Assembly: GCF_016900045.1 (NCBI RefSeq)
Contig: NZ_JACSNP010000001.1
Coordinates: 62,001-126,000 of the forward strand
Length of the DNA stretch: 64,000 nt
Origin: Fusobacterium mortiferum
GTDB lineage: Bacteria > Fusobacteriota > Fusobacteriia > Fusobacteriales > Fusobacteriaceae
Direction: 5' to 3'
The notes beneath the pieces were generated by a model that ran no database searches, was not told the DNA's origin, and worked only from the letters and a program-made list of their open reading frames with translations. Made by a program: the position numbers and the translations under genes. Of this stretch, positions 1 through 64,000 are shown in pieces (the stretch's first letter is position 1; each line of letters begins with the position of its first letter).

Positions 1-1416
1 TTCTGTTTCAAATCCTTCAGGTAAATTTTTTATAAATTCATAAGCATTTGCCATTTTAGCAGCTTTTATTATATCATCTATAGTTACATTTTCTTTACCA
101 AAAGATATATTTTCAGCAATTGTTCCAGAGAAAAGGAAGCTTTCTTGAGGTACAATACCAATTAAATCTCTATATTTTTTAAGAGATATATTCTTAATAT
201 CTTTTCCATTTATAAGAAGTTTTCCTTCAGTAGCTTCAAAAAATCTAGGAATAAGGTTTACAATAGTAGTTTTTCCACTTCCACTCTTTCCAACAAAGGC
301 AACAACTTCTCCAGCTTCAATATCTAAATTTATATTTTTTAAGGCGTTACTTTTACCATCAGAATAAGTAAATGAAACATTTTTAAAATTAATATTTTGT
401 ATTTTTCCACCTAACTCCTCTTCAGGTTCACAGTGATCTACTTCAACTGGGATATCTAATATCTCAATAACTCTATCAGCAGAAGGGATAGCTTCTTGTA
501 CATCATTATTTTTAGAAATCAATCTTTTTAAAGGTTGGCTCATAAGCCCCATAGCAGTTACAAAGGATATCAAATCTCCAGGAGACATAGTTTTTGTAAC
601 AACGATTTGATAACCACCATAAGCAGCTACTAAAACTACCATAAGAGTAGTTATAACTTCGTTTATAGGTGATACCTTGGCTTTAATCTTTGTACTTTTA
701 TAAGACTTTTGAAATTCATCCATACTAATCTCTTTGAATCTATCAATAATCATATCACTATTATTGAAAGCTTTAATTACAAAAATGCCAGATAAACTCT
801 CTTGAATAAAAGCAGTTACTGCTCCTGATGTATCCTGTCTGATTCTACCAGATTTTCTAATTTTCTTAGTATATTTCTTCACCGTTGAAATAATAAGTGG
901 CATAACTGTTAAAGATATTAATGCTAACAACCAATCAACTTGAAACATTCTAAAAATAAGAGCTACAACAGTGATGAACTCTTTTAACATATCAAATAGC
1001 ATAAACCCTATTCTTCCCAATGTAGAAGAATCTCCAGAAAGTCTAGCCATAATATCTCCTAATTTATTTTTTCTAAAATATGAGATAGGAAGTTTTTGTA
1101 GATGATTAAAAACATCAATTTTGATATCTCTTTTTATTGTTTCAGTTACATAGTTTGATGAAATACTAGCATAGTAAGCTGAGATCACCTTTACAACTGT
1201 AGATAAAAAGATAGCTGATATTACAATAACCATCATTTTAGGATCTTTTTTTACAAGTACATCATCAATGAGATACTTACTAAGCCATGCTGGTACAGCT
1301 CCCATTGTTGAAGTTAATATGGACATAAGTATTACTGCAACCATAGCCCATTTATATTTAAAACTATATTTTAAGAATGTATTTAATGATTTATTTTTAA
1401 ATATATTTAGTTTCAT
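1..1416 (-). CDS. msbA: Lipid A export ABC transporter MsbA (3' end outside window)
   Basis: Half-transporter that flips lipid A-core across the inner membrane at the cost of ATP. Translating the minus strand from the ATG at 1416 gives an N-terminal six-helix ABC membrane domain (about residues 1-300), then a nucleotide-binding domain with Walker A GKSGSGKT near residue 380 and a Q-loop VPQESFLFSG. The reading frame stays open to base 1, so the ABC signature, Walker B and C-terminus lie outside. Its ATG overlaps the lpxB stop by 4 bp (ATGA), so the two are translationally coupled. The family also contains peptide and drug exporters; placement at the end of a lipid A operon is what favours MsbA. 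Confidence 0.85.
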   Translation of the reverse strand, partial: MKLNIFKNKSLNTFLKYSFKYKWAMVAVILMSILTSTMGAVPAWLSKYLIDDVLVKKDPKMMVIVISAIFLSTVVKVISAYYASISSNYVTETIKRDIKIDVFNHLQKLPISYFRKNKLGDIMARLSGDSSTLGRIGFMLFDMLKEFITVVALIFRMFQVDWLLALISLTVMPLIISTVKKYTKKIRKSGRIRQDTSGAVTAFIQESLSGIFVIKAFNNSDMIIDRFKEISMDEFQKSYKSTKIKAKVSPINEVITTLMVVLVAAYGGYQIVVTKTMSPGDLISFVTAMGLMSQPLKRLISKNNDVQEAIPSADRVIEILDIPVEVDHCEPEEELGGKIQNINFKNVSFTYSDGKSNALKNINLDIEAGEVVAFVGKSGSGKTTIVNLIPRFFEATEGKLLINGKDIKNISLKKYRDLIGIVPQESFLFSGTIAENISFGKENVTIDDIIKAAKMANAYEFIKNLPEGFETE

Positions 1417-2486
1417 CTCTCTCCTTTTACAAGAAAGTCTCCATAACTTTCTACCACATTTTTTCCTGAAAGTTTATCTCTTACCTCTTGAATATCTCTA
1501 TCTATTCTTTCTCTCTCTGTATCCAATTTAATAAGATATTTTTTTATCTCCTCTACATTACATCTCTCTTGTAGAAGTTCTGGAAATACCTCTCTATCCA
1601 AAGTAAGATTTGGAAGAGAAACAAAACCAATTTTTAAAATATGTCTAGCGATAAAAGCATTGATAAATCCAGTTTTATATATCACTATTGTAGGAAGTCC
1701 CATAAGAGCTAACTCTAAAGTTACAGTTCCAGAAGCAGCTATTGCAACTTTGGAGTTTTTAACACACTCTGGAAGCTTTTTTTCAAACTCTAAATAGAGA
1801 TTAGGATATTCACATAGATTTTCAGATATCCACTTTAAATGCTCTTCACTAGAAAGTTTTAGTAAGAACTTACTTTCTTTACTCTCTTTAACTAATTCTA
1901 ACATAATTGGAAGAAGAGTTTTTATCTCTTGTTTTCTACTTCCAGGTAAAAGGAGTATATACTCTTCCTCTCTTTTTTCTACAATATATTTATCCACAAA
2001 GGGATTACCAAAATATATTGCATCTACTCCATGTTTTTTATAAAATTCAACTTCCCAAGGAAAGATAACCATAATATGGTCAGCTTTGACTAATTTTTTT
2101 ATTCTTTTTTCTCCCCAAATCCATAATTTAGGAGGAATATAGTAAAAAACTTCAATATTTGGTATCTCTTTTTTTACAAGTTCTAAAAACTTTAAATTAA
2201 ATCCACCATAATCAACAAGAATAACCTTTTTTATATTCTCTTTTTTTATAAAATCTATATACTCATTAGCTTTCTTTTTAAGAAAACTATATTTTTTCAA
2301 CACTTCAGTAAATCCCATAATTGCAAGTTCATTAATATCTTGGATAACTTCTACTCCAGCACTTTTACTATGTTTACCTGCAACTCCATAAAACTTAGCA
2401 TCTTTATATTTTTTATTAATAGCTTCTACTAAGTAGGAAAGATGTAAGTCTCCAGAAACCTCTCCAGTTGATACAAAAAATTTCAT
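1413..2486 (-). CDS. lpxB: Lipid-A-disaccharide synthase
   Basis: GT19-family glycosyltransferase that joins 2,3-diacylglucosamine 1-phosphate to UDP-2,3-diacylglucosamine, giving the tetraacyl disaccharide of lipid A at the inner face of the cytoplasmic membrane. The 357-residue length is typical. Recognisable stretches are the N-terminal STGEVSGDLH, the YYIPPKLWIWGEKR segment, LLPGSRKQEI and the C-terminal AASGTVTLELALMG donor-binding region. It lies between lpxI and msbA in a tightly packed minus-strand run, with 12 bp to lpxI and a 4-bp overlap with msbA, so it is surely cotranscribed. Confidence 0.95.
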   Translation of the reverse strand: MKFFVSTGEVSGDLHLSYLVEAINKKYKDAKFYGVAGKHSKSAGVEVIQDINELAIMGFTEVLKKYSFLKKKANEYIDFIKKENIKKVILVDYGGFNLKFLELVKKEIPNIEVFYYIPPKLWIWGEKRIKKLVKADHIMVIFPWEVEFYKKHGVDAIYFGNPFVDKYIVEKREEEYILLLPGSRKQEIKTLLPIMLELVKESKESKFLLKLSSEEHLKWISENLCEYPNLYLEFEKKLPECVKNSKVAIAASGTVTLELALMGLPTIVIYKTGFINAFIARHILKIGFVSLPNLTLDREVFPELLQERCNVEEIKKYLIKLDTERERIDRDIQEVRDKLSGKNVVESYGDFLVKGER

Positions 2487-2498
2487 AATAATCTCCTA

Positions 2499-3302
2499 TC
2501 AAACTTTTATTCCAAGGATAAATAGAGAGTTTTCTTCTGCTAATTTTATAGCTTCATCTCTATTTAGAAAAAGCATTCTACCTGCTTCTCCAACAATTCC
2601 TTTAGCTCCTATCTCTATAGCTCTTTTTATTGTTTCTATTCCTACAGCTGGTATATCAACTCTCATATCCTGTTGAGGTCTAGACATTTTTACAATGATA
2701 CAACCTTTGCCAGCAAGCTCTCCAGCTCTTTTTATTGTTTTATCAGTTCCTTCAATTCCTTCTAGTGCAACAACAGATGAGTCTTTACAAACAACAGTTT
2801 GCCCAGCATCTACTTCACTTAGAGCCTTAGCAGCTTCTATACCTATTTTTATAGTCTTTTTATCCTCTTCACTAGGTTTAATATTTGTATAACACTCCTG
2901 TTGAAACATAAAATTTTTTAGTAAATGATTTTGAGGAAGAACCTTTATTCCATTTAATCTAAAAAATGCTATAACTGCAAAAAGGAGAGTTTCATCTTTT
3001 CTATCTGGTAATCTTTTCAGAAGTTCCTCTCCATATCTATCAAATTTTATATTTTTAAATATTATATCTTTTTCTACCTTTCCCAACATAACTATCTCTG
3101 TAATACTATTGAGAAGGAAGTATTTAACAATACTTCCTACCTCTCCAATATTAAAAGCTATAAAATTTTTATGAGCTTTTATTTTATCATCTATAGTATC
3201 AAATAGTCCTAAGGGAAAAACTTCTATATTTTGTTTTTCAGCCTCTTCAAGAAAATAGAGGGGTAATTTTCCATTACCAACTATTATACCTATTTTTTTC
3301 AT
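2499..3302 (-). CDS. lpxI: UDP-2,3-diacylglucosamine pyrophosphatase LpxI
   Basis: Hydrolyses UDP-2,3-diacylglucosamine to 2,3-diacylglucosamine 1-phosphate (lipid X) and UMP, the step before LpxB. The 267 residues match the LpxI (formerly DUF1009) family: N-terminal GIIVGNGKLP, central LPQNHLLKNFM, and the C-terminal half with VVCKDSSVVALEGIEGTD and GIVGEAGRMLFLNRDE. LpxI replaces the unrelated LpxH of enterobacteria. Its ATG touches the lpxA stop (shared base 3302), consistent with tight coupling. No lpxH or lpxG homologue is seen in this window. Confidence 0.93.
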   Translation of the reverse strand: MKKIGIIVGNGKLPLYFLEEAEKQNIEVFPLGLFDTIDDKIKAHKNFIAFNIGEVGSIVKYFLLNSITEIVMLGKVEKDIIFKNIKFDRYGEELLKRLPDRKDETLLFAVIAFFRLNGIKVLPQNHLLKNFMFQQECYTNIKPSEEDKKTIKIGIEAAKALSEVDAGQTVVCKDSSVVALEGIEGTDKTIKRAGELAGKGCIIVKMSRPQQDMRVDIPAVGIETIKRAIEIGAKGIVGEAGRMLFLNRDEAIKLAEENSLFILGIKV

Positions 3303-4075
3303 TATCTAGCTATACCTCTATCACTATTTTTTATAAAGTCTACAAAGTATGATACATTTTTATCAAATTCTATTTCAGCCTCAATCTGTGCTAAGGCATC
3401 TTTTAGGGATAATCCACTTCTAAAAACTATTTTATAAGCTTTTTTAAGTCTGCTTATCTCTTCATCTGTAAAACCTCTTCTTCTAAGTCCAACACTATTA
3501 AGTCCTCTAGGAATAGCTTTATTTCCTTCAGCTAGTATAAAAGGACAGATATCTTGGTTTACAGCACTAGCTCCTCCAGTCATAGAATAAGAACCTATTC
3601 TACAGAATTGGTGTACAGGAGTTAGTCCACCAACTATTGCGTAACTATCAACTACTACGTGTCCAGCTAATGTAGCATTATTTGAAAAGATACAACCATC
3701 TCCTATGATAACATCATGAGCTACATGAACATAAGACATAATAAGATTTCCATTTCCTATTCTTGTTTCCCATCTATGATCAGTACCTCTATGAATAGTA
3801 ACAAACTCTCTGATTGTATTATTATTTCCAATAATAGTTTTAGTTGGTTCACCTTTATATTTTAAATCTTGAGATGCTTTTCCAATAGAAGCAAAAGAGT
3901 AAATAGTATTGTTTTCTCCAATTTCAGTAATACCCTCTATTACAACATGAGATTGAATTGTAGTATTTTTTCCAATTTTTACATCCTTACCAATTATACA
4001 GTATGGACCTATTTTAACTCCATCTTCTATGATAGCACCCTCTTCAATTATAGCAGTATTATGAATATCTATCAT
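3302..4075 (-). CDS. lpxA: UDP-N-acetylglucosamine acyltransferase
   Basis: First enzyme of lipid A synthesis: moves a 3-hydroxyacyl chain from acyl carrier protein to the 3-OH of UDP-GlcNAc. The protein has 257 residues. Residues about 1-190 are imperfect hexapeptide repeats of the left-handed beta-helix type (for example AIIEEGAIIEDGVKIGPYC), followed by an alpha-helical C-terminal domain (DEEISRLKKAYKIVFRSG). The catalytic histidine sits in HVAHDVIIGDGC, in the usual place. It is 16 bp downstream of fabZ and adjoins lpxI, the common lpx gene order. lpxD, expected nearby in many genomes, is not in this stretch. Confidence 0.96.
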   Translation of the reverse strand: MIDIHNTAIIEEGAIIEDGVKIGPYCIIGKDVKIGKNTTIQSHVVIEGITEIGENNTIYSFASIGKASQDLKYKGEPTKTIIGNNNTIREFVTIHRGTDHRWETRIGNGNLIMSYVHVAHDVIIGDGCIFSNNATLAGHVVVDSYAIVGGLTPVHQFCRIGSYSMTGGASAVNQDICPFILAEGNKAIPRGLNSVGLRRRGFTDEEISRLKKAYKIVFRSGLSLKDALAQIEAEIEFDKNVSYFVDFIKNSDRGIAR

Positions 4076-4091
4076 AATTGCCTCCCATCTC

Positions 4092-4517
4092 TTATTTATC
4101 TGCTATACAGAAAGTAAAGCTTGCTTCACAAGCAACATTTCCATCTACTAAAGCTTTTCCATGAGCTTTTACAAAGTTTCTTTTGATTTTTTCTACTTCA
4201 ACTTCATATATTATTTGGTCTCCAGGTCTTATAGGGCTTTTAAACTTAGCACTTTCTACTCCAACAAAGTAAGGAACTTTTCCTTCAAGTCCTTCCATAA
4301 CAAGTACACCTAAACATTGAGCCATTCCCTCTACTATTAATACTCCTGGCATAATTGGGTGTCCAGGGAAGTGTCCATTAAAGAACTCTTCATTTATAGT
4401 AACATTTTTAAGACCTCTTATTTTTTGCTCCTCTTTATTTACCTCAATGATTCTATCCACTAATAAAAATGGATATCTATGTGGTATTCTTTCCATTATT
4501 TCTAAAGTATTTAACAT
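4092..4517 (-). CDS. fabZ: 3-hydroxyacyl-ACP dehydratase FabZ
   Basis: Hotdog-fold enzyme that dehydrates 3-hydroxyacyl-ACP to trans-2-enoyl-ACP in fatty acid elongation. The 141 residues carry the N-terminal IPHRYPFLLVDRI, the catalytic-histidine loop GHFPGHPIMPGV and the following EGMAQ containing the catalytic glutamate. It sits between lpxC and lpxA, the classical arrangement in which FabZ competes with LpxC/LpxA for 3-hydroxyacyl-ACP and so balances phospholipid against lipid A. Intergenic gaps are 34 bp to lpxC and 16 bp to lpxA. Length and motifs are normal. Confidence 0.96.
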   Translation of the reverse strand: MLNTLEIMERIPHRYPFLLVDRIIEVNKEEQKIRGLKNVTINEEFFNGHFPGHPIMPGVLIVEGMAQCLGVLVMEGLEGKVPYFVGVESAKFKSPIRPGDQIIYEVEVEKIKRNFVKAHGKALVDGNVACEASFTFCIADK

Positions 4518-4551
4518 TCTGTTTTCCTCCTCAAATAGTATTATCTATATT

Positions 4552-5376
4552 TTACATGTTTTTTAATAATTTTGCAAACTCTATATCTAAAGCATGTCCA
4601 GCTTTTATAGCTATGATATGTGCTTTTATTGGTCTATTTAATATTTTTAAATCACCTATTATATCAAGCATTTTATGTCTTACAAACTCATCTTCAAATC
4701 TGAGACCATCTGGGTTTAAAACACCATCTTTTTTTACTACAATAGCATTGTCAAGAGTTCCACCTAAAGCAAGATTATTTTTCTTTAAGTATTCAATCTC
4801 ATAATCAAATCCAAAAGTCCTTGCAGAAGCAATCTCTTTTTTATAATTTTCTAAATTTACTTCAAATTCTGCTAGTTGTGATTTTAAAAATGAGTGTTCA
4901 AATCTTATAGCATAAGTCAGTTTATAGCCATCATAGGGAAGAGCTACAATGTTTTTATCTCCTATTGTTAAGTAGATAGGCTCTTTCACTACCAAAGGTT
5001 CAATATCTATATCTAGCTCTCTTAATCCAGCTTCCTCAAAAATATCGATGAATATTTTAGCACTACCATCACAGATAGGAAGTTCATTACCATCTAGCTC
5101 AACTGTTAAGTCAGTGATATCTAAAGCATAAAGAGCAGATAAAAAATGTTCTATTGTATGCACTTTTGCCCCATATTCATTCTGTAAATTAGTACCACGA
5201 GTTAAATCAAAAGTATTAGCTATATCTAGTGTAATCTCATTTTTTCCCTCTTCTAAATCAACTCTTTTAAAGATTATTCCATTTTCACTAGGAAGTAATC
5301 TCATTTTTATATTTTCACCTTTATGAAGTCCAATTCCGATATATTCAATCTCTTTAGCAATCGTTTTTCTTTTCAT
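4552..5376 (-). CDS. lpxC: UDP-3-O-acyl-N-acetylglucosamine deacetylase
   Basis: Zinc metalloamidase for the committed step of lipid A synthesis. The 274 residues show both LpxC subdomains. Zinc ligands and catalytic residues are visible: the histidine in VHTIEHFLSALYALD, the HKMLDIIGD motif (second histidine and aspartate ligands) and the C-terminal AGHALDIEFAKLL with the conserved general-acid histidine. It is transcribed 9 bp behind pcrA and leads the lipid A block. No FtsH-type degradation signal could be judged from sequence alone. Confidence 0.96.
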   Translation of the reverse strand: MKRKTIAKEIEYIGIGLHKGENIKMRLLPSENGIIFKRVDLEEGKNEITLDIANTFDLTRGTNLQNEYGAKVHTIEHFLSALYALDITDLTVELDGNELPICDGSAKIFIDIFEEAGLRELDIDIEPLVVKEPIYLTIGDKNIVALPYDGYKLTYAIRFEHSFLKSQLAEFEVNLENYKKEIASARTFGFDYEIEYLKKNNLALGGTLDNAIVVKKDGVLNPDGLRFEDEFVRHKMLDIIGDLKILNRPIKAHIIAIKAGHALDIEFAKLLKNM

Positions 5377-5385
5377 ACCTACCTC

Positions 5386-7563
5386 CTAACACTTTGTAAG
5401 AAATTTTTCAGCTACTGCCATAGCTATCTCTCTTTTTCCATCTACAAAGTTTATTTCAACTTTCTTATCATTTACAGATTTTACTACCCCAAGTCCAAAT
5501 TTTTTATGCATAACTTTTTCACCAATAGAGTATGGGAAATTTTGAGCAGTCTTATTTAAATCCTCAATTGTTATCATTTTTTTGAAGGCTCTTTCTGTAA
5601 TGAAGCTACCCTTTTCATTTTTAGGGATATATTCAGTGATAGTATTAGCTTTCTCTATCAATTCTTTAGGAATTTCATTTAAAAATCTTGAAGGCTCTCT
5701 ATACCAGTCATCATTACCAAACATCATTCTACTTTTAGCATAGGTCATATAAAGTTTGTCTTCAGCTCTAGTTATAGCTACATAACATAATCTTCTTTCT
5801 TCTTCTAGTTCGTTGTTATCAAAGTCAGCTCTATTACTAGGGAATAGGCCCTCTTCTACTCCTACAACAAATACAGTAGGAAACTCTAATCCTTTGGAGT
5901 TGTGTATAGTCATCAATTTTACATAATCCTTTTCATCTTCAAGATTATCTGTAGCACTAACTAATGATATATTTTCAAGATATTCTCTTAAAGTAAGTGT
6001 CTCAATAACTTTTTCTAACTCAATAATAGAATTTTTTAACTCATCTATATTCTCTTTTCTTGTTTCATAATCTTCATAGTTAGCTATTAGATAGTCATTA
6101 TATTTTATCTCTCTAACTATTGTATCAAAAAGTTCAGAGACTGGAGTTCCCTCACTGATTTCAATGAACTCTTTCATCATTTTATAAAAATCTAATATAG
6201 TTATTTTTAAATTTGCACTGAGTCCAGATATATCATCTGCTTTACCTAAAGCCTCAAAAAGAGATAGATTTTGCTCTTTAGCGAATTCCTCTATTTTTTC
6301 AAAAGTTTTATCTCCGATCTTTCTTTTTGGAACATTTAAAATTCTTGCAAGATTAAGGTTATCAGTTGTATTATTAATAACAGCCAAATAAGCCACTATA
6401 TCTTTGATTTCAGCTCTTTGGTAGAATTGCATTCCACCAAAAATCTTATATGGAATATTTTCACGTAAAAGTTTCTCTTCAAACATTCTTGATTGAGCAT
6501 TAGTTCTATATAGAATTGTAAAATCTTTATATTTAGCTCCTTTAGCTTTTCCCTTAATAATTTCACCAATTACAAAACTTGCTTCCTCTCTACTATCAGC
6601 ACATCTCTCAACAGTAATTTTTTCTCCTACTGTTTTTTTAGTCCAAAGTTTTTTATCCCTTGCACTAGAGTTGTTTCTAATAACTGAGTTAGCAGCATCT
6701 AGGATAACAGATGTAGAACGGTAGTTTTCTTCTAATTTAACTACAGTAGCATCTGGATAATCTTTTTCAAAATTTAAAATGTTTTGAATATTGGCTCCTC
6801 TAAATCCATAAATACTTTGATTTTCATCTCCAACTACACAGATATTTCCATATTTTTTTGCTATTTTATTAACTATTTTATATTGTATATTGTTTGTATC
6901 TTGGTATTCATCAACCATAATATATCTAAATTTATCTTGAACTTTATCAAGAATATCTGGAATATCTAATAATCTATCTGTATTAACTAAAATATCAGAA
7001 AAATCCATAGCATTATTATTTTTAAGAACTGAGTTATATCTTCTATAGACTTCAGCTATTATCTTTCCATTTTCATTGTATTTTTCAGTTGTTTCATATT
7101 CATCTGGAGATATGCTCTCCTCTTTTAATTTAGAGATAATAGAGGCAATAATTCCCTCTTTTAGATTTTTATCTTTAATAACTAACTCTTTCATTATATT
7201 TTTAACAACTCTTTTTTGATCATCTGTATCATAAATTGTAAAGTTAGCACCATATCCCAATCTGTCTCCATACACTCTTAAAAGTCTAAGTCCAAATGAG
7301 TGGAATGTAGATACCATAACTCTTTTGGCATCTTCACCAATAAGAGATTCAACTCTTTCCTTCATCTCTCTAGCTGCCTTGTTAGTAAAAGTAACAGCTA
7401 GTATTTTATAAGGAGAGATTCCAATCTCTTCAACCATATGAGCTATTCTATAAGTTATAGTTCTAGTTTTTCCAGATCCAGCACCAGCAAGAATTAAAAG
7501 AGCACCATCTATCTTAGAGGCAGCTTCTCTTTGCTTATCATTTAATTTATCTAATATACTCAT
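5386..7563 (-). CDS. pcrA: ATP-dependent DNA helicase PcrA/UvrD
   Basis: Superfamily 1A 3'-5' helicase used in nucleotide excision repair, removal of stalled polymerase and replication restart. The 725 residues contain the motifs in order: Q motif LNDKQREA, motif I LAGAGSGKT, motif II MVDEYQDTN, motif III GDENQSIYGFRGA, motif IV ENYRS, motif V TIHNSKGLEFP and motif VI LCYVAITRAED. The end (GEKVMHKKFGLGVVKSV) is the Tudor-like RNA-polymerase-binding tail seen in PcrA. It heads the lpx run and shares its promoter. Helicase and lipid A functions are unrelated, so the linkage probably reflects only operon packing. Confidence 0.95.
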   Translation of the reverse strand: MSILDKLNDKQREAASKIDGALLILAGAGSGKTRTITYRIAHMVEEIGISPYKILAVTFTNKAAREMKERVESLIGEDAKRVMVSTFHSFGLRLLRVYGDRLGYGANFTIYDTDDQKRVVKNIMKELVIKDKNLKEGIIASIISKLKEESISPDEYETTEKYNENGKIIAEVYRRYNSVLKNNNAMDFSDILVNTDRLLDIPDILDKVQDKFRYIMVDEYQDTNNIQYKIVNKIAKKYGNICVVGDENQSIYGFRGANIQNILNFEKDYPDATVVKLEENYRSTSVILDAANSVIRNNSSARDKKLWTKKTVGEKITVERCADSREEASFVIGEIIKGKAKGAKYKDFTILYRTNAQSRMFEEKLLRENIPYKIFGGMQFYQRAEIKDIVAYLAVINNTTDNLNLARILNVPKRKIGDKTFEKIEEFAKEQNLSLFEALGKADDISGLSANLKITILDFYKMMKEFIEISEGTPVSELFDTIVREIKYNDYLIANYEDYETRKENIDELKNSIIELEKVIETLTLREYLENISLVSATDNLEDEKDYVKLMTIHNSKGLEFPTVFVVGVEEGLFPSNRADFDNNELEEERRLCYVAITRAEDKLYMTYAKSRMMFGNDDWYREPSRFLNEIPKELIEKANTITEYIPKNEKGSFITERAFKKMITIEDLNKTAQNFPYSIGEKVMHKKFGLGVVKSVNDKKVEINFVDGKREIAMAVAEKFLTKC

Positions 7564-7591
7564 TAAATTTTCAACTCCTTTTCAGTTAATA

Positions 7592-7621
7592 ATTATACCA
7601 TAATTTTTGTTAATGTGTCTA
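7592..7621 (-). promoter_or_regulatory. Promoter of the pcrA-lpx-msbA operon
   Basis: On the minus strand TAGACA is followed after 18 bp by a perfect TATAAT about 30 bp upstream of the pcrA ATG. It is the only good sigma-70-type promoter I see ahead of the whole seven-gene run. Confidence 0.6.
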
Positions 7622-7667
7622 CTTTCCACATTTTAGAGTATTAAATTAAAAATGAGATTTTATTAAT

Positions 7668-8894
7668 TTAATATAGGTAATCAACATGAATCATAACATC
7701 TTTAACATTTTCAAAATCTAGAATTATCCCTTCTCTAATACTGTCTATTAAATGATGAGCTTCATATACTGTCATATCTTTAGGAACTCTAATATGCATA
7801 GAAAGAAATATTTTATCTCCAGATTTTCTCATAAATATATCATGAACATTCTTTATACTATCATTTTCGGCTAGATAATTTTCAAGTTCTTTAATAAACT
7901 CATCATCTTGCTTATCAAGAATAAGGTTGGATGTTTCAAAAATTACTGATATTCCCTCTTTAAAAATTAATAGAGCGACAATTAAACTCACAAGGATATC
8001 AAAGATAGGGGATATCCAAATAGATAACAGTATTCCTATAATAACTCCACCGGAAGAATATACATCACTTTTACTGTCTTTAGCATCAGCTATTAAGGCA
8101 CTATTATCAGTAGCTTGCCCAACTTTTAATTTATATCTATACATAAAAAACTTTACAACCATTGATATAAAAGCCCAAATAATAGTAGTGTATGATGGAG
8201 TAGTGGTATATTCACCTTTAATTAAAAGTTCTACACTACTTTTTCCCAACTCAAAGGCAGTAAGAAGAAGAAAAACTCCTAACATATTTCCAATGATACT
8301 CTCTATTTTTTCATGACCATATGGATGCTCTTCATCAGCTGGTTTATTACTAAAATATATTCCTAATAAGATTGCAAAGGAACTACCAACATCTGCTAAA
8401 GAGTTAATTCCATCAGAAATTAAAGCTCGAGATCCACCATAAATTCCACCTAAAATTTTAATAGTTGCTAAAAATATATTTTGTAAAATAGATGAGATTA
8501 CAACTTTTTTTCCCTCTTTCATTCTCAAGGTTTCTCTCTGAATATTATTTATTTCAAGTGTATCTCCATTTTCTTTGAATCCATTCTTTTTAAAAAATTC
8601 CTGTTTTGAGAGATCTTTACATAAAATCTTTTCCTTTTTCTGCTCCACTCCATGATTGACTAGGAACTTTATAAGCTTCATTCCATAAGATTTATATCTC
8701 ATATCACTTTTTACAAAAATTCTTCTAATTAAGTAGTTCTCTCTACTTTCATTTACTAATATATAACCAATAAGTGTATCTTGAGATTTTATCACAAAAT
8801 ATAGTCCATTTTTATCTTCTATAAACTCATTATCAATATTTGAAAGATTTCCAAAATTATTTTTTAACTCATCTAAATTATAGATTATATACAT
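7668..8894 (-). CDS. GNAT acetyltransferase-cation diffusion facilitator fusion
   Basis: A 408-residue two-part protein. Residues about 1-115 look like a GNAT N-acetyltransferase domain (beta strands with YLIRRIFVKSDMRYKSYG, an acetyl-CoA loop-like stretch, then QEFFKKNGFKENGD). From about 125 it is a cation diffusion facilitator with several membrane helices, the metal-site pattern LISDGINSLADVGSS in helix 2, its partner IADAKDSKSDVYSSG in helix 5, and a cytosolic C-terminal ferredoxin-like domain ending in HVDYLY. CDF proteins export Zn, Mn or Fe in exchange for protons; the metal cannot be told here. The acetyltransferase substrate is unknown. A GGGGGAA ribosome site precedes the ATG. Confidence 0.85.
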   Translation of the reverse strand: MYIIYNLDELKNNFGNLSNIDNEFIEDKNGLYFVIKSQDTLIGYILVNESRENYLIRRIFVKSDMRYKSYGMKLIKFLVNHGVEQKKEKILCKDLSKQEFFKKNGFKENGDTLEINNIQRETLRMKEGKKVVISSILQNIFLATIKILGGIYGGSRALISDGINSLADVGSSFAILLGIYFSNKPADEEHPYGHEKIESIIGNMLGVFLLLTAFELGKSSVELLIKGEYTTTPSYTTIIWAFISMVVKFFMYRYKLKVGQATDNSALIADAKDSKSDVYSSGGVIIGILLSIWISPIFDILVSLIVALLIFKEGISVIFETSNLILDKQDDEFIKELENYLAENDSIKNVHDIFMRKSGDKIFLSMHIRVPKDMTVYEAHHLIDSIREGIILDFENVKDVMIHVDYLY

Positions 8895-8920
8895 AGAAAT
8901 TCCCCCTGCTTATAAAAAAA

Positions 8921-9040
8921 GCCATGAAAACCAAAGAAGTATATCCTATACCCGCAATAAATACCTTAGTGCTGCTTCCTTCCAGACCTGACACGGTTCG
9001 ATACTATTACGCCATAAGACTCCTCTATGATTTCCATGAC
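8921..9040 (-). ncRNA. ffs: Signal recognition particle RNA (small bacterial type)
   Basis: The minus strand carries the nearly invariant SRP RNA core GTCAGGTCTGGAAGGAAGCA, which binds Ffh. The ends pair: GTCATGGAAATCA near 9040 with TGGTTTTCATGGC near 8921 (with G-U pairs), giving the long hairpin of a roughly 120-nt RNA. A TTTTTT run directly follows the closing stem and can terminate transcription. The RNA, with Ffh and FtsY, targets membrane proteins. The short length fits the 4.5S-like class without an Alu domain. Confidence 0.92.
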
Positions 9041-9045
9041 AATTC

Positions 9046-9074
9046 ATTATATCAATAAATTCAAATTACGTCAA
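9046..9074 (-). promoter_or_regulatory. Promoter of the SRP RNA gene
   Basis: Minus-strand TTGACG, 17-bp spacer and perfect TATAAT; transcription starting 6-7 bp later would begin at the 5' end of the SRP RNA hairpin (about 9040). The agreement supports both calls. Confidence 0.8.
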
Positions 9075-9090
9075 TAATTTTTTCTAAATA

Positions 9091-10779
9091 TTATTTGAAT
9101 AGCCCATCAATATTAAATTTATCTACAATTTCTTGAACTTTGTTTAGATATTTAGATTTTTCATCCAAATTATTTTGTAACTCTTTTAAAGTATCTTCAT
9201 TGTTTTCATCAAGAGTAGCTTTATAATTTTGTATTTGAGCTTTTCCTTCGTTTACCATATTTTCAATAATTTTTTTCTTAACACTACCATTTCTATCATT
9301 TAAAACTTCCATTATTCTTTCAGAAAGGTCACTTTTAATAACCAATTTTTCGTCTAAAGAGTTATAACCATAGTTGATATTTCCACTTCTTAATTCTTTT
9401 AGTAATGGAGAGATCATTGTTCTTAGAAGAGGCTCTTTTATATTAAGTTTGTTAGTAATCTCTTTTTCATTGAGTGTCATTTTCTGTACTTCAACATTAC
9501 CTTGAATATCTATGTTATCTCTGCTTAGTAAAACCTCTTTAACAAGAGCTGCTTCTCCATTAGTTACATAATTATAAAGAACATCCATATCTTCTAAATC
9601 TTTAAAGTTAAAATTAGATATTTTTATATCAAATTTACCTTGGATTTTGCTAAGGTTGATATAACCATATGCTTCTCCATGACTAAATTGAGAGTCAGCA
9701 CTTAGATATAGATCAATATTTGTTTTATTTCTAGAAAGTCTACTTGAGATATTTTTAATCTGACCATTTAGTTCAATACCATATATATTAGATGTGATAT
9801 CTATCTCTTCAGCAAAAATTTCCCATTTATCTTGAGCTTTTTTATCTTCTTCCCTTCTTAATTCAATTTCTCTCATAATATTTCTATATTTGACAACCAT
9901 ATTTTTAATTTTTTCACCATAAATTTCATTAAGATAATAGTTTATAATAGAATCAAGATCTGTGATTACAAATTCACCTCTACCAACTAACTCATTAACT
10001 GTATCTTCAAGATTAATATTCATATTATTAACACTTACAATACTGTTAAAATCAGATTTCATATTTTCTTTATCTTTTAGAAACTCTTTACTTAAAGTTT
10101 TAAAAGAGGTAATCATATTTTTAATCTCTTTCTCCATTCTAATTATTTTCAATGGATTCTTTTCTTGAGATATTTTTTCATAATTTTGTTTAAGGATAAT
10201 GTATTCTGGTTTTTTCTCTAATCTATTTATTCTTTTTTCCCAGTATTCCTTTTTTTCTTTGAGATTATTTTCTGCTATCTCATATTGAGATTTAAGGATA
10301 TTTTCAAGTGTCATTTTATTTACAAGAGCTCTAGCTTTTATAAGTTCCTCTAAATCTTGAACGTTATCATCCTTATCTTCCTCTGTACTTGAAGGTTTTA
10401 CAATAACTTTATTTTCCTCTTTTACAACAAATCCTGTGCTTCCATTCTCCTCTCTTGGAGTCATAAATTGTACATTTTCAAAATCAGCCTTACTTACAAG
10501 AATTTTTTTCTCTTTAAAGTAAATGTCATAATCTGTTTCAAACTTTCCAATTGATACAAAATTTTTCATTCCATCTTTTCTACTAGTAATATCTATATTA
10601 TTGATAACTATTTTTTTAGAAAATGGAGAGAAATCTACTTTTCCAATATCTACCTGTCCTTTGTTGATCTCTGTAAGTTTATTTTCTAAAACTATTTTTA
10701 TAATATAATTTCTAGATAGATATACTCCAGACAGAATAACAAAAATTACTCCAAATATTATACCTATTTTCTTTTTCAT
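9091..10779 (-). CDS. TIGR03545-like membrane-anchored protein
   Basis: Protein of 562 residues with one N-terminal membrane segment (GIIFGVIFVILSGVYLS) followed by a large extracytoplasmic region. The opening resembles AsmA/TIGR03545-type proteins: an NINKG..IDIGKVDFSPF-like stretch with repeated beta patterns, then a long charged coiled-coil region at about 140-320, then more beta-rich sequence. AsmA-like proteins are linked to lipid transport between membranes, but no function is established for this one. I place the start at ATG 10779 because GAGGTG lies 9 bp upstream; the in-frame GTG at 10791 overlaps that site. No partner gene beyond ylmH is evident. Confidence 0.6.
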   Translation of the reverse strand: MKKKIGIIFGVIFVILSGVYLSRNYIIKIVLENKLTEINKGQVDIGKVDFSPFSKKIVINNIDITSRKDGMKNFVSIGKFETDYDIYFKEKKILVSKADFENVQFMTPREENGSTGFVVKEENKVIVKPSSTEEDKDDNVQDLEELIKARALVNKMTLENILKSQYEIAENNLKEKKEYWEKRINRLEKKPEYIILKQNYEKISQEKNPLKIIRMEKEIKNMITSFKTLSKEFLKDKENMKSDFNSIVSVNNMNINLEDTVNELVGRGEFVITDLDSIINYYLNEIYGEKIKNMVVKYRNIMREIELRREEDKKAQDKWEIFAEEIDITSNIYGIELNGQIKNISSRLSRNKTNIDLYLSADSQFSHGEAYGYINLSKIQGKFDIKISNFNFKDLEDMDVLYNYVTNGEAALVKEVLLSRDNIDIQGNVEVQKMTLNEKEITNKLNIKEPLLRTMISPLLKELRSGNINYGYNSLDEKLVIKSDLSERIMEVLNDRNGSVKKKIIENMVNEGKAQIQNYKATLDENNEDTLKELQNNLDEKSKYLNKVQEIVDKFNIDGLFK

Positions 10780-10802
10780 AAAACATTTCACCTCTTAATA
10801 AG

Positions 10803-11576
10803 TTATACAAACTTTTTTATTAAAACTTTGTATTTCCCTTTTTTATTTTCTCCAATCAGTTTATCAAAAATAAATTTTCCTTTCTTTTTTACACTTATGA
10901 TATCCCCTTCTTTTAATAATAAACTTTTATCTTTAGAGACAGTATAATTAATAGAAACTTCTCCAGCTTCTATTAACTCTAAACTTTTACTCCTTGAATT
11001 ATTAATAGCTGCAGCTATTATATTATCCAATCTCAGCGAGCTAACACTATCGGTAATCTCTTGAAATTTAAATTCTGGGATCTCCTCTTTATCACTCTCT
11101 TCAAAAGTAACTGGATTTTTAGCAATCTCTGTAAGGTTTGTAGAGAGAAAATTAAAAATCTCATCATCAGCTACTCCATAGCAGATATTACCTTCTACAA
11201 TTAGATCACCAATAAGCTCCCTTTTAACTCCAAGTGACATTATAGTTCCTAAATAATGCTTATGTTCAAGAGGTTTAAATTTAGATTTATTAGTAATTTT
11301 GAAAAATTTTACTGGGAACATCAACTCATCTTTTGGAAAAGATTTTGGTGTGATAGCTACCATATTTTTTTCACAATTTCCATTTAATCCACATAAAATA
11401 AATTCTATATTTCCTAAATTGAGTTCAGATAATTTTTTACATATTTGAGGTGGATAAAAATACTTGCTATATACAGGATATTCAATCTCCTCACAGAGTT
11501 CAATATCATCACAAATAGCAGCTATTAAAAATTCATCAACCTCTGTAAACATATTTTGAAATTTTTTTCTATCCAA
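10803..11576 (-). CDS. ylmH: S4-domain RNA-binding protein, YlmH family
   Basis: A 257-residue YlmH-type protein. The C-terminal S4 RNA-binding domain is clear (SLRLDNIIAAAINNSRSK, then SLELIEAGEVSINYTVSKD and LLLKEGDIISVKKKG). The N-terminal two-thirds matches the YlmH domain (PVYSKYFYPPQICKKL, HKHYLGTIMSLGVKRELIGD). Homologues in Bacillus relatives are linked to cell division and to rescue of stalled 50S-peptidyl-tRNA. I choose the TTG at 11576, since AAGGAG lies 8 bp ahead of it; an in-frame TTG at 11594 overlaps that ribosome site. It is 23 bp upstream of the TIGR03545-like gene. Confidence 0.85.
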   Translation of the reverse strand: MDRKKFQNMFTEVDEFLIAAICDDIELCEEIEYPVYSKYFYPPQICKKLSELNLGNIEFILCGLNGNCEKNMVAITPKSFPKDELMFPVKFFKITNKSKFKPLEHKHYLGTIMSLGVKRELIGDLIVEGNICYGVADDEIFNFLSTNLTEIAKNPVTFEESDKEEIPEFKFQEITDSVSSLRLDNIIAAAINNSRSKSLELIEAGEVSINYTVSKDKSLLLKEGDIISVKKKGKFIFDKLIGENKKGKYKVLIKKFV

Positions 11577-11675
11577 AAATGTATCTCCTTTCAATAAAAC
11601 GTCTATATGATGATTTTATAGGATTTTTATCAAAATATCAAACTATTTTTACAAATTTATTCTTTTCTTTTAATA

Positions 11676-11704
11676 TTGAAAAAAATTTTTTTTTATGCTA
11701 AAAT
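11676..11704 (+). promoter_or_regulatory. Promoter of pssA
   Basis: TTGAAA, 17-bp AT-rich spacer and TAAAAT, 36 bp before the pssA ATG, in the gap between the divergent ylmH and pssA genes. AGGGAG ahead of the ATG is the ribosome site. Confidence 0.6.
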
Positions 11705-11739
11705 TTACAGATAATAGTTTTTAAGGGAGATGAAATAAA

Positions 11740-12513
11740 ATGGTAAAAAGAAAATATATTGCTCCTAATGCAATTACAGCGGCTAATATGTTTTTAGGAT
11801 ATTTAAGTATTACTGCTTCTATTAAAGGAAACTTTATACAAGCAATTTGGTTCATTATATTAGCAATGGTTTGTGATGGATTAGATGGAAAAACAGCAAG
11901 AAAGTTAGATGCGTTTAGTGAATTTGGAAAGGAGTTTGACTCATTTTGTGATGCTATATCTTTCGGTTTAGCTCCAAGTATCTTAGTTTATTCAATCTTA
12001 ATGCAATATGCATCTGCTAGTGCCTTCATTGTACCTGTATCTTTTATCTATGCACTTTGTGGAGTTATGAGACTGGTAAAATTTAACATTATAACTGTGG
12101 CTTCAAACGAAAAAGGAGATTTCAGTGGTATGCCAATTCCAAATGCTGCGGCAATGGTTTGTTCATATTACTTAATTTGTTACTATTTACAAAAGAATTT
12201 TGATATAAATCTTTTTCATTTAGATATTTTTATGGCAATAACTATAATAGCTGCAATATTAATGGTAAGTACAATAAAGTTTAAAACTCCAGATAAATCA
12301 TTTTCTTTTATCCCTAAAAAGTTTGCTGGATTATTTATTGTAATAGTTATAGTGACATTAAAATATAGTCTTTTTATTGTATCATTCTTCTATGTTATTA
12401 TAAACTTAATGAGTTATGTAACTAAGATATTTGACAACTCAAATGATGATAGTGATGAAGAGTTAGTAGATGTAGTCGAAGAAAAAGTTGAAATTGAGGA
12501 AGATAAGAAATAG
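11740..12513 (+). CDS. pssA: CDP-diacylglycerol-serine O-phosphatidyltransferase
   Basis: Membrane enzyme converting CDP-diacylglycerol and L-serine to phosphatidylserine and CMP, the first step to phosphatidylethanolamine. The 257 residues contain the CDP-alcohol phosphatidyltransferase signature D-G-x2-A-R-x8-G-x3-D-x3-D, seen as DGKTARKLDAFSEFGKEFDS followed by FCD, with the neighbouring SFGLAPS. Hydrophobic helices follow and the tail after about residue 235 is strongly acidic. PssA subclass II is favoured over PgsA by the N-terminal NAITAANMFLGY and the overall length. It is a single gene between its own promoter and terminator. Confidence 0.9.
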   Translation: MVKRKYIAPNAITAANMFLGYLSITASIKGNFIQAIWFIILAMVCDGLDGKTARKLDAFSEFGKEFDSFCDAISFGLAPSILVYSILMQYASASAFIVPVSFIYALCGVMRLVKFNIITVASNEKGDFSGMPIPNAAAMVCSYYLICYYLQKNFDINLFHLDIFMAITIIAAILMVSTIKFKTPDKSFSFIPKKFAGLFIVIVIVTLKYSLFIVSFFYVIINLMSYVTKIFDNSNDDSDEELVDVVEEKVEIEEDKK

Positions 12514-12520
12514 ATAATAG

Positions 12521-12557
12521 GGTTGTTACAATTAGTGGTTTGTAACAACCTTATTTT
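12521..12557 (+). terminator. Rho-independent terminator of pssA
   Basis: A perfect 10-bp stem, GGTTGTTACA with TGTAACAACC, around a 10-base loop, then TTATTTTT. It starts 7 bp after the pssA stop. Confidence 0.85.
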
Positions 12558-12583
12558 TATGAAAAGATAGAGGGGGATTTTAT

Positions 12584-13813
12584 TTGGATTTTTCTTTAAA
12601 GCTTAAACAGGAAACAAAATTAGTATTGACACAAGAGATGAAAATTTCAATGAACATATTGCAAATGTCTTCATCACAGTTAAGGGAGTACCTAGAGAAA
12701 GAGGCTACTATCAATCCAGCTATTGAGATATCATATAGTACTTCCTCAACTAAAGGGGTATCAGAAGAGGAGTATTCACCTTTAGATTTTATAACTAAAG
12801 AGGAGACTTTGATTGATTATCTAGAGGAACAAATAGGATATTTGCAACTTTCAAAAAAAATTAAAAAGATATGTATATTTATAGTTAATAATTTAGATTC
12901 AAGAGGTTATTTGGCTATTTCAAAAGTGGAGTTAAAAAAATTATTAAAGATAAATATGCAAGAATTAAATGAAGCATTTGAAATTATATACACTTTAGAT
13001 CCAATAGGAATTGGAGCTGAAAATTTAAAAGATTGTTTAAAAATTCAACTGAGAAATAAAGGGATATATGATGAAAAACTTTTTACTTTGATTGAATATT
13101 ATTTGGAAGAAGTAGCTAATCAAAATTATTCAATAATAGCTCAAGAATTAAAGATTGATGAAAATAAAATACTAGATTATATAAGGTTGATAAAGACATT
13201 AACTCCTATACCTGCTAGAGGGTATAGAATAGATACAACTAGTAACTATGTTGTGCCAGAAGCTAAAATAGAGGTAAAAAACGGAGAGTTAGTTTTTAAA
13301 ATAAATGAGGGAGTTATTCCAAAAGTAAGTGTTAATTCATATTATTCAGAAAGCTTAGCAAGTGATAAAAAATTTATAAATACAGCTATTAATATAGTAA
13401 AATGTTTAGAAAAAAGATATCAAACTCTAACTAAAATATTAGAATTTCTTATAAAAAAACAAAGGGATTACTTTTTTAGAGGGGAAAACTTTTTACATAC
13501 TTTAATATTAAAGGATATAGCTACAGAATTAAACTTACATGAATCTACAATATCAAGAGCTATAAAAGATAAATATTTAGACACTCCTCAAGGTATTATT
13601 TCAATAAAATCTTTATTTATAATTGATAGTAAAAAAATAAAAATAAAAAAAATAATAGAAGAACTTATAAATAAGGAAAACAAAAAAAATCCAATATCTG
13701 ATGAAAGAATTTCGATTTATTTAAAAGATAAGGGCTATATAGTAGCAAGAAGAACAGTTACTAAATATAGAGAAGAGTTAGGTTTTGGATCAACAAGAGA
13801 TAGAAAAAAGTAA
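12584..13813 (+). CDS. rpoN: RNA polymerase sigma-54 factor
   Basis: Alternative sigma factor that needs AAA+ enhancer-binding proteins to open promoters. The 409 residues show the glutamine/leucine-rich activator region (LKLKQETKLVLTQEMKISMN, continuing ILQMSSSQL), a core-binding domain and, at the end, the RpoN box ARRTVTKYREEL. It begins at a TTG preceded by AGGGGG. No enhancer-binding activator is encoded within this window, so its regulon cannot be deduced here. It is slightly short (many homologues have 430-480 residues) because the acidic linker between regions I and III is brief. Confidence 0.92.
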   Translation: MDFSLKLKQETKLVLTQEMKISMNILQMSSSQLREYLEKEATINPAIEISYSTSSTKGVSEEEYSPLDFITKEETLIDYLEEQIGYLQLSKKIKKICIFIVNNLDSRGYLAISKVELKKLLKINMQELNEAFEIIYTLDPIGIGAENLKDCLKIQLRNKGIYDEKLFTLIEYYLEEVANQNYSIIAQELKIDENKILDYIRLIKTLTPIPARGYRIDTTSNYVVPEAKIEVKNGELVFKINEGVIPKVSVNSYYSESLASDKKFINTAINIVKCLEKRYQTLTKILEFLIKKQRDYFFRGENFLHTLILKDIATELNLHESTISRAIKDKYLDTPQGIISIKSLFIIDSKKIKIKKIIEELINKENKKNPISDERISIYLKDKGYIVARRTVTKYREELGFGSTRDRKK

Positions 13814-13826
13814 ATATATGGAGATA

Positions 13827-13864
13827 AAAGCTGGAAAAAATAATACTTGACCAGCTTTTTTTTA
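13827..13864 (+). terminator. Terminator of rpoN
   Basis: AAAAGCTGG pairs with CCAGCTTTT across a 16-base loop and runs into T8. The loop and 3' arm contain the -35 box of the downstream glmS promoter, so terminator and promoter share sequence. Confidence 0.8.
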
Positions 13865-13875
13865 TCAGTTATAAT
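13847..13875 (+). promoter_or_regulatory. Promoter of the glmS ribozyme transcript
   Basis: TTGACC, a 17-bp spacer and perfect TATAAT. The start expected near 13882 would give a leader about 20 nt long before the ribozyme cleavage site. Confidence 0.8.
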
Positions 13876-13892
13876 AGAACACAGCAGGAGAT

Positions 13893-14072
13893 TAAATTTA
13901 AGAGCGCCAGAGCTTATTTAGAGAAGAAATTTTATTTTAAAAGTTCTTTCTAAAGTAAGTTGACGAGGACTGGAGTTTATCGAAAATTCGGCGGATACTC
14001 CAGAGGTGGTTACAGCCATTACCAGTACAAAACTTTAAGACAACTTAAAGGACAAAGGGGTAATAAGTAGCA
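13893..14072 (+). ncRNA. glmS ribozyme (GlcN6P-activated self-cleaving riboswitch)
   Basis: The leader has the conserved glmS ribozyme blocks in order: AGCGCCAGAGC at the cleavage site (scissile bond before G at about 13904), GTTGACGAGGACTGGAGTTTA, TCGAAAATTCGGCGGATACT, CCAGAGGTGGTTACAGCC, and the 3' element AAGGACAAAGGGGTAATAAG. In this class glucosamine 6-phosphate acts as a cofactor for self-cleavage, after which the glmS mRNA is degraded, so GlcN6P feeds back on its own synthesis. It lies 45 bp ahead of glmS. All core blocks look intact, so it should be active. Confidence 0.96.
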
Positions 14073-14117
14073 ATCTCCTATGAACATTGAAAATTAAATA
14101 TATATAGGAGGATTCGT

Positions 14118-15944
14118 ATGTGCGGAATAATTGGTTATGTGGGAGATGAACAAAGAGCAATGGAGGTAATCCTAGATGGGTTAAGTAAACTTGAATATAG
14201 AGGATATGACTCTGCAGGTCTAGCTATCATTGAAAATGGGAAGATCTTTATTGAAAAGAAAAGTGGTAAATTGGAAAATTTAAGAAACGCATTAAAAGGA
14301 AAAGAGGAGAGTGCTTATGTTGGTATAGGTCATACTAGATGGGCAACTCACGGAAATCCAACTGATGAAAATTCTCATCCTCATTTTAGTTCAGATAGGA
14401 AAGTTGCTGTAGTACATAATGGTATTATTGAAAATTATTTAGAGTTAAAAGAGGAGCTAACTAAAGAGGGATATGTATTTACCTCTCAAACAGATAGTGA
14501 AGTAGTAGCTCACCTATTTTCTAAACATTATGATGGAGATATGTTATCAACTTTAAGAAAAGTAACTGAAAGAATAAGAGGAAGTTATGCTTTAGGAATA
14601 ATTGAGAGAGAGAATCCAGATAGATTGGTGTGTGTAAGAAAAGAGAGTCCTCTAATTATTGGTTTAGGAAAAGGAAAGAATTTTATTGCCTCAGATGTTC
14701 CAGCTATTTTAAAATATACTAGAGAAGTTATATTTTTAGATAATAGTGAAATGGCGATTGTTGAGAAGGATAGAGTGAGTGTTTATGATTCTCAAGGAAA
14801 AAAATTAGAAAAGGCAATATCTAAGATAGAGTGGGATATGGAACAAGCAAATAAGGGAGGATATCCACACTTTATGTTAAAGGAGATAGAAGAGCAACCA
14901 GAGGTAATTGAAAAAACTTTAGATGTGTATATGAATACTAATGGAAAAGTTGATTTCTCTTCATCTTTAAAAAAATTAGATCTATCAAAAATAAAAGAGA
15001 TCTATATTGTTGCTTGTGGAACTGCTTACCATGCTGGGCTTCAAGGAGCTTATTTCTTCAAAAAAATATCTGGGATAAAAACAGAGGTAGATATAGCTTC
15101 AGAATTTAGATATAGTGATCCTTTTATTGATGAAAGTACTTTAGCGATCTTCATAAGTCAATCTGGAGAAACTTTAGATACATTGATGGCTATGAAGATG
15201 GCAAAAGAAAAAGGAGCTACAACATTAGCTATAACGAATGTATTGGGATCTACTATCTCTAGAGAGGCGGATATGGTAATATATACTTTAGCTGGACCAG
15301 AGATATCGGTTGCTTCAACAAAGGCATATACAGCTCAAGTAACTTTATTTTATCTTCTAGCTCTTTATTTTGGGGAAAAGAAAATGTTAATTGATGGTAA
15401 TAAATATGAGAGTTATTTAGATACAATACATATGCTATCAGATCAGGTGAAAAAAGTAATTGATAAAAAAGAGCAAATAAGAGCTATAGCTAATAAGATA
15501 AAAGATAAGAGAAATGGATTTTTTATAGGTAGAGGTATAGACGATAAGTGTGGTAGAGAGGGATCTCTAAAAATGAAAGAGATTACATATATACATACAG
15601 AGGCTTTCTCAGCTGGGGAGTTAAAACATGGAACGATAGCTTTAATAGAAGAGGGAACAATGGTAGTTGCTATTGCAACACAAGAGGATATGATTGAAAA
15701 GATAATATCTAATATTAAAGAAGTTAAAGCAAGAGGAGCATATGTTATAGCATTAACAAAAGAAAAATATAAGAATGTAGCAGATATTTCAGATGAAATT
15801 ATACTTATAGATGATGTGGAAGATATATTGGCTCCTACAGTTGCAAATATTTCTTTACAACTTTTAGCATATTATACAGCAGTAGAAAAGGGATTAGATG
15901 TAGATAAGCCAAGAAATCTGGCAAAATCTGTTACAGTAGAATAA
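14118..15944 (+). CDS. glmS: Glutamine-fructose-6-phosphate aminotransferase (isomerizing)
   Basis: Makes glucosamine 6-phosphate from fructose 6-phosphate and glutamine, the entry to UDP-GlcNAc for peptidoglycan and lipid A. The 608 residues begin MCGIIGYVG, with Cys2 the glutaminase nucleophile after methionine removal; HTRWATHG and NGIIENY belong to the same Ntn domain (1-240). Two SIS sugar-isomerase domains follow (TLAIFISQSGETLDT; REGSLKMKEITYIHTEAFSA), and the protein ends in the characteristic AKSVTVE. Expression is controlled by the ribozyme just upstream. A GGAGG site precedes the ATG. Confidence 0.97.
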   Translation: MCGIIGYVGDEQRAMEVILDGLSKLEYRGYDSAGLAIIENGKIFIEKKSGKLENLRNALKGKEESAYVGIGHTRWATHGNPTDENSHPHFSSDRKVAVVHNGIIENYLELKEELTKEGYVFTSQTDSEVVAHLFSKHYDGDMLSTLRKVTERIRGSYALGIIERENPDRLVCVRKESPLIIGLGKGKNFIASDVPAILKYTREVIFLDNSEMAIVEKDRVSVYDSQGKKLEKAISKIEWDMEQANKGGYPHFMLKEIEEQPEVIEKTLDVYMNTNGKVDFSSSLKKLDLSKIKEIYIVACGTAYHAGLQGAYFFKKISGIKTEVDIASEFRYSDPFIDESTLAIFISQSGETLDTLMAMKMAKEKGATTLAITNVLGSTISREADMVIYTLAGPEISVASTKAYTAQVTLFYLLALYFGEKKMLIDGNKYESYLDTIHMLSDQVKKVIDKKEQIRAIANKIKDKRNGFFIGRGIDDKCGREGSLKMKEITYIHTEAFSAGELKHGTIALIEEGTMVVAIATQEDMIEKIISNIKEVKARGAYVIALTKEKYKNVADISDEIILIDDVEDILAPTVANISLQLLAYYTAVEKGLDVDKPRNLAKSVTVE

Positions 15945-15957
15945 AAGAGGTGGTACT

Positions 15958-17736
15958 GTGAAAATTACAGAAAAAATTGCAAAGTTAAAAGAGTTAATGA
16001 AGGAGAGAGGTATAGATTATTACATTATTCCTTCAGCTGATTATCATCAAAGTGAATATGTTGGAGATTATTTCAAAGGTAGAGAGTGGATATCTGGGTT
16101 TACAGGATCAGCTGGAACAGTTGTAGTTACTCAAAATGAAGTTGGACTTTGGACAGATGGAAGATATTTTATTCAAGCGGAAAAACAATTACAAGGAAGT
16201 GGAATAACACTATTTAAAATGGGAGAAGATGGAGTTCCAACTTTTATACAATACATTGTTAATAACATTCAATCTGGAGAAACTTTAGGATTTGATGGAA
16301 AAGTTTTAGCAACAAATACGGTATTAGATTTTGAAGCAAAATTTAAGGATAAAAAAGTTAATTTTAATTTTGAATTTGATTTAGTTGGAGAGATTTGGAG
16401 AGATAGACCAAGTTTACCAGCTAGCCAAGTTTTTGTTTTAGAGGAAAAATTTACTGGTGAAAGTGTTGAAAAAAAATTAACTAGAGTAAGAAATATCTTA
16501 GAAGAGGAAAATTGTGATGTAAATATAATCACTTCATTAGATGATATAGCATGGATATTTAATATAAGAGGAAATGATGTAAAAAATAATCCTGTAAATT
16601 TAGCTTATGCTGCAATAACTGTAGATAAGGCAGTACTATATATAGGTGAAGAAAAATTAAATAGTGAGGTTGAGAAATATCTTTATAAAAATGGAGTAGA
16701 GGTAAGAGATTACTTTGAAATATATGAGGATATGGAAAGAGTTTCAAACTCAAATATAATTATGATGGATTTAAATAAGGTGAATTATACTATTTTCAAA
16801 AAATTAAATCCAGAGATAAAAGTTATCAATAGATCAAACCCAAGTACGATAATGAAGGCTTGTAAAAATAAAGTAGAGCTTGAAAACTTAAGAAATTCAC
16901 ACGTAAAAGATGGGGTAGCTGTAACGAAGTTTATGTATTGGTTAAAAAACAGTATTGGAAAAGAAGAGATTACAGAGATGTCAGCAACTCAAAAATTAGA
17001 GAGTTTTAGAAAAGAGCAAGAACTATATATTGAGCCTAGTTTTGACACTATTGCAGCCTATGAGTCTAATGCTGCAATGATGCACTATAAATCAACTCCT
17101 GAGACTGATAGAAGATTGGAAGCTAAAAATTTATTTTTAGTGGATTCAGGGGGACAATATTTTGATGGAACTACTGATATAACAAGAACTTTTGTTTTAG
17201 GAGAGTGTTCAGAAGAGTTAAAGAAACACTTCACTTTAGTATTAAAGGGAATGATTAATTTATCAAAAGTAAAATTTTTATATGGAGTTACAGGAACAAA
17301 TTTAGATATATTAGCAAGACAAGCTTTATGGAATATAGGAATTGATTACAAATGTGGAACAGGTCATGGGGTAGGGTTTTTATTAAATGTTCATGAAGGA
17401 CCACAAGGGATAAGAGTTCAATATAATCCACAGGTACTAGAAGAAGGAATGAATGTAACAAATGAGCCAGGAGTATATATAGCAGGTTCTCATGGAATTA
17501 GATTAGAGAATGAATTAATTGTTCAAAAGGCTGAAAAAACAGAGTTTGGTCAATTTATGAAGTTTGAAACAATGACATATGCTCCATTAGATCTAGATGG
17601 GGTAATAAAAGAGTTACTTTCAAAGGAAGAGATTGAGTACTTAAATAATTATCATCAGATGGTATATGAAAAAGTATCACCATATTTAACTCTAGAGGAA
17701 AAAGAGTGGTTAAAAGAGTATACGAGAGCTATTTAA
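15958..17736 (+). CDS. Xaa-Pro aminopeptidase (M24 family)
   Basis: Removes N-terminal residues that precede proline. This is the long (592-residue) creatinase/prolidase-fold form: two N-terminal creatinase-like domains (about 1-310; GYIIPSADYHQSEY-like opening, FTGSAGTVVVT) and a C-terminal catalytic M24 domain. Metal ligands are visible in VDSGGQYFDGTTDITRTF (two aspartates), GTGHGVG (histidine), NEPGVY (glutamate) and RLENELIV (glutamate). It starts at GTG behind AGAGGTGG, 13 bp after glmS, so it can be read from the glmS transcript. Peptide-bound proline use is expected in an amino-acid fermenter. Confidence 0.92.
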   Translation: MKITEKIAKLKELMKERGIDYYIIPSADYHQSEYVGDYFKGREWISGFTGSAGTVVVTQNEVGLWTDGRYFIQAEKQLQGSGITLFKMGEDGVPTFIQYIVNNIQSGETLGFDGKVLATNTVLDFEAKFKDKKVNFNFEFDLVGEIWRDRPSLPASQVFVLEEKFTGESVEKKLTRVRNILEEENCDVNIITSLDDIAWIFNIRGNDVKNNPVNLAYAAITVDKAVLYIGEEKLNSEVEKYLYKNGVEVRDYFEIYEDMERVSNSNIIMMDLNKVNYTIFKKLNPEIKVINRSNPSTIMKACKNKVELENLRNSHVKDGVAVTKFMYWLKNSIGKEEITEMSATQKLESFRKEQELYIEPSFDTIAAYESNAAMMHYKSTPETDRRLEAKNLFLVDSGGQYFDGTTDITRTFVLGECSEELKKHFTLVLKGMINLSKVKFLYGVTGTNLDILARQALWNIGIDYKCGTGHGVGFLLNVHEGPQGIRVQYNPQVLEEGMNVTNEPGVYIAGSHGIRLENELIVQKAEKTEFGQFMKFETMTYAPLDLDGVIKELLSKEEIEYLNNYHQMVYEKVSPYLTLEEKEWLKEYTRAI

Positions 17737-17749
17737 TATAGTGAATAAG

Positions 17750-17797
17750 AAGAGAAATTTGTATAGTTGTTTATGACTATGGAATTTCTCTTTTTTT
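17750..17797 (+). terminator. Terminator after glmS-aminopeptidase
   Basis: AGAGAAATTTGTATAGT pairs with ACTATGGAATTTCTCT (one short interruption) and is followed by TTTTTTT. Confidence 0.85.
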
Positions 17798-18050
17798 ATG
17801 TAAAATAATATTAAAAAATTAACTATTTTAATAATAAGCATATAAAAGAAAAAAGTAAAATAAGTAAAGTTCAATGGAAAGACAAAAAAGTCTCTAGAAT
17901 AAAAACAGCTATTTTTGATAGTAAAGACGAAAAATTTACTAAAAAAATAAAAAATAGTAAAAATAATATATTTAATATAAGATAGAAAGTATTACTATAT
18001 ATTTATTTGATGTTTATAACTTCTTATTTTGTTTAGTTATTGTTTAAAAT
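17798..18050 (+). other. Intergenic stretch with a possible coding remnant
   Basis: AT-rich gap. Between 17815 and 17985 one plus-strand frame stays open for 56 codons with a lysine-rich, protein-like composition (SKVQWKDKKVSRIKTAIFDS and onward) but has no usable start codon. It may be the 3' fragment of a lost gene. I recognise no family, and chance openness in AT-rich DNA is possible. Nothing else is evident here. Confidence 0.25.
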
Positions 18051-18079
18051 TTGACTAAATTATAACAAAAGAATATAAT
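18051..18079 (+). promoter_or_regulatory. Promoter of the threonine catabolism genes
   Basis: TTGACT, 17-bp spacer and perfect TATAAT, about 60 bp ahead of the threonine ammonia-lyase start. Confidence 0.7.
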
Positions 18080-18141
18080 TATATCATAATAAGAGTGGTT
18101 GAAAACTTTTTTAAATGTATGGAATTAAGGGAGGAATTAAT

Positions 18142-19344
18142 ATGGAAGTTACATTAGAAACTATAAAAAAAGCTAAGGAAACAATTCAAAACTCAATAAA
18201 GAGAACACCGTTAGTTGAGTGTCCTACATTGGAAAAAGAATTAGGAGGAAAGGTATTTTTTAAATTAGAAAATTTACAAAAGACAGGTTCATTTAAAATA
18301 AGAGGAGCATTAAATAGAATAGCAAATTTAACTGATGATGAGAAAAAAAGAGGAGTAATTGCTTCATCAGCTGGAAATCATGCTCAAGGAATAGCTTTGG
18401 GTGCTACGGCTCAAGGGATAAAATCTACAATTGTTATGCCGGAAACAGCACCAATAGCTAAAGTTGCAGCAACAAAGGGATATGGAGCTGAAGTTGTACT
18501 ATGTGGATCTGTATATGATGATGCCTTTGCTAAGGCATGTGAAATACAAAAGGCTACAGGAGCAGTATTTTTACATCCATTTGATGATGAATATGTAATA
18601 GCAGGTCAGGGGACTATAGGATTAGAAATTTTAGAAGACTCTCCAGATATAGATACAGTTGTAGTTCCTATTGGAGGAGGAGGTATTTTAGCTGGAATAG
18701 CAATAGCTATAAAATCAATTAATCCTAAAATAAAAGTTATAGGAGTTGAATCTGAGAATGCAGCTTCAATGACGGAAGCTCTAAAAAAAAGAGAGTGTTG
18801 TGAAGTATGTGCAAAGCCTACAATAGCAGATGGAATAGCTGTAAGAAAAGTTGGATGTAAGACTCTAGAATTAGTAAAAAAATATGTAGATGAGGTAGTA
18901 ACAGTTTCAGAAGCTGAAATAGCAGATGCAATACTATTTTTAATGGAAAAGAGTAAGGTTGTAGCAGAAGGGGCAGGAGCTACTTCATTAGCAGCTATTT
19001 TAGCTGGAAAAGTTAATTGTAAGGGAAAGAAAACATGTGCAGTTGTTTCGGGAGGAAATATTGATATTAATTTAATTGAAAGAGTATTAAATAGAGCCTT
19101 AATTAATAAAGGAAGAAGATACCAATTTAAAGTAAAAATTCAAGACAAATTTGGAGAAGTAGAAAAACTTTTAGGATTATTAACATCTTGTAGAGCAAAT
19201 ATACTTCACATAACACAAAGTATGTATAATGGAGATTTAGGAATAACTATGCAGGAAGTAACACTAGTAATAGAATGTAGTGATATGGAGCATAGAGATG
19301 AGGTTATTAAAAAAATTAAAGAAGCAGGATATGAAATGAAATAG
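18142..19344 (+). CDS. Threonine ammonia-lyase (threonine dehydratase)
   Basis: PLP enzyme converting threonine to 2-oxobutyrate and ammonia. The 400 residues have the PLP lysine in KTGSFKIRGA (Lys52), the glycine-rich phosphate loop GGGGILAGIA, and a C-terminal ACT domain from about 325 (YQFKVKIQDKFGEVEKLLGLL). The N-terminal domain with a single short ACT is the TdcB/IlvA-short arrangement seen in catabolic enzymes of anaerobes. The start is ATG 18142 behind GGGAGG; an upstream in-frame ATG (18115) lies before that ribosome site. The neighbours, a symporter and 2-oxoacid oxidoreductase pieces, suggest threonine uptake and fermentation. Confidence 0.92.
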   Translation: MEVTLETIKKAKETIQNSIKRTPLVECPTLEKELGGKVFFKLENLQKTGSFKIRGALNRIANLTDDEKKRGVIASSAGNHAQGIALGATAQGIKSTIVMPETAPIAKVAATKGYGAEVVLCGSVYDDAFAKACEIQKATGAVFLHPFDDEYVIAGQGTIGLEILEDSPDIDTVVVPIGGGGILAGIAIAIKSINPKIKVIGVESENAASMTEALKKRECCEVCAKPTIADGIAVRKVGCKTLELVKKYVDEVVTVSEAEIADAILFLMEKSKVVAEGAGATSLAAILAGKVNCKGKKTCAVVSGGNIDINLIERVLNRALINKGRRYQFKVKIQDKFGEVEKLLGLLTSCRANILHITQSMYNGDLGITMQEVTLVIECSDMEHRDEVIKKIKEAGYEMK

Positions 19345-19384
19345 TAACTACAAATATTAAAAAATAAAAGGGAAGTGGACAACT

Positions 19385-20563
19385 ATGAAAAAATTAGGAT
19401 TATTACCAAGACTTATATTAGGATTAATTGTGGGAATTATTTTAGGAAAAGTGGGGTTTGTACCATTACTGAGATTAATGATAACCTTTAATGGAATATT
19501 TGGTAACTTTTTACAATTTGTAATACCATTGATAATTATAGGTTTCGTAGCTCCAGGTATTGGAGATCTTGGGAAAAAAGCTGGGAAATTATTAGCTATA
19601 ACAACTGCATTGGCATATGGTTCAACAATTATATCAGGTAGTGTTGCTTATTTTGCTAACTCTGTTTTATTAAAAAAAATACTTCCAAGTACATTAGGAA
19701 CAATAGCAGAAAATAGTCCTGAAGCTGGACTATTAAGTGGGTATATTATTGTGGAGATGCCACCTATTATGGGGGTTATGACAGCTTTATTAATGGCTTT
19801 TATTTTAGGGATAGGAATAGCAATTGTAGAAGGAACTACAATAAAAAACTTCATGAATGAAATACAAACAATAGTAGAAAAAATCATAACAAATATAATT
19901 ATTCCATTTTTACCACTATATGTAGCAGGAATATTTGCTAATATGACTTATGCAGGAGAAATTGTAAAAATAATGTCAGTATTTGCCAAAGTATTTGGAA
20001 TAATTATAATATTACACTATATAATTTTATTAATTCAATATACAGTAGCAGGGACTTTAAGTAGTGCTAATCCTATAGTTTTAATAAGAAAAATGTTGCC
20101 TGCTTATTTTACAGCAATTGGAACACAGTCATCAGCAGCGACTATTCCAGTAACTTTAAGACAAACTAAAGAAAATGGAGTTAATGATGGTATAGCAGAC
20201 TTTACAATTCCTTTATGTGCAACAATTCACTTATCTGGAAGTACAATTACTTTAGTAAGTTGTTCTATGGCTGTGATGATGTTAAATGGAATGCCAATAA
20301 CATTTTCAGGAATGTTTGGCTTCATATTAATGTTAGGAGTAACAATGGTTGCTGCTCCAGGAGTACCAGGAGGAGCAGTTATGGCAGCTCTTGGATTATT
20401 AGAGAGTATGTTAGGATTTGGACCAGAGTTACAATCTTTAATGATAGCTCTTTATTTAACACAGGATAGTTTTGGAACTGCATGTAATGTAACAGGAGAC
20501 GGAGCAATAGCTATAATGGTAAATAGGATAGCAGGATTTAAATTAGGAAAAAATAAAAATTAA
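19385..20563 (+). CDS. Dicarboxylate/amino acid:cation symporter (DAACS family)
   Basis: Inner-membrane Na+- or H+-coupled transporter of 392 residues with about eight hydrophobic helices and two re-entrant loops. Family features are LQFVIPLIIIGFVAPG near helix 2, the serine-rich hairpin AIGTQSSAATIPVTLRQ, and the end SFGTACNVTGDGAIAIMVNR with the conserved NxxxD-type motif. It lies 40 bp after threonine ammonia-lyase, so a threonine/serine substrate (SstT-like role) is a reasonable inference, but the sequence does not decide between amino acids and dicarboxylates. Confidence 0.85.
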   Translation: MKKLGLLPRLILGLIVGIILGKVGFVPLLRLMITFNGIFGNFLQFVIPLIIIGFVAPGIGDLGKKAGKLLAITTALAYGSTIISGSVAYFANSVLLKKILPSTLGTIAENSPEAGLLSGYIIVEMPPIMGVMTALLMAFILGIGIAIVEGTTIKNFMNEIQTIVEKIITNIIIPFLPLYVAGIFANMTYAGEIVKIMSVFAKVFGIIIILHYIILLIQYTVAGTLSSANPIVLIRKMLPAYFTAIGTQSSAATIPVTLRQTKENGVNDGIADFTIPLCATIHLSGSTITLVSCSMAVMMLNGMPITFSGMFGFILMLGVTMVAAPGVPGGAVMAALGLLESMLGFGPELQSLMIALYLTQDSFGTACNVTGDGAIAIMVNRIAGFKLGKNKN

Positions 20564-20614
20564 AGTAGAATAATAAAAAGTACAAATATTATTAGGAAGA
20601 TTGTAAGTATGAAA

Positions 20615-20648
20615 TTAGATAGCTCCTAATAAATTTGGAGCTATCTAA
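20615..20648 (+). other. Perfect 12-bp stem-loop in the porG leader
   Basis: TTAGATAGCTCC pairs exactly with GGAGCTATCTAA around a 10-base loop, 20 bp ahead of porG. No T-run follows, so it is not a standard terminator. It may stabilise or process the mRNA between the symporter and porG. Confidence 0.6.
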
Positions 20649-20667
20649 GATGAAAGGAAGGTAGGAT

Positions 20668-21180
20668 ATGAGAGAAATATTTGAAATTAGATGGCATGGA
20701 AGAGGTGGACAGGGAGCTAAGACAGCCTCTTTGCTTCTTGCAGATGCTGCATTTAGTGGTGGTATGTATGTACAAGGTTTTCCAGAATATGGACCTGAAA
20801 GAATGGGAGCTCCAATAACGGCATATAATCGTATTTCTAAAAATCCAGTAAGAGTCCATTCAAATATTTATGAACCAGATTTTGTAGTTGTAGTTGATGA
20901 AACACTTATAGAAAGTGTAGATGTTACAAAAGGATTAAAGGAAGATGGAGCTATAATTATTAATTCTTTTAGATCAGCTTCAGATTTTATCCCTTTTTTA
21001 AAGGGATATAAGGGAAAAGTATTTACTTGTGATGCTAGAACAATATCTGAAGAAATATTAGGAAAAAATTTCCCAAATACACTAATGCTTGGAGCAGTTG
21101 TAAAAGTGAGTGGAGTCATGGAAGAGAAAGAGTTTTTGAAGGCTATGGAGGACTCATTTAAACATAAAAGATTTGCATGA
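20668..21180 (+). pseudogene. porG: 2-oxoacid:acceptor oxidoreductase gamma subunit, C-terminus lost
   Basis: Gamma subunit of a pyruvate/2-oxoacid:ferredoxin oxidoreductase. The 170 residues begin with the typical MREIFEIRWHGRGGQGAKTA and include FPEYGPERMGAPI and NTLMLGAVVKVSG. The usual protein is some 10-20 residues longer; here the last recognisable stretch (KAMEDSFKHKRFA) stops at a TGA where the sequence changes to the 3' part of porB. The delta (ferredoxin) and alpha subunits, and the front of the TPP-binding beta subunit, are missing. With its partners gone it cannot form the enzyme, so I treat it as a remnant although the frame is open. Confidence 0.7.
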
Positions 21181-21520
21181 AAAGGCAGAAAAAGCTATCT
21201 ATACAGAAGGGGCAGCTTTTTTAAATATATTAGCTCCTTGCCCAAGAGGTTGGAGATATGAGAGTGAAGATTTGATGGAAATTTGTAGATTAGCTGTAGA
21301 AACTTGCTATTGGCCACTATTTGAAGTTATAAATGGTGAGTGGAAATTAACATATAGACCAAAGAAAAAACTTCCAATCGAAGAGTTTTTGAAGAAACAA
21401 GGCAGATTTAAACATCTATTTAAACCAGAAAATAGACATATAATAGATAGAATACAAGCAAATGTAGATTTGAAATGGGAAAGATTATTAAAAAGATGTG
21501 GAGAAGAATTAGATAGATAA
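21173..21520 (+). pseudogene. porB: C-terminal fragment of 2-oxoacid oxidoreductase beta subunit
   Basis: Fragment of about 115 residues matching the end of the TPP-binding beta subunit: AAFLNILAPCPRGWRYE is the conserved region with PCPxGW, followed by AVETCYWPLFEVINGEWKL and YRPKKKLPIEEFLKKQGRF. The TPP-binding GDGDxxxIG region and the cysteine cluster that should precede it are absent. The open frame continues upstream into the porG end without a start (LNIKDL before LHEKAEK), which is what an internal operon deletion fusing porG to porB would leave. Any translation would need the TTG at 21173. A terminator follows. Confidence 0.8.
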
Positions 21521-21540
21521 TACTATTTATATATGAATTA

Positions 21541-21582
21541 AAAAGACACAACTATTTAAACGAATAGTGGTGTCTTTTTATT
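21541..21582 (+). terminator. Terminator of the por remnant operon
   Basis: AAAAGACACAACTATT pairs with AATAGTGGTGTCTTTT, then further T residues. The A-run on the 5' side means it can also act on minus-strand transcripts. Confidence 0.85.
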
Positions 21583-21651
21583 CAATAAGCTTCAATTAAT
21601 AAATTTTATAGAATATAAAAAGGTAATTCTTAGTTTTGTTGTTTGTTTAAA

Positions 21652-22884
21652 TTATTTTAAAAACAATTCTAATTTATATGGAAGTTCATTAGGTAGAATA
21701 TTTTTGTAATAATTCAAAATCTTGAGAGTTATATTTGGAGTAGATTTAGATTTTATAAGATCTAAATATTCTAATTCAATACTTTGAGCGGAGTAAAAAT
21801 CACTTTTGTCCAATACATCAAACAATTCTCCAATAATATTAATTCTTTCTTCTTCCATATTTTTAAGAGATCTTCCTATAACTAAGGCTTCCATATAGTA
21901 AGATTTAGCATCTTTTAATTTTCCAAGATTATGAGCTCCTCTTGCTAAAGTACAAAAAATATTTAAAAATTCTAAATCAGAATCTGTATAATCAGAAACA
22001 ATATTTTTACATTTTTCATAATATTTTTTTATAAGCTCTTGATCTGAAATTTTTAAGGCAATTTTGATAATTTCACAGTATGCTAAACATTTTTCTTTAT
22101 TAGTTTTTCCTTTTGCAAGAGAAGAGTATTCTTTAATCGCTTCTTCAAATTTATTTTCTTCTTTATAAATTCTAGCCATTAAATTTCTAATTAAATAAAG
22201 GGTTTCATCATTTTTAGTTTTTTTATATAGGAAATTTATAACTTCTAAAGCTTCTTCATATTCTTTAGCATCAACTAAAGATTTAGCATAAGAATACTTT
22301 AATTTTTCAGTTTCAGGATTTAGTTTTTCTTTAGGAAGCCATGATGAAAACTTTTTATATGTGTAGATAGAACCTTGTGGGTCATTAAGTTGCTCACAAA
22401 TAAAGAACATATCATTTAATTTTTCTAAGAGATTTTTAACTTTTCTAATTCCATGAAATGATTTAAGTAGATATTCTCTTGCAAGTGTATATCTAGCTCT
22501 ATTTTTAAATCTTATATAAAGTTTTTCACAAAATTCACTTCTTTCTTTAGGTTCAAGCTCATAAAGAGCCTCTTCTATTATCCATAGATTTTCATTACTT
22601 ATATTTATTTCACTCATTAACATATTATTTAAAAATTCAAGAGCTTGTTCCTCTTTAGTTTTCATAAGTTCATCTAAAGATATTTTATCTTTTATTCCTC
22701 TTTCTTCGAAAATCTTATGAAAATTTTTACATAATAATTTAGCTGTTTTTTCTGTCAAGGATCTTTTTCCAATTTCAATCATTCCTAGAAAAACTCTAGT
22801 AATGTCATCTCCTACTAATTCTCCTTGAGTAATTTTATATTTTTTTCTTAGTTTTAACAGTTTTTCCTCTGGTGATAAAAACAT
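21652..22884 (-). CDS. HTH regulator with TPR repeats
   Basis: A 410-residue protein with an N-terminal helix-turn-helix of the XRE type (about residues 5-60: KLLKLRKKYKITQGELVGDD, then TRVFLGMIEIGKRSLTEKTA) and, from about 120, helical repeats of TPR character (YSYAKSLVDAKEYEEALEVI; EENKFEEAIKEYSSLAKGK; LGKLKDAKSYYMEALVIGRS). This plan resembles peptide-sensing regulators (Rgg/PlcR-like) and general HTH-TPR proteins, but no cognate peptide gene is visible. It reads towards the por remnant, separated by a shared terminator. Its target is unknown. Confidence 0.75.
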   Translation of the reverse strand: MFLSPEEKLLKLRKKYKITQGELVGDDITRVFLGMIEIGKRSLTEKTAKLLCKNFHKIFEERGIKDKISLDELMKTKEEQALEFLNNMLMSEINISNENLWIIEEALYELEPKERSEFCEKLYIRFKNRARYTLAREYLLKSFHGIRKVKNLLEKLNDMFFICEQLNDPQGSIYTYKKFSSWLPKEKLNPETEKLKYSYAKSLVDAKEYEEALEVINFLYKKTKNDETLYLIRNLMARIYKEENKFEEAIKEYSSLAKGKTNKEKCLAYCEIIKIALKISDQELIKKYYEKCKNIVSDYTDSDLEFLNIFCTLARGAHNLGKLKDAKSYYMEALVIGRSLKNMEEERINIIGELFDVLDKSDFYSAQSIELEYLDLIKSKSTPNITLKILNYYKNILPNELPYKLELFLK

Positions 22885-23073
22885 AATATTCCCCCTGTTG
22901 ATTTAAAATTTTAATATAGTAAATTTTAAGTATATCATAAATATTATATATTATTTTTTTAAAAATGTATAGTTTTTTAATATAATTATAGATTAAAATT
23001 TAGAAAAATAAAAAATAAAAATAATTTTTATTAAAATATAAGAAAATATTAATAGAAATAGATAAAAATATTA
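22885..23073. other. AT-rich divergent intergenic region
   Basis: Gap between the HTH/TPR gene (minus) and the Cof phosphatase gene (plus). It is almost pure A+T, with a weak minus-strand promoter-like TTTATG-17-TATATT ahead of the regulator. I see no RNA structure or ORF. Confidence 0.4.
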
Positions 23074-23102
23074 TTGATATTTAATATATAAAATATTATA
23101 AT
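23074..23102 (+). promoter_or_regulatory. Promoter of the Cof-type phosphatase gene
   Basis: TTGATA, 17-bp spacer and perfect TATAAT, 39 bp before the ATG. The surroundings are so AT-rich that chance matches are likelier than usual. Confidence 0.55.
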
Positions 23103-23141
23103 TTATTATAGAGATTCTTAATAAATGTGAGGTGAATATTT

Positions 23142-23942
23142 ATGAAAATTAAAGCCATAGCAGTTGATTTAGATGGAACATTACTTACATCAGAAAAGAA
23201 AATTTCAGATATTAACAAGAATGTGTTAAAGTATTTGGAAAATAAAGGAGTTAAAATATTTATAGTTACAGGAAGAACCTATATATCAGCTAAACCTTTT
23301 GCCGAAGATTTAGGAATAGATAGTTATATCATAGCCTATAATGGAGCTAAAGTTGTAGACTATAAAAATGATGAAGTTGTTTTTGAATTACCACTAGAAG
23401 AAAAAATTTCTAAAAAAGTAATTGAATTAGGAAAGGAAAGAGGATTTCATATAAATTTATATCAAGATAATAAGTGGTATGTAGAAAATTTAGAAAGTCT
23501 TGAAACACAGCATTATGCAAAACATACAGGTTTAACACCTATAAAAAAATCTTTTGATACTTTTGAAGATTATAATATGACCAAAATTACTATTCAAGAT
23601 ATGAATAATTCAAAAGAGTTTAATGAGTTTTGTAATGAATTAAAAAGAGTATTTGGAAATAATGTATATACAGCAAAATCTCAAAAATTTTTATTTGAAA
23701 TTTTGAATAAAAATGTAAATAAAGGTTTAATATTGGAAAAAGTTTTAAAAAATTATGATATTTCAGTAGAAGAGTGTGTAGCTTTTGGAGATGCTAATAA
23801 TGATTTGGAGATGTTGACAGTAGTAGGGTATGGAGTGGCTATGGGTAACTCTGATTTAGAGTTAAAAAGTAAGGTAAAATATGTAACTGATACAAATGAT
23901 AATAATGGTGTAGCCAAATTTTTAAAGAAATATTTCTTTTGA
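23142..23942 (+). CDS. Cof-type HAD-IIB phosphatase
   Basis: Haloacid dehalogenase-type phosphatase of 266 residues. Motif I is DLDGTLLTSEKK (nucleophile Asp9), motif II is VTGRTY, motif III lysine is near VNKGLILEKVL, and motif IV is AFGDANNDLEML. The IIB cap lies at about 85-190. Family members dephosphorylate sugar phosphates, FMN or pyridoxal phosphate; the substrate cannot be read from sequence. A GAGGTG site precedes the ATG. The TGA stop is embedded in the -35 box of the guaA promoter. Confidence 0.9.
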   Translation: MKIKAIAVDLDGTLLTSEKKISDINKNVLKYLENKGVKIFIVTGRTYISAKPFAEDLGIDSYIIAYNGAKVVDYKNDEVVFELPLEEKISKKVIELGKERGFHINLYQDNKWYVENLESLETQHYAKHTGLTPIKKSFDTFEDYNMTKITIQDMNNSKEFNEFCNELKRVFGNNVYTAKSQKFLFEILNKNVNKGLILEKVLKNYDISVEECVAFGDANNDLEMLTVVGYGVAMGNSDLELKSKVKYVTDTNDNNGVAKFLKKYFF

Positions 23943-23967
23943 CACATTTTCTAAATTATGATAGAAT
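23939..23967 (+). promoter_or_regulatory. Promoter of guaA
   Basis: Consensus TTGACA, 17-bp spacer and TAGAAT; the -35 box overlaps the stop codon of the preceding phosphatase gene. It predicts a leader of about 80 nt. Confidence 0.8.
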
Positions 23968-24013
23968 TTATAAATAATTAAGAGGTAAAAGAAGAAGAAA
24001 TTTTAAGTTATTA

Positions 24014-24036
24014 ATGGGCTATTAGCCCTTTTATTT
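24014..24036 (+). terminator. Small leader hairpin followed by T-rich run ahead of guaA
   Basis: GGGCT-ATT-AGCCC followed by TTTTATTTT, within the guaA leader and downstream of its promoter. The 5-bp stem is weak for a terminator. It could close the upstream phosphatase transcript or act as an attenuator for guaA. No purine-riboswitch core is present in the leader. Confidence 0.4.
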
Positions 24037-24053
24037 TAAATATGGAGGTTAAA

Positions 24054-25592
24054 ATGAAAGAAAATAGTATTGTTATACTAGACTTTGGTTCTCAATACAA
24101 TCAATTGATTGCTAGAAGAGTCAGAGAAATGGGTGTTTATGCTGAAGTTGTTCCTTACTTTGAACCTTTAGATAAAATACTTGAAAGAAAACCAAAAGGA
24201 ATTATTCTATCTGGGGGACCTGCTTCTGTATATCTAGAAGGAGCACCAACAATAAGTAAAGAGTTATACCATCAAGGAATACCTGTATTAGGAATTTGTT
24301 ATGGAATGCAATTAACTACACACTTAATGGGTGGAGAAGTTGCTAGAGCTGATAAACAAGAGTTTGGTAAAGCAGAACTTATTATCGATGATGTAGACAG
24401 TCCTCTTTTCCAAGGAATACCAAATAATTCTAAAGTTTGGATGAGCCATAATGACCATGTAACAAAAATGGCACCTGGATTTGTTCAAATAGGACATACA
24501 GATTCTTGTGTAGCTGCTACATATAATAAAGAGTTAAACACTTATTGTATCCAATTCCATGCTGAAGTAACTCACTCTGAGCACGGAACACAAATGCTTA
24601 AAAATTTCGTATTTAATGTAGCTGGTTGTGAACAAAACTGGTCTATGGGTAACTATATAGAAGAAACTATAAAAAATATCAGAGAAACAGTAGGAGATAA
24701 GAAAGTATTATTAGGACTTTCTGGAGGAGTTGACTCATCTGTTGCTGCTACTCTTATTCATAGAGCAATAGGAGATCAATTAACTTGTATCTTCGTAGAT
24801 ACTGGACTTTTAAGAAAAGATGAAGCTAAAAAAGTAATGGAAGTATATGGAGAGAACTTCCATATGAATATAAAATGTGTAGATGCTGAAGAGAGATTCC
24901 TATCTAAATTAGCAGGAGTATCTGATCCAGAAGCTAAGAGAAAAATAATAGGAAAAGAGTTTATAGAAGTTTTTGATGAAGAGGCAGCAAAATTAACAGA
25001 TGTTGAATTCCTAGCACAAGGAACTATATATCCAGATGTTATTGAATCTATGTCTGTAAAAGGACCATCTATGACTATAAAATCTCACCACAATGTTGGT
25101 GGACTTCCTGAAGATATGAAATTCAAACTTCTTGAGCCATTAAGAGAGCTTTTCAAAGATGAGGTTAGAAAAGTTGGAAGAGAGTTAGGAATACCAGATC
25201 ATATGGTTGATAGACATCCATTCCCAGGACCAGGACTAGGAATAAGAATACTAGGAGAGGTAGACAAGCAAAAGGCTGATATTTTAAGAGAGGCTGATGA
25301 TATATTTATCGAAGAGTTAAGAAAAGCTGACCTATACAATAAAGTAAGCCAAGCTTTCGTAGTATTATTACCAGTTAAATCTGTTGGAGTAATGGGAGAC
25401 GAAAGAACTTATGAGTATACTGCTGTATTAAGATCTGCTAATACAATAGATTTCATGACAGCAACTTGGTCTCATTTACCATTTGATTTCTTAGAAAGAG
25501 TATCAAATAGAATTCTAAATGAGGTAAAAGGTATCAATAGATTAACTTATGATATCTCATCTAAGCCACCTGCAACTATTGAGTGGGAATAG
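24054..25592 (+). CDS. guaA: GMP synthase (glutamine-hydrolysing)
   Basis: Aminates XMP to GMP using glutamine and ATP. The 512 residues comprise a class I glutamine amidotransferase domain (1-190; nucleophile in LGICYGMQLTTHLMGG, histidine/glutamate in CIQFHAEVTHSEHG), an ATP pyrophosphatase domain (P-loop LLGLSGGVDSSVAATL) and the C-terminal dimerisation domain ending PPATIEWE. The start is ATG 24054, since GGAGG sits just ahead of it; the ATG at 24042 overlaps that site. The 3' end of guaA is a known insertion hotspot for mobile islands, and an accessory region indeed begins after this gene. Confidence 0.97.
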   Translation: MKENSIVILDFGSQYNQLIARRVREMGVYAEVVPYFEPLDKILERKPKGIILSGGPASVYLEGAPTISKELYHQGIPVLGICYGMQLTTHLMGGEVARADKQEFGKAELIIDDVDSPLFQGIPNNSKVWMSHNDHVTKMAPGFVQIGHTDSCVAATYNKELNTYCIQFHAEVTHSEHGTQMLKNFVFNVAGCEQNWSMGNYIEETIKNIRETVGDKKVLLGLSGGVDSSVAATLIHRAIGDQLTCIFVDTGLLRKDEAKKVMEVYGENFHMNIKCVDAEERFLSKLAGVSDPEAKRKIIGKEFIEVFDEEAAKLTDVEFLAQGTIYPDVIESMSVKGPSMTIKSHHNVGGLPEDMKFKLLEPLRELFKDEVRKVGRELGIPDHMVDRHPFPGPGLGIRILGEVDKQKADILREADDIFIEELRKADLYNKVSQAFVVLLPVKSVGVMGDERTYEYTAVLRSANTIDFMTATWSHLPFDFLERVSNRILNEVKGINRLTYDISSKPPATIEWE

Positions 25593-25654
25593 GACTAGAA
25601 TAACTGAAACTAGCTACTTCCAGAGTAACTACTTAGGTTTATAATTAAAAAACT

Positions 25655-25692
25655 AAGACTTTCTTCAAAAAATTTGAAGAAGGTCTTTTTTT
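25655..25692 (+). terminator. Terminator of guaA
   Basis: AAGACTTTCTTCAAA pairs with TTTGAAGAAGGTCTT and is followed by a run of T. Confidence 0.85.
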
Positions 25693-25769
25693 GTACAGAA
25701 AAATAAATAAAATTGTAAAATTTTTAGAAATCATAAAAACTGTTTCTATTTTTTTTGGGGGGGTAAAAA

Positions 25770-26214
25770 AAGAGCTTAGAAGATGTAGTTATTAATGCTG
25801 TCAGTTTCTATGAGATGAAGAATAAGGAAGCACAGAACTCAGATAAAAATCTTCGTCTGTGTCTCAATAATAATAGTCGTTCTAAAGAACTCCTTGATTA
25901 TTGGAAGAATCCTCATCAAGCATTATTAGGAGGATTTTTATATGCCTTAGATGATTATTATATAATGTATCCTAGATATGGAAAGTGGCTATGGAAGAGG
26001 TGATATAATTTTAGAGCCAAGAAATAAAGCTTGGGCAGGATATATTTTAGAACTAAAAAGAGCTAGTACCAATGATATAGAAAAAGAAGTAGAAAAGGCT
26101 CTACAACAAATAGAAGATAAAAAATATGAAACTCTATTAAAGAAAAATGGAGTAAAGGATATAGTAAAGATTGGATTAGTTTTTGATGGGAAAAAAGCTA
26201 TAGCTTATTATTAA
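25770..26214 (+). pseudogene. C-terminal remnant of a DUF1703-type (AAA + PD-(D/E)XK) protein
   Basis: Two adjacent frames together read like the C-terminus of the fusobacterial/Bacteroidetes family with an AAA-like ATPase domain and a terminal PD-(D/E)XK nuclease domain. The first frame (from 25773, no start) gives SLEDVVINAVSFYEMKNKEA and ends ALLGGFLYALDDYYIMYP before running out at 26003. The second, from 25978, gives ESGYGRGDIILEPRNKAWAG and YILELKRAS, the nuclease motif with D and ExK. A frameshift near 25980 separates them. The ATPase half is missing, and a stop codon plus a T8G7 tract lies just upstream. It is a decayed piece. Confidence 0.65.
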
Positions 26215-26235
26215 AAGAGAAGTTGTTGTCATAAA

Positions 26236-26264
26236 AAAGTGAAGAGTAGAATCTTCACTATTTT
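26236..26264 (+). terminator. Hairpin after the DUF1703 remnant
   Basis: AGTGAAGA pairs with TCTTCACT around a 6-base loop and is followed by ATTTTG. It is a weak terminator at the junction between two pseudogene fragments. Confidence 0.45.
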
Positions 26265-26423
26265 GCTAAGTATAAGGAAAAAGAGTATAAAGGTGTAAGT
26301 GTATCTATAATGAATAGTAATGATAGAGCAAAAATCTATATACAAAATTAGGAGCTATACATCTTAATGATTATAATAACTTATGAAACAAAGTGTGAAA
26401 AACTGTATTGGAAGTTATTTTAA
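26261..26423 (+). pseudogene. Decayed GNAT acetyltransferase 3' fragment
   Basis: Translation in pieces gives FAKYKEKEYKGVSVSIMNSN, DRAKIYIQN-stop, then after a frameshift KLGAIHLNDYNN, and after another ETKCEKLYWKLF-stop. This follows the C-terminal third of the intact GNAT at 35836-36315 (GYIGISVSVMSANVRARNLY, VKLGAKHLKNYIGF, ETQCEKLYWEL) residue by residue. There are at least two frameshifts and an in-frame stop, and no 5' part remains. The intact relative lies on the other side of the CRISPR-Cas locus in the same orientation. Confidence 0.85.
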
Positions 26424-26435
26424 GGAGAAGGGAAT

Positions 26436-27191
26436 ATGTTAGGAAATTTAAGCCTTTTTAATAAAATTAAGCAAGAAAAATTAGAAAAAGCTGATGAGCA
26501 AGTACTTTTATCTAAGATTGTAGAGGAATATTTAAAAGAAAGCAAAGTAGAAAAGTTATATGAGCTATTAACTAGAGGAAATAGTAAAATAATTCCTTCT
26601 AATATTAAATATGGAATAGAAGCACAGCCATTAACTCATAGAGAGAAGGAAGGAAATACTTATCTTGACTTAGCTATGGGAAGTATAAAGAGAAGAGGAA
26701 GTACAGAATCAGGAATAGAATTAGATATTACTAATAAGGAGCAAGATTTTGTATTTTGTGAAGCCAAATGGAAAAGTGATTTATCTGTTGGAGTAAGTAA
26801 GTGTTCTATCAGAAATCAATTTCAAAGAGTAATAGAAAATGCTTTAATATTTGCTGGGGAAAATTTTAAAGGAAATATATTTGTTACTTTAATAACTCCA
26901 GAATTATATAAGAAGCACTATGAGCTAGGACTTAATACTAGATTTTACTCTTGTAAATATTTTGAATATAAGGGAAATATAAGAGGAACTTTTTTAAGAG
27001 AGCTTGACTTAATTAAGGAATTAAGAGTAATACCTTTTAACGATGAAAAAAGAATAGAGAAAAAGAGTAAATATAGAGAGATAGTTGAAAAGAATTTAGA
27101 TAAGTTAATTTTGAATTGGGTAACTTTTGAAGAGTTACTTGCTGAAATTTCTAATGATACTTTAAAAAATGAGTATGAAAATTTAATATAG
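26436..27191 (+). CDS. Uncharacterised protein with possible PD-(D/E)XK nuclease motif
   Basis: I do not recognise the family. The 251-residue protein has a helical N-terminus (about 1-60), then a mixed alpha/beta centre with TYLDLAMGSIKRRG, ESGIELDITNKEQ and DFVFCEAKWKSDLS. An acidic residue followed 10-20 residues later by a hydrophobic strand and E-x-K is the PD-(D/E)XK pattern, so a nuclease fold is possible. The C-terminus is helical (FEELLAEISNDTLKNEYENL). It has a proper AAGGAG site and ATG, and its own terminator. It lies alone between pseudogenes and cas9 and could be a defence gene or island cargo. Confidence 0.6.
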   Translation: MLGNLSLFNKIKQEKLEKADEQVLLSKIVEEYLKESKVEKLYELLTRGNSKIIPSNIKYGIEAQPLTHREKEGNTYLDLAMGSIKRRGSTESGIELDITNKEQDFVFCEAKWKSDLSVGVSKCSIRNQFQRVIENALIFAGENFKGNIFVTLITPELYKKHYELGLNTRFYSCKYFEYKGNIRGTFLRELDLIKELRVIPFNDEKRIEKKSKYREIVEKNLDKLILNWVTFEELLAEISNDTLKNEYENLI

Positions 27192-27206
27192 GAGAGTAAA
27201 TTAAAC

Positions 27207-27238
27207 AAAATAGACCTTCTTAGCGAAGGTCTATTTTT
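27207..27238 (+). terminator. Terminator of the 251-aa gene
   Basis: AAAATAGACCTTC pairs with GAAGGTCTATTTT around a 5-base loop, then T. Symmetry makes it usable from both strands. Confidence 0.85.
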
Positions 27239-27654
27239 GCTTTTCGACTAACTTTCATAGTCTCATCAGTAAGTTTAAACTTAGAAGCAGGGGGAGCTTG
27301 AACTAAAATTTGAAGTATTGTAATATATGAAGAATATAATCCTATTTTTTCTATCATTGTCATCACCCTTACTTTTATTATAGTTAATAGTGTTAAAATC
27401 AAGCTTATCATCATCAGAACTAAGACGCTACCCCCAGTTGACAGTTTTCACTGTTTCGACTTTGATTTTTAAATTAATAATATCATTTTTTTTATTAAAT
27501 ATCAAATATATTTTTATAAAATAATTGGACTCTAAATATAATTATCTAATAAAAAAAGAGAAAAAATACATATTAAAAATTAGAATTATTTTAATATTTT
27601 TTAAGAATTACTTCTATAAAAAGTAAAAAAAATGTAGTGTTTTATAATAATTTA
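27239..27654. other. Intergenic region ahead of cas9 with a doubtful minus-strand small ORF
   Basis: On the minus strand an ATG at 27357 behind GGGTGATG opens a peptide starting MIEKIGLYSSYITILQILVQ; an in-frame ATG at 27414 would add a hydrophobic segment (ISLILTLLTIIKV). The frame ends inside the terminator stem at 27220. It could be a small hydrophobic peptide gene or debris. The rest, 27430-27650, is extremely AT-rich with no structure I can name. No anti-repeat to the CRISPR repeat is present here, so the tracrRNA is not upstream of cas9. Confidence 0.3.
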
Positions 27655-27663
27655 TGCTATTAT
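27655..27663 (+). promoter_or_regulatory. Extended -10 promoter candidate for cas9
   Basis: TGCTATTAT (extended -10), about 58 bp before the cas9 ATG, with only a poor -35 (TAGTGT at 17 bp). The strong TAGGAGGAAAG ribosome site lies near 27710. Confidence 0.4.
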
Positions 27664-27721
27664 TTAACAAAGATAATAAATTTCAATTTTTAAATTATAT
27701 ATTTTTTAGGAGGAAAGAAAT

Positions 27722-30700
27722 ATGGGGTATAGATTAGGATTAGATATAGGGATAGCCTCAGTTGGTTGGTGTATTTTAGATGAAAATGATACTATAATGA
27801 AAGCTGGAGTTCGTCTTTTTCCAGAAGGAAAAAGTGATGAAAATCAAAAAAGAAGAGAAAAAAGAGCTTCGAGAAGACTTCTAAGAAGAAGACAATTTAG
27901 AATAGAGAGAGTTCGGGAATTATTATATAGATATGAGATAATTGACAACTATGAGTATGATTTTTATACTAATGAAACTACACCTTATCATATAAGAAAA
28001 AAGGGATTATTTGAAAAGTTAACAAAAAAAGAATTAGCTATAGCATTATTTCATTTAGCTAAAAGAAGAGGAGCAGGGGAGTTTAATATCGAAGTTAAGG
28101 AAGATAGCAAAGAAGAGGAAAGTACAAAGAGTATTTTAGCAGAAAATGAGAAATTATTAAAATTAGGAAAATATATTTGTGAAATTCAATTAGAAAGATT
28201 TGAAGATAAAACTGAGGAAGTAAGGGGAAATAAAAATAATTTTAGAACATCTGATTATATAAAAGAGGCTAGAAAAATTATAGATACCCAAAGAGAATTT
28301 TATAAAAATTTAGATAAATGTTTTGAAGAAGAATATATAGGAATAATAGAAGGAAGAAGAAAATATTTTGAGGGACCAGGGAAAAATAGTCCGTATAGTT
28401 GGAAAAATCAGGAAGAATGGATGGAAGGACTTATGGGAAACTGTACATATTTTCCAGAGGAGTTAAGAATAGTAAAAAACTGTTATACAGCAGAAAAATT
28501 TAATCTTCTAAATGATTTTAATAATTTAAGGATAAAAAGAGCTGAAAATGATAGACTGACTAAAGAGGAAAAGCTTAAATTATTAAATCTTTTTAAAGAA
28601 ACTAAAACTGAGAAAAGCATCACTTTAAAAAAGATAGCTTCTATTTTAAATGTTAATGAGGAAGATATTTCAGGATATAGAATAAAAAAAGACGGAAGTC
28701 CAGAGTTTACTTTTCTAAAAAGTTATATTGAAGTAAATAAAATTTTTAGATGTGATGATGCTGAAATATTGGATAATATTAGTAAAATAGCTACCTATTA
28801 TCAAGATATAGAAACTAGGAAAGAAAAGTATAGGGAAGAATTAAAAGATATATTAGCAATAACAGAAGAAATTATAGAGAATCTTGCACAAAAAATAAAA
28901 TTTACAGGCTCTCATTCTTTATCTAAAAAAGCTATAAAATTGATAGAAGATGATCTATTAGAAACTTCAAAAAATCAAATGGAATTATTTAATGAAAAAG
29001 GTTTAATTCCATATAAAATGGATTTTAAAGATGAAAAAATAAAATATATTCCTAAAGATTATGTAAATAACTGGATTCTTAGTCCAACAGTAAAAAGATC
29101 TATGATTCAAACTATAAATGTAGTTAATGAAATTTTAAAAGAGCATGGAACACCAGAAGAGATAGTTATAGAGTTAGCTAGAGAAAAAAATTCGGATGAT
29201 AAGAGAAAAACTTTGATAGATATTCAGAAAAAAAATGAAAAAGAGAATAATGAAATAAAAGAGTTATTAGAAAATAGAAAATTGGATAAAAGATATTTTG
29301 AGCTTTTAAAATATTGGAAGAGACAAGATGGTATATGTCTGTATTCTGGTAGTGCAATTGGAATAAATGAAATTTTAGAAAATCCATTAGCTTTTGAAAT
29401 AGATCATATTATACCTCGTTCTATCTCTTTTGATGATAGTCAAGATAATAAAGTTTTAGTAAGAAGAATTGAAAATCAAAGAAAGGGACAGAGAAGTCCT
29501 TATGAGTATTTTTCTTCAAAGATGACAAGTAGAAGTTATGAAGAGTTTAAAGCTCAGGTATTAGAAATGTTTAAAAATAAAAAAATATCATTGAAAAAAA
29601 GAGATTTGTTGTTATTAGAAGAAGATATTTCTAAATATTCAAAAAACTTTATAGCTCGTAATTTAGTGGATACAAGATATGCAACTAAAGAATTTATGAG
29701 TTTACTTAGAGTTTTTTTTAGAGATAAGAATAAAAAAGTTAAGATAAAGGCAATAAGAGGAAGTTTTACTAGTCAAATTAGAAAAGAATGGAAAATGACA
29801 AAAATGAGAGAAGTATCTCATAATCACCATGCTCAAGATGCATATATAATTTTAATAGCTGAAAAAACACTAAATAAATTAAAATGGATAAAAAACTATG
29901 ATGAAAATCTTGAAAGTTCCAAAATTTATATCAAGAGAGAAGATATTTTGAGTGATGATGAATTGAAAAGACTTTTTGATTATAAATATTCACTTCCAAT
30001 AAAAAACTATAAAGATTATCTATATTCAAATTTTGTGGATAAGAAACCTAATAGACAACTGAGTGATGAGACTTTATATAGCACTAGAATAATTCAAGAA
30101 AAAGATAAAAAAGGAAAAAATATAGAGAGTGAATATATAATTGGAAAAATTTCAAATATATATGATAAGAAAAGTAATGTTATTAAATATTTTTCTGATG
30201 AAAAAAAACATAGTGAGTTATTGATATATCAACATGATAAACAGACATTTGATAAGATGTTAGAAATTTTTAATGAATATGGAGGAAAAGGAGCTAAAAT
30301 TAATCCATTTACAAAATATTTTGAAGAATTTGGTAAAATTAGGAAATATTCTAAAAAAAATAATGGACCGGAGATTAGCGATTTAAAATATAGAGTATCT
30401 CAATTAGGAAATCATTTGGATATAACTCATAAATATAAAGAGAGTAAGAATAGAGTAGTGATGTTAAGTATTCCAACATATAGGGCTGATATGTATTTTA
30501 ATGGAAAAGAGTATAAATTTATAAGTGTGAGATATTTAATGTTAAGAGATAAGGGAAAATGTTATATTATTGATTCTAAAGAATATAAAAAAGAAAAAAA
30601 TAAGAAAGGAATAGATGAAAATTATGACTTTATATTTTCTCTTTATACAGGAGATATATTGGAAATAGAAAGAAAAGATGGTAGTATAGAAAAAGTTAAA

Positions 30701-31042
30701 TTTAAAGGTGTAAATAATGACGAAAGAAAGTGTATAGAAGTTGATAATATAGAAAGAAATTATGGAAGTTATATTGAACTAATTAGAGATATTGTAGCCA
30801 AAAAAGAAGAAGCAGAGAAAAAAGGAAGTAGATATAATTTTGAAGAGGATTTATCTTTGATTATAGGAACTACACTAACAAAAGATGAAGGAGAGAAAAT
30901 TTTAAAATCAACTCCTATAAGTTCTAAGCAAAAAATTGTTACAATAGGTGGTGATATTAAAAAATTAAGAAAAATATATACGAATATTTTGGGAAAAGAG
31001 TATGATGGTAAGGAAAATTTTGAAGAAACTATAAAAAAATAG
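27722..31042 (+). CDS. cas9: Compact Cas9 endonuclease, type II-A
   Basis: RNA-guided nuclease of 1106 residues. Visible in order: RuvC-I LGLDIGIASVGW (Asp8); arginine-rich bridge helix RREKRASRRLLRRRQFRIER; a helical recognition lobe; RuvC-II EEIVIELAREKN (Glu484); HNH FEIDHIIPRSISFDDSQDNK with Asp561, His562, Asn576 and then Asn585; RuvC-III SHNHHAQDAYIIL with His703 and Asp706; and a lysine-rich C-terminal PAM-interacting region. Every catalytic position is present, so both strands should be cut. Its size places it with the short Cas9s (S. aureus, S. thermophilus CRISPR1). The PAM cannot be read from sequence. The tracrRNA promoter begins at the stop codon. Confidence 0.97.
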   Translation: MGYRLGLDIGIASVGWCILDENDTIMKAGVRLFPEGKSDENQKRREKRASRRLLRRRQFRIERVRELLYRYEIIDNYEYDFYTNETTPYHIRKKGLFEKLTKKELAIALFHLAKRRGAGEFNIEVKEDSKEEESTKSILAENEKLLKLGKYICEIQLERFEDKTEEVRGNKNNFRTSDYIKEARKIIDTQREFYKNLDKCFEEEYIGIIEGRRKYFEGPGKNSPYSWKNQEEWMEGLMGNCTYFPEELRIVKNCYTAEKFNLLNDFNNLRIKRAENDRLTKEEKLKLLNLFKETKTEKSITLKKIASILNVNEEDISGYRIKKDGSPEFTFLKSYIEVNKIFRCDDAEILDNISKIATYYQDIETRKEKYREELKDILAITEEIIENLAQKIKFTGSHSLSKKAIKLIEDDLLETSKNQMELFNEKGLIPYKMDFKDEKIKYIPKDYVNNWILSPTVKRSMIQTINVVNEILKEHGTPEEIVIELAREKNSDDKRKTLIDIQKKNEKENNEIKELLENRKLDKRYFELLKYWKRQDGICLYSGSAIGINEILENPLAFEIDHIIPRSISFDDSQDNKVLVRRIENQRKGQRSPYEYFSSKMTSRSYEEFKAQVLEMFKNKKISLKKRDLLLLEEDISKYSKNFIARNLVDTRYATKEFMSLLRVFFRDKNKKVKIKAIRGSFTSQIRKEWKMTKMREVSHNHHAQDAYIILIAEKTLNKLKWIKNYDENLESSKIYIKREDILSDDELKRLFDYKYSLPIKNYKDYLYSNFVDKKPNRQLSDETLYSTRIIQEKDKKGKNIESEYIIGKISNIYDKKSNVIKYFSDEKKHSELLIYQHDKQTFDKMLEIFNEYGGKGAKINPFTKYFEEFGKIRKYSKKNNGPEISDLKYRVSQLGNHLDITHKYKESKNRVVMLSIPTYRADMYFNGKEYKFISVRYLMLRDKGKCYIIDSKEYKKEKNKKGIDENYDFIFSLYTGDILEIERKDGSIEKVKFKGVNNDERKCIEVDNIERNYGSYIELIRDIVAKKEEAEKKGSRYNFEEDLSLIIGTTLTKDEGEKILKSTPISSKQKIVTIGGDIKKLRKIYTNILGKEYDGKENFEETIKK

Positions 31043-31071
31043 TTGAAACTTAAAAGAAAAAGTGCTATACT
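31043..31071 (+). promoter_or_regulatory. Promoter of the tracrRNA
   Basis: TTGAAA, 17-bp spacer and TATACT, starting immediately at the end of cas9. Transcription would begin near 31078, just ahead of the tracrRNA. Confidence 0.75.
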
Positions 31072-31077
31072 TAAGAT

Positions 31078-31177
31078 GACAAAGGACGCTTTGTCATCTT
31101 ACTTAAGTTTTACAGGACCTACTAAAATAAGGTTTTGTACCGGAATCATCCCTCTTCGGAGGGATTTTTCTTTTTTT
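31078..31177 (+). ncRNA. tracrRNA
   Basis: The anti-repeat at about 31106-31138 (ATCTTACTTAAG, then TTTTACAGGACCTACTAAAAT) pairs with the CRISPR repeat: an upper stem of 19 bp (with one G-U), a bulge (repeat CCU against tracr GGACC) and a 9-bp lower stem with GUUUUAGUA. It is followed by a nexus-like AAGGTTTTGTACCGG and a terminal hairpin ATCCCTC-TTCG-GAGGGAT with TTTTC and T7. The 5' part, AAGATGACAAAG-GACG-CTTTGTCATCTT, forms a perfect 12-bp hairpin that covers the start of the anti-repeat. The position between cas9 and cas1 is as in S. thermophilus CRISPR1. Confidence 0.93.
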
Positions 31178-31194
31178 GTAAAAAAGGTAGAGTT

Positions 31195-32100
31195 ATGAGT
31201 TGGAGAACTATATATATAAGTGAAAGTGAGAGATTAGGATTATATCTTGATAATTTATTAATAATAAAAAACGGAGAGGAATATAAAATTCCACTTCGAG
31301 ATATAGGGAGTATAATAGTAGAAGATAACAGGACAGTAATAACACTAAAACTTATAAATAAAATTTTAGAATATAATATTTTGTTAGTTTTTTGTGATGA
31401 TAAATATAATCCGATTGGAATTCTAAATTCAACAACAGGATATTTTAGACAAAGTAAATTAGTTAATCAGCAAATAAATTGGGATAAAAATTTAAAAGAT
31501 ATTTTATGGAAAGAGATAGTAAAAATAAAATTAGAAAATCAAAAATTTGTACTTAAGAAACTAAAGAAAGATGAAGAGGTAGTAAAAAATATTGAGAAAT
31601 ATATTCAAGAGGTTGAAAGTGGAGATAGTACAAATAGAGAGGGATTGGGAGCAAAGATATATTTTAAAGAGCTATATGGAGCAACATTTATAAGAGGAGA
31701 TAAAGATATTATTAATAGTGCTTTAAATTATGGTTATGCAATAATTCATAGTAAAATAGCTAGAGTGATAGCTGGAAAAGGATTGCTTACATATTTGGGA
31801 ATTCATCATAAAAGTGAATATAATCAATTTAATTTAGCAAGTGATATAATTGAAGTATATCGACCATTAGTTGATTATTTTGTATATATGTACATGAAAC
31901 ATGCTTTGTATTTTTCAAAAGAGGATAGAATAGAATTAATTAATTTGTTAAATGCTAAGGTCTGTCAAGGAAAATATATGGAGAGTGTGAGTAACTCAAT
32001 AGAAAAATATATAGATATGATTATTGAGTATTTTGAAACAGGAGTATTTAATATTGAAAAAATTCCTAGTATGAGTAAATTTGAATTTTATGAGTTATAA
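31195..32100 (+). CDS. cas1: CRISPR integrase Cas1 (type II)
   Basis: Metal-dependent integrase that with Cas2 inserts new spacers. The 301 residues show the N-terminal beta domain (SWRTIYISESERLGLYLDN) and the helical catalytic domain. Conserved acidic/histidine positions appear in REGLGAKIYFKELYG (glutamate), GIHHKSEYNQFNLASD (histidine) and EVYRPLVDYFV (acidic). The start is the ATG at 31195 behind AAAGGTAGAG; an in-frame start further up would lie inside the tracrRNA terminator. It overlaps cas2 by 11 bp. Confidence 0.93.
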   Translation: MSWRTIYISESERLGLYLDNLLIIKNGEEYKIPLRDIGSIIVEDNRTVITLKLINKILEYNILLVFCDDKYNPIGILNSTTGYFRQSKLVNQQINWDKNLKDILWKEIVKIKLENQKFVLKKLKKDEEVVKNIEKYIQEVESGDSTNREGLGAKIYFKELYGATFIRGDKDIINSALNYGYAIIHSKIARVIAGKGLLTYLGIHHKSEYNQFNLASDIIEVYRPLVDYFVYMYMKHALYFSKEDRIELINLLNAKVCQGKYMESVSNSIEKYIDMIIEYFETGVFNIEKIPSMSKFEFYEL

Positions 32101-32413
32101 ATTTATGAGATTAATTATAATGTTTGATTTACCTATGTCTACTAAATCAGAGCAAAGAGAGTATAGGGAATTCAGAGAATTTTTATTAGAAAATGGATTT
32201 TTAATGTTACAATACTCAGTATATACAAGAATATGTACAAATCAAACTATGGCCAATAATTATATCAAAAAAATAGAAAAAGTTATTCCAAGTGATGGAG
32301 CAATAAGAGGTCTAATTATAACAGAGAAGCAATATGAGAAAATGAAGATATTTTTGGGTAAAAAAAGCAAGATGGAAAGTATAATTACAGATAAAAAATT
32401 AATAGTTTTTTAA
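32090..32413 (+). CDS. cas2: CRISPR adaptation protein Cas2
   Basis: Small ferredoxin-fold protein (107 residues) that bridges Cas1 dimers in the adaptation complex. The start MSYKFMRLIIMFDLPMSTKS is the standard type II-A Cas2 N-terminus, with the conserved aspartate in MFDLP and the following REFLLENGFLMLQYSVYTRI. I chose the ATG at 32090; the in-frame TTG at 32081 would add three residues only. It overlaps the cas1 end by 11 bp and is followed after 11 bp by csn2. Confidence 0.94.
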   Translation: MSYKFMRLIIMFDLPMSTKSEQREYREFREFLLENGFLMLQYSVYTRICTNQTMANNYIKKIEKVIPSDGAIRGLIITEKQYEKMKIFLGKKSKMESIITDKKLIVF

Positions 32414-32424
32414 GAGGTGATATT

Positions 32425-33471
32425 ATGTTAGAAATACAAAACTATAAAAGTATCAACTCCGTACTACTAAAAAATAGAAATTATACAACTTTGATAGGGG
32501 ATGATGAAATACTTTTACAAAATATTTGTGAAAGCATCAATAATTATTACAACAAAAAAATAGAAAAATTAAGGGAAGAAAAGTTAGTTATTTGTAACTT
32601 TTTTTCTAAAACAAAAGAGTCGATATCTTCTAAAAATTGTATTTATATAGCTGATGAAAATTTAGATAGTGAATTAGGGTTAGGAGCAAAAACTGAATTA
32701 ACCTCTAAACTCACAAAGTTATTTAAAGAAAAAATGCCAATAGAACCTATTTTAGTGACTATAAATTCTCTTATAGAGGATTTAGAGTTAGAAGAAAGTA
32801 CTATAGAAATGTCAGATAATATATCAAAATATAGTAAACATAAGATAAAATTTTCTTTTGAAAAAATAGCTCCCTCAGATTTTATTAAGAAGATAAGAAT
32901 AGATTTTGAAGAGGATGAAATAATTTTAAAAGAAATAGAAAAACTAAAATTATATTTAGGAATTATGGACAAAAATGAACTAAATAAGGAAAATATCTAT
33001 ATATTTTTATTTCCTGAAAGGAAAATACCTCCTCAAGATATAAGAGAATTAAAAAAATTTTTATTGAAGTTGGCAGAAAAAAATCAAGTTATCGTTGCGA
33101 CTTTTTCTAAGTATTTACTTAACTTTTCAGAACTAGATAGTATAAATTTATATTTAAATAACAAGTTAAAAAATTTAGATTTTGAAGAAGAAATTATAAA
33201 AAAAGTTGAAGAAGAATATCCCATTTTAAAAAATAGCAATGAGATAAGAGAAAAATTAAAATATATATTACAAAAATATTTATTTGAAATATTAGTTTGT
33301 AATAAAGTTTCAAATAAAATTTTTTCAGAGAGTGAAAATATTTTTATTCCAGATTATGAGTCTCTTTTCTTATTTCTAATCTACTTAAAATTATCAAATA
33401 TACCCTATATTAAAGATATAAATTTTGATAAAACTTCTCCTTTCTCAAATTATATAGAAAAAAGACTTTAA
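32425..33471 (+). CDS. csn2: Csn2, long form (type II-A adaptation protein)
   Basis: A 348-residue protein in the position of csn2, the type II-A marker; Csn2 forms a ring that slides on DNA ends during spacer acquisition. The first 230 residues follow the Csn2 plan: an N-terminal strand pair, YTTLIGDDEILLQNICESIN, then ELGLGAKTELTSKLTKLFKE, and the ATPase-like core with KENIYIFLFPERKIPPQDIR and LAEKNQVIVATFSKYLL. It lacks a P-loop, as Csn2 does. The remaining 110 residues are a helical extension absent from the short (about 220 aa) S. pyogenes type. AGAGGTGA precedes the ATG. The assignment rests on position, fold-like pattern and length. Confidence 0.8.
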   Translation: MLEIQNYKSINSVLLKNRNYTTLIGDDEILLQNICESINNYYNKKIEKLREEKLVICNFFSKTKESISSKNCIYIADENLDSELGLGAKTELTSKLTKLFKEKMPIEPILVTINSLIEDLELEESTIEMSDNISKYSKHKIKFSFEKIAPSDFIKKIRIDFEEDEIILKEIEKLKLYLGIMDKNELNKENIYIFLFPERKIPPQDIRELKKFLLKLAEKNQVIVATFSKYLLNFSELDSINLYLNNKLKNLDFEEEIIKKVEEEYPILKNSNEIREKLKYILQKYLFEILVCNKVSNKIFSESENIFIPDYESLFLFLIYLKLSNIPYIKDINFDKTSPFSNYIEKRL

Positions 33472-33504
33472 AAAAGACATCAAATATGTTAGAATTAATT
33501 TGAG
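33467..33504 (+). promoter_or_regulatory. CRISPR leader: promoter and ATTTGAG anchor
   Basis: Only 33 bp separate csn2 from the first repeat. TTTAAA (overlapping the csn2 stop), a 17-bp spacer and TAGAAT could drive the array. The last seven bases, ATTTGAG at 33498-33504, are identical to the leader-anchoring sequence that directs spacer insertion in type II-A systems. They fix the leader end and array polarity. Confidence 0.75.
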
Positions 33505-34794
33505 GTTTTAGTACCTTGTAAAATTTAAGTAAGATAAAAGACAAATCCCCGAAAACACAAACGAGGAAAAGTTTTAGTACCTTGTAAAATTTAAGTAAGA
33601 TAAAAGGTTAGACCATACTGAGTTTCAAAAGTTTATGTTTTAGTACCTTGTAAAATTTAAGTAAGATAAAAGACAACATAATACTAAAAGAAAAAAAGAC
33701 AGGTTTTAGTACCTTGTAAAATTTAAGTAAGATAAAAGGGTGTTTGGATATACTCCTAGATATCGTGAGTTTTAGTACCTTGTAAAATTTAAGTAAGATA
33801 AAAGTGTTTATCCTGAAAGTGCTCCTAGTAATTGGTTTTAGTACCTTGTAAAATTTAAGTAAGATAAAAGTTCTAGTGTCTTTAACTCCTAATTCCTCAC
33901 GTTTTAGTACCTTGTAAAATTTAAGTAAGATAAAAGAGGTGTCAATACAAAAGGTATATATTTTAGGTTTTAGTACCTTGTAAAATTTAAGTAAGATAAA
34001 AGGATATTCTCTTTTAATTCTACAAATATCCTGTTTTAGTACCTTGTAAAATTTAAGTAAGATAAAAGTTGCTTCTCATCATTGTGATATGGTTGATTGT
34101 TTTAGTACCTTGTAAAATTTAAGTAAGATAAAAGTTTTTTAAACCATCTACTGGAAAATTTACAGTTTTAGTACCTTGTAAAATTTAAGTAAGATAAAAG
34201 TTACAAAACAGGTAATAGTTTTGAATACTCGTTTTAGTACCTTGTAAAATTTAAGTAAGATAAAAGCATCTGGAAATTCTTCTTTTCTATGTTCTGGTTT
34301 TAGTACCTTGTAAAATTTAAGTAAGATAAAAGAAGATAATTTTCTCCCTCACGAGCATATTTGTTTTAGTACCTTGTAAAATTTAAGTAAGATAAAAGTA
34401 TGTGGGAAGATGTCACAATAAATTCAGTGTTTTAGTACCTTGTAAAATTTAAGTAAGATAAAAGATCTTTGAACTCTCTACCTTTTTTAGATAGGTTTTA
34501 GTACCTTGTAAAATTTAAGTAAGATAAAAGCTAGTAGTTATCATCATTGTAATGTTGTACGTTTTAGTACCTTGTAAAATTTAAGTAAGATAAAAGCAAT
34601 TAATGACGGAGCTATGCTTGGATACCGTTTTAGTACCTTGTAAAATTTAAGTAAGATAAAAGCTGTCTGCTATTGTGTTGTTGCCAAAATCAGTTTTAGT
34701 ACCTTGTAAAATTTAAGTAAGATAAAAGGTAACAAAAACTAAAGGAGAGCATCAATAGGTTTTAGTACCTTGTAAAATTTAAGTAAGATAAAAG
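33505..34794 (+). CRISPR. CRISPR array, 20 repeats and 19 spacers
   Basis: The 36-bp repeat begins GTTTTAGTACCTTG and ends AAGTAAGATAAAAG. Repeat starts fall at 33505 and every 66 bp to 34759, so all 19 spacers are exactly 30 bp. All 20 repeats appear identical, including the last, which is often degenerate at the leader-distal end. Transcription is on the plus strand (leader at csn2), giving crRNAs of the form spacer then GUUUUAG repeat, which pairs with the tracrRNA. Spacers 9 (from 34069) and 16 (from 34531) resemble each other. No spacer obviously matches elsewhere in the window. Confidence 0.99.
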
Positions 34795-34819
34795 TGCTGG
34801 CATAATTAAATGCCAACAC
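34789..34819 (-). terminator. Terminator of the DMT transporter gene, abutting the CRISPR array
   Basis: GTGTTGGCA and TGCCAGCAC (one mismatch) form a stem; on the minus strand the T-run that follows is the reverse complement of the last bases of the terminal CRISPR repeat. On the plus strand the same stem lies directly after the array. Confidence 0.6.
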
Positions 34820-34842
34820 TAGAAAACTTAATCTAATTTCCC

Positions 34843-35733
34843 CTATTTTTTCAAACTAAGTACTCCAAGAGCAATAAGAGTAACTACTAATCCTATTAAA
34901 GAGAGAATAGTAGGCACTTCATTATAGAATATTACTCCAAATATAGTAGCTGCAATAGGTTCACAGGAACAGAGTATTGAAGCCTTCCCAGCATCCATAT
35001 ATTTAAGTGATATAGTATATAGAGCATATGGGAAAATACAAGTACACATAGAGTGTGCAATCATAAAAATAGATATTTCAATAGGATTAGAACTAACAAG
35101 TTCAGTTACAAATTTCCAATCATTCATAGGAAAAAGAACAATAGTAATAGCCAAAGTACTATAAAAAGTTATAGTGAGAGCATCATACTTTTTTTCCATA
35201 GCAATTTTTGAAAAAATACTATAGAGTGAATAGAAAACTGCTGAAAGTAGTCCTATGAAAATTCCTTTAAAAGACCAGTGCATACTTGAAGTTTCAAAAA
35301 TCCCACTAGCTAAGATACTACCAATAATAGCTAGAATCATACAGATAACTTTAATGGATGTAATTTTTTCTCTGAATAAAAAATAGGAGAAAAGAACTAC
35401 AAATATTGGAGCTAAACTTAATAAAATTGCAGATAGAGATAACGACAATTCTGTAATTGCAAAATTATAGCTCAAGTTTAATCCTAAAGTTCCTAATACT
35501 CCAGCTCCAAAAAATATCCAACTATCTTTTAAAGCTATAGAAAAAAGTTTCCTATTGGCAAAAAATAACCAAATAGCCAATAGAGGTAGAGCTATAAATA
35601 CTCTTAAAAAAACTATAGAATAACTATCTACTCCCATTTCAATTAACTTTCGAATAAAAATTCCTCCAGCTCCAAAAAATATTCCAGATAATATTGGAAA
35701 AATAGAGATAATCTTACTGTTTTTTGCTAACAT
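34843..35733 (-). CDS. EamA/DMT-family transporter
   Basis: Inner-membrane protein of 296 residues with about ten hydrophobic helices in two EamA repeats (residues 10-140 and 150-290). Typical stretches are LSGIFFGAGGIFIRKLIEMG at the start, ALLLSLAPIFVVLFSYF-type sequence at the end of repeat one, and CSCEPIAATIFGVIFYNEVP near the end. Drug/metabolite transporters of this kind usually export amino acids or other metabolites; the substrate is unknown. It is transcribed toward the CRISPR array and ends 49 bp from it. Confidence 0.88.
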   Translation of the reverse strand: MLAKNSKIISIFPILSGIFFGAGGIFIRKLIEMGVDSYSIVFLRVFIALPLLAIWLFFANRKLFSIALKDSWIFFGAGVLGTLGLNLSYNFAITELSLSLSAILLSLAPIFVVLFSYFLFREKITSIKVICMILAIIGSILASGIFETSSMHWSFKGIFIGLLSAVFYSLYSIFSKIAMEKKYDALTITFYSTLAITIVLFPMNDWKFVTELVSSNPIEISIFMIAHSMCTCIFPYALYTISLKYMDAGKASILCSCEPIAATIFGVIFYNEVPTILSLIGLVVTLIALGVLSLKK

Positions 35734-35805
35734 TTTTTAATTCCCCTTTTAATAAATTTAGTAATTTCTATTATAATATTAATTTTTCTAAAGATCAATA
35801 TGTGG

Positions 35806-35811
35806 TATAAT
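35806..35811 (+). promoter_or_regulatory. Promoter -10 of the GNAT gene
   Basis: TGTGGTATAAT contains a perfect TATAAT 24 bp before the ATG; the -35 region is poor. Confidence 0.45.
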
Positions 35812-35835
35812 AAAAATAAAAAGGGTGAGATATAG

Positions 35836-36315
35836 ATGGAAATAAGATTACTTGTAAAAGAAGATATCAATGAGATGGTAAAACTATATGTAAAAAGTTG
35901 GAGGGCAACATATAAAGGGATAATACCAGATAAAATTTTAGATACAATAACAGAGGAAAAATTTAATAAAATTTGGAGTGAATATATAACAAAAGAGAAA
36001 AATGGTATATTTGGAGCTTTTGAAGATGAAAATTTTTTAGGTTTTGGAGCTTTTACTCCAGATGAAGATATGGAGAACGTACTCTATTTAGATTCGTTAC
36101 ATATAAAGGATGAATACAAAGGTAGAGGAGTTGGAACAACAATAATTTCAACTTTAAAGAGATATGCTAAACAAGAGGGATATATAGGAATAAGTGTATC
36201 TGTTATGAGTGCTAATGTAAGAGCTAGAAATTTATATGTTAAATTAGGAGCTAAACACCTAAAAAATTATATAGGTTTTGAAACTCAATGTGAAAAATTG
36301 TATTGGGAACTGTAA
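35836..36315 (+). CDS. GNAT-family N-acetyltransferase
   Basis: Acetyl-CoA-dependent acetyltransferase of 159 residues, complete over the GNAT fold: EIRLLVKEDINEMVKLYVKS at the start, FLGFGAFTPDEDMENVLYLD, the acetyl-CoA loop DEYKGRGVGTTIISTLKRYA and VMSANVRARNLYVKLGAKHL. It resembles the family with the KSWRATYKGIIPD signature. The substrate is unknown. A degraded copy of its 3' third lies at 26261-26423, so two related genes once flanked the CRISPR-Cas segment. Bounded by its own promoter and terminator. Confidence 0.9.
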   Translation: MEIRLLVKEDINEMVKLYVKSWRATYKGIIPDKILDTITEEKFNKIWSEYITKEKNGIFGAFEDENFLGFGAFTPDEDMENVLYLDSLHIKDEYKGRGVGTTIISTLKRYAKQEGYIGISVSVMSANVRARNLYVKLGAKHLKNYIGFETQCEKLYWEL

Positions 36316-36319
36316 AAGT

Positions 36320-36364
36320 AACAGAGAGGATACTGTCAAAACTGGCAATATCCTCTCTGTTTAA
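36320..36364 (+). terminator. Terminator between the GNAT and rubrerythrin genes
   Basis: AACAGAGAGGATA pairs perfectly with TATCCTCTCTGTT. It lies between convergent genes and is likely bidirectional. Confidence 0.8.
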
Positions 36365-36383
36365 TTATAATTTTTATAGAAAA

Positions 36384-36923
36384 TTAATAGTTTTTAGGTT
36401 CAATCATAAAGTATCCACCAGGATGTTTACATACTGGGCATAGTTGAGGAGCTTTTTTACCATAGTGTACATGCCCACAGTTCATACATTCCCAAGCAAC
36501 TTCTTCATCTCTTTCAAATACCATATTTTCTTTTATATTTTCTAATAATTTTCTATATCTTTCTTCATGTCTTTTTTCAATCTTAGCAACACCTTCAAAA
36601 GCTTTAGCTATATCAGCAAATCCTTCTTCTCTAGCTTCCTTTGCAAAAGTAGCATACATATCAGTCCATTCGTAGTTTTCTCCTTCAGCAGCATCAAGAA
36701 GATTATCTATTGTAGATGGAACTTCTCCGCCTTTTAATAGTTTAAACCAAAGTTTAGCATGCTCTTTCTCATTATTAGCTGTTTCTTCAAAGATTTTAGC
36801 TATTTGCTCATAACCATCTTTTTTAGCCTTTGATGCATAATAAGTATATTTATTTCTAGCTTCTGATTCTCCTGCAAATGCAGTCATAAGATTTTTTTCA
36901 GTTTTAGTTCCTTTTAATTCCAT
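36384..36923 (-). CDS. rbr: Rubrerythrin
   Basis: Non-haem iron peroxidase that reduces hydrogen peroxide in anaerobes, taking electrons from rubredoxin-type donors. The 179 residues show the ferritin-like di-iron domain ([56 protein letters not shown]) and a C-terminal rubredoxin-like domain with two CxxC motifs ([11 protein letters not shown] and [12 protein letters not shown]). All expected glutamate/histidine ligands are present. It is a single gene with a strong promoter and a PerR-like inverted repeat downstream of the -10 box. Confidence 0.96.
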
Positions 36924-36958
36924 AATAACCTCCTATAATTCATACAATTTATTTAAAT

Positions 36959-36973
36959 TTGTAATATTTACAA
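36959..36973 (-). promoter_or_regulatory. PerR-like operator of the rubrerythrin gene
   Basis: The 15-bp TTGTAATATTTACAA has the 7-1-7 inverted-repeat layout of a PerR box (consensus TTATAATNATTATAA) and lies immediately downstream of the -10 box, across the likely transcription start, where a repressor would block. Assignment to PerR is inference; no regulator gene is nearby. Confidence 0.5.
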
Positions 36974-36975
36974 TT

Positions 36976-37004
36976 ATGATATCACTTTTTGAAATAAAAG
37001 TCAA
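36976..37004 (-). promoter_or_regulatory. Promoter of the rubrerythrin gene
   Basis: Minus-strand TTGACT, 17-bp spacer and TATCAT, about 52 bp ahead of the ATG. Confidence 0.7.
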
Positions 37005-37059
37005 ATATTTTTAATAATTTTTATAATCTAAATATAGTATAAAAAAATAGAGAAAGAGA

Positions 37060-37953
37060 CTATTTTCTCTTTCTCTTATATAATTTACTATATAGATTCC
37101 ATCTATCATGAAACCACATCCATTGCTCAGGATGTTTTCTGATAACATCTTCCATCTCTTTTATCAATCTTTGAGTGTTATTTAAAACATCCTCTTTAAA
37201 ATTTCCTGTCTTAACAAGTTCAAACTTATTTATTACAGATGTACAGCTATTATCAGGATTAAAATAGTTATATCCCCAGATAATAGGAATATCGAATTTT
37301 AAAGCAAGAGAGATTGCTCCAGTTGGTGCTTTTGCTTCCATTCCAAAAAAATCAACAACAGCTCCTTTATCTCTATGATCACTAAAAAGGGCAAAAATCT
37401 CTTTATTATTTAAACGTTTAATAAGCTCCTTACTAGTAGATTTACTTTTAGAAAATACAGTTAAATTTAGATCTTTCTTTCTACTTTCAGTTATAAATTC
37501 ATTTAAATAAGGATTTCTCTGCTCTTTAGCTACAGTAACTATACTATATCCTTCGGCAGCTTTAATTATTGCCTCCATATTTCCCATATGCATTAGGGCA
37601 GCAATAACACCTTTATTTTGATTGTAAGCTTCATCTAAAACCTCTCTATTTATAACAATAACTTTTTTAGGATCTTTTAGGTATGTATTAAACCAAAGAG
37701 TGCAAAGAAAAGCTTTGATCATAATTTTAAATGATTCAATAGCAATAGCTTCAACTTCATGTTGATCTTTTTCAGGAAAAGCCATTTTAAGATTTGCAAG
37801 AGCAATTAATCTTCTTTTTTTAACAAGTTTGTACATAAGTATTCCTAGAAAATCACCAAATTTAAATCTTGTAGATTCTGGGAATAAAAGTAGTAATTTG
37901 TAAAATATCATTATGATAAGAAATTGTATTTTATAAGAAAAGTTTTTCATCAT
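37060..37953 (-). CDS. LpxL/HtrB-type lipid A acyltransferase
   Basis: Lysophospholipid/lipid A late acyltransferase family protein of 297 residues. A hydrophobic N-terminal anchor (FLIIMIFYKLLLLFPESTRF) is followed by LANLKMAFPEKD and the catalytic HX4(D/E) motif in LMHMGNMEAI, then FSDHRDKGAVVDFFGMEAKA and the C-terminal KHPEQWMWFHDRW, all normal for the family. It probably adds secondary acyl chains to the Kdo-lipid A core at the inner membrane, complementing the lpx genes at the start of the window. Which chain (LpxL or LpxM role) is not decided by sequence. Confidence 0.88.
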   Translation of the reverse strand: MMKNFSYKIQFLIIMIFYKLLLLFPESTRFKFGDFLGILMYKLVKKRRLIALANLKMAFPEKDQHEVEAIAIESFKIMIKAFLCTLWFNTYLKDPKKVIVINREVLDEAYNQNKGVIAALMHMGNMEAIIKAAEGYSIVTVAKEQRNPYLNEFITESRKKDLNLTVFSKSKSTSKELIKRLNNKEIFALFSDHRDKGAVVDFFGMEAKAPTGAISLALKFDIPIIWGYNYFNPDNSCTSVINKFELVKTGNFKEDVLNNTQRLIKEMEDVIRKHPEQWMWFHDRWNLYSKLYKRKRK

Positions 37954-38039
37954 TAACTCCCTAATTTAAAATTTTGCATAGATATTATAGCATAAAAATA
38001 AAAAAAATAACAATTATAAATAAAATAAAGTTTATTAAA

Positions 38040-38068
38040 TTGCTTACTAGCTAACTATATGGTATAAT
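38040..38068 (+). promoter_or_regulatory. Promoter of the mtnN-sepF operon
   Basis: TTGCTT, 17-bp spacer (ending TATGG) and perfect TATAAT, 42 bp before mtnN. Seven closely packed genes follow without another clear promoter. Confidence 0.65.
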
Positions 38069-38110
38069 TTTTTAATGAGATAAAATTTTGATTAGAGGTG
38101 GAATAAATTT

Positions 38111-38806
38111 ATGGTAATAGGTATAATCGGAGCAATGAATGAGGAGATCATAGAGTTAAAATCTGTAATGATTGGTATAGAGGAAGAGAGATTAGGAAAT
38201 TTAACTTTTTTTAAAGGAGAGCTAAAAGGTAAGAGAGTTGTACTTGTAGAGGGAGGAATTGGTAAGGTAAATGGAGCTATATGTGCAACTTTAATGAAAA
38301 ATCATTTCAATGTAGATAAACTATTTTTTACAGGGGTAGCTGGAGGAGTAAATCCTGAGATAAATATAGGGGATATAGTTGTAGGAACAGATTTAGTAGA
38401 ACATGATTTTGATTGTAGTACATTTGGATATGAATTAGGAAAAATTCCTAGAATGGAAGAGTATCAATTCAAAGCTGATGAGAGTTTAAGAAGGATAGCT
38501 GTAGAAGTTGCTACTGAAACTTTTGGAAAAGAGAAGGTTTGGGAAGGAAGAATAGTAAGTGGAGACCAATTTATAGCTTCACCAGAGAAGATAAAATGGT
38601 TAAAAGAGACATTTAATGCTTATTGTACAGAGATGGAAGGGGCAGCAGTAGCTCATGTTTGTTATATTTTTGAGATTCCATTCCTAGTTATAAGAGCAAT
38701 TTCAGATAAGGCAGATGATGATGCTAAAGTAGATTATCCAGAGTTTGTAAAATTAGCAGCTAAAAATTCAAAAACAATAATTGAGGGAATTTTAGAAAGA
38801 ATATAG
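38111..38806 (+). CDS. mtnN: 5'-methylthioadenosine/S-adenosylhomocysteine nucleosidase
   Basis: Cleaves MTA and SAH (and 5'-deoxyadenosine) to adenine and the thioribose moiety, clearing inhibitors of methylation and feeding AI-2 or methionine salvage. The 231 residues contain IGIIGAMNEEI, FTGVAGGVNPEINIGDIVVG, the substrate loop CTEMEGAAVAHVC and the catalytic aspartate in RAISDKADDDAK. It leads an operon and is followed after 10 bp by folC. Confidence 0.96.
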   Translation: MVIGIIGAMNEEIIELKSVMIGIEEERLGNLTFFKGELKGKRVVLVEGGIGKVNGAICATLMKNHFNVDKLFFTGVAGGVNPEINIGDIVVGTDLVEHDFDCSTFGYELGKIPRMEEYQFKADESLRRIAVEVATETFGKEKVWEGRIVSGDQFIASPEKIKWLKETFNAYCTEMEGAAVAHVCYIFEIPFLVIRAISDKADDDAKVDYPEFVKLAAKNSKTIIEGILERI

Positions 38807-38816
38807 GTGAAAATAT

Positions 38817-40052
38817 ATGGAGATAGAGAAATTATTAGATGAGCTATACTCTTACTCTATGCATGGAATAAAATTAGGTTTAGAGAATATAAAGACTCTT
38901 TGTAAAGAGATGGGAGAACCACAGAAAGATTATAAAGTAATACATGTAGCAGGAACAAATGGAAAGGGCTCAACCTCTACAACAATAGAAACAATACTTC
39001 TAGAAGCAGGGTATAGAGTTGGAAAATATACTTCTCCTCATATTTTAAAGTTTAATGAGAGAATAAGAGCTAATGGACAGGATATAACAGATGAAGATAT
39101 AGTAAAATATTATCAACTGGTAAAGGATATAGTAGCTAAAACAGGATTAAGACCTACATTTTTTGAGATGACGACAGCTATGATGTTTAAATACTTTTCT
39201 GATTTAAAATTGGATTATGTTGTTTTAGAAACAGGAATGGGAGGAAGATTTGATGCTACTAATGTATGTGAAGCTGATATTTGTGTAATAACAAATGTAG
39301 GATTAGATCATATAGAGTATCTAGGAGATACTATTTATAAAATTGCTAAAGAGAAGGCTGGAATTATAAAAAATTGTCCAAAAGTCATAGTAGCAGATAG
39401 TAATTCAGAGTTTTTAAAAGCTATATCTGAAGAAAAAGCTGAGATTATCAATGTATTGGAGAAATATAAAGATGCGAGAATGAAGCTTGACTTTAAAAAG
39501 TTTGTAACAAGGATAGAGATAGGAGAGGAAGGTTATGATTTCTCTCTTTTTGGAGATTATCAATTTAAAAACTTTTTAACTGCTTATGAAGTGGTTACTG
39601 AACTTGGAATAGATAGAGAGATAATCAAAAAAGCTTGTAAAAAAGTTGTATGGCAGTGTAGATTTGAAAGATACTTAGAAAAACCATTAGTTATTTTAGA
39701 TGGGGCTCATAATGAAGATGGTATGAGAGAGCTTTGTAAAATAATAGAGCAAGGGTATAGAAGTGATGAGGTTGTAATCATAACTTCTATATTAAAGGAT
39801 AAAGATGTAAAGCATATGTTAAAATTGATGAGAAAGATAAGTGATAATATTGTTTTTACATCATTAGAGGATAATCCTAGAGGAACTACTGGAGAGAAAA
39901 TCTTAGAACAGCTAGAGGAAAAAAGAGGATGTTTAGTTGAAAATGATATGAAAAAAGCATATGAGATAGCTAAGAATTTAAATAAAAAGATTATAGTTGT
40001 CTGTGGATCTTTTTATACTTTAAGTAAATTTAAAGAGGAGATAGATGGCTAA
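38817..40052 (+). CDS. folC: Folylpolyglutamate synthase/dihydrofolate synthase
   Basis: Mur-ligase-type enzyme that adds glutamate to dihydropteroate and to folates. The 411 residues have the P-loop HVAGTNGKGSTSTT, the omega-loop/Mg site LETGMGGRFDATN, VGLDHIEYLGDT with the conserved histidine, and the C-terminal domain containing LDGAHNEDGMRELCK. Whether it is monofunctional (FPGS only) cannot be seen. It overlaps the next small gene by 8 bp. Confidence 0.95.
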   Translation: MEIEKLLDELYSYSMHGIKLGLENIKTLCKEMGEPQKDYKVIHVAGTNGKGSTSTTIETILLEAGYRVGKYTSPHILKFNERIRANGQDITDEDIVKYYQLVKDIVAKTGLRPTFFEMTTAMMFKYFSDLKLDYVVLETGMGGRFDATNVCEADICVITNVGLDHIEYLGDTIYKIAKEKAGIIKNCPKVIVADSNSEFLKAISEEKAEIINVLEKYKDARMKLDFKKFVTRIEIGEEGYDFSLFGDYQFKNFLTAYEVVTELGIDREIIKKACKKVVWQCRFERYLEKPLVILDGAHNEDGMRELCKIIEQGYRSDEVVIITSILKDKDVKHMLKLMRKISDNIVFTSLEDNPRGTTGEKILEQLEEKRGCLVENDMKKAYEIAKNLNKKIIVVCGSFYTLSKFKEEIDG

Positions 40053-40326
40053 AAAGAATAGTGGAGTAAAATTCATAATATATTTAATAATTTTTGGAGT
40101 ATTTTTTTATTATGAATATGGATTATATAAAAAATATATTCAAGATAAGATAATTAGAGATAGGGTAAGAGAGGAGAAAACAAGAGAGATAGAGAAAGCT
40201 TTCTTACTTAGGGATAAGGATTTCTACTTAGATAGGGACTACGAGAGAAAATTGAAGGATTTAAAGAGTAAACAGATGATTGAAAAGAGTTCTTTATCGA
40301 AAGGGGATGAAGTTATTGGGCAATGA
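40045..40326 (+). CDS. Small single-pass membrane protein of unknown function
   Basis: Protein of 93 residues: a basic start (MAKKNSG), one hydrophobic helix (KFIIYLIIFGVFFYYEYGLY) and a charged, helical, probably coiled-coil tail (REEKTREIEKAFLLRDKDFY; DYERKLKDLKSKQM). The plan resembles FtsL/DivIC-like division proteins only superficially; I do not recognise the family. It overlaps folC at its start and the hprK region at its end, so it is translated as part of the operon. Confidence 0.65.
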   Translation: MAKKNSGVKFIIYLIIFGVFFYYEYGLYKKYIQDKIIRDRVREEKTREIEKAFLLRDKDFYLDRDYERKLKDLKSKQMIEKSSLSKGDEVIGQ

Positions 40327-42274
40327 AATAACAAGTAATAAAAAGGTAACAATACTTGATTTAAAAGAGTATTTGGGATTAGAGATAATAACAGAGGGAA
40401 ATTTGGAGCTTCAAATTAAGGTTCCAAGTATTTATCAAATTGGATATGAGTTAGTTGGATTTTTTGAAGTTGATGAAGAGTTAAATAACTATATTCATAT
40501 TTACGGAAGAAAGGAATCAAGATTTTTAGCTAAATTTTCTGAAGAGGAGAGAAAAAAAATATTTGATGAGTACTTTAAATATAATTTTCCAGCTTTAATA
40601 ATAACTAATGAGGGTACTGTATTTCCTGAGATGGTAGAGAGTGCTAAGAAAAATGGTAGAACAATACTGAAAAGTAGGAGAAGAACCTCTGCTACAATAA
40701 GAGAGGCTAAATTTTTTCTATCTAAGAGATTAGCAGAAGAGAAGATGTATGATGGATATATTTTCTTAGATGTTATGGGAATGGGAGTTCTATTGACTGG
40801 ATATGAAGATGCCAAATTAGGAGTAACAATAGAGCTTTTAGAAAGAGGACATCGTCTGATTACAGATAATCATCTGATGATAAAAAGAGTAGCTGAAAAT
40901 GATTTAGAGGGATATAATAGAGTTGATAAAACTATAATGGATAGCCATTTTTTTCTAGATAACTTGAAAGATGGAAGTAAGATTGATGTAACTACACTCT
41001 TTGGAATAAAGGCAACTAGAAAGATGAAAAGAGTAGACTTATTAATAGTCTTAGAAGAGTGGAATGAGAAAAAATTCTATGATAGACTTGGACTAGATGA
41101 GGTGTACGAGGAGTTCTTAGGAAGTAAGATACCAAAATTAAATATTCCAGTTAGAAAGGGAAGAAACTTAGCAATTATTATTGAGACAGCGGCTTTAAAT
41201 TATAGATTGAAGATGATGGGTGTAAACTCGGCAGAGTATTTTATGAAGGAATCTCAAAAATTGATAACTGCTAATAAAAAGAAGCAAGGAGATAAGGATA
41301 TGAATAATGGAAAGGTACTATCAGTTAAAGAATTGAAAAATCAATTCAATTTAAAAGTTCTTTTGGGAGAGGATAGATTAGATGATACTTTCATAAAGAC
41401 AACAAGTATACACAGACCCTCACTTGCTTTAGCTGGATATGTAGAAAATTATAAGGACGCAGCTTATAATGGAGTTCAGATTTTCTCAAAGGCTGAGTTT
41501 AAATTTTTGAGTACATTACCAGAAGAGGTAAGGATAAAAAATTTAGAAAATTATCTTCAGTTTCAGTTACCAGTTTTAGTACTTACTGATGATGTAGAGG
41601 TACCAGAGTATTTCTACGAATTAGTAAAGAAAAGAGGAATGATACTATGTAGAAGCTCATATAAGAAAGCGTCACAGATGATAGCTAATTTCAATAGTTA
41701 TTTGGAGACATATTTTACTCCAAATATATCAGTACATGGTGTATTTTTAGAGATGTATGGTTTTGGAGTTCTACTTACTGGAAAGAGTGGAGTAGGAAAG
41801 AGTGAGACAGCTTTAGAGTTAATCCATAGAGGACATAGACTTGTGGCTGATGACTTGGTAAAGTTTGTAAAGGACACTAGTGGAGATATAGTTGGAACTT
41901 CTGCTAACCTTCCTTATTTTATGGAGATAAGAGGTTTAGGAATAATAGATATAAAAACTCTGTATGGTTTAGGTGCTGTTAGAATAAATAAGAAATTGGA
42001 TATAGTGATAGAGCTGAGAGAACAGGAGTGTTGTAACGACTATTTGACAACAGTAGATTATCAAAATAGTGAAACAGAGGTTTTAGATAATAAGGTTCCA
42101 AAGATGACTCTATATATCTCTTCTGGAAGAAATGCTGCTGCCATGGTAGAGATAGCAGTTATGAATCTTATGGCTAGTAAATTAGGACATGATCCAGAAA
42201 AATTATATAGAGAGGGATTAAAGAGAATGACAGAAGAGGAAAGAAAAGCCTTAGGATTGGAGGAGAAAATTTGA
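40307..42274 (+). CDS. hprK: Double HPr kinase/phosphorylase: degenerate N-half fused to active C-half
   Basis: HprK phosphorylates Ser46 of HPr using ATP or PPi and reverses the reaction with phosphate. This 655-residue protein contains two HprK copies. The C-half (about 332-655) is complete: P-loop LLTGKSGVGKSETALELI, LVADDLVKF and the signature EIRGLGIIDIKTLYGLGAVR. The N-half aligns along its length but its P-loop is ruined (LLTGYEDAKLGVTIELLERG) and its signature is altered (SKIDVTTLFGIKATRK). An internal AAGGAG followed 8 bp later by ATG at 41300 could start the C-half alone. The overall start is uncertain: ATG 40307, or TTG 40316, which is better spaced from AAAGGGG. Confidence 0.9.
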   Translation: MKLLGNEITSNKKVTILDLKEYLGLEIITEGNLELQIKVPSIYQIGYELVGFFEVDEELNNYIHIYGRKESRFLAKFSEEERKKIFDEYFKYNFPALIITNEGTVFPEMVESAKKNGRTILKSRRRTSATIREAKFFLSKRLAEEKMYDGYIFLDVMGMGVLLTGYEDAKLGVTIELLERGHRLITDNHLMIKRVAENDLEGYNRVDKTIMDSHFFLDNLKDGSKIDVTTLFGIKATRKMKRVDLLIVLEEWNEKKFYDRLGLDEVYEEFLGSKIPKLNIPVRKGRNLAIIIETAALNYRLKMMGVNSAEYFMKESQKLITANKKKQGDKDMNNGKVLSVKELKNQFNLKVLLGEDRLDDTFIKTTSIHRPSLALAGYVENYKDAAYNGVQIFSKAEFKFLSTLPEEVRIKNLENYLQFQLPVLVLTDDVEVPEYFYELVKKRGMILCRSSYKKASQMIANFNSYLETYFTPNISVHGVFLEMYGFGVLLTGKSGVGKSETALELIHRGHRLVADDLVKFVKDTSGDIVGTSANLPYFMEIRGLGIIDIKTLYGLGAVRINKKLDIVIELREQECCNDYLTTVDYQNSETEVLDNKVPKMTLYISSGRNAAAMVEIAVMNLMASKLGHDPEKLYREGLKRMTEEERKALGLEEKI

Positions 42275-43215
42275 GAGAATTTTTAGAGATAAGAGATAAG
42301 ATTTTAGAGAGTGATAATATAGTTGTAGTATCTCATGTGAATCCAGATGGAGATGCTATAGGCTCAGGACTTGCCCTAACATTAGGACTTAGAAAAATAG
42401 GAAAAAAAGTTAGATTTATTTTACAAGATAAATATTCAGATAATATAAGTTATCTTAAAGATTTAAAGAGTATAGAACAATATGATGAGACAAAAGAGTA
42501 TGATTTTAATCTAGTTATATGTGTAGATGGAGCAACAGATGATAGATTGGGAGATGCTAAGGCACTATTAAAAAATAGATTTGTAATAAATTTTGACCAC
42601 CACATAAGTAATACTATGTACGGAGATTTAAATTGTGTTACTGAAATATCATCTACAAGTGAGTTAATCTATAAATTTTTAAAATTCTGTGGAATAGAGA
42701 TTGATATAGATATGGCTGAAGCTCTATATACAGGACTTGTAAATGATACTGGAAATTTCACTCACAATAATGTAACAACAGAGACTTTTGAAATGGCTAG
42801 TGAATTAAAAAGAGTAGGTGTAGATAACTCAAAGATAGTGAGAGAGTTTTTTAATACCAAAACATTAGCAGCTATAAAACTTTTAGGGAAAGCTATGTAT
42901 GATATGGAGTATAATGAGGAGAAAAAATTAGTTTATTACTTTATGTCAAGGGCTGAACTAGATAGATTTAATGGTAGAAAAGAGGATACTGAAGGGATTG
43001 TAGAGAGGTTGATAGCTTTAAAAGAGGCTGAGGTATCACTTTTTTTAAGAGAGGATAAAGTAGGAGTTATAAAGGGAAGTATGAGAAGTAAACACGATGT
43101 AGATGTAAACGAGATAGCTTCTATTTTTAATGGTGGAGGACACCGTAAGGCAGCAGGTTTTACAAGTGAACTTCCAGCTGAAGAGATAATCAAAATAGTA
43201 CTTGAAAAACTGTAG
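42271..43215 (+). CDS. nrnA: DHH-family phosphoesterase (NrnA-like oligoribonuclease/pAp phosphatase)
   Basis: Probable Mn-dependent nano-RNase that degrades short oligonucleotides and pAp, also with cyclic-dinucleotide breakdown as a possible role. The 314 residues begin with DHH motifs: SHVNPDGDAIGSG, CVDGATDDRLGDA, FDHHISNTMYGD, then GLVNDTGNFTHNN; the C-terminal DHHA1 domain has FNGGGHRKAAGF. It starts at a TTG overlapping the hprK stop by 4 bp, with GGAGG upstream. The exact substrate (nanoRNA, pAp or c-di-AMP products) is not distinguishable. Confidence 0.9.
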   Translation: MREFLEIRDKILESDNIVVVSHVNPDGDAIGSGLALTLGLRKIGKKVRFILQDKYSDNISYLKDLKSIEQYDETKEYDFNLVICVDGATDDRLGDAKALLKNRFVINFDHHISNTMYGDLNCVTEISSTSELIYKFLKFCGIEIDIDMAEALYTGLVNDTGNFTHNNVTTETFEMASELKRVGVDNSKIVREFFNTKTLAAIKLLGKAMYDMEYNEEKKLVYYFMSRAELDRFNGRKEDTEGIVERLIALKEAEVSLFLREDKVGVIKGSMRSKHDVDVNEIASIFNGGGHRKAAGFTSELPAEEIIKIVLEKL

Positions 43216-43223
43216 GTGATAGC

Positions 43224-44132
43224 ATGAAAAAATATATTGGTATTTTTTTAACAACTTTATTACTAGTTGGATGTAGTAGTGGAGAAGTAAGAAGCAGTGT
43301 AAAAAAAGAGGATAATATTTCAAATTTGAGAGATTATAATACATATAAGAAAAATCTTGCTCCTAAGAGAAGAGTAGTTATAGGAAAGGTTAAGAACTAT
43401 TCAAGATTTGGAACACAAAGAACAGACAGTATCACTAAAGATATATTGGTTTCTGAGTTTTCTAACTCTGGAAGATTTAATGTATTAGAAAGAGATGATT
43501 TAGATTCTGTAATGGAAGAGTTAACTTTTTCAAATTCATTAGGTGAGAAATCTATTTTAGCTAAGCAAAAGTTCTTAGATACAGATTTTGTAGTTGTAGG
43601 AAGTGTAACAAAATATGAATTAAATACAACAGGAAGTAGCTCACTTTTTTCTAAGAGTAAGGAGCAGAGAGCTGAGGCAGTAATAGAGTTAAAAGTCATA
43701 GATGTTTTAAATGGAAAGGTATGGACAGAGACAGGTGAGGGAAGTTCTAGTGTAAAATTTGGAACTGTTTTAGGAGCAGGAACTTATGGTTCATATGGAA
43801 GTTTAGAACAGGAAGCTTTTAGAGCTGCTGTAATTCAAGGAGTAGAAAAGATAGTAAATAAGATTGATTCAATGCCTTGGACAGCTGCAGTAGTACAAAA
43901 AACAGGAAGTAAAATAATTATAAATTCAGGATCTTCTAATAACCTTCAGATAGGAACTCAAATGAATGTTTATAAACAAGGGAAGGCTATCGAGTATAGA
44001 GGAGAGGTATTGGGATATGAGGAAAATCTAGTAGGAACAGCTGTGGTTGAAGATTATATAGGAATAGATGCAGCAATACTAAGATATAATGGGGTGGACT
44101 TTTCACTACCTGCTGTGGTAAAATTAAAATAA
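43224..44132 (+). CDS. CsgG-family lipoprotein
   Basis: A 302-residue lipoprotein: signal peptide with lipobox LLLVGCSS (lipidated Cys17). Residues about 45-210 resemble the CsgG/HfaB domain: RRVVIGKVKNYSRFG, ILVSEFSNSGRFNVLERDDL, TDFVVVGSVTKYEL and VIELKVIDVLNGKVWTETGE. CsgG proteins form outer-membrane secretion pores for curli or are periplasmic envelope lipoproteins. No curli subunit or csgE/F gene is nearby, so a secretion role is unproven. The C-terminal 80 residues hold a short beta-rich domain. It sits 8 bp after nrnA. Confidence 0.8.
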   Translation: MKKYIGIFLTTLLLVGCSSGEVRSSVKKEDNISNLRDYNTYKKNLAPKRRVVIGKVKNYSRFGTQRTDSITKDILVSEFSNSGRFNVLERDDLDSVMEELTFSNSLGEKSILAKQKFLDTDFVVVGSVTKYELNTTGSSSLFSKSKEQRAEAVIELKVIDVLNGKVWTETGEGSSSVKFGTVLGAGTYGSYGSLEQEAFRAAVIQGVEKIVNKIDSMPWTAAVVQKTGSKIIINSGSSNNLQIGTQMNVYKQGKAIEYRGEVLGYEENLVGTAVVEDYIGIDAAILRYNGVDFSLPAVVKLK

Positions 44133-44148
44133 AAAAAGGAGAGAAGAG

Positions 44149-44454
44149 ATGGAAAAAGATTTTGATATTGTATTTGTAAAACCTAAAAAATATGAAGATT
44201 GTAAAAAATGTGTAGAATATATAAAAAGAGATAAAATAGTTCATATAAACCTTATGGATTTAGATGGAAAGGAATCACAAAGAATTTTAGATTATATATC
44301 TGGAGCTGTTTATATTAAAGAGGGAGAGATAGTAAATCCTGGAGAAAATATTTTCTGTACAATACCAAAAAATAAAAATCATATGTTTGATTATAAAGCT
44401 AAGACAGAAAGTTATGATGAAGAGGAAGAGATCGTTCCTATCTATAGAAAATAA
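44149..44454 (+). CDS. sepF: Cell division protein SepF-like
   Basis: Small protein (101 residues) with the SepF core: DFDIVFVKPKKYEDCKKCVE, then DKIVHINLMDLDGKESQRIL and DYISGAVYIKEGEI. SepF links FtsZ filaments to the membrane in Gram-positives and cyanobacteria and also occurs in fusobacteria. The N-terminal amphipathic membrane helix of Bacillus SepF is absent or very short, so membrane attachment may differ. The acidic C-terminus is unusual. It ends the mtnN operon. Confidence 0.82.
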   Translation: MEKDFDIVFVKPKKYEDCKKCVEYIKRDKIVHINLMDLDGKESQRILDYISGAVYIKEGEIVNPGENIFCTIPKNKNHMFDYKAKTESYDEEEEIVPIYRK

Positions 44455-44462
44455 TTGAAAAT

Positions 44463-44510
44463 TGAGGAGGCTTTTGCAAGATTATATTGCAATATCCTCC
44501 TAATTTTATA
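44463..44510 (+). terminator. Imperfect hairpin after sepF
   Basis: AGGAGG...TTGCAA pairs with TTGCAA...CCTCCT with an internal loop, followed by AATTTTAT. It is a plausible but weak terminator ahead of the TSUP gene. Confidence 0.5.
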
Positions 44511-44540
44511 TAAATAAAATAATTTGGAGGAAATAGTAAA

Positions 44541-45371
44541 GTGTTACAAGAATTTTTAAATCATATTGATATAGGTACTTTTATATTTTTAGGGATAGCT
44601 TGCTTCGTAGCTTCTTTTATAGATGCTGTAGCTGGTGGAGGAGGATTGATTACTGTTCCAGCTTATCTTGCTTCAGGAATACCAGCTCATGTGGCATTGG
44701 GAACTAATAAGATATCTTCTAGTATAGGAACGATAGCAAGTGCATTAAAATTTGCAACTTCTGGAAAGGTGAATTGGGAACTTTGTAAAAAGATAACTCC
44801 GTTCTCTTTTATTGGAGCTCTATTGGGAGTAAAAACTGTTGTTTTAATAGATTCAAAATATCTTTATCCAATAGCAATAGTGTTACTATTATTAGTTCTA
44901 ATCTATACAATGGTAAATAAAAAAATGGGAGAGGAAAACAATTTTATAGGTTTAAATAGTGAAAATATAACAGCTGGCAGAGTAATGGGAGTAGTAATGG
45001 GATTTTATGATGGTTTTTTTGGACCGGGTACAGGATCATTTCTAATTTTTGCTCTTATCAGAATTTTTAAGTTAGATTTTACAAATGCTAGTGGAAATGC
45101 TAAAATTTTAAACTTAACAAGCAATCTAGCTAGTATGTTTCTATTTATATTTTTAGGAAAGGTAAATTTTTTCTATTCAATTCCAATAGGGATAATTATG
45201 ATATTTGGAGCTACATTGGGAGCTAAAACAGCAGTTACTAAGGGAACAAAATTTATAAAACCTATGTTTTTAATAGTAACCTCAATAGTTTTAATAAAGA
45301 TGATTGCAGAATCAATATTTGGAATAGATGTTGGTGGGATAATAAAAGAGTTTTTTATGAAAATAATGTAA
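44541..45371 (+). CDS. TSUP (TauE/SafE) family membrane permease
   Basis: Inner-membrane protein of 276 residues with about eight hydrophobic helices in two related halves. Half one shows AGGGGLITVPAYLASGIPAH and VALGTNKISSS; half two shows YDGFFGPGTGSFLIFALIRI and SNLASMFLF, the duplicated signature of the TSUP family. Members export or import sulphite, sulphoacetate or other small organosulphur or carbon compounds; no neighbouring gene points to a substrate. It starts at GTG behind TTGGAGGAAA. Convergent with emrB, with a strong terminator between. Confidence 0.88.
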   Translation: MLQEFLNHIDIGTFIFLGIACFVASFIDAVAGGGGLITVPAYLASGIPAHVALGTNKISSSIGTIASALKFATSGKVNWELCKKITPFSFIGALLGVKTVVLIDSKYLYPIAIVLLLLVLIYTMVNKKMGEENNFIGLNSENITAGRVMGVVMGFYDGFFGPGTGSFLIFALIRIFKLDFTNASGNAKILNLTSNLASMFLFIFLGKVNFFYSIPIGIIMIFGATLGAKTAVTKGTKFIKPMFLIVTSIVLIKMIAESIFGIDVGGIIKEFFMKIM

Positions 45372-45396
45372 TAGATATTCAGTTTTCAATAAAAGA

Positions 45397-45443
45397 AAGC
45401 CTAAGAGTTTCCAAAATTTTAGAAGGACTCTTAAGCTTTTTTA
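45397..45443 (+). terminator. Terminator between the TSUP and emrB genes
   Basis: AAAGCCTAAGAGT pairs with ACTCTTAAGCTTT (one mismatch) and runs into T6. It serves the plus-strand TSUP gene and probably also emrB in the other direction. Confidence 0.8.
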
Positions 45444-45468
45444 TAATTGAATAATTAATTTTTATGGA

Positions 45469-46947
45469 TTATTTTCTTTTGGCTATAAATATAAATGGAG
45501 TTAGAATTAACATCATGATACCACTTACCAGTATTATATCGTTTACCCCCATAATAGCAGATTGAAGTGTGATAACCTCATTAATATATGCTAATTTATC
45601 ATGTAGAGTACCACTCATACTATTAATATAGCTTATGAAGTTTGGATTTCCATTTTGTATAGAGGCTACCATCTCCTCATGGTGGAAAGCCATCTTGTTA
45701 TTCCAGAAGTTTGTGGCTAGAGATGTTCCGAAGCTATTTCCAATATTTCTCATAAAGTTGTATAAACCAGAGGCACCAGCTAGCTCTTCTGGTGGAATAT
45801 CAGAAAGGGTGATAGCATTCAATGGAATAAAGAAAAATCCAAGCCCAAATCCAGTAATAAATCTTGAGAAAGCTATATAACCAGAAGTTACATCTGGGGA
45901 GTAACTAAAGGTAAAGGATGATATAGCAAAAGCCAAAAATCCTATCATAGCGAACTTTCTAGCATCATATTTTGTCAACATACTTCCAAGTATAGGAGCT
46001 AAAAATAGAGATGATATCCCCATTGTACATGTTGTAAGCCCACTTTTTAATGCTGTATATCCCATATAGTTTTGAAGCCATAGAGGAATGACTACAACAG
46101 CAGCAAAGAAGGCGATAGAACCAATAGTAAGACAGACAGAACCAACAGAGAAATTTCTGTTGAGGAAAAGTCTAATATTTACAACTGGATTATCTTGGTA
46201 CCACTCCCAAATAACAAGGAGCACGAGAAATATAAAAGCTATAATTGTAAGTCCAACGATTAAAGGACTAGAGAACCAATCTAAGTCATTTCCTTTATCC
46301 AACATAATTTGTAGAGAACCTATTCCAATGATAAGAAATACAAGACCCCAGATATCAATAGGAGCTTTCTCTATCTTGTCCTTATACCCTTTCTTTTTAA
46401 ATATAGAATAAACTATGAAAGTAGAGATAAGTCCAAAAGGTATATTGATATAGAAACACCATCTCCAAGAGAAAGAGTCTGTAATCCATCCACCTATCAT
46501 TGGTCCAAATACAGGAGCTAATATAACAGTCATAGACCAAATACCAAGAGCTATTCCCTTTTTCTCCTTAGGATAGAAGCCTAACATAAGCGTTTGAGAA
46601 AGAGGAATCATACTAGCTCCTACTATTCCTTGTAGAACTCTAGCAAATAGTAGAAACTCAAAGGAAAAGCTCAATCCACATAGAACACTGGCTCCTGTAA
46701 AAAGTAGTGTAGCTACCATATACTGTTTTACTATTCCAAATCTTTTTGTAAGCCAACCAATTAATGGTAAAAATATAGCTTCAGCTACAGCATAAGATGT
46801 AATAACCCATGTTCCTTGTGTAGGAGCTACGGCAAAATCTCCAGCAATATGAGAGAGGGAAACATTTACAATTGTACTATCTAGTACGTTCATAAAAGAA
46901 CCAATTGCTAAAGCTAGAGTTGCCATAACAATTTCTAAAGACATCAT
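45469..46947 (-). CDS. emrB: MFS drug exporter, EmrB/QacA (DHA2) family
   Basis: Proton-coupled multidrug exporter of the inner membrane with 492 residues and 14 predicted helices. Family motifs are VLDSTIVNVSLSHIAGDF in helix 1 (D1), GWLTKRFG (motif A), and PVFGPMIGGWITDSFSWRW (motif C). It is the last gene of a tripartite operon with emrA and a tolC-like outer-membrane factor, so it exports substrates directly through the outer membrane. The substrate is unknown; bile acids and detergents would suit a gut organism but this is conjecture. Confidence 0.93.
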   Translation of the reverse strand: MMSLEIVMATLALAIGSFMNVLDSTIVNVSLSHIAGDFAVAPTQGTWVITSYAVAEAIFLPLIGWLTKRFGIVKQYMVATLLFTGASVLCGLSFSFEFLLFARVLQGIVGASMIPLSQTLMLGFYPKEKKGIALGIWSMTVILAPVFGPMIGGWITDSFSWRWCFYINIPFGLISTFIVYSIFKKKGYKDKIEKAPIDIWGLVFLIIGIGSLQIMLDKGNDLDWFSSPLIVGLTIIAFIFLVLLVIWEWYQDNPVVNIRLFLNRNFSVGSVCLTIGSIAFFAAVVVIPLWLQNYMGYTALKSGLTTCTMGISSLFLAPILGSMLTKYDARKFAMIGFLAFAISSFTFSYSPDVTSGYIAFSRFITGFGLGFFFIPLNAITLSDIPPEELAGASGLYNFMRNIGNSFGTSLATNFWNNKMAFHHEEMVASIQNGNPNFISYINSMSGTLHDKLAYINEVITLQSAIMGVNDIILVSGIMMLILTPFIFIAKRK

Positions 46948-46958
46948 AGTATTACCTC

Positions 46959-48089
46959 CTATTTCTTATTAAGATTTTCTGCTATAATAGAGGCTATTTG
47001 TTTATTAATCTCATTTTCATCTAAAGTATAAAGGTTAGTTGATGAAGAAGAGTAAGTTATATCTCCATCTTTATGTGATTTTACATCAACAGTTGCTATA
47101 ACAGAACTACCTATAGGTAGAGTACCATTCTCTTCAAGAGATTTTTTATCTAAAGTTATACGAACTGGAATTCTTTGTACAACTTTAATCCAGTTACCAG
47201 TAGCATTTTGTGCTGGAAGAAGTGAAAGTGCACTTCCAGATCCCCCTGAAATTCCTTGAACATATCCTTTATATTTTTTACCGTTGATATCACTAAGAAT
47301 TTCTACTTCATTTCCAACTTTAATATTTTTTAATTGAGTCTCTTTATAGTTAGCATCTACCCAGATATCATTAAGATTGATAATTGATAAAAGTTGTTGA
47401 GATGGAGCTACTTGTTGTCCTAAATAGAAAGCTTTTTTAGCTACAACTCCACTTTCTGGGGCATAGATTTTAGTTTTCATATAGTTAAGGTAGGCATTTT
47501 TATAACCTGCTATACCTTGTTGAACATCAGGGTGTGAGTAAATATTCACACTATCAGCTTGTATCTTAGCTTCTTCTAATGCTTTTATACTTTGGTTAAG
47601 AGATGCCTTTGCAATTTCAAGATTACTTTTACTTGTTTCATATTGTTGTTTACTGATAAGTCCAGCTTTATATGATTTTAAATCCATATCATAGTCAACT
47701 TTAGCTTTATTATACTGACTTCTTTTCACTTCAACACTATCACTGTTAACTTTTACATTAGATGAAAGGTTAGAGTAAGCACGAACTGTTTTTCCTAAAG
47801 AAGCTATAGCTTCATCAAGAGCGATTTTGTAATCAGTATCATCTATCTCAGCAATTAAATCTCCCTTTTTTACATTTTGAGTATCCTCTACATAAACAGC
47901 CTTAATAATTCCACTTACTTGAGAAGTAACTATATTTTGATTACTATTGATATAGGCATTATCAGTTTCAACAAAGTTTCTTCCATGTAAAAGCCAATAT
48001 CCACCATAAACTGCTCCAATTACAGCGATAGCTCCAAGAAACATTCCTATTTTTTTCTTAGCTTGTATATTTTTATTTGTTTGTTCCAT
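46959..48089 (-). CDS. emrA: EmrA/HlyD-type membrane fusion protein
   Basis: Periplasmic adaptor of 376 residues. An N-terminal membrane anchor (GMFLGAIAVIGAVYGGYWLL) is followed by a beta-barrel/lipoyl half (NIVTSQVSGIIKAVYVEDTQ), a long helical hairpin (about 90-200: SKQQYETSKSNLEIAKASLN), the second lipoyl half (IYAPESGVVAKKAFYLGQQV) and a C-terminal beta domain. It links EmrB to the outer-membrane channel. Its start overlaps the tolC-like gene by 17 bp, so the two are cotranslated. Confidence 0.93.
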   Translation of the reverse strand: MEQTNKNIQAKKKIGMFLGAIAVIGAVYGGYWLLHGRNFVETDNAYINSNQNIVTSQVSGIIKAVYVEDTQNVKKGDLIAEIDDTDYKIALDEAIASLGKTVRAYSNLSSNVKVNSDSVEVKRSQYNKAKVDYDMDLKSYKAGLISKQQYETSKSNLEIAKASLNQSIKALEEAKIQADSVNIYSHPDVQQGIAGYKNAYLNYMKTKIYAPESGVVAKKAFYLGQQVAPSQQLLSIINLNDIWVDANYKETQLKNIKVGNEVEILSDINGKKYKGYVQGISGGSGSALSLLPAQNATGNWIKVVQRIPVRITLDKKSLEENGTLPIGSSVIATVDVKSHKDGDITYSSSSTNLYTLDENEINKQIASIIAENLNKK

Positions 48090-49503
48090 TATTTCCTCCT
48101 AAACTATATACTCCTCCAACTGAGTTAAGAAAATCTAACTGTTGAGTTATAAAGTTAAAATGTTTTTGATTGTTATCTAATTGTGATTGTAACCACTGTA
48201 AATTATTTATTAAGTAACTATAGTTTGAAAGAGTTCCAATTTCAAATCTTTGATTGTTGTTTTCCCAAATTGTTTTATCATTTAGTAGATTTTGATCCTC
48301 TTCTTTTAAGATACTTTCCATAGTTTTAGATTTTAAAAGTTCATTATTAATATCTGTATAGGCATTAATAACAGCTTGATTATACTCTTCAATTAAAATA
48401 TTTAAATCTATTCCAGCAACTTTATAGTTAGCTCTGATAGCTCCCATATTAAAGATAGGTAGATATACACTAGCTCCAATAAATCCAGCTAGAGAGCTTC
48501 TTTGTAAAACTTTATTGAAATCTACAGCTTCAAATCCATATTGACCAGTTATAGAGAATTGAGGGTAGAAACCAGCCTTGGCAGATTCTAAGTGTTTTTC
48601 TTGTCCATGAACTAACATTAGATAGTAAGCAACATCAAATCTATGAGTAATAATATCTGAGCTAATAGAAGTTGGAATATCAATAGCAAGAGTATCATTA
48701 CTACAGTTGTTTAAAAGAGTTTTTAGTTCATCAGTATGCTCATTTCCACTTAAGCTATTTAGTGAATTGAAAGTAACATCAAGATTTAACTGATTTTGTT
48801 TTAATAATGATTGGATATCTCTTAGTTGACTTTGAGCATTTAGATAATCCTCTTCTACCCCCATTCCAATATTGTATTTTTCTTTTTCAAGTGAAACTAA
48901 GTCAGCTATTATTTTTTCTTGATTTAGTAAATTTTCTCTTTCACTTATAAGATAATTCCAATAGTAATAAAGTTTAGCTGTTTGTATAGAGATATTTAAG
49001 GTAATCCACTTAGAGTTCAATAGAGTGGCTTGAGATTTATATTCAGCCTCTTCAGCTAAAGCTCCAACTCTATTAAAGATATCAAGGTCATAAGAAGCTT
49101 GTAAGTTTAAAGCTCCTAAATCTATTATTTTTCCATTAAATGGAGGAGGTGTTGTTCCATATTCATCTAGTTTTTGTCTAACACCACTACCATTTAGATT
49201 TAAGTTAAATCCACTTTGTGATTTAGCAAGGGTAATAGCTTGATATGATTTTTCAATATTAAGTTGAGATGTTTTTATATCCTTGTTTGAACTTAATGTC
49301 ATCTCAATTATATTTCTTAGGGTAGGAGAAGTGTTATAACTTAACCACCAGCTATCTGTTATAAATAGATTTTTCTCAACACTATTTTGATTATCAATGT
49401 TGATATCTGAAATTTTTGTAAACTCTCGTCTTTCAATCTCAGGAATAGCAGAGCATCCTAGGATAAGAAAGGATAAAAGAGAAGAAAGTATAAGTTTTCT
49501 CAT
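48073..49503 (-). CDS. Outer-membrane efflux lipoprotein, TolC/NodT family
   Basis: Outer-membrane channel of the tripartite pump, 476 residues. A lipobox signal (LSFLILGCSA, Cys17) marks it as a lipoprotein of the NodT/OprM type. Two OEP repeats follow (about 60-270 and 280-465), with long coiled-coil helices and the typical ASYDLDIFNRVGALAEEAEY and GFYPQFSITGQYGFEA stretches. It is first in the operon, with a 55-nt leader carrying a terminator-like hairpin. CTCC/GGAGG-type ribosome site is present. Confidence 0.92.
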   Translation of the reverse strand: MRKLILSSLLSFLILGCSAIPEIERREFTKISDINIDNQNSVEKNLFITDSWWLSYNTSPTLRNIIEMTLSSNKDIKTSQLNIEKSYQAITLAKSQSGFNLNLNGSGVRQKLDEYGTTPPPFNGKIIDLGALNLQASYDLDIFNRVGALAEEAEYKSQATLLNSKWITLNISIQTAKLYYYWNYLISERENLLNQEKIIADLVSLEKEKYNIGMGVEEDYLNAQSQLRDIQSLLKQNQLNLDVTFNSLNSLSGNEHTDELKTLLNNCSNDTLAIDIPTSISSDIITHRFDVAYYLMLVHGQEKHLESAKAGFYPQFSITGQYGFEAVDFNKVLQRSSLAGFIGASVYLPIFNMGAIRANYKVAGIDLNILIEEYNQAVINAYTDINNELLKSKTMESILKEEDQNLLNDKTIWENNNQRFEIGTLSNYSYLINNLQWLQSQLDNNQKHFNFITQQLDFLNSVGGVYSLGGNNGTNK

Positions 49504-49522
49504 AAAACCTCCTATGGTAAAA

Positions 49523-49555
49523 GATAAAAAATAAGGTTGTTAAAAATAACAACCT
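49523..49555 (-). terminator. Leader hairpin with U-run ahead of the efflux operon
   Basis: On the minus strand AGGTTGTTA and TAACAACCT form a perfect 9-bp stem with a 4-base loop, followed by TTATTTTTTATC. It lies downstream of the operon promoter and 20 bp before the tolC-like start, so it is either an attenuator or a terminator of the preceding phosphatase gene that the operon transcript must pass. Confidence 0.65.
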
Positions 49556-49566
49556 CTGCTTTTTTA

Positions 49567-49594
49567 ATTATATCACTAGAAAAGAAAAAGTAAA
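49567..49594 (-). promoter_or_regulatory. Promoter of the tolC-emrA-emrB operon
   Basis: Minus-strand TTTACT, 16-bp spacer and TGATATAAT (extended, perfect -10). It would start transcription near 49560, just upstream of the leader hairpin. Confidence 0.65.
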
Positions 49595-49731
49595 GAAAAA
49601 AATAAAAAAATTAATAAAAAAGTTAACTTTTAAAAGTTTGTGTTTTTCCTATGACAATTTTCTTCACAAAGTTAATACATTTCTATCAAAAATATGGTGT
49701 TATTTTATAAACAAAGTTTTGTTATAGATAA

Positions 49732-50541
49732 CTATTTGTTGAAAATTAACTTATCAATTAGATAAGCCATACCACCATCATTGTTAGATTTAGATATGAA
49801 AGAACAAACTTTTTTGATATCCTCATTAGCGTTTTCTACACAAGCAGCTAATCCAGCAGCTTTTAACATAGGTAAATCATTGTATGAATCTCCTACGGCA
49901 ATACTCTCTTCAATTTTTAATCCTAAAGTTTCAACTAATTTTCTTAAAGCTACCCCTTTATCTACTCCAAGTTTAGTAACTTCTAAGAAGAAAGGTTTAG
50001 AAATAGCAATACTATATTTATCTCCAGATGTAGCTTTAAGTTTAGCTTCAACCTCTTTTAAGTAAGTTGGCTCCTCTAAAAGCATACATTTAACAGCTGG
50101 TTTATTGACAGTTTCTTTGAAGCTTTTAGTAAGATTATGAGGCATTTTTGTAAGGGTAACCTCAACATCTATATATTCACTCTCAGTTTCAGAAACAACC
50201 TCATCATCTATATATGTTAGAATATGAGTTTTATTCTCTTTAGCAAAATCATACATCAGGTGTAGATCCTCTTTTGTAAGGCTAGCTTCAAATATATTTT
50301 CTCCACTTCTACAATCAGTTATGATAGAACCATTAAAAGATAGAATAAAACTACCATATTTATCAAGCTCTAACTCTTTGGCTAAATCATACATAGCAAA
50401 GGTAGGTCTACCAGAAGCTAATACAAATTTTACTCCAGCCTCTTGTGCTCTCATAATAGCCTCTTTATCAACTGAAGATATCTTTTTTTCAGAGTTTAAA
50501 AGAGTATCATCTAAATCTGTAAAAATAATTTTATAAGACAA
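49732..50541 (-). CDS. Cof-type HAD-IIB phosphatase
   Basis: HAD hydrolase of 269 residues, a paralogue of the gene at 23142. Motif I is FTDLDDTLLNSEKK (nucleophile aspartate), motif II LASGRPTFAMYD, motif III lysine in GVDKGVALRKLV, motif IV VGDSYNDLPMLKAAG; the C2B cap lies at about 85-195. Substrate unknown (sugar phosphates or cofactor phosphates in related enzymes). It is followed by a 200-bp AT-rich gap with the efflux operon promoter. Confidence 0.9.
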   Translation of the reverse strand: MSYKIIFTDLDDTLLNSEKKISSVDKEAIMRAQEAGVKFVLASGRPTFAMYDLAKELELDKYGSFILSFNGSIITDCRSGENIFEASLTKEDLHLMYDFAKENKTHILTYIDDEVVSETESEYIDVEVTLTKMPHNLTKSFKETVNKPAVKCMLLEEPTYLKEVEAKLKATSGDKYSIAISKPFFLEVTKLGVDKGVALRKLVETLGLKIEESIAVGDSYNDLPMLKAAGLAACVENANEDIKKVCSFISKSNNDGGMAYLIDKLIFNK

Positions 50542-50596
50542 AATACCACCTCGAATTTTTCTTTTGATTATATCATATAATTAAATTTTTTTCTAT

Positions 50597-50624
50597 TTGA
50601 AGAATGGAGAAATAATGGTATAAT
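50597..50624 (+). promoter_or_regulatory. Promoter of the pilT-hemZ-comEA genes
   Basis: TTGAAG, 16-bp spacer (ending ATGG) and perfect TATAAT, 44 bp before pilT. Confidence 0.6.
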
Positions 50625-50668
50625 ATAGAGTAAAATCTACACACTAACTTAATAAGTGGAGGTATAGT

Positions 50669-51688
50669 ATGATATTTGAAGAACTTTTGGTACAGGCAAG
50701 GGAACAAAGAGCATCAGATATACACTTGGTTTGTGGAGAACTACCGACCTTTAGAGTAAATGGAAAACTTGTTAGAATAGGTGAAAAAACTGTAGATAAA
50801 GAGTATCTATTCATTATATTAGAGTTAATTCTAAAAGAGAGGGATAGAAATATATTTTATCAAGAGAGGGAGTTAGATTGTAGCTTTGAGGATATAAAAG
50901 GTTTAAGATATAGAGCTAATTTTCATTGGGAAAAGGGAAATATAGCAATCTCTATAAGAGTGATAGAAAACCATATTAAGACTTTAGATGAACTAGGATT
51001 ACCTAAGATAATAAAAGAATTAATTAAGATAAAAAAGGGATTAATCTTGATAACTGGACCTAGTGGAAGTGGAAAAAGTACAAGTTTAGCTTCAATTATA
51101 GAGGAGTTAAACAGAAGTAAAGCTCTTAATATAATAACATTAGAAGACCCTATAGAGTATATATTTAAAAGTGATAAATCTTTAATTAGACAGAGAGAGG
51201 TTGGAAGAGACACCTACTCCTTTGCTCAAGGATTAAAGAGTGTATTAAGACAGGATCCAGATGTTATTATGGTAGGGGAGTTGAGGGATAGAGAGAGTAT
51301 CTCAGCAGCATTGACAGCGGCAGAGACTGGACATCTTGTGTTGGGAACTCTTCATACTAATGGAGCAACGGAAACTATCAGCAGAATTATAGACGTATTC
51401 TCAAGTGGAGAACAAAATGAGATAAGACTACAATTAGCTACAACTCTTAAGGGAATAGTTAGTCAAAGATTGATAATGACAAAGGAGAATAAAAGAAGAG
51501 GTGTTTATGAGATACTTCTTTCAACTCCAGCAGTCACAAATCTAATACTGAATAATAAGCTTAATCAAATAGAGAGTGTGATAGAGAGTAATAAAAAAAT
51601 GGGAATGATTTTAATGAGAAATGCTATGGAAGAGCTATATTCTCAAGGTATAATCTCATTGGAAGAGTATAGAGAAAACTTAAGGTAA
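50669..51688 (+). CDS. pilT: Type IV pilus retraction ATPase PilT
   Basis: Hexameric ATPase at the base of type IV pili that drives retraction, needed for twitching and DNA uptake. The 339 residues show the N-terminal PAS-like domain (REQRASDIHLVCGELPTFRV), Walker A GPSGSGKST, the Asp box in ITLEDPIEYIF, Walker B DPDVIMVGELRDRES, and the His box GHLVLGTLHTNGA, followed by the late TLKGIVSQRLI segment. No pilin or assembly genes lie in the window. A comEA-like gene downstream supports a link with competence. Confidence 0.94.
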   Translation: MIFEELLVQAREQRASDIHLVCGELPTFRVNGKLVRIGEKTVDKEYLFIILELILKERDRNIFYQERELDCSFEDIKGLRYRANFHWEKGNIAISIRVIENHIKTLDELGLPKIIKELIKIKKGLILITGPSGSGKSTSLASIIEELNRSKALNIITLEDPIEYIFKSDKSLIRQREVGRDTYSFAQGLKSVLRQDPDVIMVGELRDRESISAALTAAETGHLVLGTLHTNGATETISRIIDVFSSGEQNEIRLQLATTLKGIVSQRLIMTKENKRRGVYEILLSTPAVTNLILNNKLNQIESVIESNKKMGMILMRNAMEELYSQGIISLEEYRENLR

Positions 51689-51700
51689 TTGGAGGAAAAA

Positions 51701-53110
51701 GTGATAATCAATTCGACATTTCAAATGAATCACAGAAGTATCGAAGAGTTTGCTAGAGTGATGGTTCCAGAAGCTCTAGAGAAAACATTGGATATAGAGG
51801 TAAAAAAAGAGCAAGAAAATATAGTTATAACATTAACTATAGAGGGAGAAACAGAGAGTTTTATCTATCCAGACCAAAATGGAAGACTTGAAGACCAAGA
51901 GATAACAATGGTAAAGATATTGATACTAAAATTCTTTAAGAAAAATTACTCTTGGGGAGGTCTTATGGGAGTGAGACCTACTAAGGTAGTGAGAAGATTA
52001 TTAGCTCTAGGTTATAGTTATGATGAGATAAGAAGGATTATGAAAGATTTCTATATCGTTAGTGAGGAGAAAACTGAACTTTTAATAAAGGTTGTAAAAA
52101 AAGAGTTGGAATTTTTAGATAGAGAGCATATAAATTTATATATAGGGATACCATTTTGTCCAACTAAGTGTAAGTACTGTTCGTTTGCTTCATATGAGAT
52201 AAATAGTGGTGTTGGAAGATATTATAAGGATTTTGTAAAAACTCTACTGAAGGAGATAGAGATAACAGGAGAGTTTCTAAAGGAGGAAAACTTTAAAATT
52301 TCTTCAATCTATATTGGAGGTGGAACCCCAAGCACATTGACAGAGGATGATTTAGAAGCAATACTTTCAGCTGTAAATACTCATATAGATATGAGTGACG
52401 TGAGAGAGTTTACCTTTGAAGCTGGAAGAGAGGATACTCTTACAGATAGAAAACTAGAGATAGCTAAGCAGTATGGTGTTGATAGAATAAGTTTAAATCC
52501 ACAAACATTTAAGGTGGAAACTTTAAAGAAAGTAAATAGAAGATTTGATAGAGAGAATTTTGAAAAATATTATAAAAAAGCAAAAGATATAGGATTTATA
52601 ATAAATATGGATATAATAGTTGGGCTTCCAGATGAGACAACTGAAGATGTACTTTTTACTCTTAATGAATTGGAAAAATTTGATATTGAAAATTTAACAA
52701 TTCACACATTGGCATTTAAAAGAGCTTCAAATCTATTTAAAGAGAGTCAAGAGAGAGTGGAACTAGATGGAAAAGTTATAACAGAGGCTATAGGAAAATT
52801 AGTGGAGAAAAAGGGGATGAATCCATATTATCTATATAGACAAAAAAACATAATGGAATGGGGAGAGAATATAGGGTACTCAAAATTAGGATGTGAGTCT
52901 GTGTTTAATATTGAGATGATAGAGGAGAATCAGTCTACTATGGGATTAGGTGGAGGAGCTATTACTAAAATAGTTATTCCAGAGACTGAGTATAGAGATT
53001 ATATTGAAAGATATGTAAACCCTAAGGATCCAGCTCTTTATATAAGAGAGATGGAAGAGAGAATGGGAGCTAAAAAAGAGTTGTTTTTAAAATTAAAAAA
53101 TAAAAAGTGA
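51701..53110 (+). CDS. hemZ: Radical SAM coproporphyrinogen III oxidase-like protein HemZ
   Basis: Radical SAM enzyme of the HemN/HemZ group, 469 residues. The 4Fe-4S cluster motif CPTKCKYCSF (CxxxCxxC) follows a HemZ-type N-terminal extension of about 155 residues; SAM-binding SSIYIGGGTPSTLT, then RISLNPQTFKVETLKKVNR and MDIIVGLPDETTED are typical. HemZ was described as an oxygen-independent coproporphyrinogen oxidase but many homologues have no proven haem role. The start is GTG 51701 behind GGAGG; the in-frame TTG at 51689 overlaps that site. It adjoins pilT by 12 bp. Confidence 0.85.
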   Translation: MIINSTFQMNHRSIEEFARVMVPEALEKTLDIEVKKEQENIVITLTIEGETESFIYPDQNGRLEDQEITMVKILILKFFKKNYSWGGLMGVRPTKVVRRLLALGYSYDEIRRIMKDFYIVSEEKTELLIKVVKKELEFLDREHINLYIGIPFCPTKCKYCSFASYEINSGVGRYYKDFVKTLLKEIEITGEFLKEENFKISSIYIGGGTPSTLTEDDLEAILSAVNTHIDMSDVREFTFEAGREDTLTDRKLEIAKQYGVDRISLNPQTFKVETLKKVNRRFDRENFEKYYKKAKDIGFIINMDIIVGLPDETTEDVLFTLNELEKFDIENLTIHTLAFKRASNLFKESQERVELDGKVITEAIGKLVEKKGMNPYYLYRQKNIMEWGENIGYSKLGCESVFNIEMIEENQSTMGLGGGAITKIVIPETEYRDYIERYVNPKDPALYIREMEERMGAKKELFLKLKNKK

Positions 53111-53124
53111 GGGAAATTAGAGAT

Positions 53125-53646
53125 ATGAAGAAAATTTTAATTGTGGCATTTACTCTTTTGTTAAATCTGGGAATAGCTTATGGAAATCCTTTTGCAAATA
53201 GTGAGAGTTTTGATATAATAGTTAGTGAAAATGTTTTAGATGAAGAGAGTAAATATGTAGATGTTAATACAGCTTCTAAAGAGGAACTTATAAAGGGGGG
53301 AGTTACTCCTAAATTAGCGACTCTTATTGTGGAATATAGAGAGGAAACTGGAGGATTTGAGAATCTTAATGAGTTAAAAAGAATAAGGGGGATAGGTCAA
53401 GCTACCTTTGACAAATTGAGAAAAAAACTGAGAGTAAAGACTCAAATAGAGAAAAAACCTCTTTATATTAATGAGGCTAGTGATGTAGTACTAGGTTATT
53501 ATGGATTAGATAAGGGAGAGATAAAGGATATAAGAAAATATCTAAATAAAAATGGGAAAATAAATAGTAACTTAGATTTAATGAAAGTATTAAGTGAAAA
53601 AAACTATAGAGAATACAAATCAATTATAAAATATGATAAATTTTAG
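53125..53646 (+). CDS. comEA: ComEA-like helix-hairpin-helix DNA-binding protein
   Basis: Protein of 173 residues with an N-terminal signal peptide or anchor (ILIVAFTLLLNLGIAYG) and one pair of helix-hairpin-helix motifs: VDVNTASKEELIKGGVTPKL and FENLNELKRIRGIGQATFDK, the double-stranded DNA-binding core of ComEA. The C-terminal 60 residues are an extension not usual for ComEA. With pilT upstream it suggests DNA uptake machinery. The start ATG 53125 gives the best signal peptide. Its last 30 bp are repeated at 54105-54134. Confidence 0.85.
   Translation: MKKILIVAFTLLLNLGIAYGNPFANSESFDIIVSENVLDEESKYVDVNTASKEELIKGGVTPKLATLIVEYREETGGFENLNELKRIRGIGQATFDKLRKKLRVKTQIEKKPLYINEASDVVLGYYGLDKGEIKDIRKYLNKNGKINSNLDLMKVLSEKNYREYKSIIKYDKF
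53617..53646 (+). repeat. Direct repeat, copy 1 (end of comEA)
   Basis: The 30-bp AAATCAATTATAAAATATGA plus TAAATTTTAG is found again exactly at 54105-54134, 488 bp downstream. Copy 1 encodes the last nine residues and stop of comEA. Confidence 0.95.
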
Positions 53647-53678
53647 GAGTAAAAATATTTAAGTTATTTCAAGAGTAT

Positions 53679-54026
53679 TTGAAAAAAAGCTACTTTAAAC
53701 TTCCTAAATTAATAAAAGAGTTGGATACTATTGTAATTTTAAGAAATAGTTTATGTCATAAGGAAAGTTTAATAATATTTTTGGAAAAAGGCTATAAGAA
53801 AAATTTAAAAGAAAGAAAAAAAGCTAAAGAGCTTAGTTATAATTTGAATAGAAATTTTTTATATGAAAGGATAAATAGTATTGCATTTATCTTTGAATAT
53901 TATACATTAAGAAAAAGTGGTAAAATAAAAAAGCTTTCTGAAGAGAGTTGGATAAAAAAATATCACTGCTATAGAATCAATAATCAAGGAAAAAATTTCT
54001 TTAAAAAATTAAAGATAGAAATTTAA
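53679..54026 (+). CDS. Small protein, possibly C-terminal part of an Abi/HEPN-type protein
   Basis: Up to 115 residues, beginning at a doubtful TTG, and open upstream without a start (KIFKLFQEY before LKKSYF), so it is probably a 3' fragment. The segment IVILRNSLCHKESL resembles the RxxxxH motif of Abi_2/AbiF-type HEPN proteins (normally LRNxCAHH), and the helical composition agrees. The end YHCYRINNQGKNFFKKLKIE is not diagnostic. It is bounded by the 30-bp direct repeats and followed by its own hairpin terminator. Identity is tentative. Confidence 0.4.
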   Translation: MKKSYFKLPKLIKELDTIVILRNSLCHKESLIIFLEKGYKKNLKERKKAKELSYNLNRNFLYERINSIAFIFEYYTLRKSGKIKKLSEESWIKKYHCYRINNQGKNFFKKLKIEI

Positions 54027-54066
54027 AAAAGTCAAGTACCATCTAACATGAGATGTCTTGACTTTT
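54027..54066 (+). terminator. Long hairpin inside the insert
   Basis: AAAAGTCAAG pairs with CTTGACTTTT and an inner CATCT with AGATG, followed by GGGTTT. The A-rich 5' arm gives a T-run on both strands. Confidence 0.7.
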
Positions 54067-54104
54067 GGGTTTCGATGTTAAAATTATAACATATAAAAAT
54101 ATAT

Positions 54105-54134
54105 AAATCAATTATAAAATATGATAAATTTTAG
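54105..54134 (+). repeat. Direct repeat, copy 2 (ahead of hslO)
   Basis: Exact copy of the end of comEA, 18 bp before the hslO ATG. It suggests that the 458-bp segment between the copies was inserted after comEA. Confidence 0.95.
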
Positions 54135-54152
54135 AAAGAGAGTGATAGAGAA

Positions 54153-55040
54153 ATGGGAAAATTAATTAGAGGAGTAAGTAAAAATGCAAGATTTTTTGTT
54201 GTGGATACAACAGATATAGTTCAAGAGGCACAAAATATACATAAATGTAGTCCAACAGCTATTGATGCTTTTGGAAGATTACTTACAGCAGGAGTAATAA
54301 TGGGAAGTACACTAAAGGGTAATGATGTACTAACTCTTAGAACAGATACAAATGGACTATTAAATAATATGGTAGTAACTGCAGATGCTAATGGTGGAGT
54401 AAAGGGATATTTATCAAATCCAACAGCTGATGTACCACTAAAAGATAATGGAAGATCAGATGTAGGAGGATTAGTAGGAAAAGGATTTTTAAAGATAATC
54501 AAGGATATGGGATTGAAGGAGCCTTATGTAGGACTATCAGAGATACAATCTGGAGAGATAGCTCAAGATTTAGCTTACTATTTTTACAACTCAGAGCAAA
54601 CACCAACAGTTATAGCTTTAGGAGTGAAATTAAAGGATGAAAATACAGTTGAGTATGCAGGCGGATATATGATACAACTTCTACCTGGAGCAGAAGATGA
54701 TTTCATAACAGCTTTAGAAGAGAAAATAGGAGCTATTAGACCTATGACAGAACTTATGGCTGGAGGAATGGATATAAAAAGAATAGCAAAACTTCTTTAT
54801 GAAGATATGACAGATGAAACTTATGAAAGATTAGTAGAGCCATATGAGATATTAGAGGAAAAAGAGGTAAAATATAGTTGTAACTGTTCAGCTGATAAAT
54901 TTTATAAAGGGCTTATCACTTTAGGAAAGGATCAATTGAAAGATATATTTAGTAAAGAGAAAGAGCTAGAAGCAGAGTGTCACTTCTGTGGAAAGAGATA
55001 CAAATTTACTGAAGAGGATTTTAAAGATATAATTAAATAG
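54153..55040 (+). CDS. hslO: Hsp33 redox-regulated chaperone
   Basis: Holdase chaperone activated by oxidation of its zinc-bound cysteines. The 295 residues comprise an N-terminal core (SPTAIDAFGRLLTAGVIMGS; LSEIQSGEIAQDLAYYF), a linker helix, and the C-terminal zinc site SCNCSADKFYKGL and ECHFCGKRYKF (CxC and CxxC). All four cysteines are present, so redox control should work. It is a useful companion to rubrerythrin in an oxygen-sensitive cell. GAGTGAT/AGAGAG ribosome site precedes the ATG. Confidence 0.96.
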   Translation: MGKLIRGVSKNARFFVVDTTDIVQEAQNIHKCSPTAIDAFGRLLTAGVIMGSTLKGNDVLTLRTDTNGLLNNMVVTADANGGVKGYLSNPTADVPLKDNGRSDVGGLVGKGFLKIIKDMGLKEPYVGLSEIQSGEIAQDLAYYFYNSEQTPTVIALGVKLKDENTVEYAGGYMIQLLPGAEDDFITALEEKIGAIRPMTELMAGGMDIKRIAKLLYEDMTDETYERLVEPYEILEEKEVKYSCNCSADKFYKGLITLGKDQLKDIFSKEKELEAECHFCGKRYKFTEEDFKDIIK

Positions 55041-55090
55041 ATTAAAAATTTTTTGATATAGTTACTTTATGAGTGATTAGGAGAGTAAAT

Positions 55091-55849
55091 ATGAAGTTGA
55101 TAGATTCACATGCTCATTTAGATAATGAGCAATTTAATGAGGATAGAGCTGAGGTTTTACAAAGAGTAAAAGAGAATTTAGAGTTTGCTGTAAATATTGG
55201 CTATGATATAGAGAGTAGTAGAAAAAGTGTAAAGTACGCTAATGAGAATGACTTTATATATGCTGTAGTAGGAATACACCCGATTGATATAGCAGAGTAC
55301 TCTGATGAGGTAGAAAAAGAGCTAGAGGAGTTAGCTAAGAATGATAAAGTATTAGCAATAGGAGAGATAGGGCTGGACTACCACTGGATGACTCAGCCTA
55401 AAGAGGTACAACAAAAGTTTTTTAGAAAACAGATGGAGCTAGCTAGAAAAGTTGGAAAACCTGTAGTAATACACTCAAGAGATGCTATGGAGGATACACT
55501 TACAATATTGAAGGAGTTTCCTGACGTAGGAGGAATTTTTCACTGTTACCCAGGTTCTGTTGAGTCAGCAAAAGAGGTTATAGATAGATATTACCTAGGA
55601 ATAGGTGGGGTATTAACTTTTAAAAATGCTAAAACTCTTGTTAAAGTTGTAGAGAATATTCCATTAGATAGATTGATATTGGAGACTGATTGTCCATACA
55701 TGGCTCCAACTCCTCACAGAGGTAAGAGAAATGAGCCTATCTATGTTCAACATGTAGCAGAGAAGATAGCAGAAATAAAGGGAATTACCTTTGAAGAGGT
55801 AGCCAAAGCTACCAATGAAAATACAAAAAAAGCTTATAAGATGATGTAA
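55091..55849 (+). CDS. tatD: TatD-family metal-dependent deoxyribonuclease
   Basis: Amidohydrolase-superfamily nuclease of 252 residues: metal-binding SHAHLDNEQF at the start, AIGEIGLDYHW (glutamate), KPVVIHSRDAMEDTL, IFHCYPGS and LETDCPYMAPTPHRGK at the end. TatD enzymes process DNA 3' ends in repair and may remove D-aminoacyl groups in related YabD proteins. The start is ATG 55091 behind AGGAG; the GTG at 55073 lies upstream of that site. Confidence 0.93.
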   Translation: MKLIDSHAHLDNEQFNEDRAEVLQRVKENLEFAVNIGYDIESSRKSVKYANENDFIYAVVGIHPIDIAEYSDEVEKELEELAKNDKVLAIGEIGLDYHWMTQPKEVQQKFFRKQMELARKVGKPVVIHSRDAMEDTLTILKEFPDVGGIFHCYPGSVESAKEVIDRYYLGIGGVLTFKNAKTLVKVVENIPLDRLILETDCPYMAPTPHRGKRNEPIYVQHVAEKIAEIKGITFEEVAKATNENTKKAYKMM

Positions 55850-55858
55850 GGGGAAAAA

Positions 55859-56683
55859 ATGATAATTTGTCCTGTATGTAAAAAAGAGTTAATTAAAAAT
55901 GAAAGAACTTATAGATGTGAGAGTAACCACTCATTTGATATGGGAAAGCAAGGGTATTTAAACCTTTTGCTTTCTAATCAAAAACATAGTAAAACTCCTG
56001 GTGATGATAAGGAGATGGTATTAAGTAGAAAGAGATTTTTAGAAAAGGATTATTATAAGATAATATCTGATAGAGTAAACTCTTTAATACTTGAAAATCT
56101 TGGAGATAAAAAAAGTGTAAATATTCTAGATATAGGTTGTGGAGAGGGATATTATACTGGAAATATAAAGAGATTTTTAGAGAGTTTAGGAGTAGAGAGT
56201 AATATAATTGGTATAGATATCTCAAAAGAAGCAATTATCAGTGCAGCTAAAACATATAAGAACATAGAGTGGTTAGTAGCAAGTGCTATGAATATTCCAC
56301 TGGCTAATGAGAGTATGGATTTTGTAATCTGTATGTTTGCTAAGATTGTTCCAGAGGAGAAGATGAGAGTTTTAAAAGCTGGAGGTAAACTGATAGTTGT
56401 ATCCACAGGAGAGAAACATTTGCTTGAGTTAAAAGAGGTAGTTTATGAAAATGTTAGAACTGAATTTTACTCACCAGTTGAAGATTTAAAAATCTTTAAA
56501 CATTGTAAAACTGTAAATTGTACTGGAAAATCATTTATAGCTGAAAATGAGAGTATAAGAAATCTTTTTGATATGACTCCATATAAATGGAGAAGTCCAA
56601 AGGCTGGAGTAGATAGACTTTTTGCCTTAGATAATTTAGAGATTACTATTGATGTAAATATTGATGTATTTGAAAAGGTATAG
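55859..56683 (+). CDS. 23S rRNA (guanine-N1)-methyltransferase, RlmA family
   Basis: SAM-dependent methyltransferase of 274 residues. The N-terminal zinc site ICPVCKKELI plus CESNHSFD and the following GKQGYLNLL and KTPGDDKEMV are characteristic of RlmA (RrmA/TlrB), which methylates G745 or G748 of 23S rRNA helix 35. The SAM motif is ILDIGCGEGYYTG. RlmA(I) and RlmA(II) cannot be separated by eye. It lies 9 bp after tatD and 2 bp before acpS. Confidence 0.88.
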   Translation: MIICPVCKKELIKNERTYRCESNHSFDMGKQGYLNLLLSNQKHSKTPGDDKEMVLSRKRFLEKDYYKIISDRVNSLILENLGDKKSVNILDIGCGEGYYTGNIKRFLESLGVESNIIGIDISKEAIISAAKTYKNIEWLVASAMNIPLANESMDFVICMFAKIVPEEKMRVLKAGGKLIVVSTGEKHLLELKEVVYENVRTEFYSPVEDLKIFKHCKTVNCTGKSFIAENESIRNLFDMTPYKWRSPKAGVDRLFALDNLEITIDVNIDVFEKV

Positions 56684-56685
56684 AG

Positions 56686-57054
56686 ATGATATTAGGTATA
56701 GGAAATGATATTGTAGAGATAGCTAGAATAGAAAAAGCTATACAGAATGAGAGTTTCAAAAAAAGAGTATATACTGAAAGTGAGATAGAGCTAATAGAAA
56801 AAAAGGGGGCTGGAAAGGTTGCTAGCTACGCTGGAAGATTTTCGGCTAAGGAAGCTATATCTAAAGCTATGGGAACTGGTGTAAGGGGATTTAACCTTAT
56901 TGATATTGAGATATTGAGTGATGAATTAGGGAAACCAGTAGTAAATTTTAAAAATGAATTGGAAAAATTTATGAGGAATAAAAAAATTGAACTTTCTATA
57001 TCTCATTCAAAGGAGTATGCTACAGCTGTAGCAATTTTAATAACATTAGATTAA
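56686..57054 (+). CDS. acpS: Holo-[acyl-carrier-protein] synthase
   Basis: Transfers 4'-phosphopantetheine from CoA to the serine of acyl carrier protein. The 122 residues have the two AcpS signatures: GIGNDIVEIARI (Mg-binding aspartate) and RFSAKEAISKAMG (glutamate and lysine), with SISHSKEYATAVAI at the end. The length is standard. It begins 2 bp after the rlmA-like gene. Confidence 0.95.
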   Translation: MILGIGNDIVEIARIEKAIQNESFKKRVYTESEIELIEKKGAGKVASYAGRFSAKEAISKAMGTGVRGFNLIDIEILSDELGKPVVNFKNELEKFMRNKKIELSISHSKEYATAVAILITLD

Positions 57055-57080
57055 TTTTCATTTTTAAAGAGAGGATTGTT

Positions 57081-57536
57081 ATGGTGGATAAAGATTTTTA
57101 TAAAGAGTTAGAAGAGTTTATAGATGGATTAAAGGATAAGAAAGATGATGTAAAGATACTAAATTTCGTTGTAGAGAAGCTGGATAGTATACCTAAAGAG
57201 GTTCAAAAATTTATAGCTGATAAAACGGGGTTAATGGAGATATCTATTGAGAATACAATAAATTTCTATCCTAAATTCAGAAGTAAAGTAAGTGATGTAA
57301 AAGAGGTAGCTATCTGTACTGGAATGAGTTGTGGTCCAGCTGGTGGATTTGAGATATTTAATGAGATTGCAGCACTTTTAAAAATAGATAAAAATGGACT
57401 ATCTCAAGATGGAAAAATAATGTTAACAAATAAGAGATGTTTTGGAAGATGTTCAAAAGGTCCAAACGTTTCAATAGATGGAGAGATTTATAGCTTAATG
57501 AGTCTACAAGATGTAAAAAGAAAATTAGGATTATAG
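57081..57536 (+). CDS. NuoE-like [2Fe-2S] thioredoxin-fold protein
   Basis: Protein of 151 residues related to the NuoE/HydA-E subunits of NADH dehydrogenases and electron-bifurcating hydrogenases. The four cysteine ligands are in AICTGMSCGPAGG (CxxxxC) and RCFGRCSKGPNVSIDG (CxxxC), behind the helical N-terminal domain (FIADKTGLMEISIENTI). No nuoF-like flavoprotein gene adjoins it in this window, so its partner is unknown. It has an ordinary GAGG ribosome site. Confidence 0.8.
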   Translation: MVDKDFYKELEEFIDGLKDKKDDVKILNFVVEKLDSIPKEVQKFIADKTGLMEISIENTINFYPKFRSKVSDVKEVAICTGMSCGPAGGFEIFNEIAALLKIDKNGLSQDGKIMLTNKRCFGRCSKGPNVSIDGEIYSLMSLQDVKRKLGL

Positions 57537-57546
57537 GAGGGGTATT

Positions 57547-58648
57547 TTGGATATACTAGATATAAAGAGAGAGTTTTCTGAATACAAAAAAAAGATAGAA
57601 GATATTAGGGGGTCTCTTTGACTTAGAAAAGAGAGAAAATAGAATAGCCGAACTTGAGAAAAAGACAATGGAGGATAACTTCTGGAATGATAAAAGAACA
57701 AGTTCAGCTATAATAAAAGAGATGAATGGAGAGAAGGAGTTAGTAGCTGAATTTAAAAATCTAGTAACTGAGCTTGAGAATGAAGAGGTACTTATTGAGT
57801 TTGTAGAGCAAGGGGAAACAGATTTTCAAGAGGAACTAGAGGAAAAACATCTTATCTTAGGAAAAGATGTAGAGCATTTTGATACAAGACTTCTATTAGA
57901 TGGTGATTATGACTCTAATAACGCAATAGTTACTATACACTCTGGAGCTGGTGGAACAGAGGCTTGTGACTGGGCTGATATGTTGTATAGAATGTATTCG
58001 AGATGGTGTAGTGATAAGAAGTATAAGATTAGTGAGATGGATTTTATGCCAGGGGATAGTGTGGGTATAAAATCAATAACTTTTATGGTAGAGGGAATGA
58101 ATGCCTTTGGATACCTAAAGAGTGAAAAGGGAGTTCATAGATTAGTAAGAATATCACCTTTTGATGCCAATAAGAAAAGACATACTTCTTTTGCTTCTGT
58201 AGAGGTAGTACCAGAGGTAGATGATAGTATTGAGGTAAATATTGAGCCATCAGATATTAGAATAGATACTTACAGAGCTAGTGGAGCTGGTGGACAACAC
58301 GTAAATATGACTGACTCAGCTGTTAGAATTACTCACTTTCCTACTGGAATAGTGGTAACTTGTCAAAGAGAGAGATCTCAATTAAATAATAGAGAAACTG
58401 CTATGAAACTTTTAAAATCTAAGCTAATAGAGTTAGAGATGAAAAAGAAAGAGGAAGAGTTGAAGAAATTACAGGGAGAACAAAGTGATATCGGTTGGGG
58501 AAATCAGATACGTTCATATGTATTCCAGCCATATACTTTAGTTAAAGACCATAGAACAAACTGTGAGTCTGGAAATATCAAAGCTGTAATGGATGGAGAT
58601 ATTGATATTTTTATCAATGGATATTTAAGATGGAATAAAGTCAGATAA
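57547..58648 (+). CDS. prfB: Peptide chain release factor 2, programmed +1 frameshift
   Basis: RF2 recognises UAA and UGA. Translation begins at TTG 57547 (behind GGAGGGG) and reads 24 codons to an in-frame TGA at 57619, codon 25. The context AGG GGG TCT CTT TGA C is the classic autoregulatory site: Shine-Dalgarno-like AGGGGG, slippery CTT and the poor terminator TGAC. Shifting +1 (skipping T57619) continues as DLEKRENRIAELEKK into the RF2 body, 366 residues in all. The stop-codon tripeptide SPF is in VRISPFDANKKRHTSF, and the GGQ motif is in GAGGQHVNMTDSAVRITH. The frame from ATG 57668 is only a partial protein. Confidence 0.97.
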
Positions 58649-58733
58649 AAAATTCAAATAACTCTTTAAAAAAATTTAAAATTGTGATAGAATTTAGAGA
58701 AAACTATTTATTATTTATATGGGAGAGGATAAA

Positions 58734-60248
58734 ATGGAAAAGAAAGTAAGAACAAGAATAGCTCCATCACCTACTGGGGATCCTCACGTAGGTACTGCTT
58801 ATATAGCACTATTCAACCTAGCTTTTGCTAAATCTAACAATGGAGATTTTATCTTAAGAATAGAGGATACAGACCAAAATAGATATACTGAAGGTTCAGA
58901 GCAAATGATATTTGATGCTCTTCACTGGTTAGGATTAGATTATGCAGAGGGTCCAGATGTTGGAGGAGAGTATGGACCATATAGACAATCAGAAAGATTC
59001 CACCTATATGGAGACTATGCTAAAAAGCTTGTAGAACAAGGAGGAGCTTACTACTGTTTCTGTACTCAAGACAGACTTGATAAATTAAGAGAGAGACAAA
59101 AGGCTATGGGAAAAGCTCCTGGATATGATGGATGTTGTCGTTCGTTAACTCCAGAAGAGATTCAAGCTAAATTAGAAGCTGGAGAACCATATGTAATCAG
59201 ATTAAAAATGCCTTATGAGGGAGATACAATTATCCATGATAGATTAAGAGGGGATATAGTATTTGAAAACAATAAGATAGATGACCAAGTACTATTAAAA
59301 GCAGATGGATTCCCTACTTACCACCTAGCAAATGTAGTAGATGATCACTTAATGGGAATAACTCACGTTATAAGAGCTGAAGAGTGGATAGCTTCTACAC
59401 CTAAGCATATTCAATTATACAAAGCTTTTGGATGGGATCAACCAGAATTTATTCACATGCCATTACTTAGAAATGCAGATAGAACAAAAATATCTAAGAG
59501 AAAAAATCCAGTATCTTTAATTTGGTATAAAGAAGAGGGATATTTAAAAGAGGGAATAGTAAACTTCTTAGGATTAATGGGATACTCATTTGGAGAAAAC
59601 AAAGAGATATTCACATTACAAGAGTTCATTGATAACTTTAATATAGATAAAGTTTCTCTTGGAGGACCTGTATTTGACCTTGTAAAACTTGGTTGGGTAA
59701 ATAACCAACATATGAGAATGAAAGATATAAATGAATTAACAGATTTAGCTATACCTTTCTTTAGACAATTAGGATATGTTGGAGAAGAGGTTTCTGAACA
59801 TGAGTATAGAGCTCTTGTTAAGATAGTAGAAATCTTAAGAGAGTCAGCTCAAACATTAAAAGAGATAGCTAAAGAATCAGCAGTTTACTTTGAAGATACA
59901 TTTGAACTTCCAGTAGTAACTGAAGATATGAACAAAAAAGAGAGAAAAAGTGTAGAGAAATTAAATGAATCTATCCTTGACCCAGTTGGAAAAGAGTCTA
60001 TCAAGTTATTTATGAAAAAACTTGAAGCTTGGGAAAAAGAGGACTTCACAATAGAGGAAGCTAAAGAGTTATTACACTCTACATTAGAAGAGATGGGAGA
60101 GGGACCAGCTAAAGTTTATATGCCATTAAGAGCAGTAATAACTGGACAAGCTAGAGGTGCTGACCTATACAACGTTCTATTTATAATTGGTAAAACAAGA
60201 ACATTAAATAGAATGAAAGCTATGATAGAAAAATACAACGTATTATAA
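58734..60248 (+). CDS. gltX: Glutamyl-tRNA synthetase
   Basis: Class I synthetase charging tRNA-Glu. The 504 residues contain the HIGH-type motif PSPTGDPHVGTAY, the zinc-site-like CFCTQDRLDKL region, GEPYVIRLKMP and the KMSKS-type motif RTKISKRKNP, then the anticodon-binding C-terminal domain. Length is typical. The start is ATG 58734 behind GGGAGAGG; the in-frame ATG at 58719 includes that site. A non-discriminating form that also charges tRNA-Gln is possible but cannot be seen here. It has its own promoter-like TTTAAA-17-TAGAAT upstream. Confidence 0.96.
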   Translation: MEKKVRTRIAPSPTGDPHVGTAYIALFNLAFAKSNNGDFILRIEDTDQNRYTEGSEQMIFDALHWLGLDYAEGPDVGGEYGPYRQSERFHLYGDYAKKLVEQGGAYYCFCTQDRLDKLRERQKAMGKAPGYDGCCRSLTPEEIQAKLEAGEPYVIRLKMPYEGDTIIHDRLRGDIVFENNKIDDQVLLKADGFPTYHLANVVDDHLMGITHVIRAEEWIASTPKHIQLYKAFGWDQPEFIHMPLLRNADRTKISKRKNPVSLIWYKEEGYLKEGIVNFLGLMGYSFGENKEIFTLQEFIDNFNIDKVSLGGPVFDLVKLGWVNNQHMRMKDINELTDLAIPFFRQLGYVGEEVSEHEYRALVKIVEILRESAQTLKEIAKESAVYFEDTFELPVVTEDMNKKERKSVEKLNESILDPVGKESIKLFMKKLEAWEKEDFTIEEAKELLHSTLEEMGEGPAKVYMPLRAVITGQARGADLYNVLFIIGKTRTLNRMKAMIEKYNVL

Positions 60249-60253
60249 TTGAG

Positions 60254-60287
60254 AAAATCTCCAGTGTAAAAGCTGGAGTTTTTTTTC
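60254..60287 (+). terminator. Terminator of gltX
   Basis: CTCCAG with CTGGAG plus flanking AAAAT/TTTTT pairs, then T8. Confidence 0.85.
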
Positions 60288-60288
60288 T

Positions 60289-60440
60289 AAAAAAATAAAA
60301 AAATATTTAAACTTTTTCTATACCATTAGAGTCTAAATAGTATAAGTAATAAAAGATGAGATAAAAATATTACTTATAAAAAAATAAAAAATATTTAAAC
60401 TTTTTTATGAATAAAGAAGTCTAAATAGTATATTAATAAT
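60289..60440 (+). repeat. Two diverged direct copies of a 60-bp AT-rich unit
   Basis: Copy A (60289-60351) and copy B (about 60379-60440) share the same order: poly-A, TATTTAAACTTTTT, a variable 13-16 bp, AGTCTAAATAGTATA, then TAATAA. They look like duplicated regulatory or promoter DNA. No ORF is present in either. Confidence 0.7.
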
Positions 60441-60599
60441 AGTGATAATTTTTTCATAAAACTTTCCCCAAAGATTTTCCCTCTCTCCCAAGAGGGAAAA
60501 AGATGCTAGTAACAACATTGATATATATAAACATAAAAAATCTCTCCCGAAGAGATAGAGTTGATTACCCCTAGTTGTCAGCTCTATCTCTTTTTCTTT
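60441..60599 (+). ncRNA. Candidate small noncoding RNA with two hairpins
   Basis: No ORF. A perfect 10-bp hairpin TTTTCCCTCT-CTCCCA-AGAGGGAAAA lies at 60475-60500. A long terminator follows at 60551-60599: AGAGATAGAG...CTCTATCTCT with T5CTTT. With the duplicated unit just upstream as a possible promoter region, this is the layout of a small RNA gene, but I recognise no family and cannot place a sure promoter. Confidence 0.4.
60551..60599 (+). terminator. Strong terminator of the candidate small RNA
   Basis: AGAGATAGAGTTGA pairs with TCAGCTCTATCTCT (a G-U included) and is followed by TTTTTCTTT. Confidence 0.75.
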
Positions 60600-60618
60600 G
60601 GAAGAATAATTAAATAAA

Positions 60619-60660
60619 AAAAGAGTTACTGAATAGCTCTAACTATTCAATAACTCTTTT
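60619..60660 (-). terminator. Terminator of the NanM-like gene
   Basis: AAAAGAGTTACTGAATAG pairs with CTATTCAATAACTCTTTT around a 6-base loop, with T-runs on both sides, so it works in both directions between convergent units. Confidence 0.85.
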
Positions 60661-60691
60661 CATTTATGAGAATTTTTATAAAATTAAAAAC

Positions 60692-61828
60692 TTATTTGTT
60701 GATAATTGTACCAGTAAATACTCTGTCAGTTCTTATTCCTGGTTTAATCTCACCATTGATAGAGAAAACTTTGTTACCAATTAGAACTAATCCCTCTCCA
60801 CAAGGAGCATCAAATGGAATCTCTCCAATAGATTTCCAACTATTAGTAGAAGCATTATAAATTAATACATCTCTATTCCATCCAAATTCATAAGGGTCTG
60901 CTCCAAAATACTTAGCTTTATAGTTAGCAAGCTCTTCTCCTTTTAAGTTTCCTAAATAGTAGTTAGCATCATTCCAAAGTTGTTTATTAAATCCACCAAT
61001 TACCATCATTTCACTATCATTTAATTTTACAGAGTTAGCTCCTAATACTGACACCTCTTTGCCATCAATTATAACTGGGGCAACCTCAGTCCAAGTATTA
61101 GTATCAAAATTATATTTATATCCATCTACAAATGCTTTAGAGTTTCCACCACCAAATACATAAAGTTCACCATTTAAAAGTTGAGAAACAGATTGAGTTC
61201 TAGTTTCTCCGGGAACAGGTGGTAACTCTTTAACCTCTTTTGTAGTTAAGTCATAAGAGTAGAATTTGTTAGAAGCTTGTCCAGCTTGTTTTCCAGTATA
61301 AACATAGAGTTTACCATCTTTTTCAATAGCTCCACCATTTTGGAAAGTGAAAGGCAGATCCCCAATTTTCTCCATTTTTAGTTTTCCCATATCCATAGAT
61401 AAGAACCAGATATCATTGTCCTGTTCAGCATTGGCAGCTCCACCTATATAGTAAACTCCTTGAGGTGTAGTAACAGATGCTCCATATCCAATTTCATGCG
61501 GTAGATTAGTGTGTTCTACAACTGTAACTTCTCCGTTATTATCTGTTAATAGATAAACGTCAGAATACATAACTTTAGGACCACCCTCAGCAGTTGGTTT
61601 TATAGGAAAGTTTGCTCCTCCACCAACAACGATATATTTCCCCTCAAGAGAACCATATAATACCCCAGCTGTTCCAATATTTTTCTCATAACCCTTTTGT
61701 GCTGGAAGATGTCCACCAACTTCCCATGTGATTTTTTTATCACTTTTTGGATTGTTAACAACGTTTGTAGATGAGCAACCAGCTAAAATTAATGATGTTA
61801 CTATAGCAGTAAATAAAAATTTTTTCAT
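60692..61828 (-). CDS. Kelch-repeat lipoprotein, NanM-like sialic acid mutarotase
   Basis: A 378-residue protein with a lipobox (LILAGCSS, Cys18) and about six kelch beta-propeller blades, recognisable by repeated GG plus aromatic patterns: GKYIVVGGGANFPIKP, GVYYIGGAANAEQ, GKLYVYTGKQ, GELYVFGGGN, SEMMVIGGFN, GNKVFSINGE. The first blade with GGGANFP and the closing IRTDRVFTG are typical of N-acetylneuraminate epimerase and the cyclically permuted mutarotases. It probably converts alpha- to beta-sialic acid (or a similar sugar) in the periplasm. No sialic acid transporter or nan genes are in the window, so the substrate is inferred. Confidence 0.8.
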   Translation of the reverse strand: MKKFLFTAIVTSLILAGCSSTNVVNNPKSDKKITWEVGGHLPAQKGYEKNIGTAGVLYGSLEGKYIVVGGGANFPIKPTAEGGPKVMYSDVYLLTDNNGEVTVVEHTNLPHEIGYGASVTTPQGVYYIGGAANAEQDNDIWFLSMDMGKLKMEKIGDLPFTFQNGGAIEKDGKLYVYTGKQAGQASNKFYSYDLTTKEVKELPPVPGETRTQSVSQLLNGELYVFGGGNSKAFVDGYKYNFDTNTWTEVAPVIIDGKEVSVLGANSVKLNDSEMMVIGGFNKQLWNDANYYLGNLKGEELANYKAKYFGADPYEFGWNRDVLIYNASTNSWKSIGEIPFDAPCGEGLVLIGNKVFSINGEIKPGIRTDRVFTGTIINK

Positions 61829-61884
61829 AATACCCCTCCAAATAACTTTAAATTGTACTCGTGAACAATAAATATCTTGATATA

Positions 61885-61913
61885 ATCATACAACTTTTTA
61901 TTCCTTAAGTCAA
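61885..61913 (-). promoter_or_regulatory. Promoter of the NanM-like gene
   Basis: Minus-strand TTGACT, 17-bp spacer and TATGAT, 57 bp before the ATG; GGAGGGG is the ribosome site. Confidence 0.7.
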
Positions 61914-61983
61914 CATTAAATTTTAAAATAAAACACAAAAATTAAAAAACGAATGTAAAAATATGTGAAAAATAAAAAATATC

Positions 61984-62012
61984 TTGATTTTTTCTAAAAA
62001 ATAGTTTATGAT
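61984..62012 (+). promoter_or_regulatory. Promoter of the 288-aa outer-membrane protein gene
   Basis: TTGATT, 17-bp spacer and TATGAT, giving a leader of about 70 nt before the ATG at 62091. Confidence 0.6.
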
Positions 62013-62090
62013 TATACTGTGATGAAAAAATGAATTGGGAGATAAAATTTTGTCACAATAATTTTATAGATAAATTGGGAGGATAAAATT

Positions 62091-62957
62091 ATGAAAAGAT
62101 TAGCACTATTATTAGCAGCTATGGGAGTTATATCAGTAGGAGCAATGGCAGAAGCACCTGCATTAAAAGTTACAAATATAGGACAAGAATTAGAGATAGA
62201 AAATGTATCTGGAAGCACAAATGGAGATATAGGAGCTACTACATTTACTACAACTGTAGGACTATCTTATGAAGACTGGTCGTTTGCAGTTCAAGCTGGA
62301 AAAATGTGGACAATTGATACAGATAATGGGTTTGACAGTACAAATGGAAGAATGCAGTTTGATGTTTGGAATAAAGTAAATGAAAATTTAAATCTAGGAT
62401 TTAGATATAGAGGACAATCTGACTATGATAGATATTATGGAAGAGCAGCATGGAATTATGGAATGGTATTTGGAGCTGCAGATGTTTGGTATCAATCTGT
62501 AAATGGAAATGGAAATGACAATTTAGAGGCAGAAATTTTCCCAGTGGGAGTTAGTTATGGTGCTTTTAAGGCAGCATGGTTTGTAAACTACTGGAAATCA
62601 ATAGGAAATACAGTAGATGGAGATAAGACAGAATATTTAGAAAACCAAATCAGATTATATGCTGACTTATATAAAGGGGAAAAATTAACACTTTCAACAG
62701 AAGCGAGAATAACTTTAACAGCAGATGTAGATTATGAAGGTGGAAAGAAAACAGCAGCTCCTACAGAGTATGTATATAAAGATTTTGGAAGAAATAGATT
62801 TTATTTAGGGGCTTCTTACCAAGTAACTGAATCTTTAAATGTTTATGGAAAATATGCATATGAATTTAGAGAACTTGATGTTGTAAAAACTAGTGAGAGA
62901 ACAGATTCACAAAATTATTATGGTGACTTTATAGTTGGATGGAACTATACTTTCTAA
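62091..62957 (+). CDS. Outer-membrane beta-barrel porin-like protein
   Basis: Outer-membrane protein of 288 residues. The signal peptide MKRLALLLAAMGVISVGAMA is cleaved after AMA; the mature part is made of alternating beta strands with aromatic residues (LNLGFRYRGQSDYDRYYGRA; LNVYGKYAYEFREL) and ends in a terminal phenylalanine (FIVGWNYTF), the BAM-recognised signature. It resembles the fusobacterial small porins and KdgM-like channels; the solute is unknown. It shares its signal peptide opening with the FomA-like gene downstream. Confidence 0.85.
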   Translation: MKRLALLLAAMGVISVGAMAEAPALKVTNIGQELEIENVSGSTNGDIGATTFTTTVGLSYEDWSFAVQAGKMWTIDTDNGFDSTNGRMQFDVWNKVNENLNLGFRYRGQSDYDRYYGRAAWNYGMVFGAADVWYQSVNGNGNDNLEAEIFPVGVSYGAFKAAWFVNYWKSIGNTVDGDKTEYLENQIRLYADLYKGEKLTLSTEARITLTADVDYEGGKKTAAPTEYVYKDFGRNRFYLGASYQVTESLNVYGKYAYEFRELDVVKTSERTDSQNYYGDFIVGWNYTF

Positions 62958-62999
62958 TATTAAGTTGAAATTAAAGTAAAAAATATAAAAAAGTGAAAA

Positions 63000-63043
63000 A
63001 GGAGTTGAAACTATGCTTTAACATAGTGCAACTCCTGTTTTTA
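63000..63043 (+). terminator. Terminator of the 288-aa porin gene
   Basis: GGAGTTGAAACTATG pairs with CATAGTGCAACTCC (one bulge), followed by TGTTTTTATTT. Confidence 0.85.
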
Positions 63044-63239
63044 TTTAGGAAAAAAATAAAATGAAATATTAGAAATAAAACACATTTTCAACAAATAAAA
63101 AAATATTTTTATTTATTGAAAGGATATTATTTTGTTGAAAAGTAGCTAGAAATAAGGAGTTTGATTGATGTGGAGGAAAAATTATATTAAAATCTCTATG
63201 TTTAAAAACAAGAAAAAATAAAAAAAAATAAAAAAACTA

Positions 63240-63268
63240 TTTACAAATAAGGTAAAATGAGGTATATT
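63240..63268 (+). promoter_or_regulatory. Promoter of the FomA-like gene
   Basis: TTTACA, 17-bp spacer and TATATT, predicting a leader of about 70 nt. The preceding 63044-63239 is AT-rich with no gene. Confidence 0.65.
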
Positions 63269-63286
63269 TATATCAACGGGAGAATA

Positions 63287-63312
63287 TCAAACCTATTTGG
63301 TGATGGGTTTGA
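63287..63312 (+). other. Stem-loop in the FomA-like leader
   Basis: TCAAACC pairs with GGTTTGA (extended by T-G and A-T) around TTTGGTGA, in the 5' untranslated region 32 bp before the ATG. It may stabilise an abundant mRNA or expose a regulatory RNA site. Confidence 0.5.
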
Positions 63313-63343
63313 GAAAAATTTATGAAAAAAAGGAGAGATACTT

Positions 63344-64000
63344 ATGAAAAGATTAGCACTTTTATTAGGATCTTTATTAGTTGTTACTGCAGCTGCTTCT
63401 GCTAAAGAAGTTGTACCTGCACCAGTAGTTGTTGAGGAAGCTCCAGTACAAATAATAGAGAAAGAAGTTATCGTTTACAGAGAAAAAGAACAAGGATTCA
63501 GACCAAATGGTTATGTAGATTTACAATACAGATACTATGATAAAACTGAAGATCAAAAAAATCTTTGGAATACAAATGACGAATCTTCAAGAACTCAATT
63601 GAAAACAAAAATCAATATGACTGAAAACCAAACTTTAGAAGCAAGAATAAGAGATTACAATACTTTATCTCAAGATTCGACATATACTACTACAGATGAA
63701 GGGAAAGAAGTTTTAACTTCAGGAACAACAGAAACAAGATTAAGATATTGGTATAACCATGGAAATGTAGGAGATTCTAAAGTTAATTTAGATTCAAGAC
63801 TTGAGTATAAAAACTATGATACAACACAATATGTAGAGTATCAAGCACAATTTGATTTCGCTGAATATTTATTCAACAACGATTTCATCAAAACTGATTA
63901 TTTCCAAATAGCACCAAAATATAGATATACTTGGTCAGATGATAATAGTTCGAACTATACAAATGGTGTAGGACTAGACATCTACTCTTACTATACTTTA
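63344..64000 (+). CDS. FomA-like major outer-membrane protein (3' end outside window)
   Basis: Open from ATG 63344 (behind AAAGGAGAGA) to the window edge, 219 codons. A signal peptide MKRLALLLGSLLVVTAAASA is followed by a short proline/valine-rich stretch (APVVVEEAPVQIIEKEVIVY) and then a beta-barrel with repeated strand patterns (NGYVDLQYRYYDKTEDQKNL; NLDSRLEYKNYDTTQYVEYQ). The start and the YREKEQGFRPNGYVD region match the fusobacterial FomA family of abundant porins and adhesins. The C-terminal phenylalanine cannot be seen. Codon use is noticeably richer in C-ending codons than its neighbours, as for highly expressed genes. Confidence 0.85.
   Translation, partial: MKRLALLLGSLLVVTAAASAKEVVPAPVVVEEAPVQIIEKEVIVYREKEQGFRPNGYVDLQYRYYDKTEDQKNLWNTNDESSRTQLKTKINMTENQTLEARIRDYNTLSQDSTYTTTDEGKEVLTSGTTETRLRYWYNHGNVGDSKVNLDSRLEYKNYDTTQYVEYQAQFDFAEYLFNNDFIKTDYFQIAPKYRYTWSDDNSSNYTNGVGLDIYSYYTL

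What the first reader, a model, noticed from the sequence alone, without database searches (positions are those of the whole stretch)
27722..34794. Complete compact type II-A CRISPR-Cas system with a long Csn2
Seen: a Cas9 of only 1106 residues with all RuvC and HNH catalytic residues, tracrRNA, cas1, cas2, a 348-aa csn2-like gene and a 20-repeat array. Known: a small Cas9, long Csn2 and tracrRNA downstream of cas9 also occur together in S. thermophilus CRISPR1, whereas compact Cas9 is otherwise mostly II-C. Inference: this is a fusobacterial member of that branch, probably active, with an unread PAM and guide scaffold.
Basis: partly seen in the sequence, partly recalled or inferred. Interest (0 to 1): 0.75.

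Follow-up and report, generated by a model that had tools for sequence, protein, structure and literature searches.

The report
Compact SaCas9-type II-A CRISPR-Cas locus
This is a complete and apparently working bacterial immune system built around a small Cas9 of the Staphylococcus aureus Cas9 kind; its stored memories match phages and mobile DNA next to the motif NNAAAG, so it is a good new member of a known family rather than a new kind of system.

Summary
Window 27722-34794 holds cas9 (1106 aa), tracrRNA, cas1, cas2, a 348-aa csn2 and an array of 20 identical 36-nt repeats with nineteen 30-nt spacers. The II-A assignment passes every test I could run. Cas9 and Cas1 both fall on the Csn2-bearing II-A side of their trees, not in II-C. 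The 348-aa protein, invisible to Pfam and NCBIfam, matches PADLOC Csn2 (E=2e-22), and its AlphaFold model (pLDDT 86) resembles S. thermophilus long Csn2 (3zth, TM 0.60/0.60). The leader ends ATTTGAG, a II-A adaptation motif. One correction: the nearest characterised Cas9 is SaCas9 (48% identity), not S. thermophilus CRISPR1 Cas9 (41%). I also read the PAM: eight spacers have protospacers with at most 4 mismatches, and six are flanked by exactly NNAAAG (background 1%; p about 4e-11). SaCas9 Arg1015, which reads G3, is Gln1070 here, as in St1Cas9, which fits A at PAM position 3. NNAAAG is already known for SgoCas9, so the motif is not new; on the SaCas9 branch it seems to be. Ordinary kind, well-supported member. 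A tandem hammerhead-ribozyme candidate lies divergently upstream of cas9.

The parts
27722..31042 (+). cas9, 1106 aa, compact SaCas9/St1Cas9-type effector
   Evidence: TIGR01865 704 bits; SaCas9 795 bits and St1Cas9 536 bits among PDB sequences; catalytic residues; tree
31043..31071 (+). tracrRNA promoter TTGAAA-17-TATACT directly after the cas9 stop
   Evidence: same -35 hexamer, 17-nt spacing and -10 box in L032 and L034
31078..31178 (+). tracrRNA: 5' hairpin 31078-31095, anti-repeat from 31096, short stem-loop, terminator hairpin
   Evidence: sequence; hybrid fold -46.9 kcal/mol, z -8.4; conserved in L032 and L034
31195..32100 (+). cas1, 301 aa, type II
   Evidence: TIGR03639 296 bits; PADLOC Cas1_II; tree
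32090..32413 (+). cas2, 107 aa, type II
   Evidence: TIGR01573; PADLOC Cas2_II
32425..33471 (+). csn2, 348 aa, long form
   Evidence: PADLOC Csn2 PDLC02122 E=2.1e-22; AlphaFold pLDDT 85.9; Foldseek 3zth TM 0.60/0.60, 3v7f, 6qxf
33498..33504 (+). leader-anchoring sequence ATTTGAG at the leader end
   Evidence: same in L032 and L034; Group 1 II-A motif in PMC5382924
33505..34794 (+). CRISPR array, 20 identical 36-nt repeats, 19 spacers of 30 nt

Best explanation
A complete type II-A CRISPR-Cas locus of the compact-Cas9, long-Csn2 branch, whose Cas9 belongs to the SaCas9 lineage. Cas1-Cas2-Csn2, with Cas9 choosing sites by PAM, insert 30-nt pieces of invading DNA at the ATTTGAG leader end. The array transcript pairs with the tracrRNA, whose promoter lies just after cas9. 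The processed duplex guides Cas9 to cut DNA next to a 3' NNAAAG PAM, with position 3 (A) probably contacted by Gln1070, the counterpart of SaCas9 Arg1015. Shown here by computation: gene content, phylogeny, Csn2 fold, guide RNA architecture and PAM from protospacers. Inferred: expression, cutting, spacer uptake and the base-to-residue assignment.
For: Gene content and coordinates. Family hits. Cas9 tree of 63 rows: a 29-row clade (SH-aLRT 99) holds every long-csn2 locus plus SaCas9 and St1Cas9; the window sits in a 9-row clade (100) with SaCas9, three Bacillaceae and the other close members from its own phylum; the 29 csn2-less rows lie outside. The Cas1 tree separates csn2-bearing from csn2-less loci at support 97. 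Csn2 model and fold search. ATTTGAG leader end. tracrRNA promoter and fold. Eight spacers with protospacers at up to 4 mismatches; six have NNAAAG exactly (background 1.05%, binomial p 4e-11); best four-position information content 5.8 bits, reached by 0 of 20000 random draws, maximum 4.36. Targets include a gokushovirus VP4 and VP1, an inovirus replication gene, a prophage integrase and other genes of sister species. SaCas9 R1015, St1 Q1084 and window Q1070 fall at one site; R1015 reads G3 (PMC13148819, PMC8811835).
Against: No expression, cleavage or adaptation data. The csn2 protein hits no Pfam or NCBIfam model. The protospacers are not all independent: pairs s2/s4, s16/s17 and s6/s9 lie in the same element or region, and the flanks of s9 and s16 are coding sequence of similar small genes. 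The other two intact relatives gave too few protospacers to test their PAM. In the Cas1 tree the long-csn2 loci are not a clade apart from the short-csn2 ones.
Confidence: 0.94

Rival explanations
1. A type II-C system with compact Cas9 and an unrelated fourth gene.
For: Compact Cas9s without csn2 do occur in the same phylum (L029, L030, L031).
Against: Those lie in a separate clade with Neisseria-type II-C Cas9s; the Cas1 tree agrees; the fourth gene is Csn2 by profile and fold; ATTTGAG leader end.
Confidence: 0.01
2. A decayed or inactive II-A locus.
For: No activity data; 11 of 19 spacers have no good match. The other held genome of the same species has no cas9 hit, though its contigs break at both flanks.
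Against: All reading frames intact, all 20 repeats identical, catalytic residues present, and the leader-proximal spacer s1 matches another genome of the same species with one mismatch and a good PAM.
Confidence: 0.05

Closest known systems
Staphylococcus aureus Cas9 (SaCas9), type II-A, PDB 7enr/5axw
   Same: 48% identity over 909 aligned residues, best PDB hit, same supported clade, WED and PI domains.
   Different: PAM NNAAAG-like instead of NNGRRT; Arg1015 replaced by Gln1070, and the Arg991 site by Cys1004.
Streptococcus thermophilus CRISPR1 (St1Cas9; long Csn2 Stu0660, PDB 3zth)
   Same: Compact Cas9, long Csn2 with matching fold, ATTTGAG leader end, Gln at the PAM position-3 site (Q1084).
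   Different: 41% identity, different sub-branch; St1 PAM is NNAGAAW (own knowledge).
Streptococcus gordonii SgoCas9
   Same: NNAAAG PAM, compact Cas9 (PMC8921874).
   Different: A streptococcal Cas9, presumably of the St1 branch; its sequence was not compared here.
Bacillaceae loci L043, L044, L065 (Terrihalobacillus, Salsuginibacillus, Salisediminibacterium)
   Same: Same order cas9-cas1-cas2-long csn2 and same Cas9 clade.
   Different: Arg at the R1015 site, hence probably a G3 PAM.

Membership tests
CRISPR-Cas type II-A | cas9, cas1, cas2 and csn2 in one operon | tested here: met
CRISPR-Cas type II-A | Csn2 fold of the fourth protein | tested here: met
   AlphaFold pLDDT 85.9; 3zth TM 0.60/0.60, 3v7f, 6qxf
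CRISPR-Cas type II-A | Cas9 and Cas1 cluster with II-A, not II-C | tested here: met
CRISPR-Cas type II-A | tracrRNA complementary to the repeat | tested here: met
CRISPR-Cas type II-A | ATTTGAG, CTRCGAG or CG leader end | tested here: met
   ATTTGAG; motif classes from PMC5382924
CRISPR-Cas type II-A | RNA-guided DNA cleavage and spacer acquisition | not testable with these tools
   needs a laboratory assay
SaCas9 lineage of compact II-A Cas9 | clade with SaCas9 | tested here: met
   9-row clade, SH-aLRT 100
SaCas9 lineage of compact II-A Cas9 | G at PAM position 3 with Arg1015 (shared by the SaCas9 orthologs of PMC8811835; typical rather than defining) | tested here: not met
   A at position 3 in 8 of 8 protospacers; Gln1070
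CRISPR-Cas type II-C | no csn2; Cas9 and Cas1 in the II-C clade | tested here: not met

The most novel reading that the evidence does not exclude
A sub-branch of the SaCas9 lineage, found in the window's own phylum, in which the Arg that reads G at PAM position 3 has become Gln, giving an A-rich NNAAAG(W) PAM; it would have reached on its own the PAM known from the streptococcal SgoCas9.
Probability: 0.7. Interest if true: 0.45.

Novelty: new member of a known kind. Interest (0 to 1): 0.35.

Why it matters
It extends the compact SaCas9-type II-A branch to a phylum for which I found no characterised member, with a readable guide scaffold and an inferred A-rich PAM that suits AT-rich targets. 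The Arg-to-Gln change against a known structural frame gives a direct test of how this Cas9 branch switches PAM. It also points to microviruses, an inovirus and prophages as likely natural invaders of the host.

Tried and rejected
II-C membership was tested and rejected. Scans of IMG/VR for spacer 4 and for four targeted phage proteins found nothing, and plasmids gave no spacer match. Spacers of the relatives L032 and L034 gave too few good protospacers to infer their PAM. A search for a tracr-L-like partial match between the tracrRNA and the cas9 promoter printed nothing. Whether the locus is truly absent from the same-species genome G003 cannot be settled: it has no cas9 hit, but its contigs end at both flanks. 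phmmer found no PDB relative of Csn2 by sequence; the fold search did. Literature searches combining Fusobacterium with Cas9 terms showed, by title and abstract, no paper describing such a Cas9; the library holds open-licence papers only. The hammerhead pair was sought in phages, plasmids and IMG/VR without success.

Full report
What is there. Window 27722-34794 holds, all on the + strand, cas9 (1106 aa), a tracrRNA, cas1 (301 aa), cas2 (107 aa), csn2 (348 aa) and a CRISPR array. The 20 repeats (GTTTTAGTACCTTGTAAAATTTAAGTAAGATAAAAG) are identical and the 19 spacers are all 30 nt. It is the only Cas9 and the only Cas1 locus found in this genome.

Which system. NCBIfam calls Cas9 (704 bits), type II Cas1 (296 bits) and Cas2. 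The best solved-structure relative of Cas9 is SaCas9 (795 bits), then St1Cas9 (536 bits). I fetched 80 named Cas9 loci and the Cas9 loci among 98 genomes of the window's phylum, labelled them by the gene after cas2, and built trees. In the Cas9 tree all long-csn2 loci, with SaCas9 and St1Cas9, form one clade (SH-aLRT 99). The window sits in a 9-row clade (100) with SaCas9, three Bacillaceae and the close compact Cas9s of its phylum (L032, L033, L034, L042). The csn2-less loci, including Neisseria, lie on the other side, and long Cas9s with short csn2 form a third group. Cas1 separates csn2-bearing from csn2-less loci at support 97. Compact Cas9s of the II-C kind do occur in the same phylum (L029-L031), so small size alone would not have decided the question.

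Csn2. Pfam and NCBIfam are silent, but PADLOC's Csn2 model matches nearly the whole protein (E=2.1e-22). The AlphaFold model from 22 long Csn2 sequences has mean pLDDT 85.9. Foldseek ranks S. thermophilus Stu0660 (3zth) second by E-value with the best mutual TM-score (0.60/0.60), and S. pyogenes Csn2 entries follow. The first-ranked OLD nuclease and the Gabija matches reflect, I infer, a shared ABC-ATPase-like core.

Adaptation signal and guide. The leader ends ATTTGAG immediately before repeat 1 in the window and in both intact relatives. [quoted passage not shown] thermophilus CRISPR1 (PMC5382924). The tracrRNA starts from TTGAAA-17-TATACT directly after cas9, an arrangement repeated in both relatives. 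It has a conserved 5' hairpin, an anti-repeat and a terminator hairpin. Joined to the repeat it folds at -46.9 kcal/mol against -19.7 for shuffles.

PAM. Every window-spacer protospacer with at most 4 mismatches in the fetched loci was kept, whatever its flank. The 3' flanks of the best one per spacer are s1 ATAAAGAA, s2 GAAAAGAT, s4 GGAAAGAG, s5 GAAAGAGA, s6 AAAGAGTA, s9 AAAAAGTA, s16 AGAAAGTA and s17 ATAAAGAC. Position 3 is A in all eight; NNAAAG is exact in six, the exceptions being s5 and s6. The background frequency of NNAAAG in the target loci is 1.05%, binomial p about 4e-11, and 0 of 20000 random draws reached the observed information content. Of 19 weaker matches used as a control, 2 show NNAAAG. 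Targets are a gokushovirus (VP4, VP1), an inovirus replication gene, a prophage integrase and a small gene beside it, and other genes in sister species. Some pairs share an element, so the eight are not fully independent.

Reading the PAM. SaCas9 Arg1015 contacts the G at PAM position 3 (PMC13148819, PMC8811835). St1Cas9 Q1084 and window Q1070 lie at the same distance before the conserved TD(I/V)LG motif; both intact relatives also have Gln, whereas the three Bacillaceae of the clade have Arg. The printed PDB alignment of SaCas9 stops before Arg1015, so its placement rests on my knowledge of the SaCas9 C-terminus. NNAAAG is already reported for S. gordonii SgoCas9 (PMC8921874), so the motif itself is not new.

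Verdict. A real, complete, probably active II-A system: a new member of a known kind, with a PAM unusual for its SaCas9 lineage. Activity, spacer uptake and the residue assignment are inference.

Beside the finding. Divergently upstream of cas9 lies a tandem pair of hammerhead-ribozyme candidates. The same pair, in the same order and at similar spacing, occurs in one other genome of the phylum, downstream of an AbiP2-type reverse transcriptase. Tandem bacterial hammerheads flanking genes are known (PMC3088659). All the Rfam scores are below the gathering thresholds, but conservation of both cores between two genera argues that they are real.

Noticed in passing
window 27236-27461, - strand: Tandem hammerhead-ribozyme candidates: Hammerhead_II at 27461-27398 (31.5 bits) and Hammerhead_3 at 27291-27236 (40.6 bits), both below gathering scores. 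Read by eye, they have a TTGATA-17-TATTAT promoter (27505-27477) and a terminator, and the two cuts would release about 156 nt (27439-27284) that includes a possible small-peptide start at 27357.
   Followed up: partly
L175 1363-1555 (same place in L187, about 8617-8809; genome G014): The same Hammerhead_II then Hammerhead_3 pair with conserved cores in another genus, downstream of an AbiP2-type reverse transcriptase (PADLOC E=4e-161). Only these 2 of 98 genomes of the phylum have a Hammerhead_3 hit.
   Followed up: partly
L153 7928; L154 11992; L156 8352; L157 7067; L158 3411, 3912, 14870: Spacers 9 and 16 match two families of short hydrophobic-peptide genes (about 29-37 aa) in multi-copy, mostly intergenic modules with a similar hairpin upstream; they look like type I toxin genes. 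Rfam has no match there.
   Followed up: no
window 25622-25706: A stretch of about 85 nt, over 90% identical to many copies near contig ends of the same-species genome G003: a dispersed repeat near the CRISPR flank.
   Followed up: no
window 25815-26214: A PD-(D/E)XK nuclease-like gene (PF08011 in 25978-26214) that seems to be split over two short overlapping frames, apparently a remnant.
   Followed up: no
window 26273-26411 and 36168-36306: Stretches 9.9 kb apart repeated at 71-81% identity; the right copy lies in an acetyltransferase-like gene (35836-36315), the left seems to be a fragment of a paralogue on the other side of the CRISPR locus.
   Followed up: no
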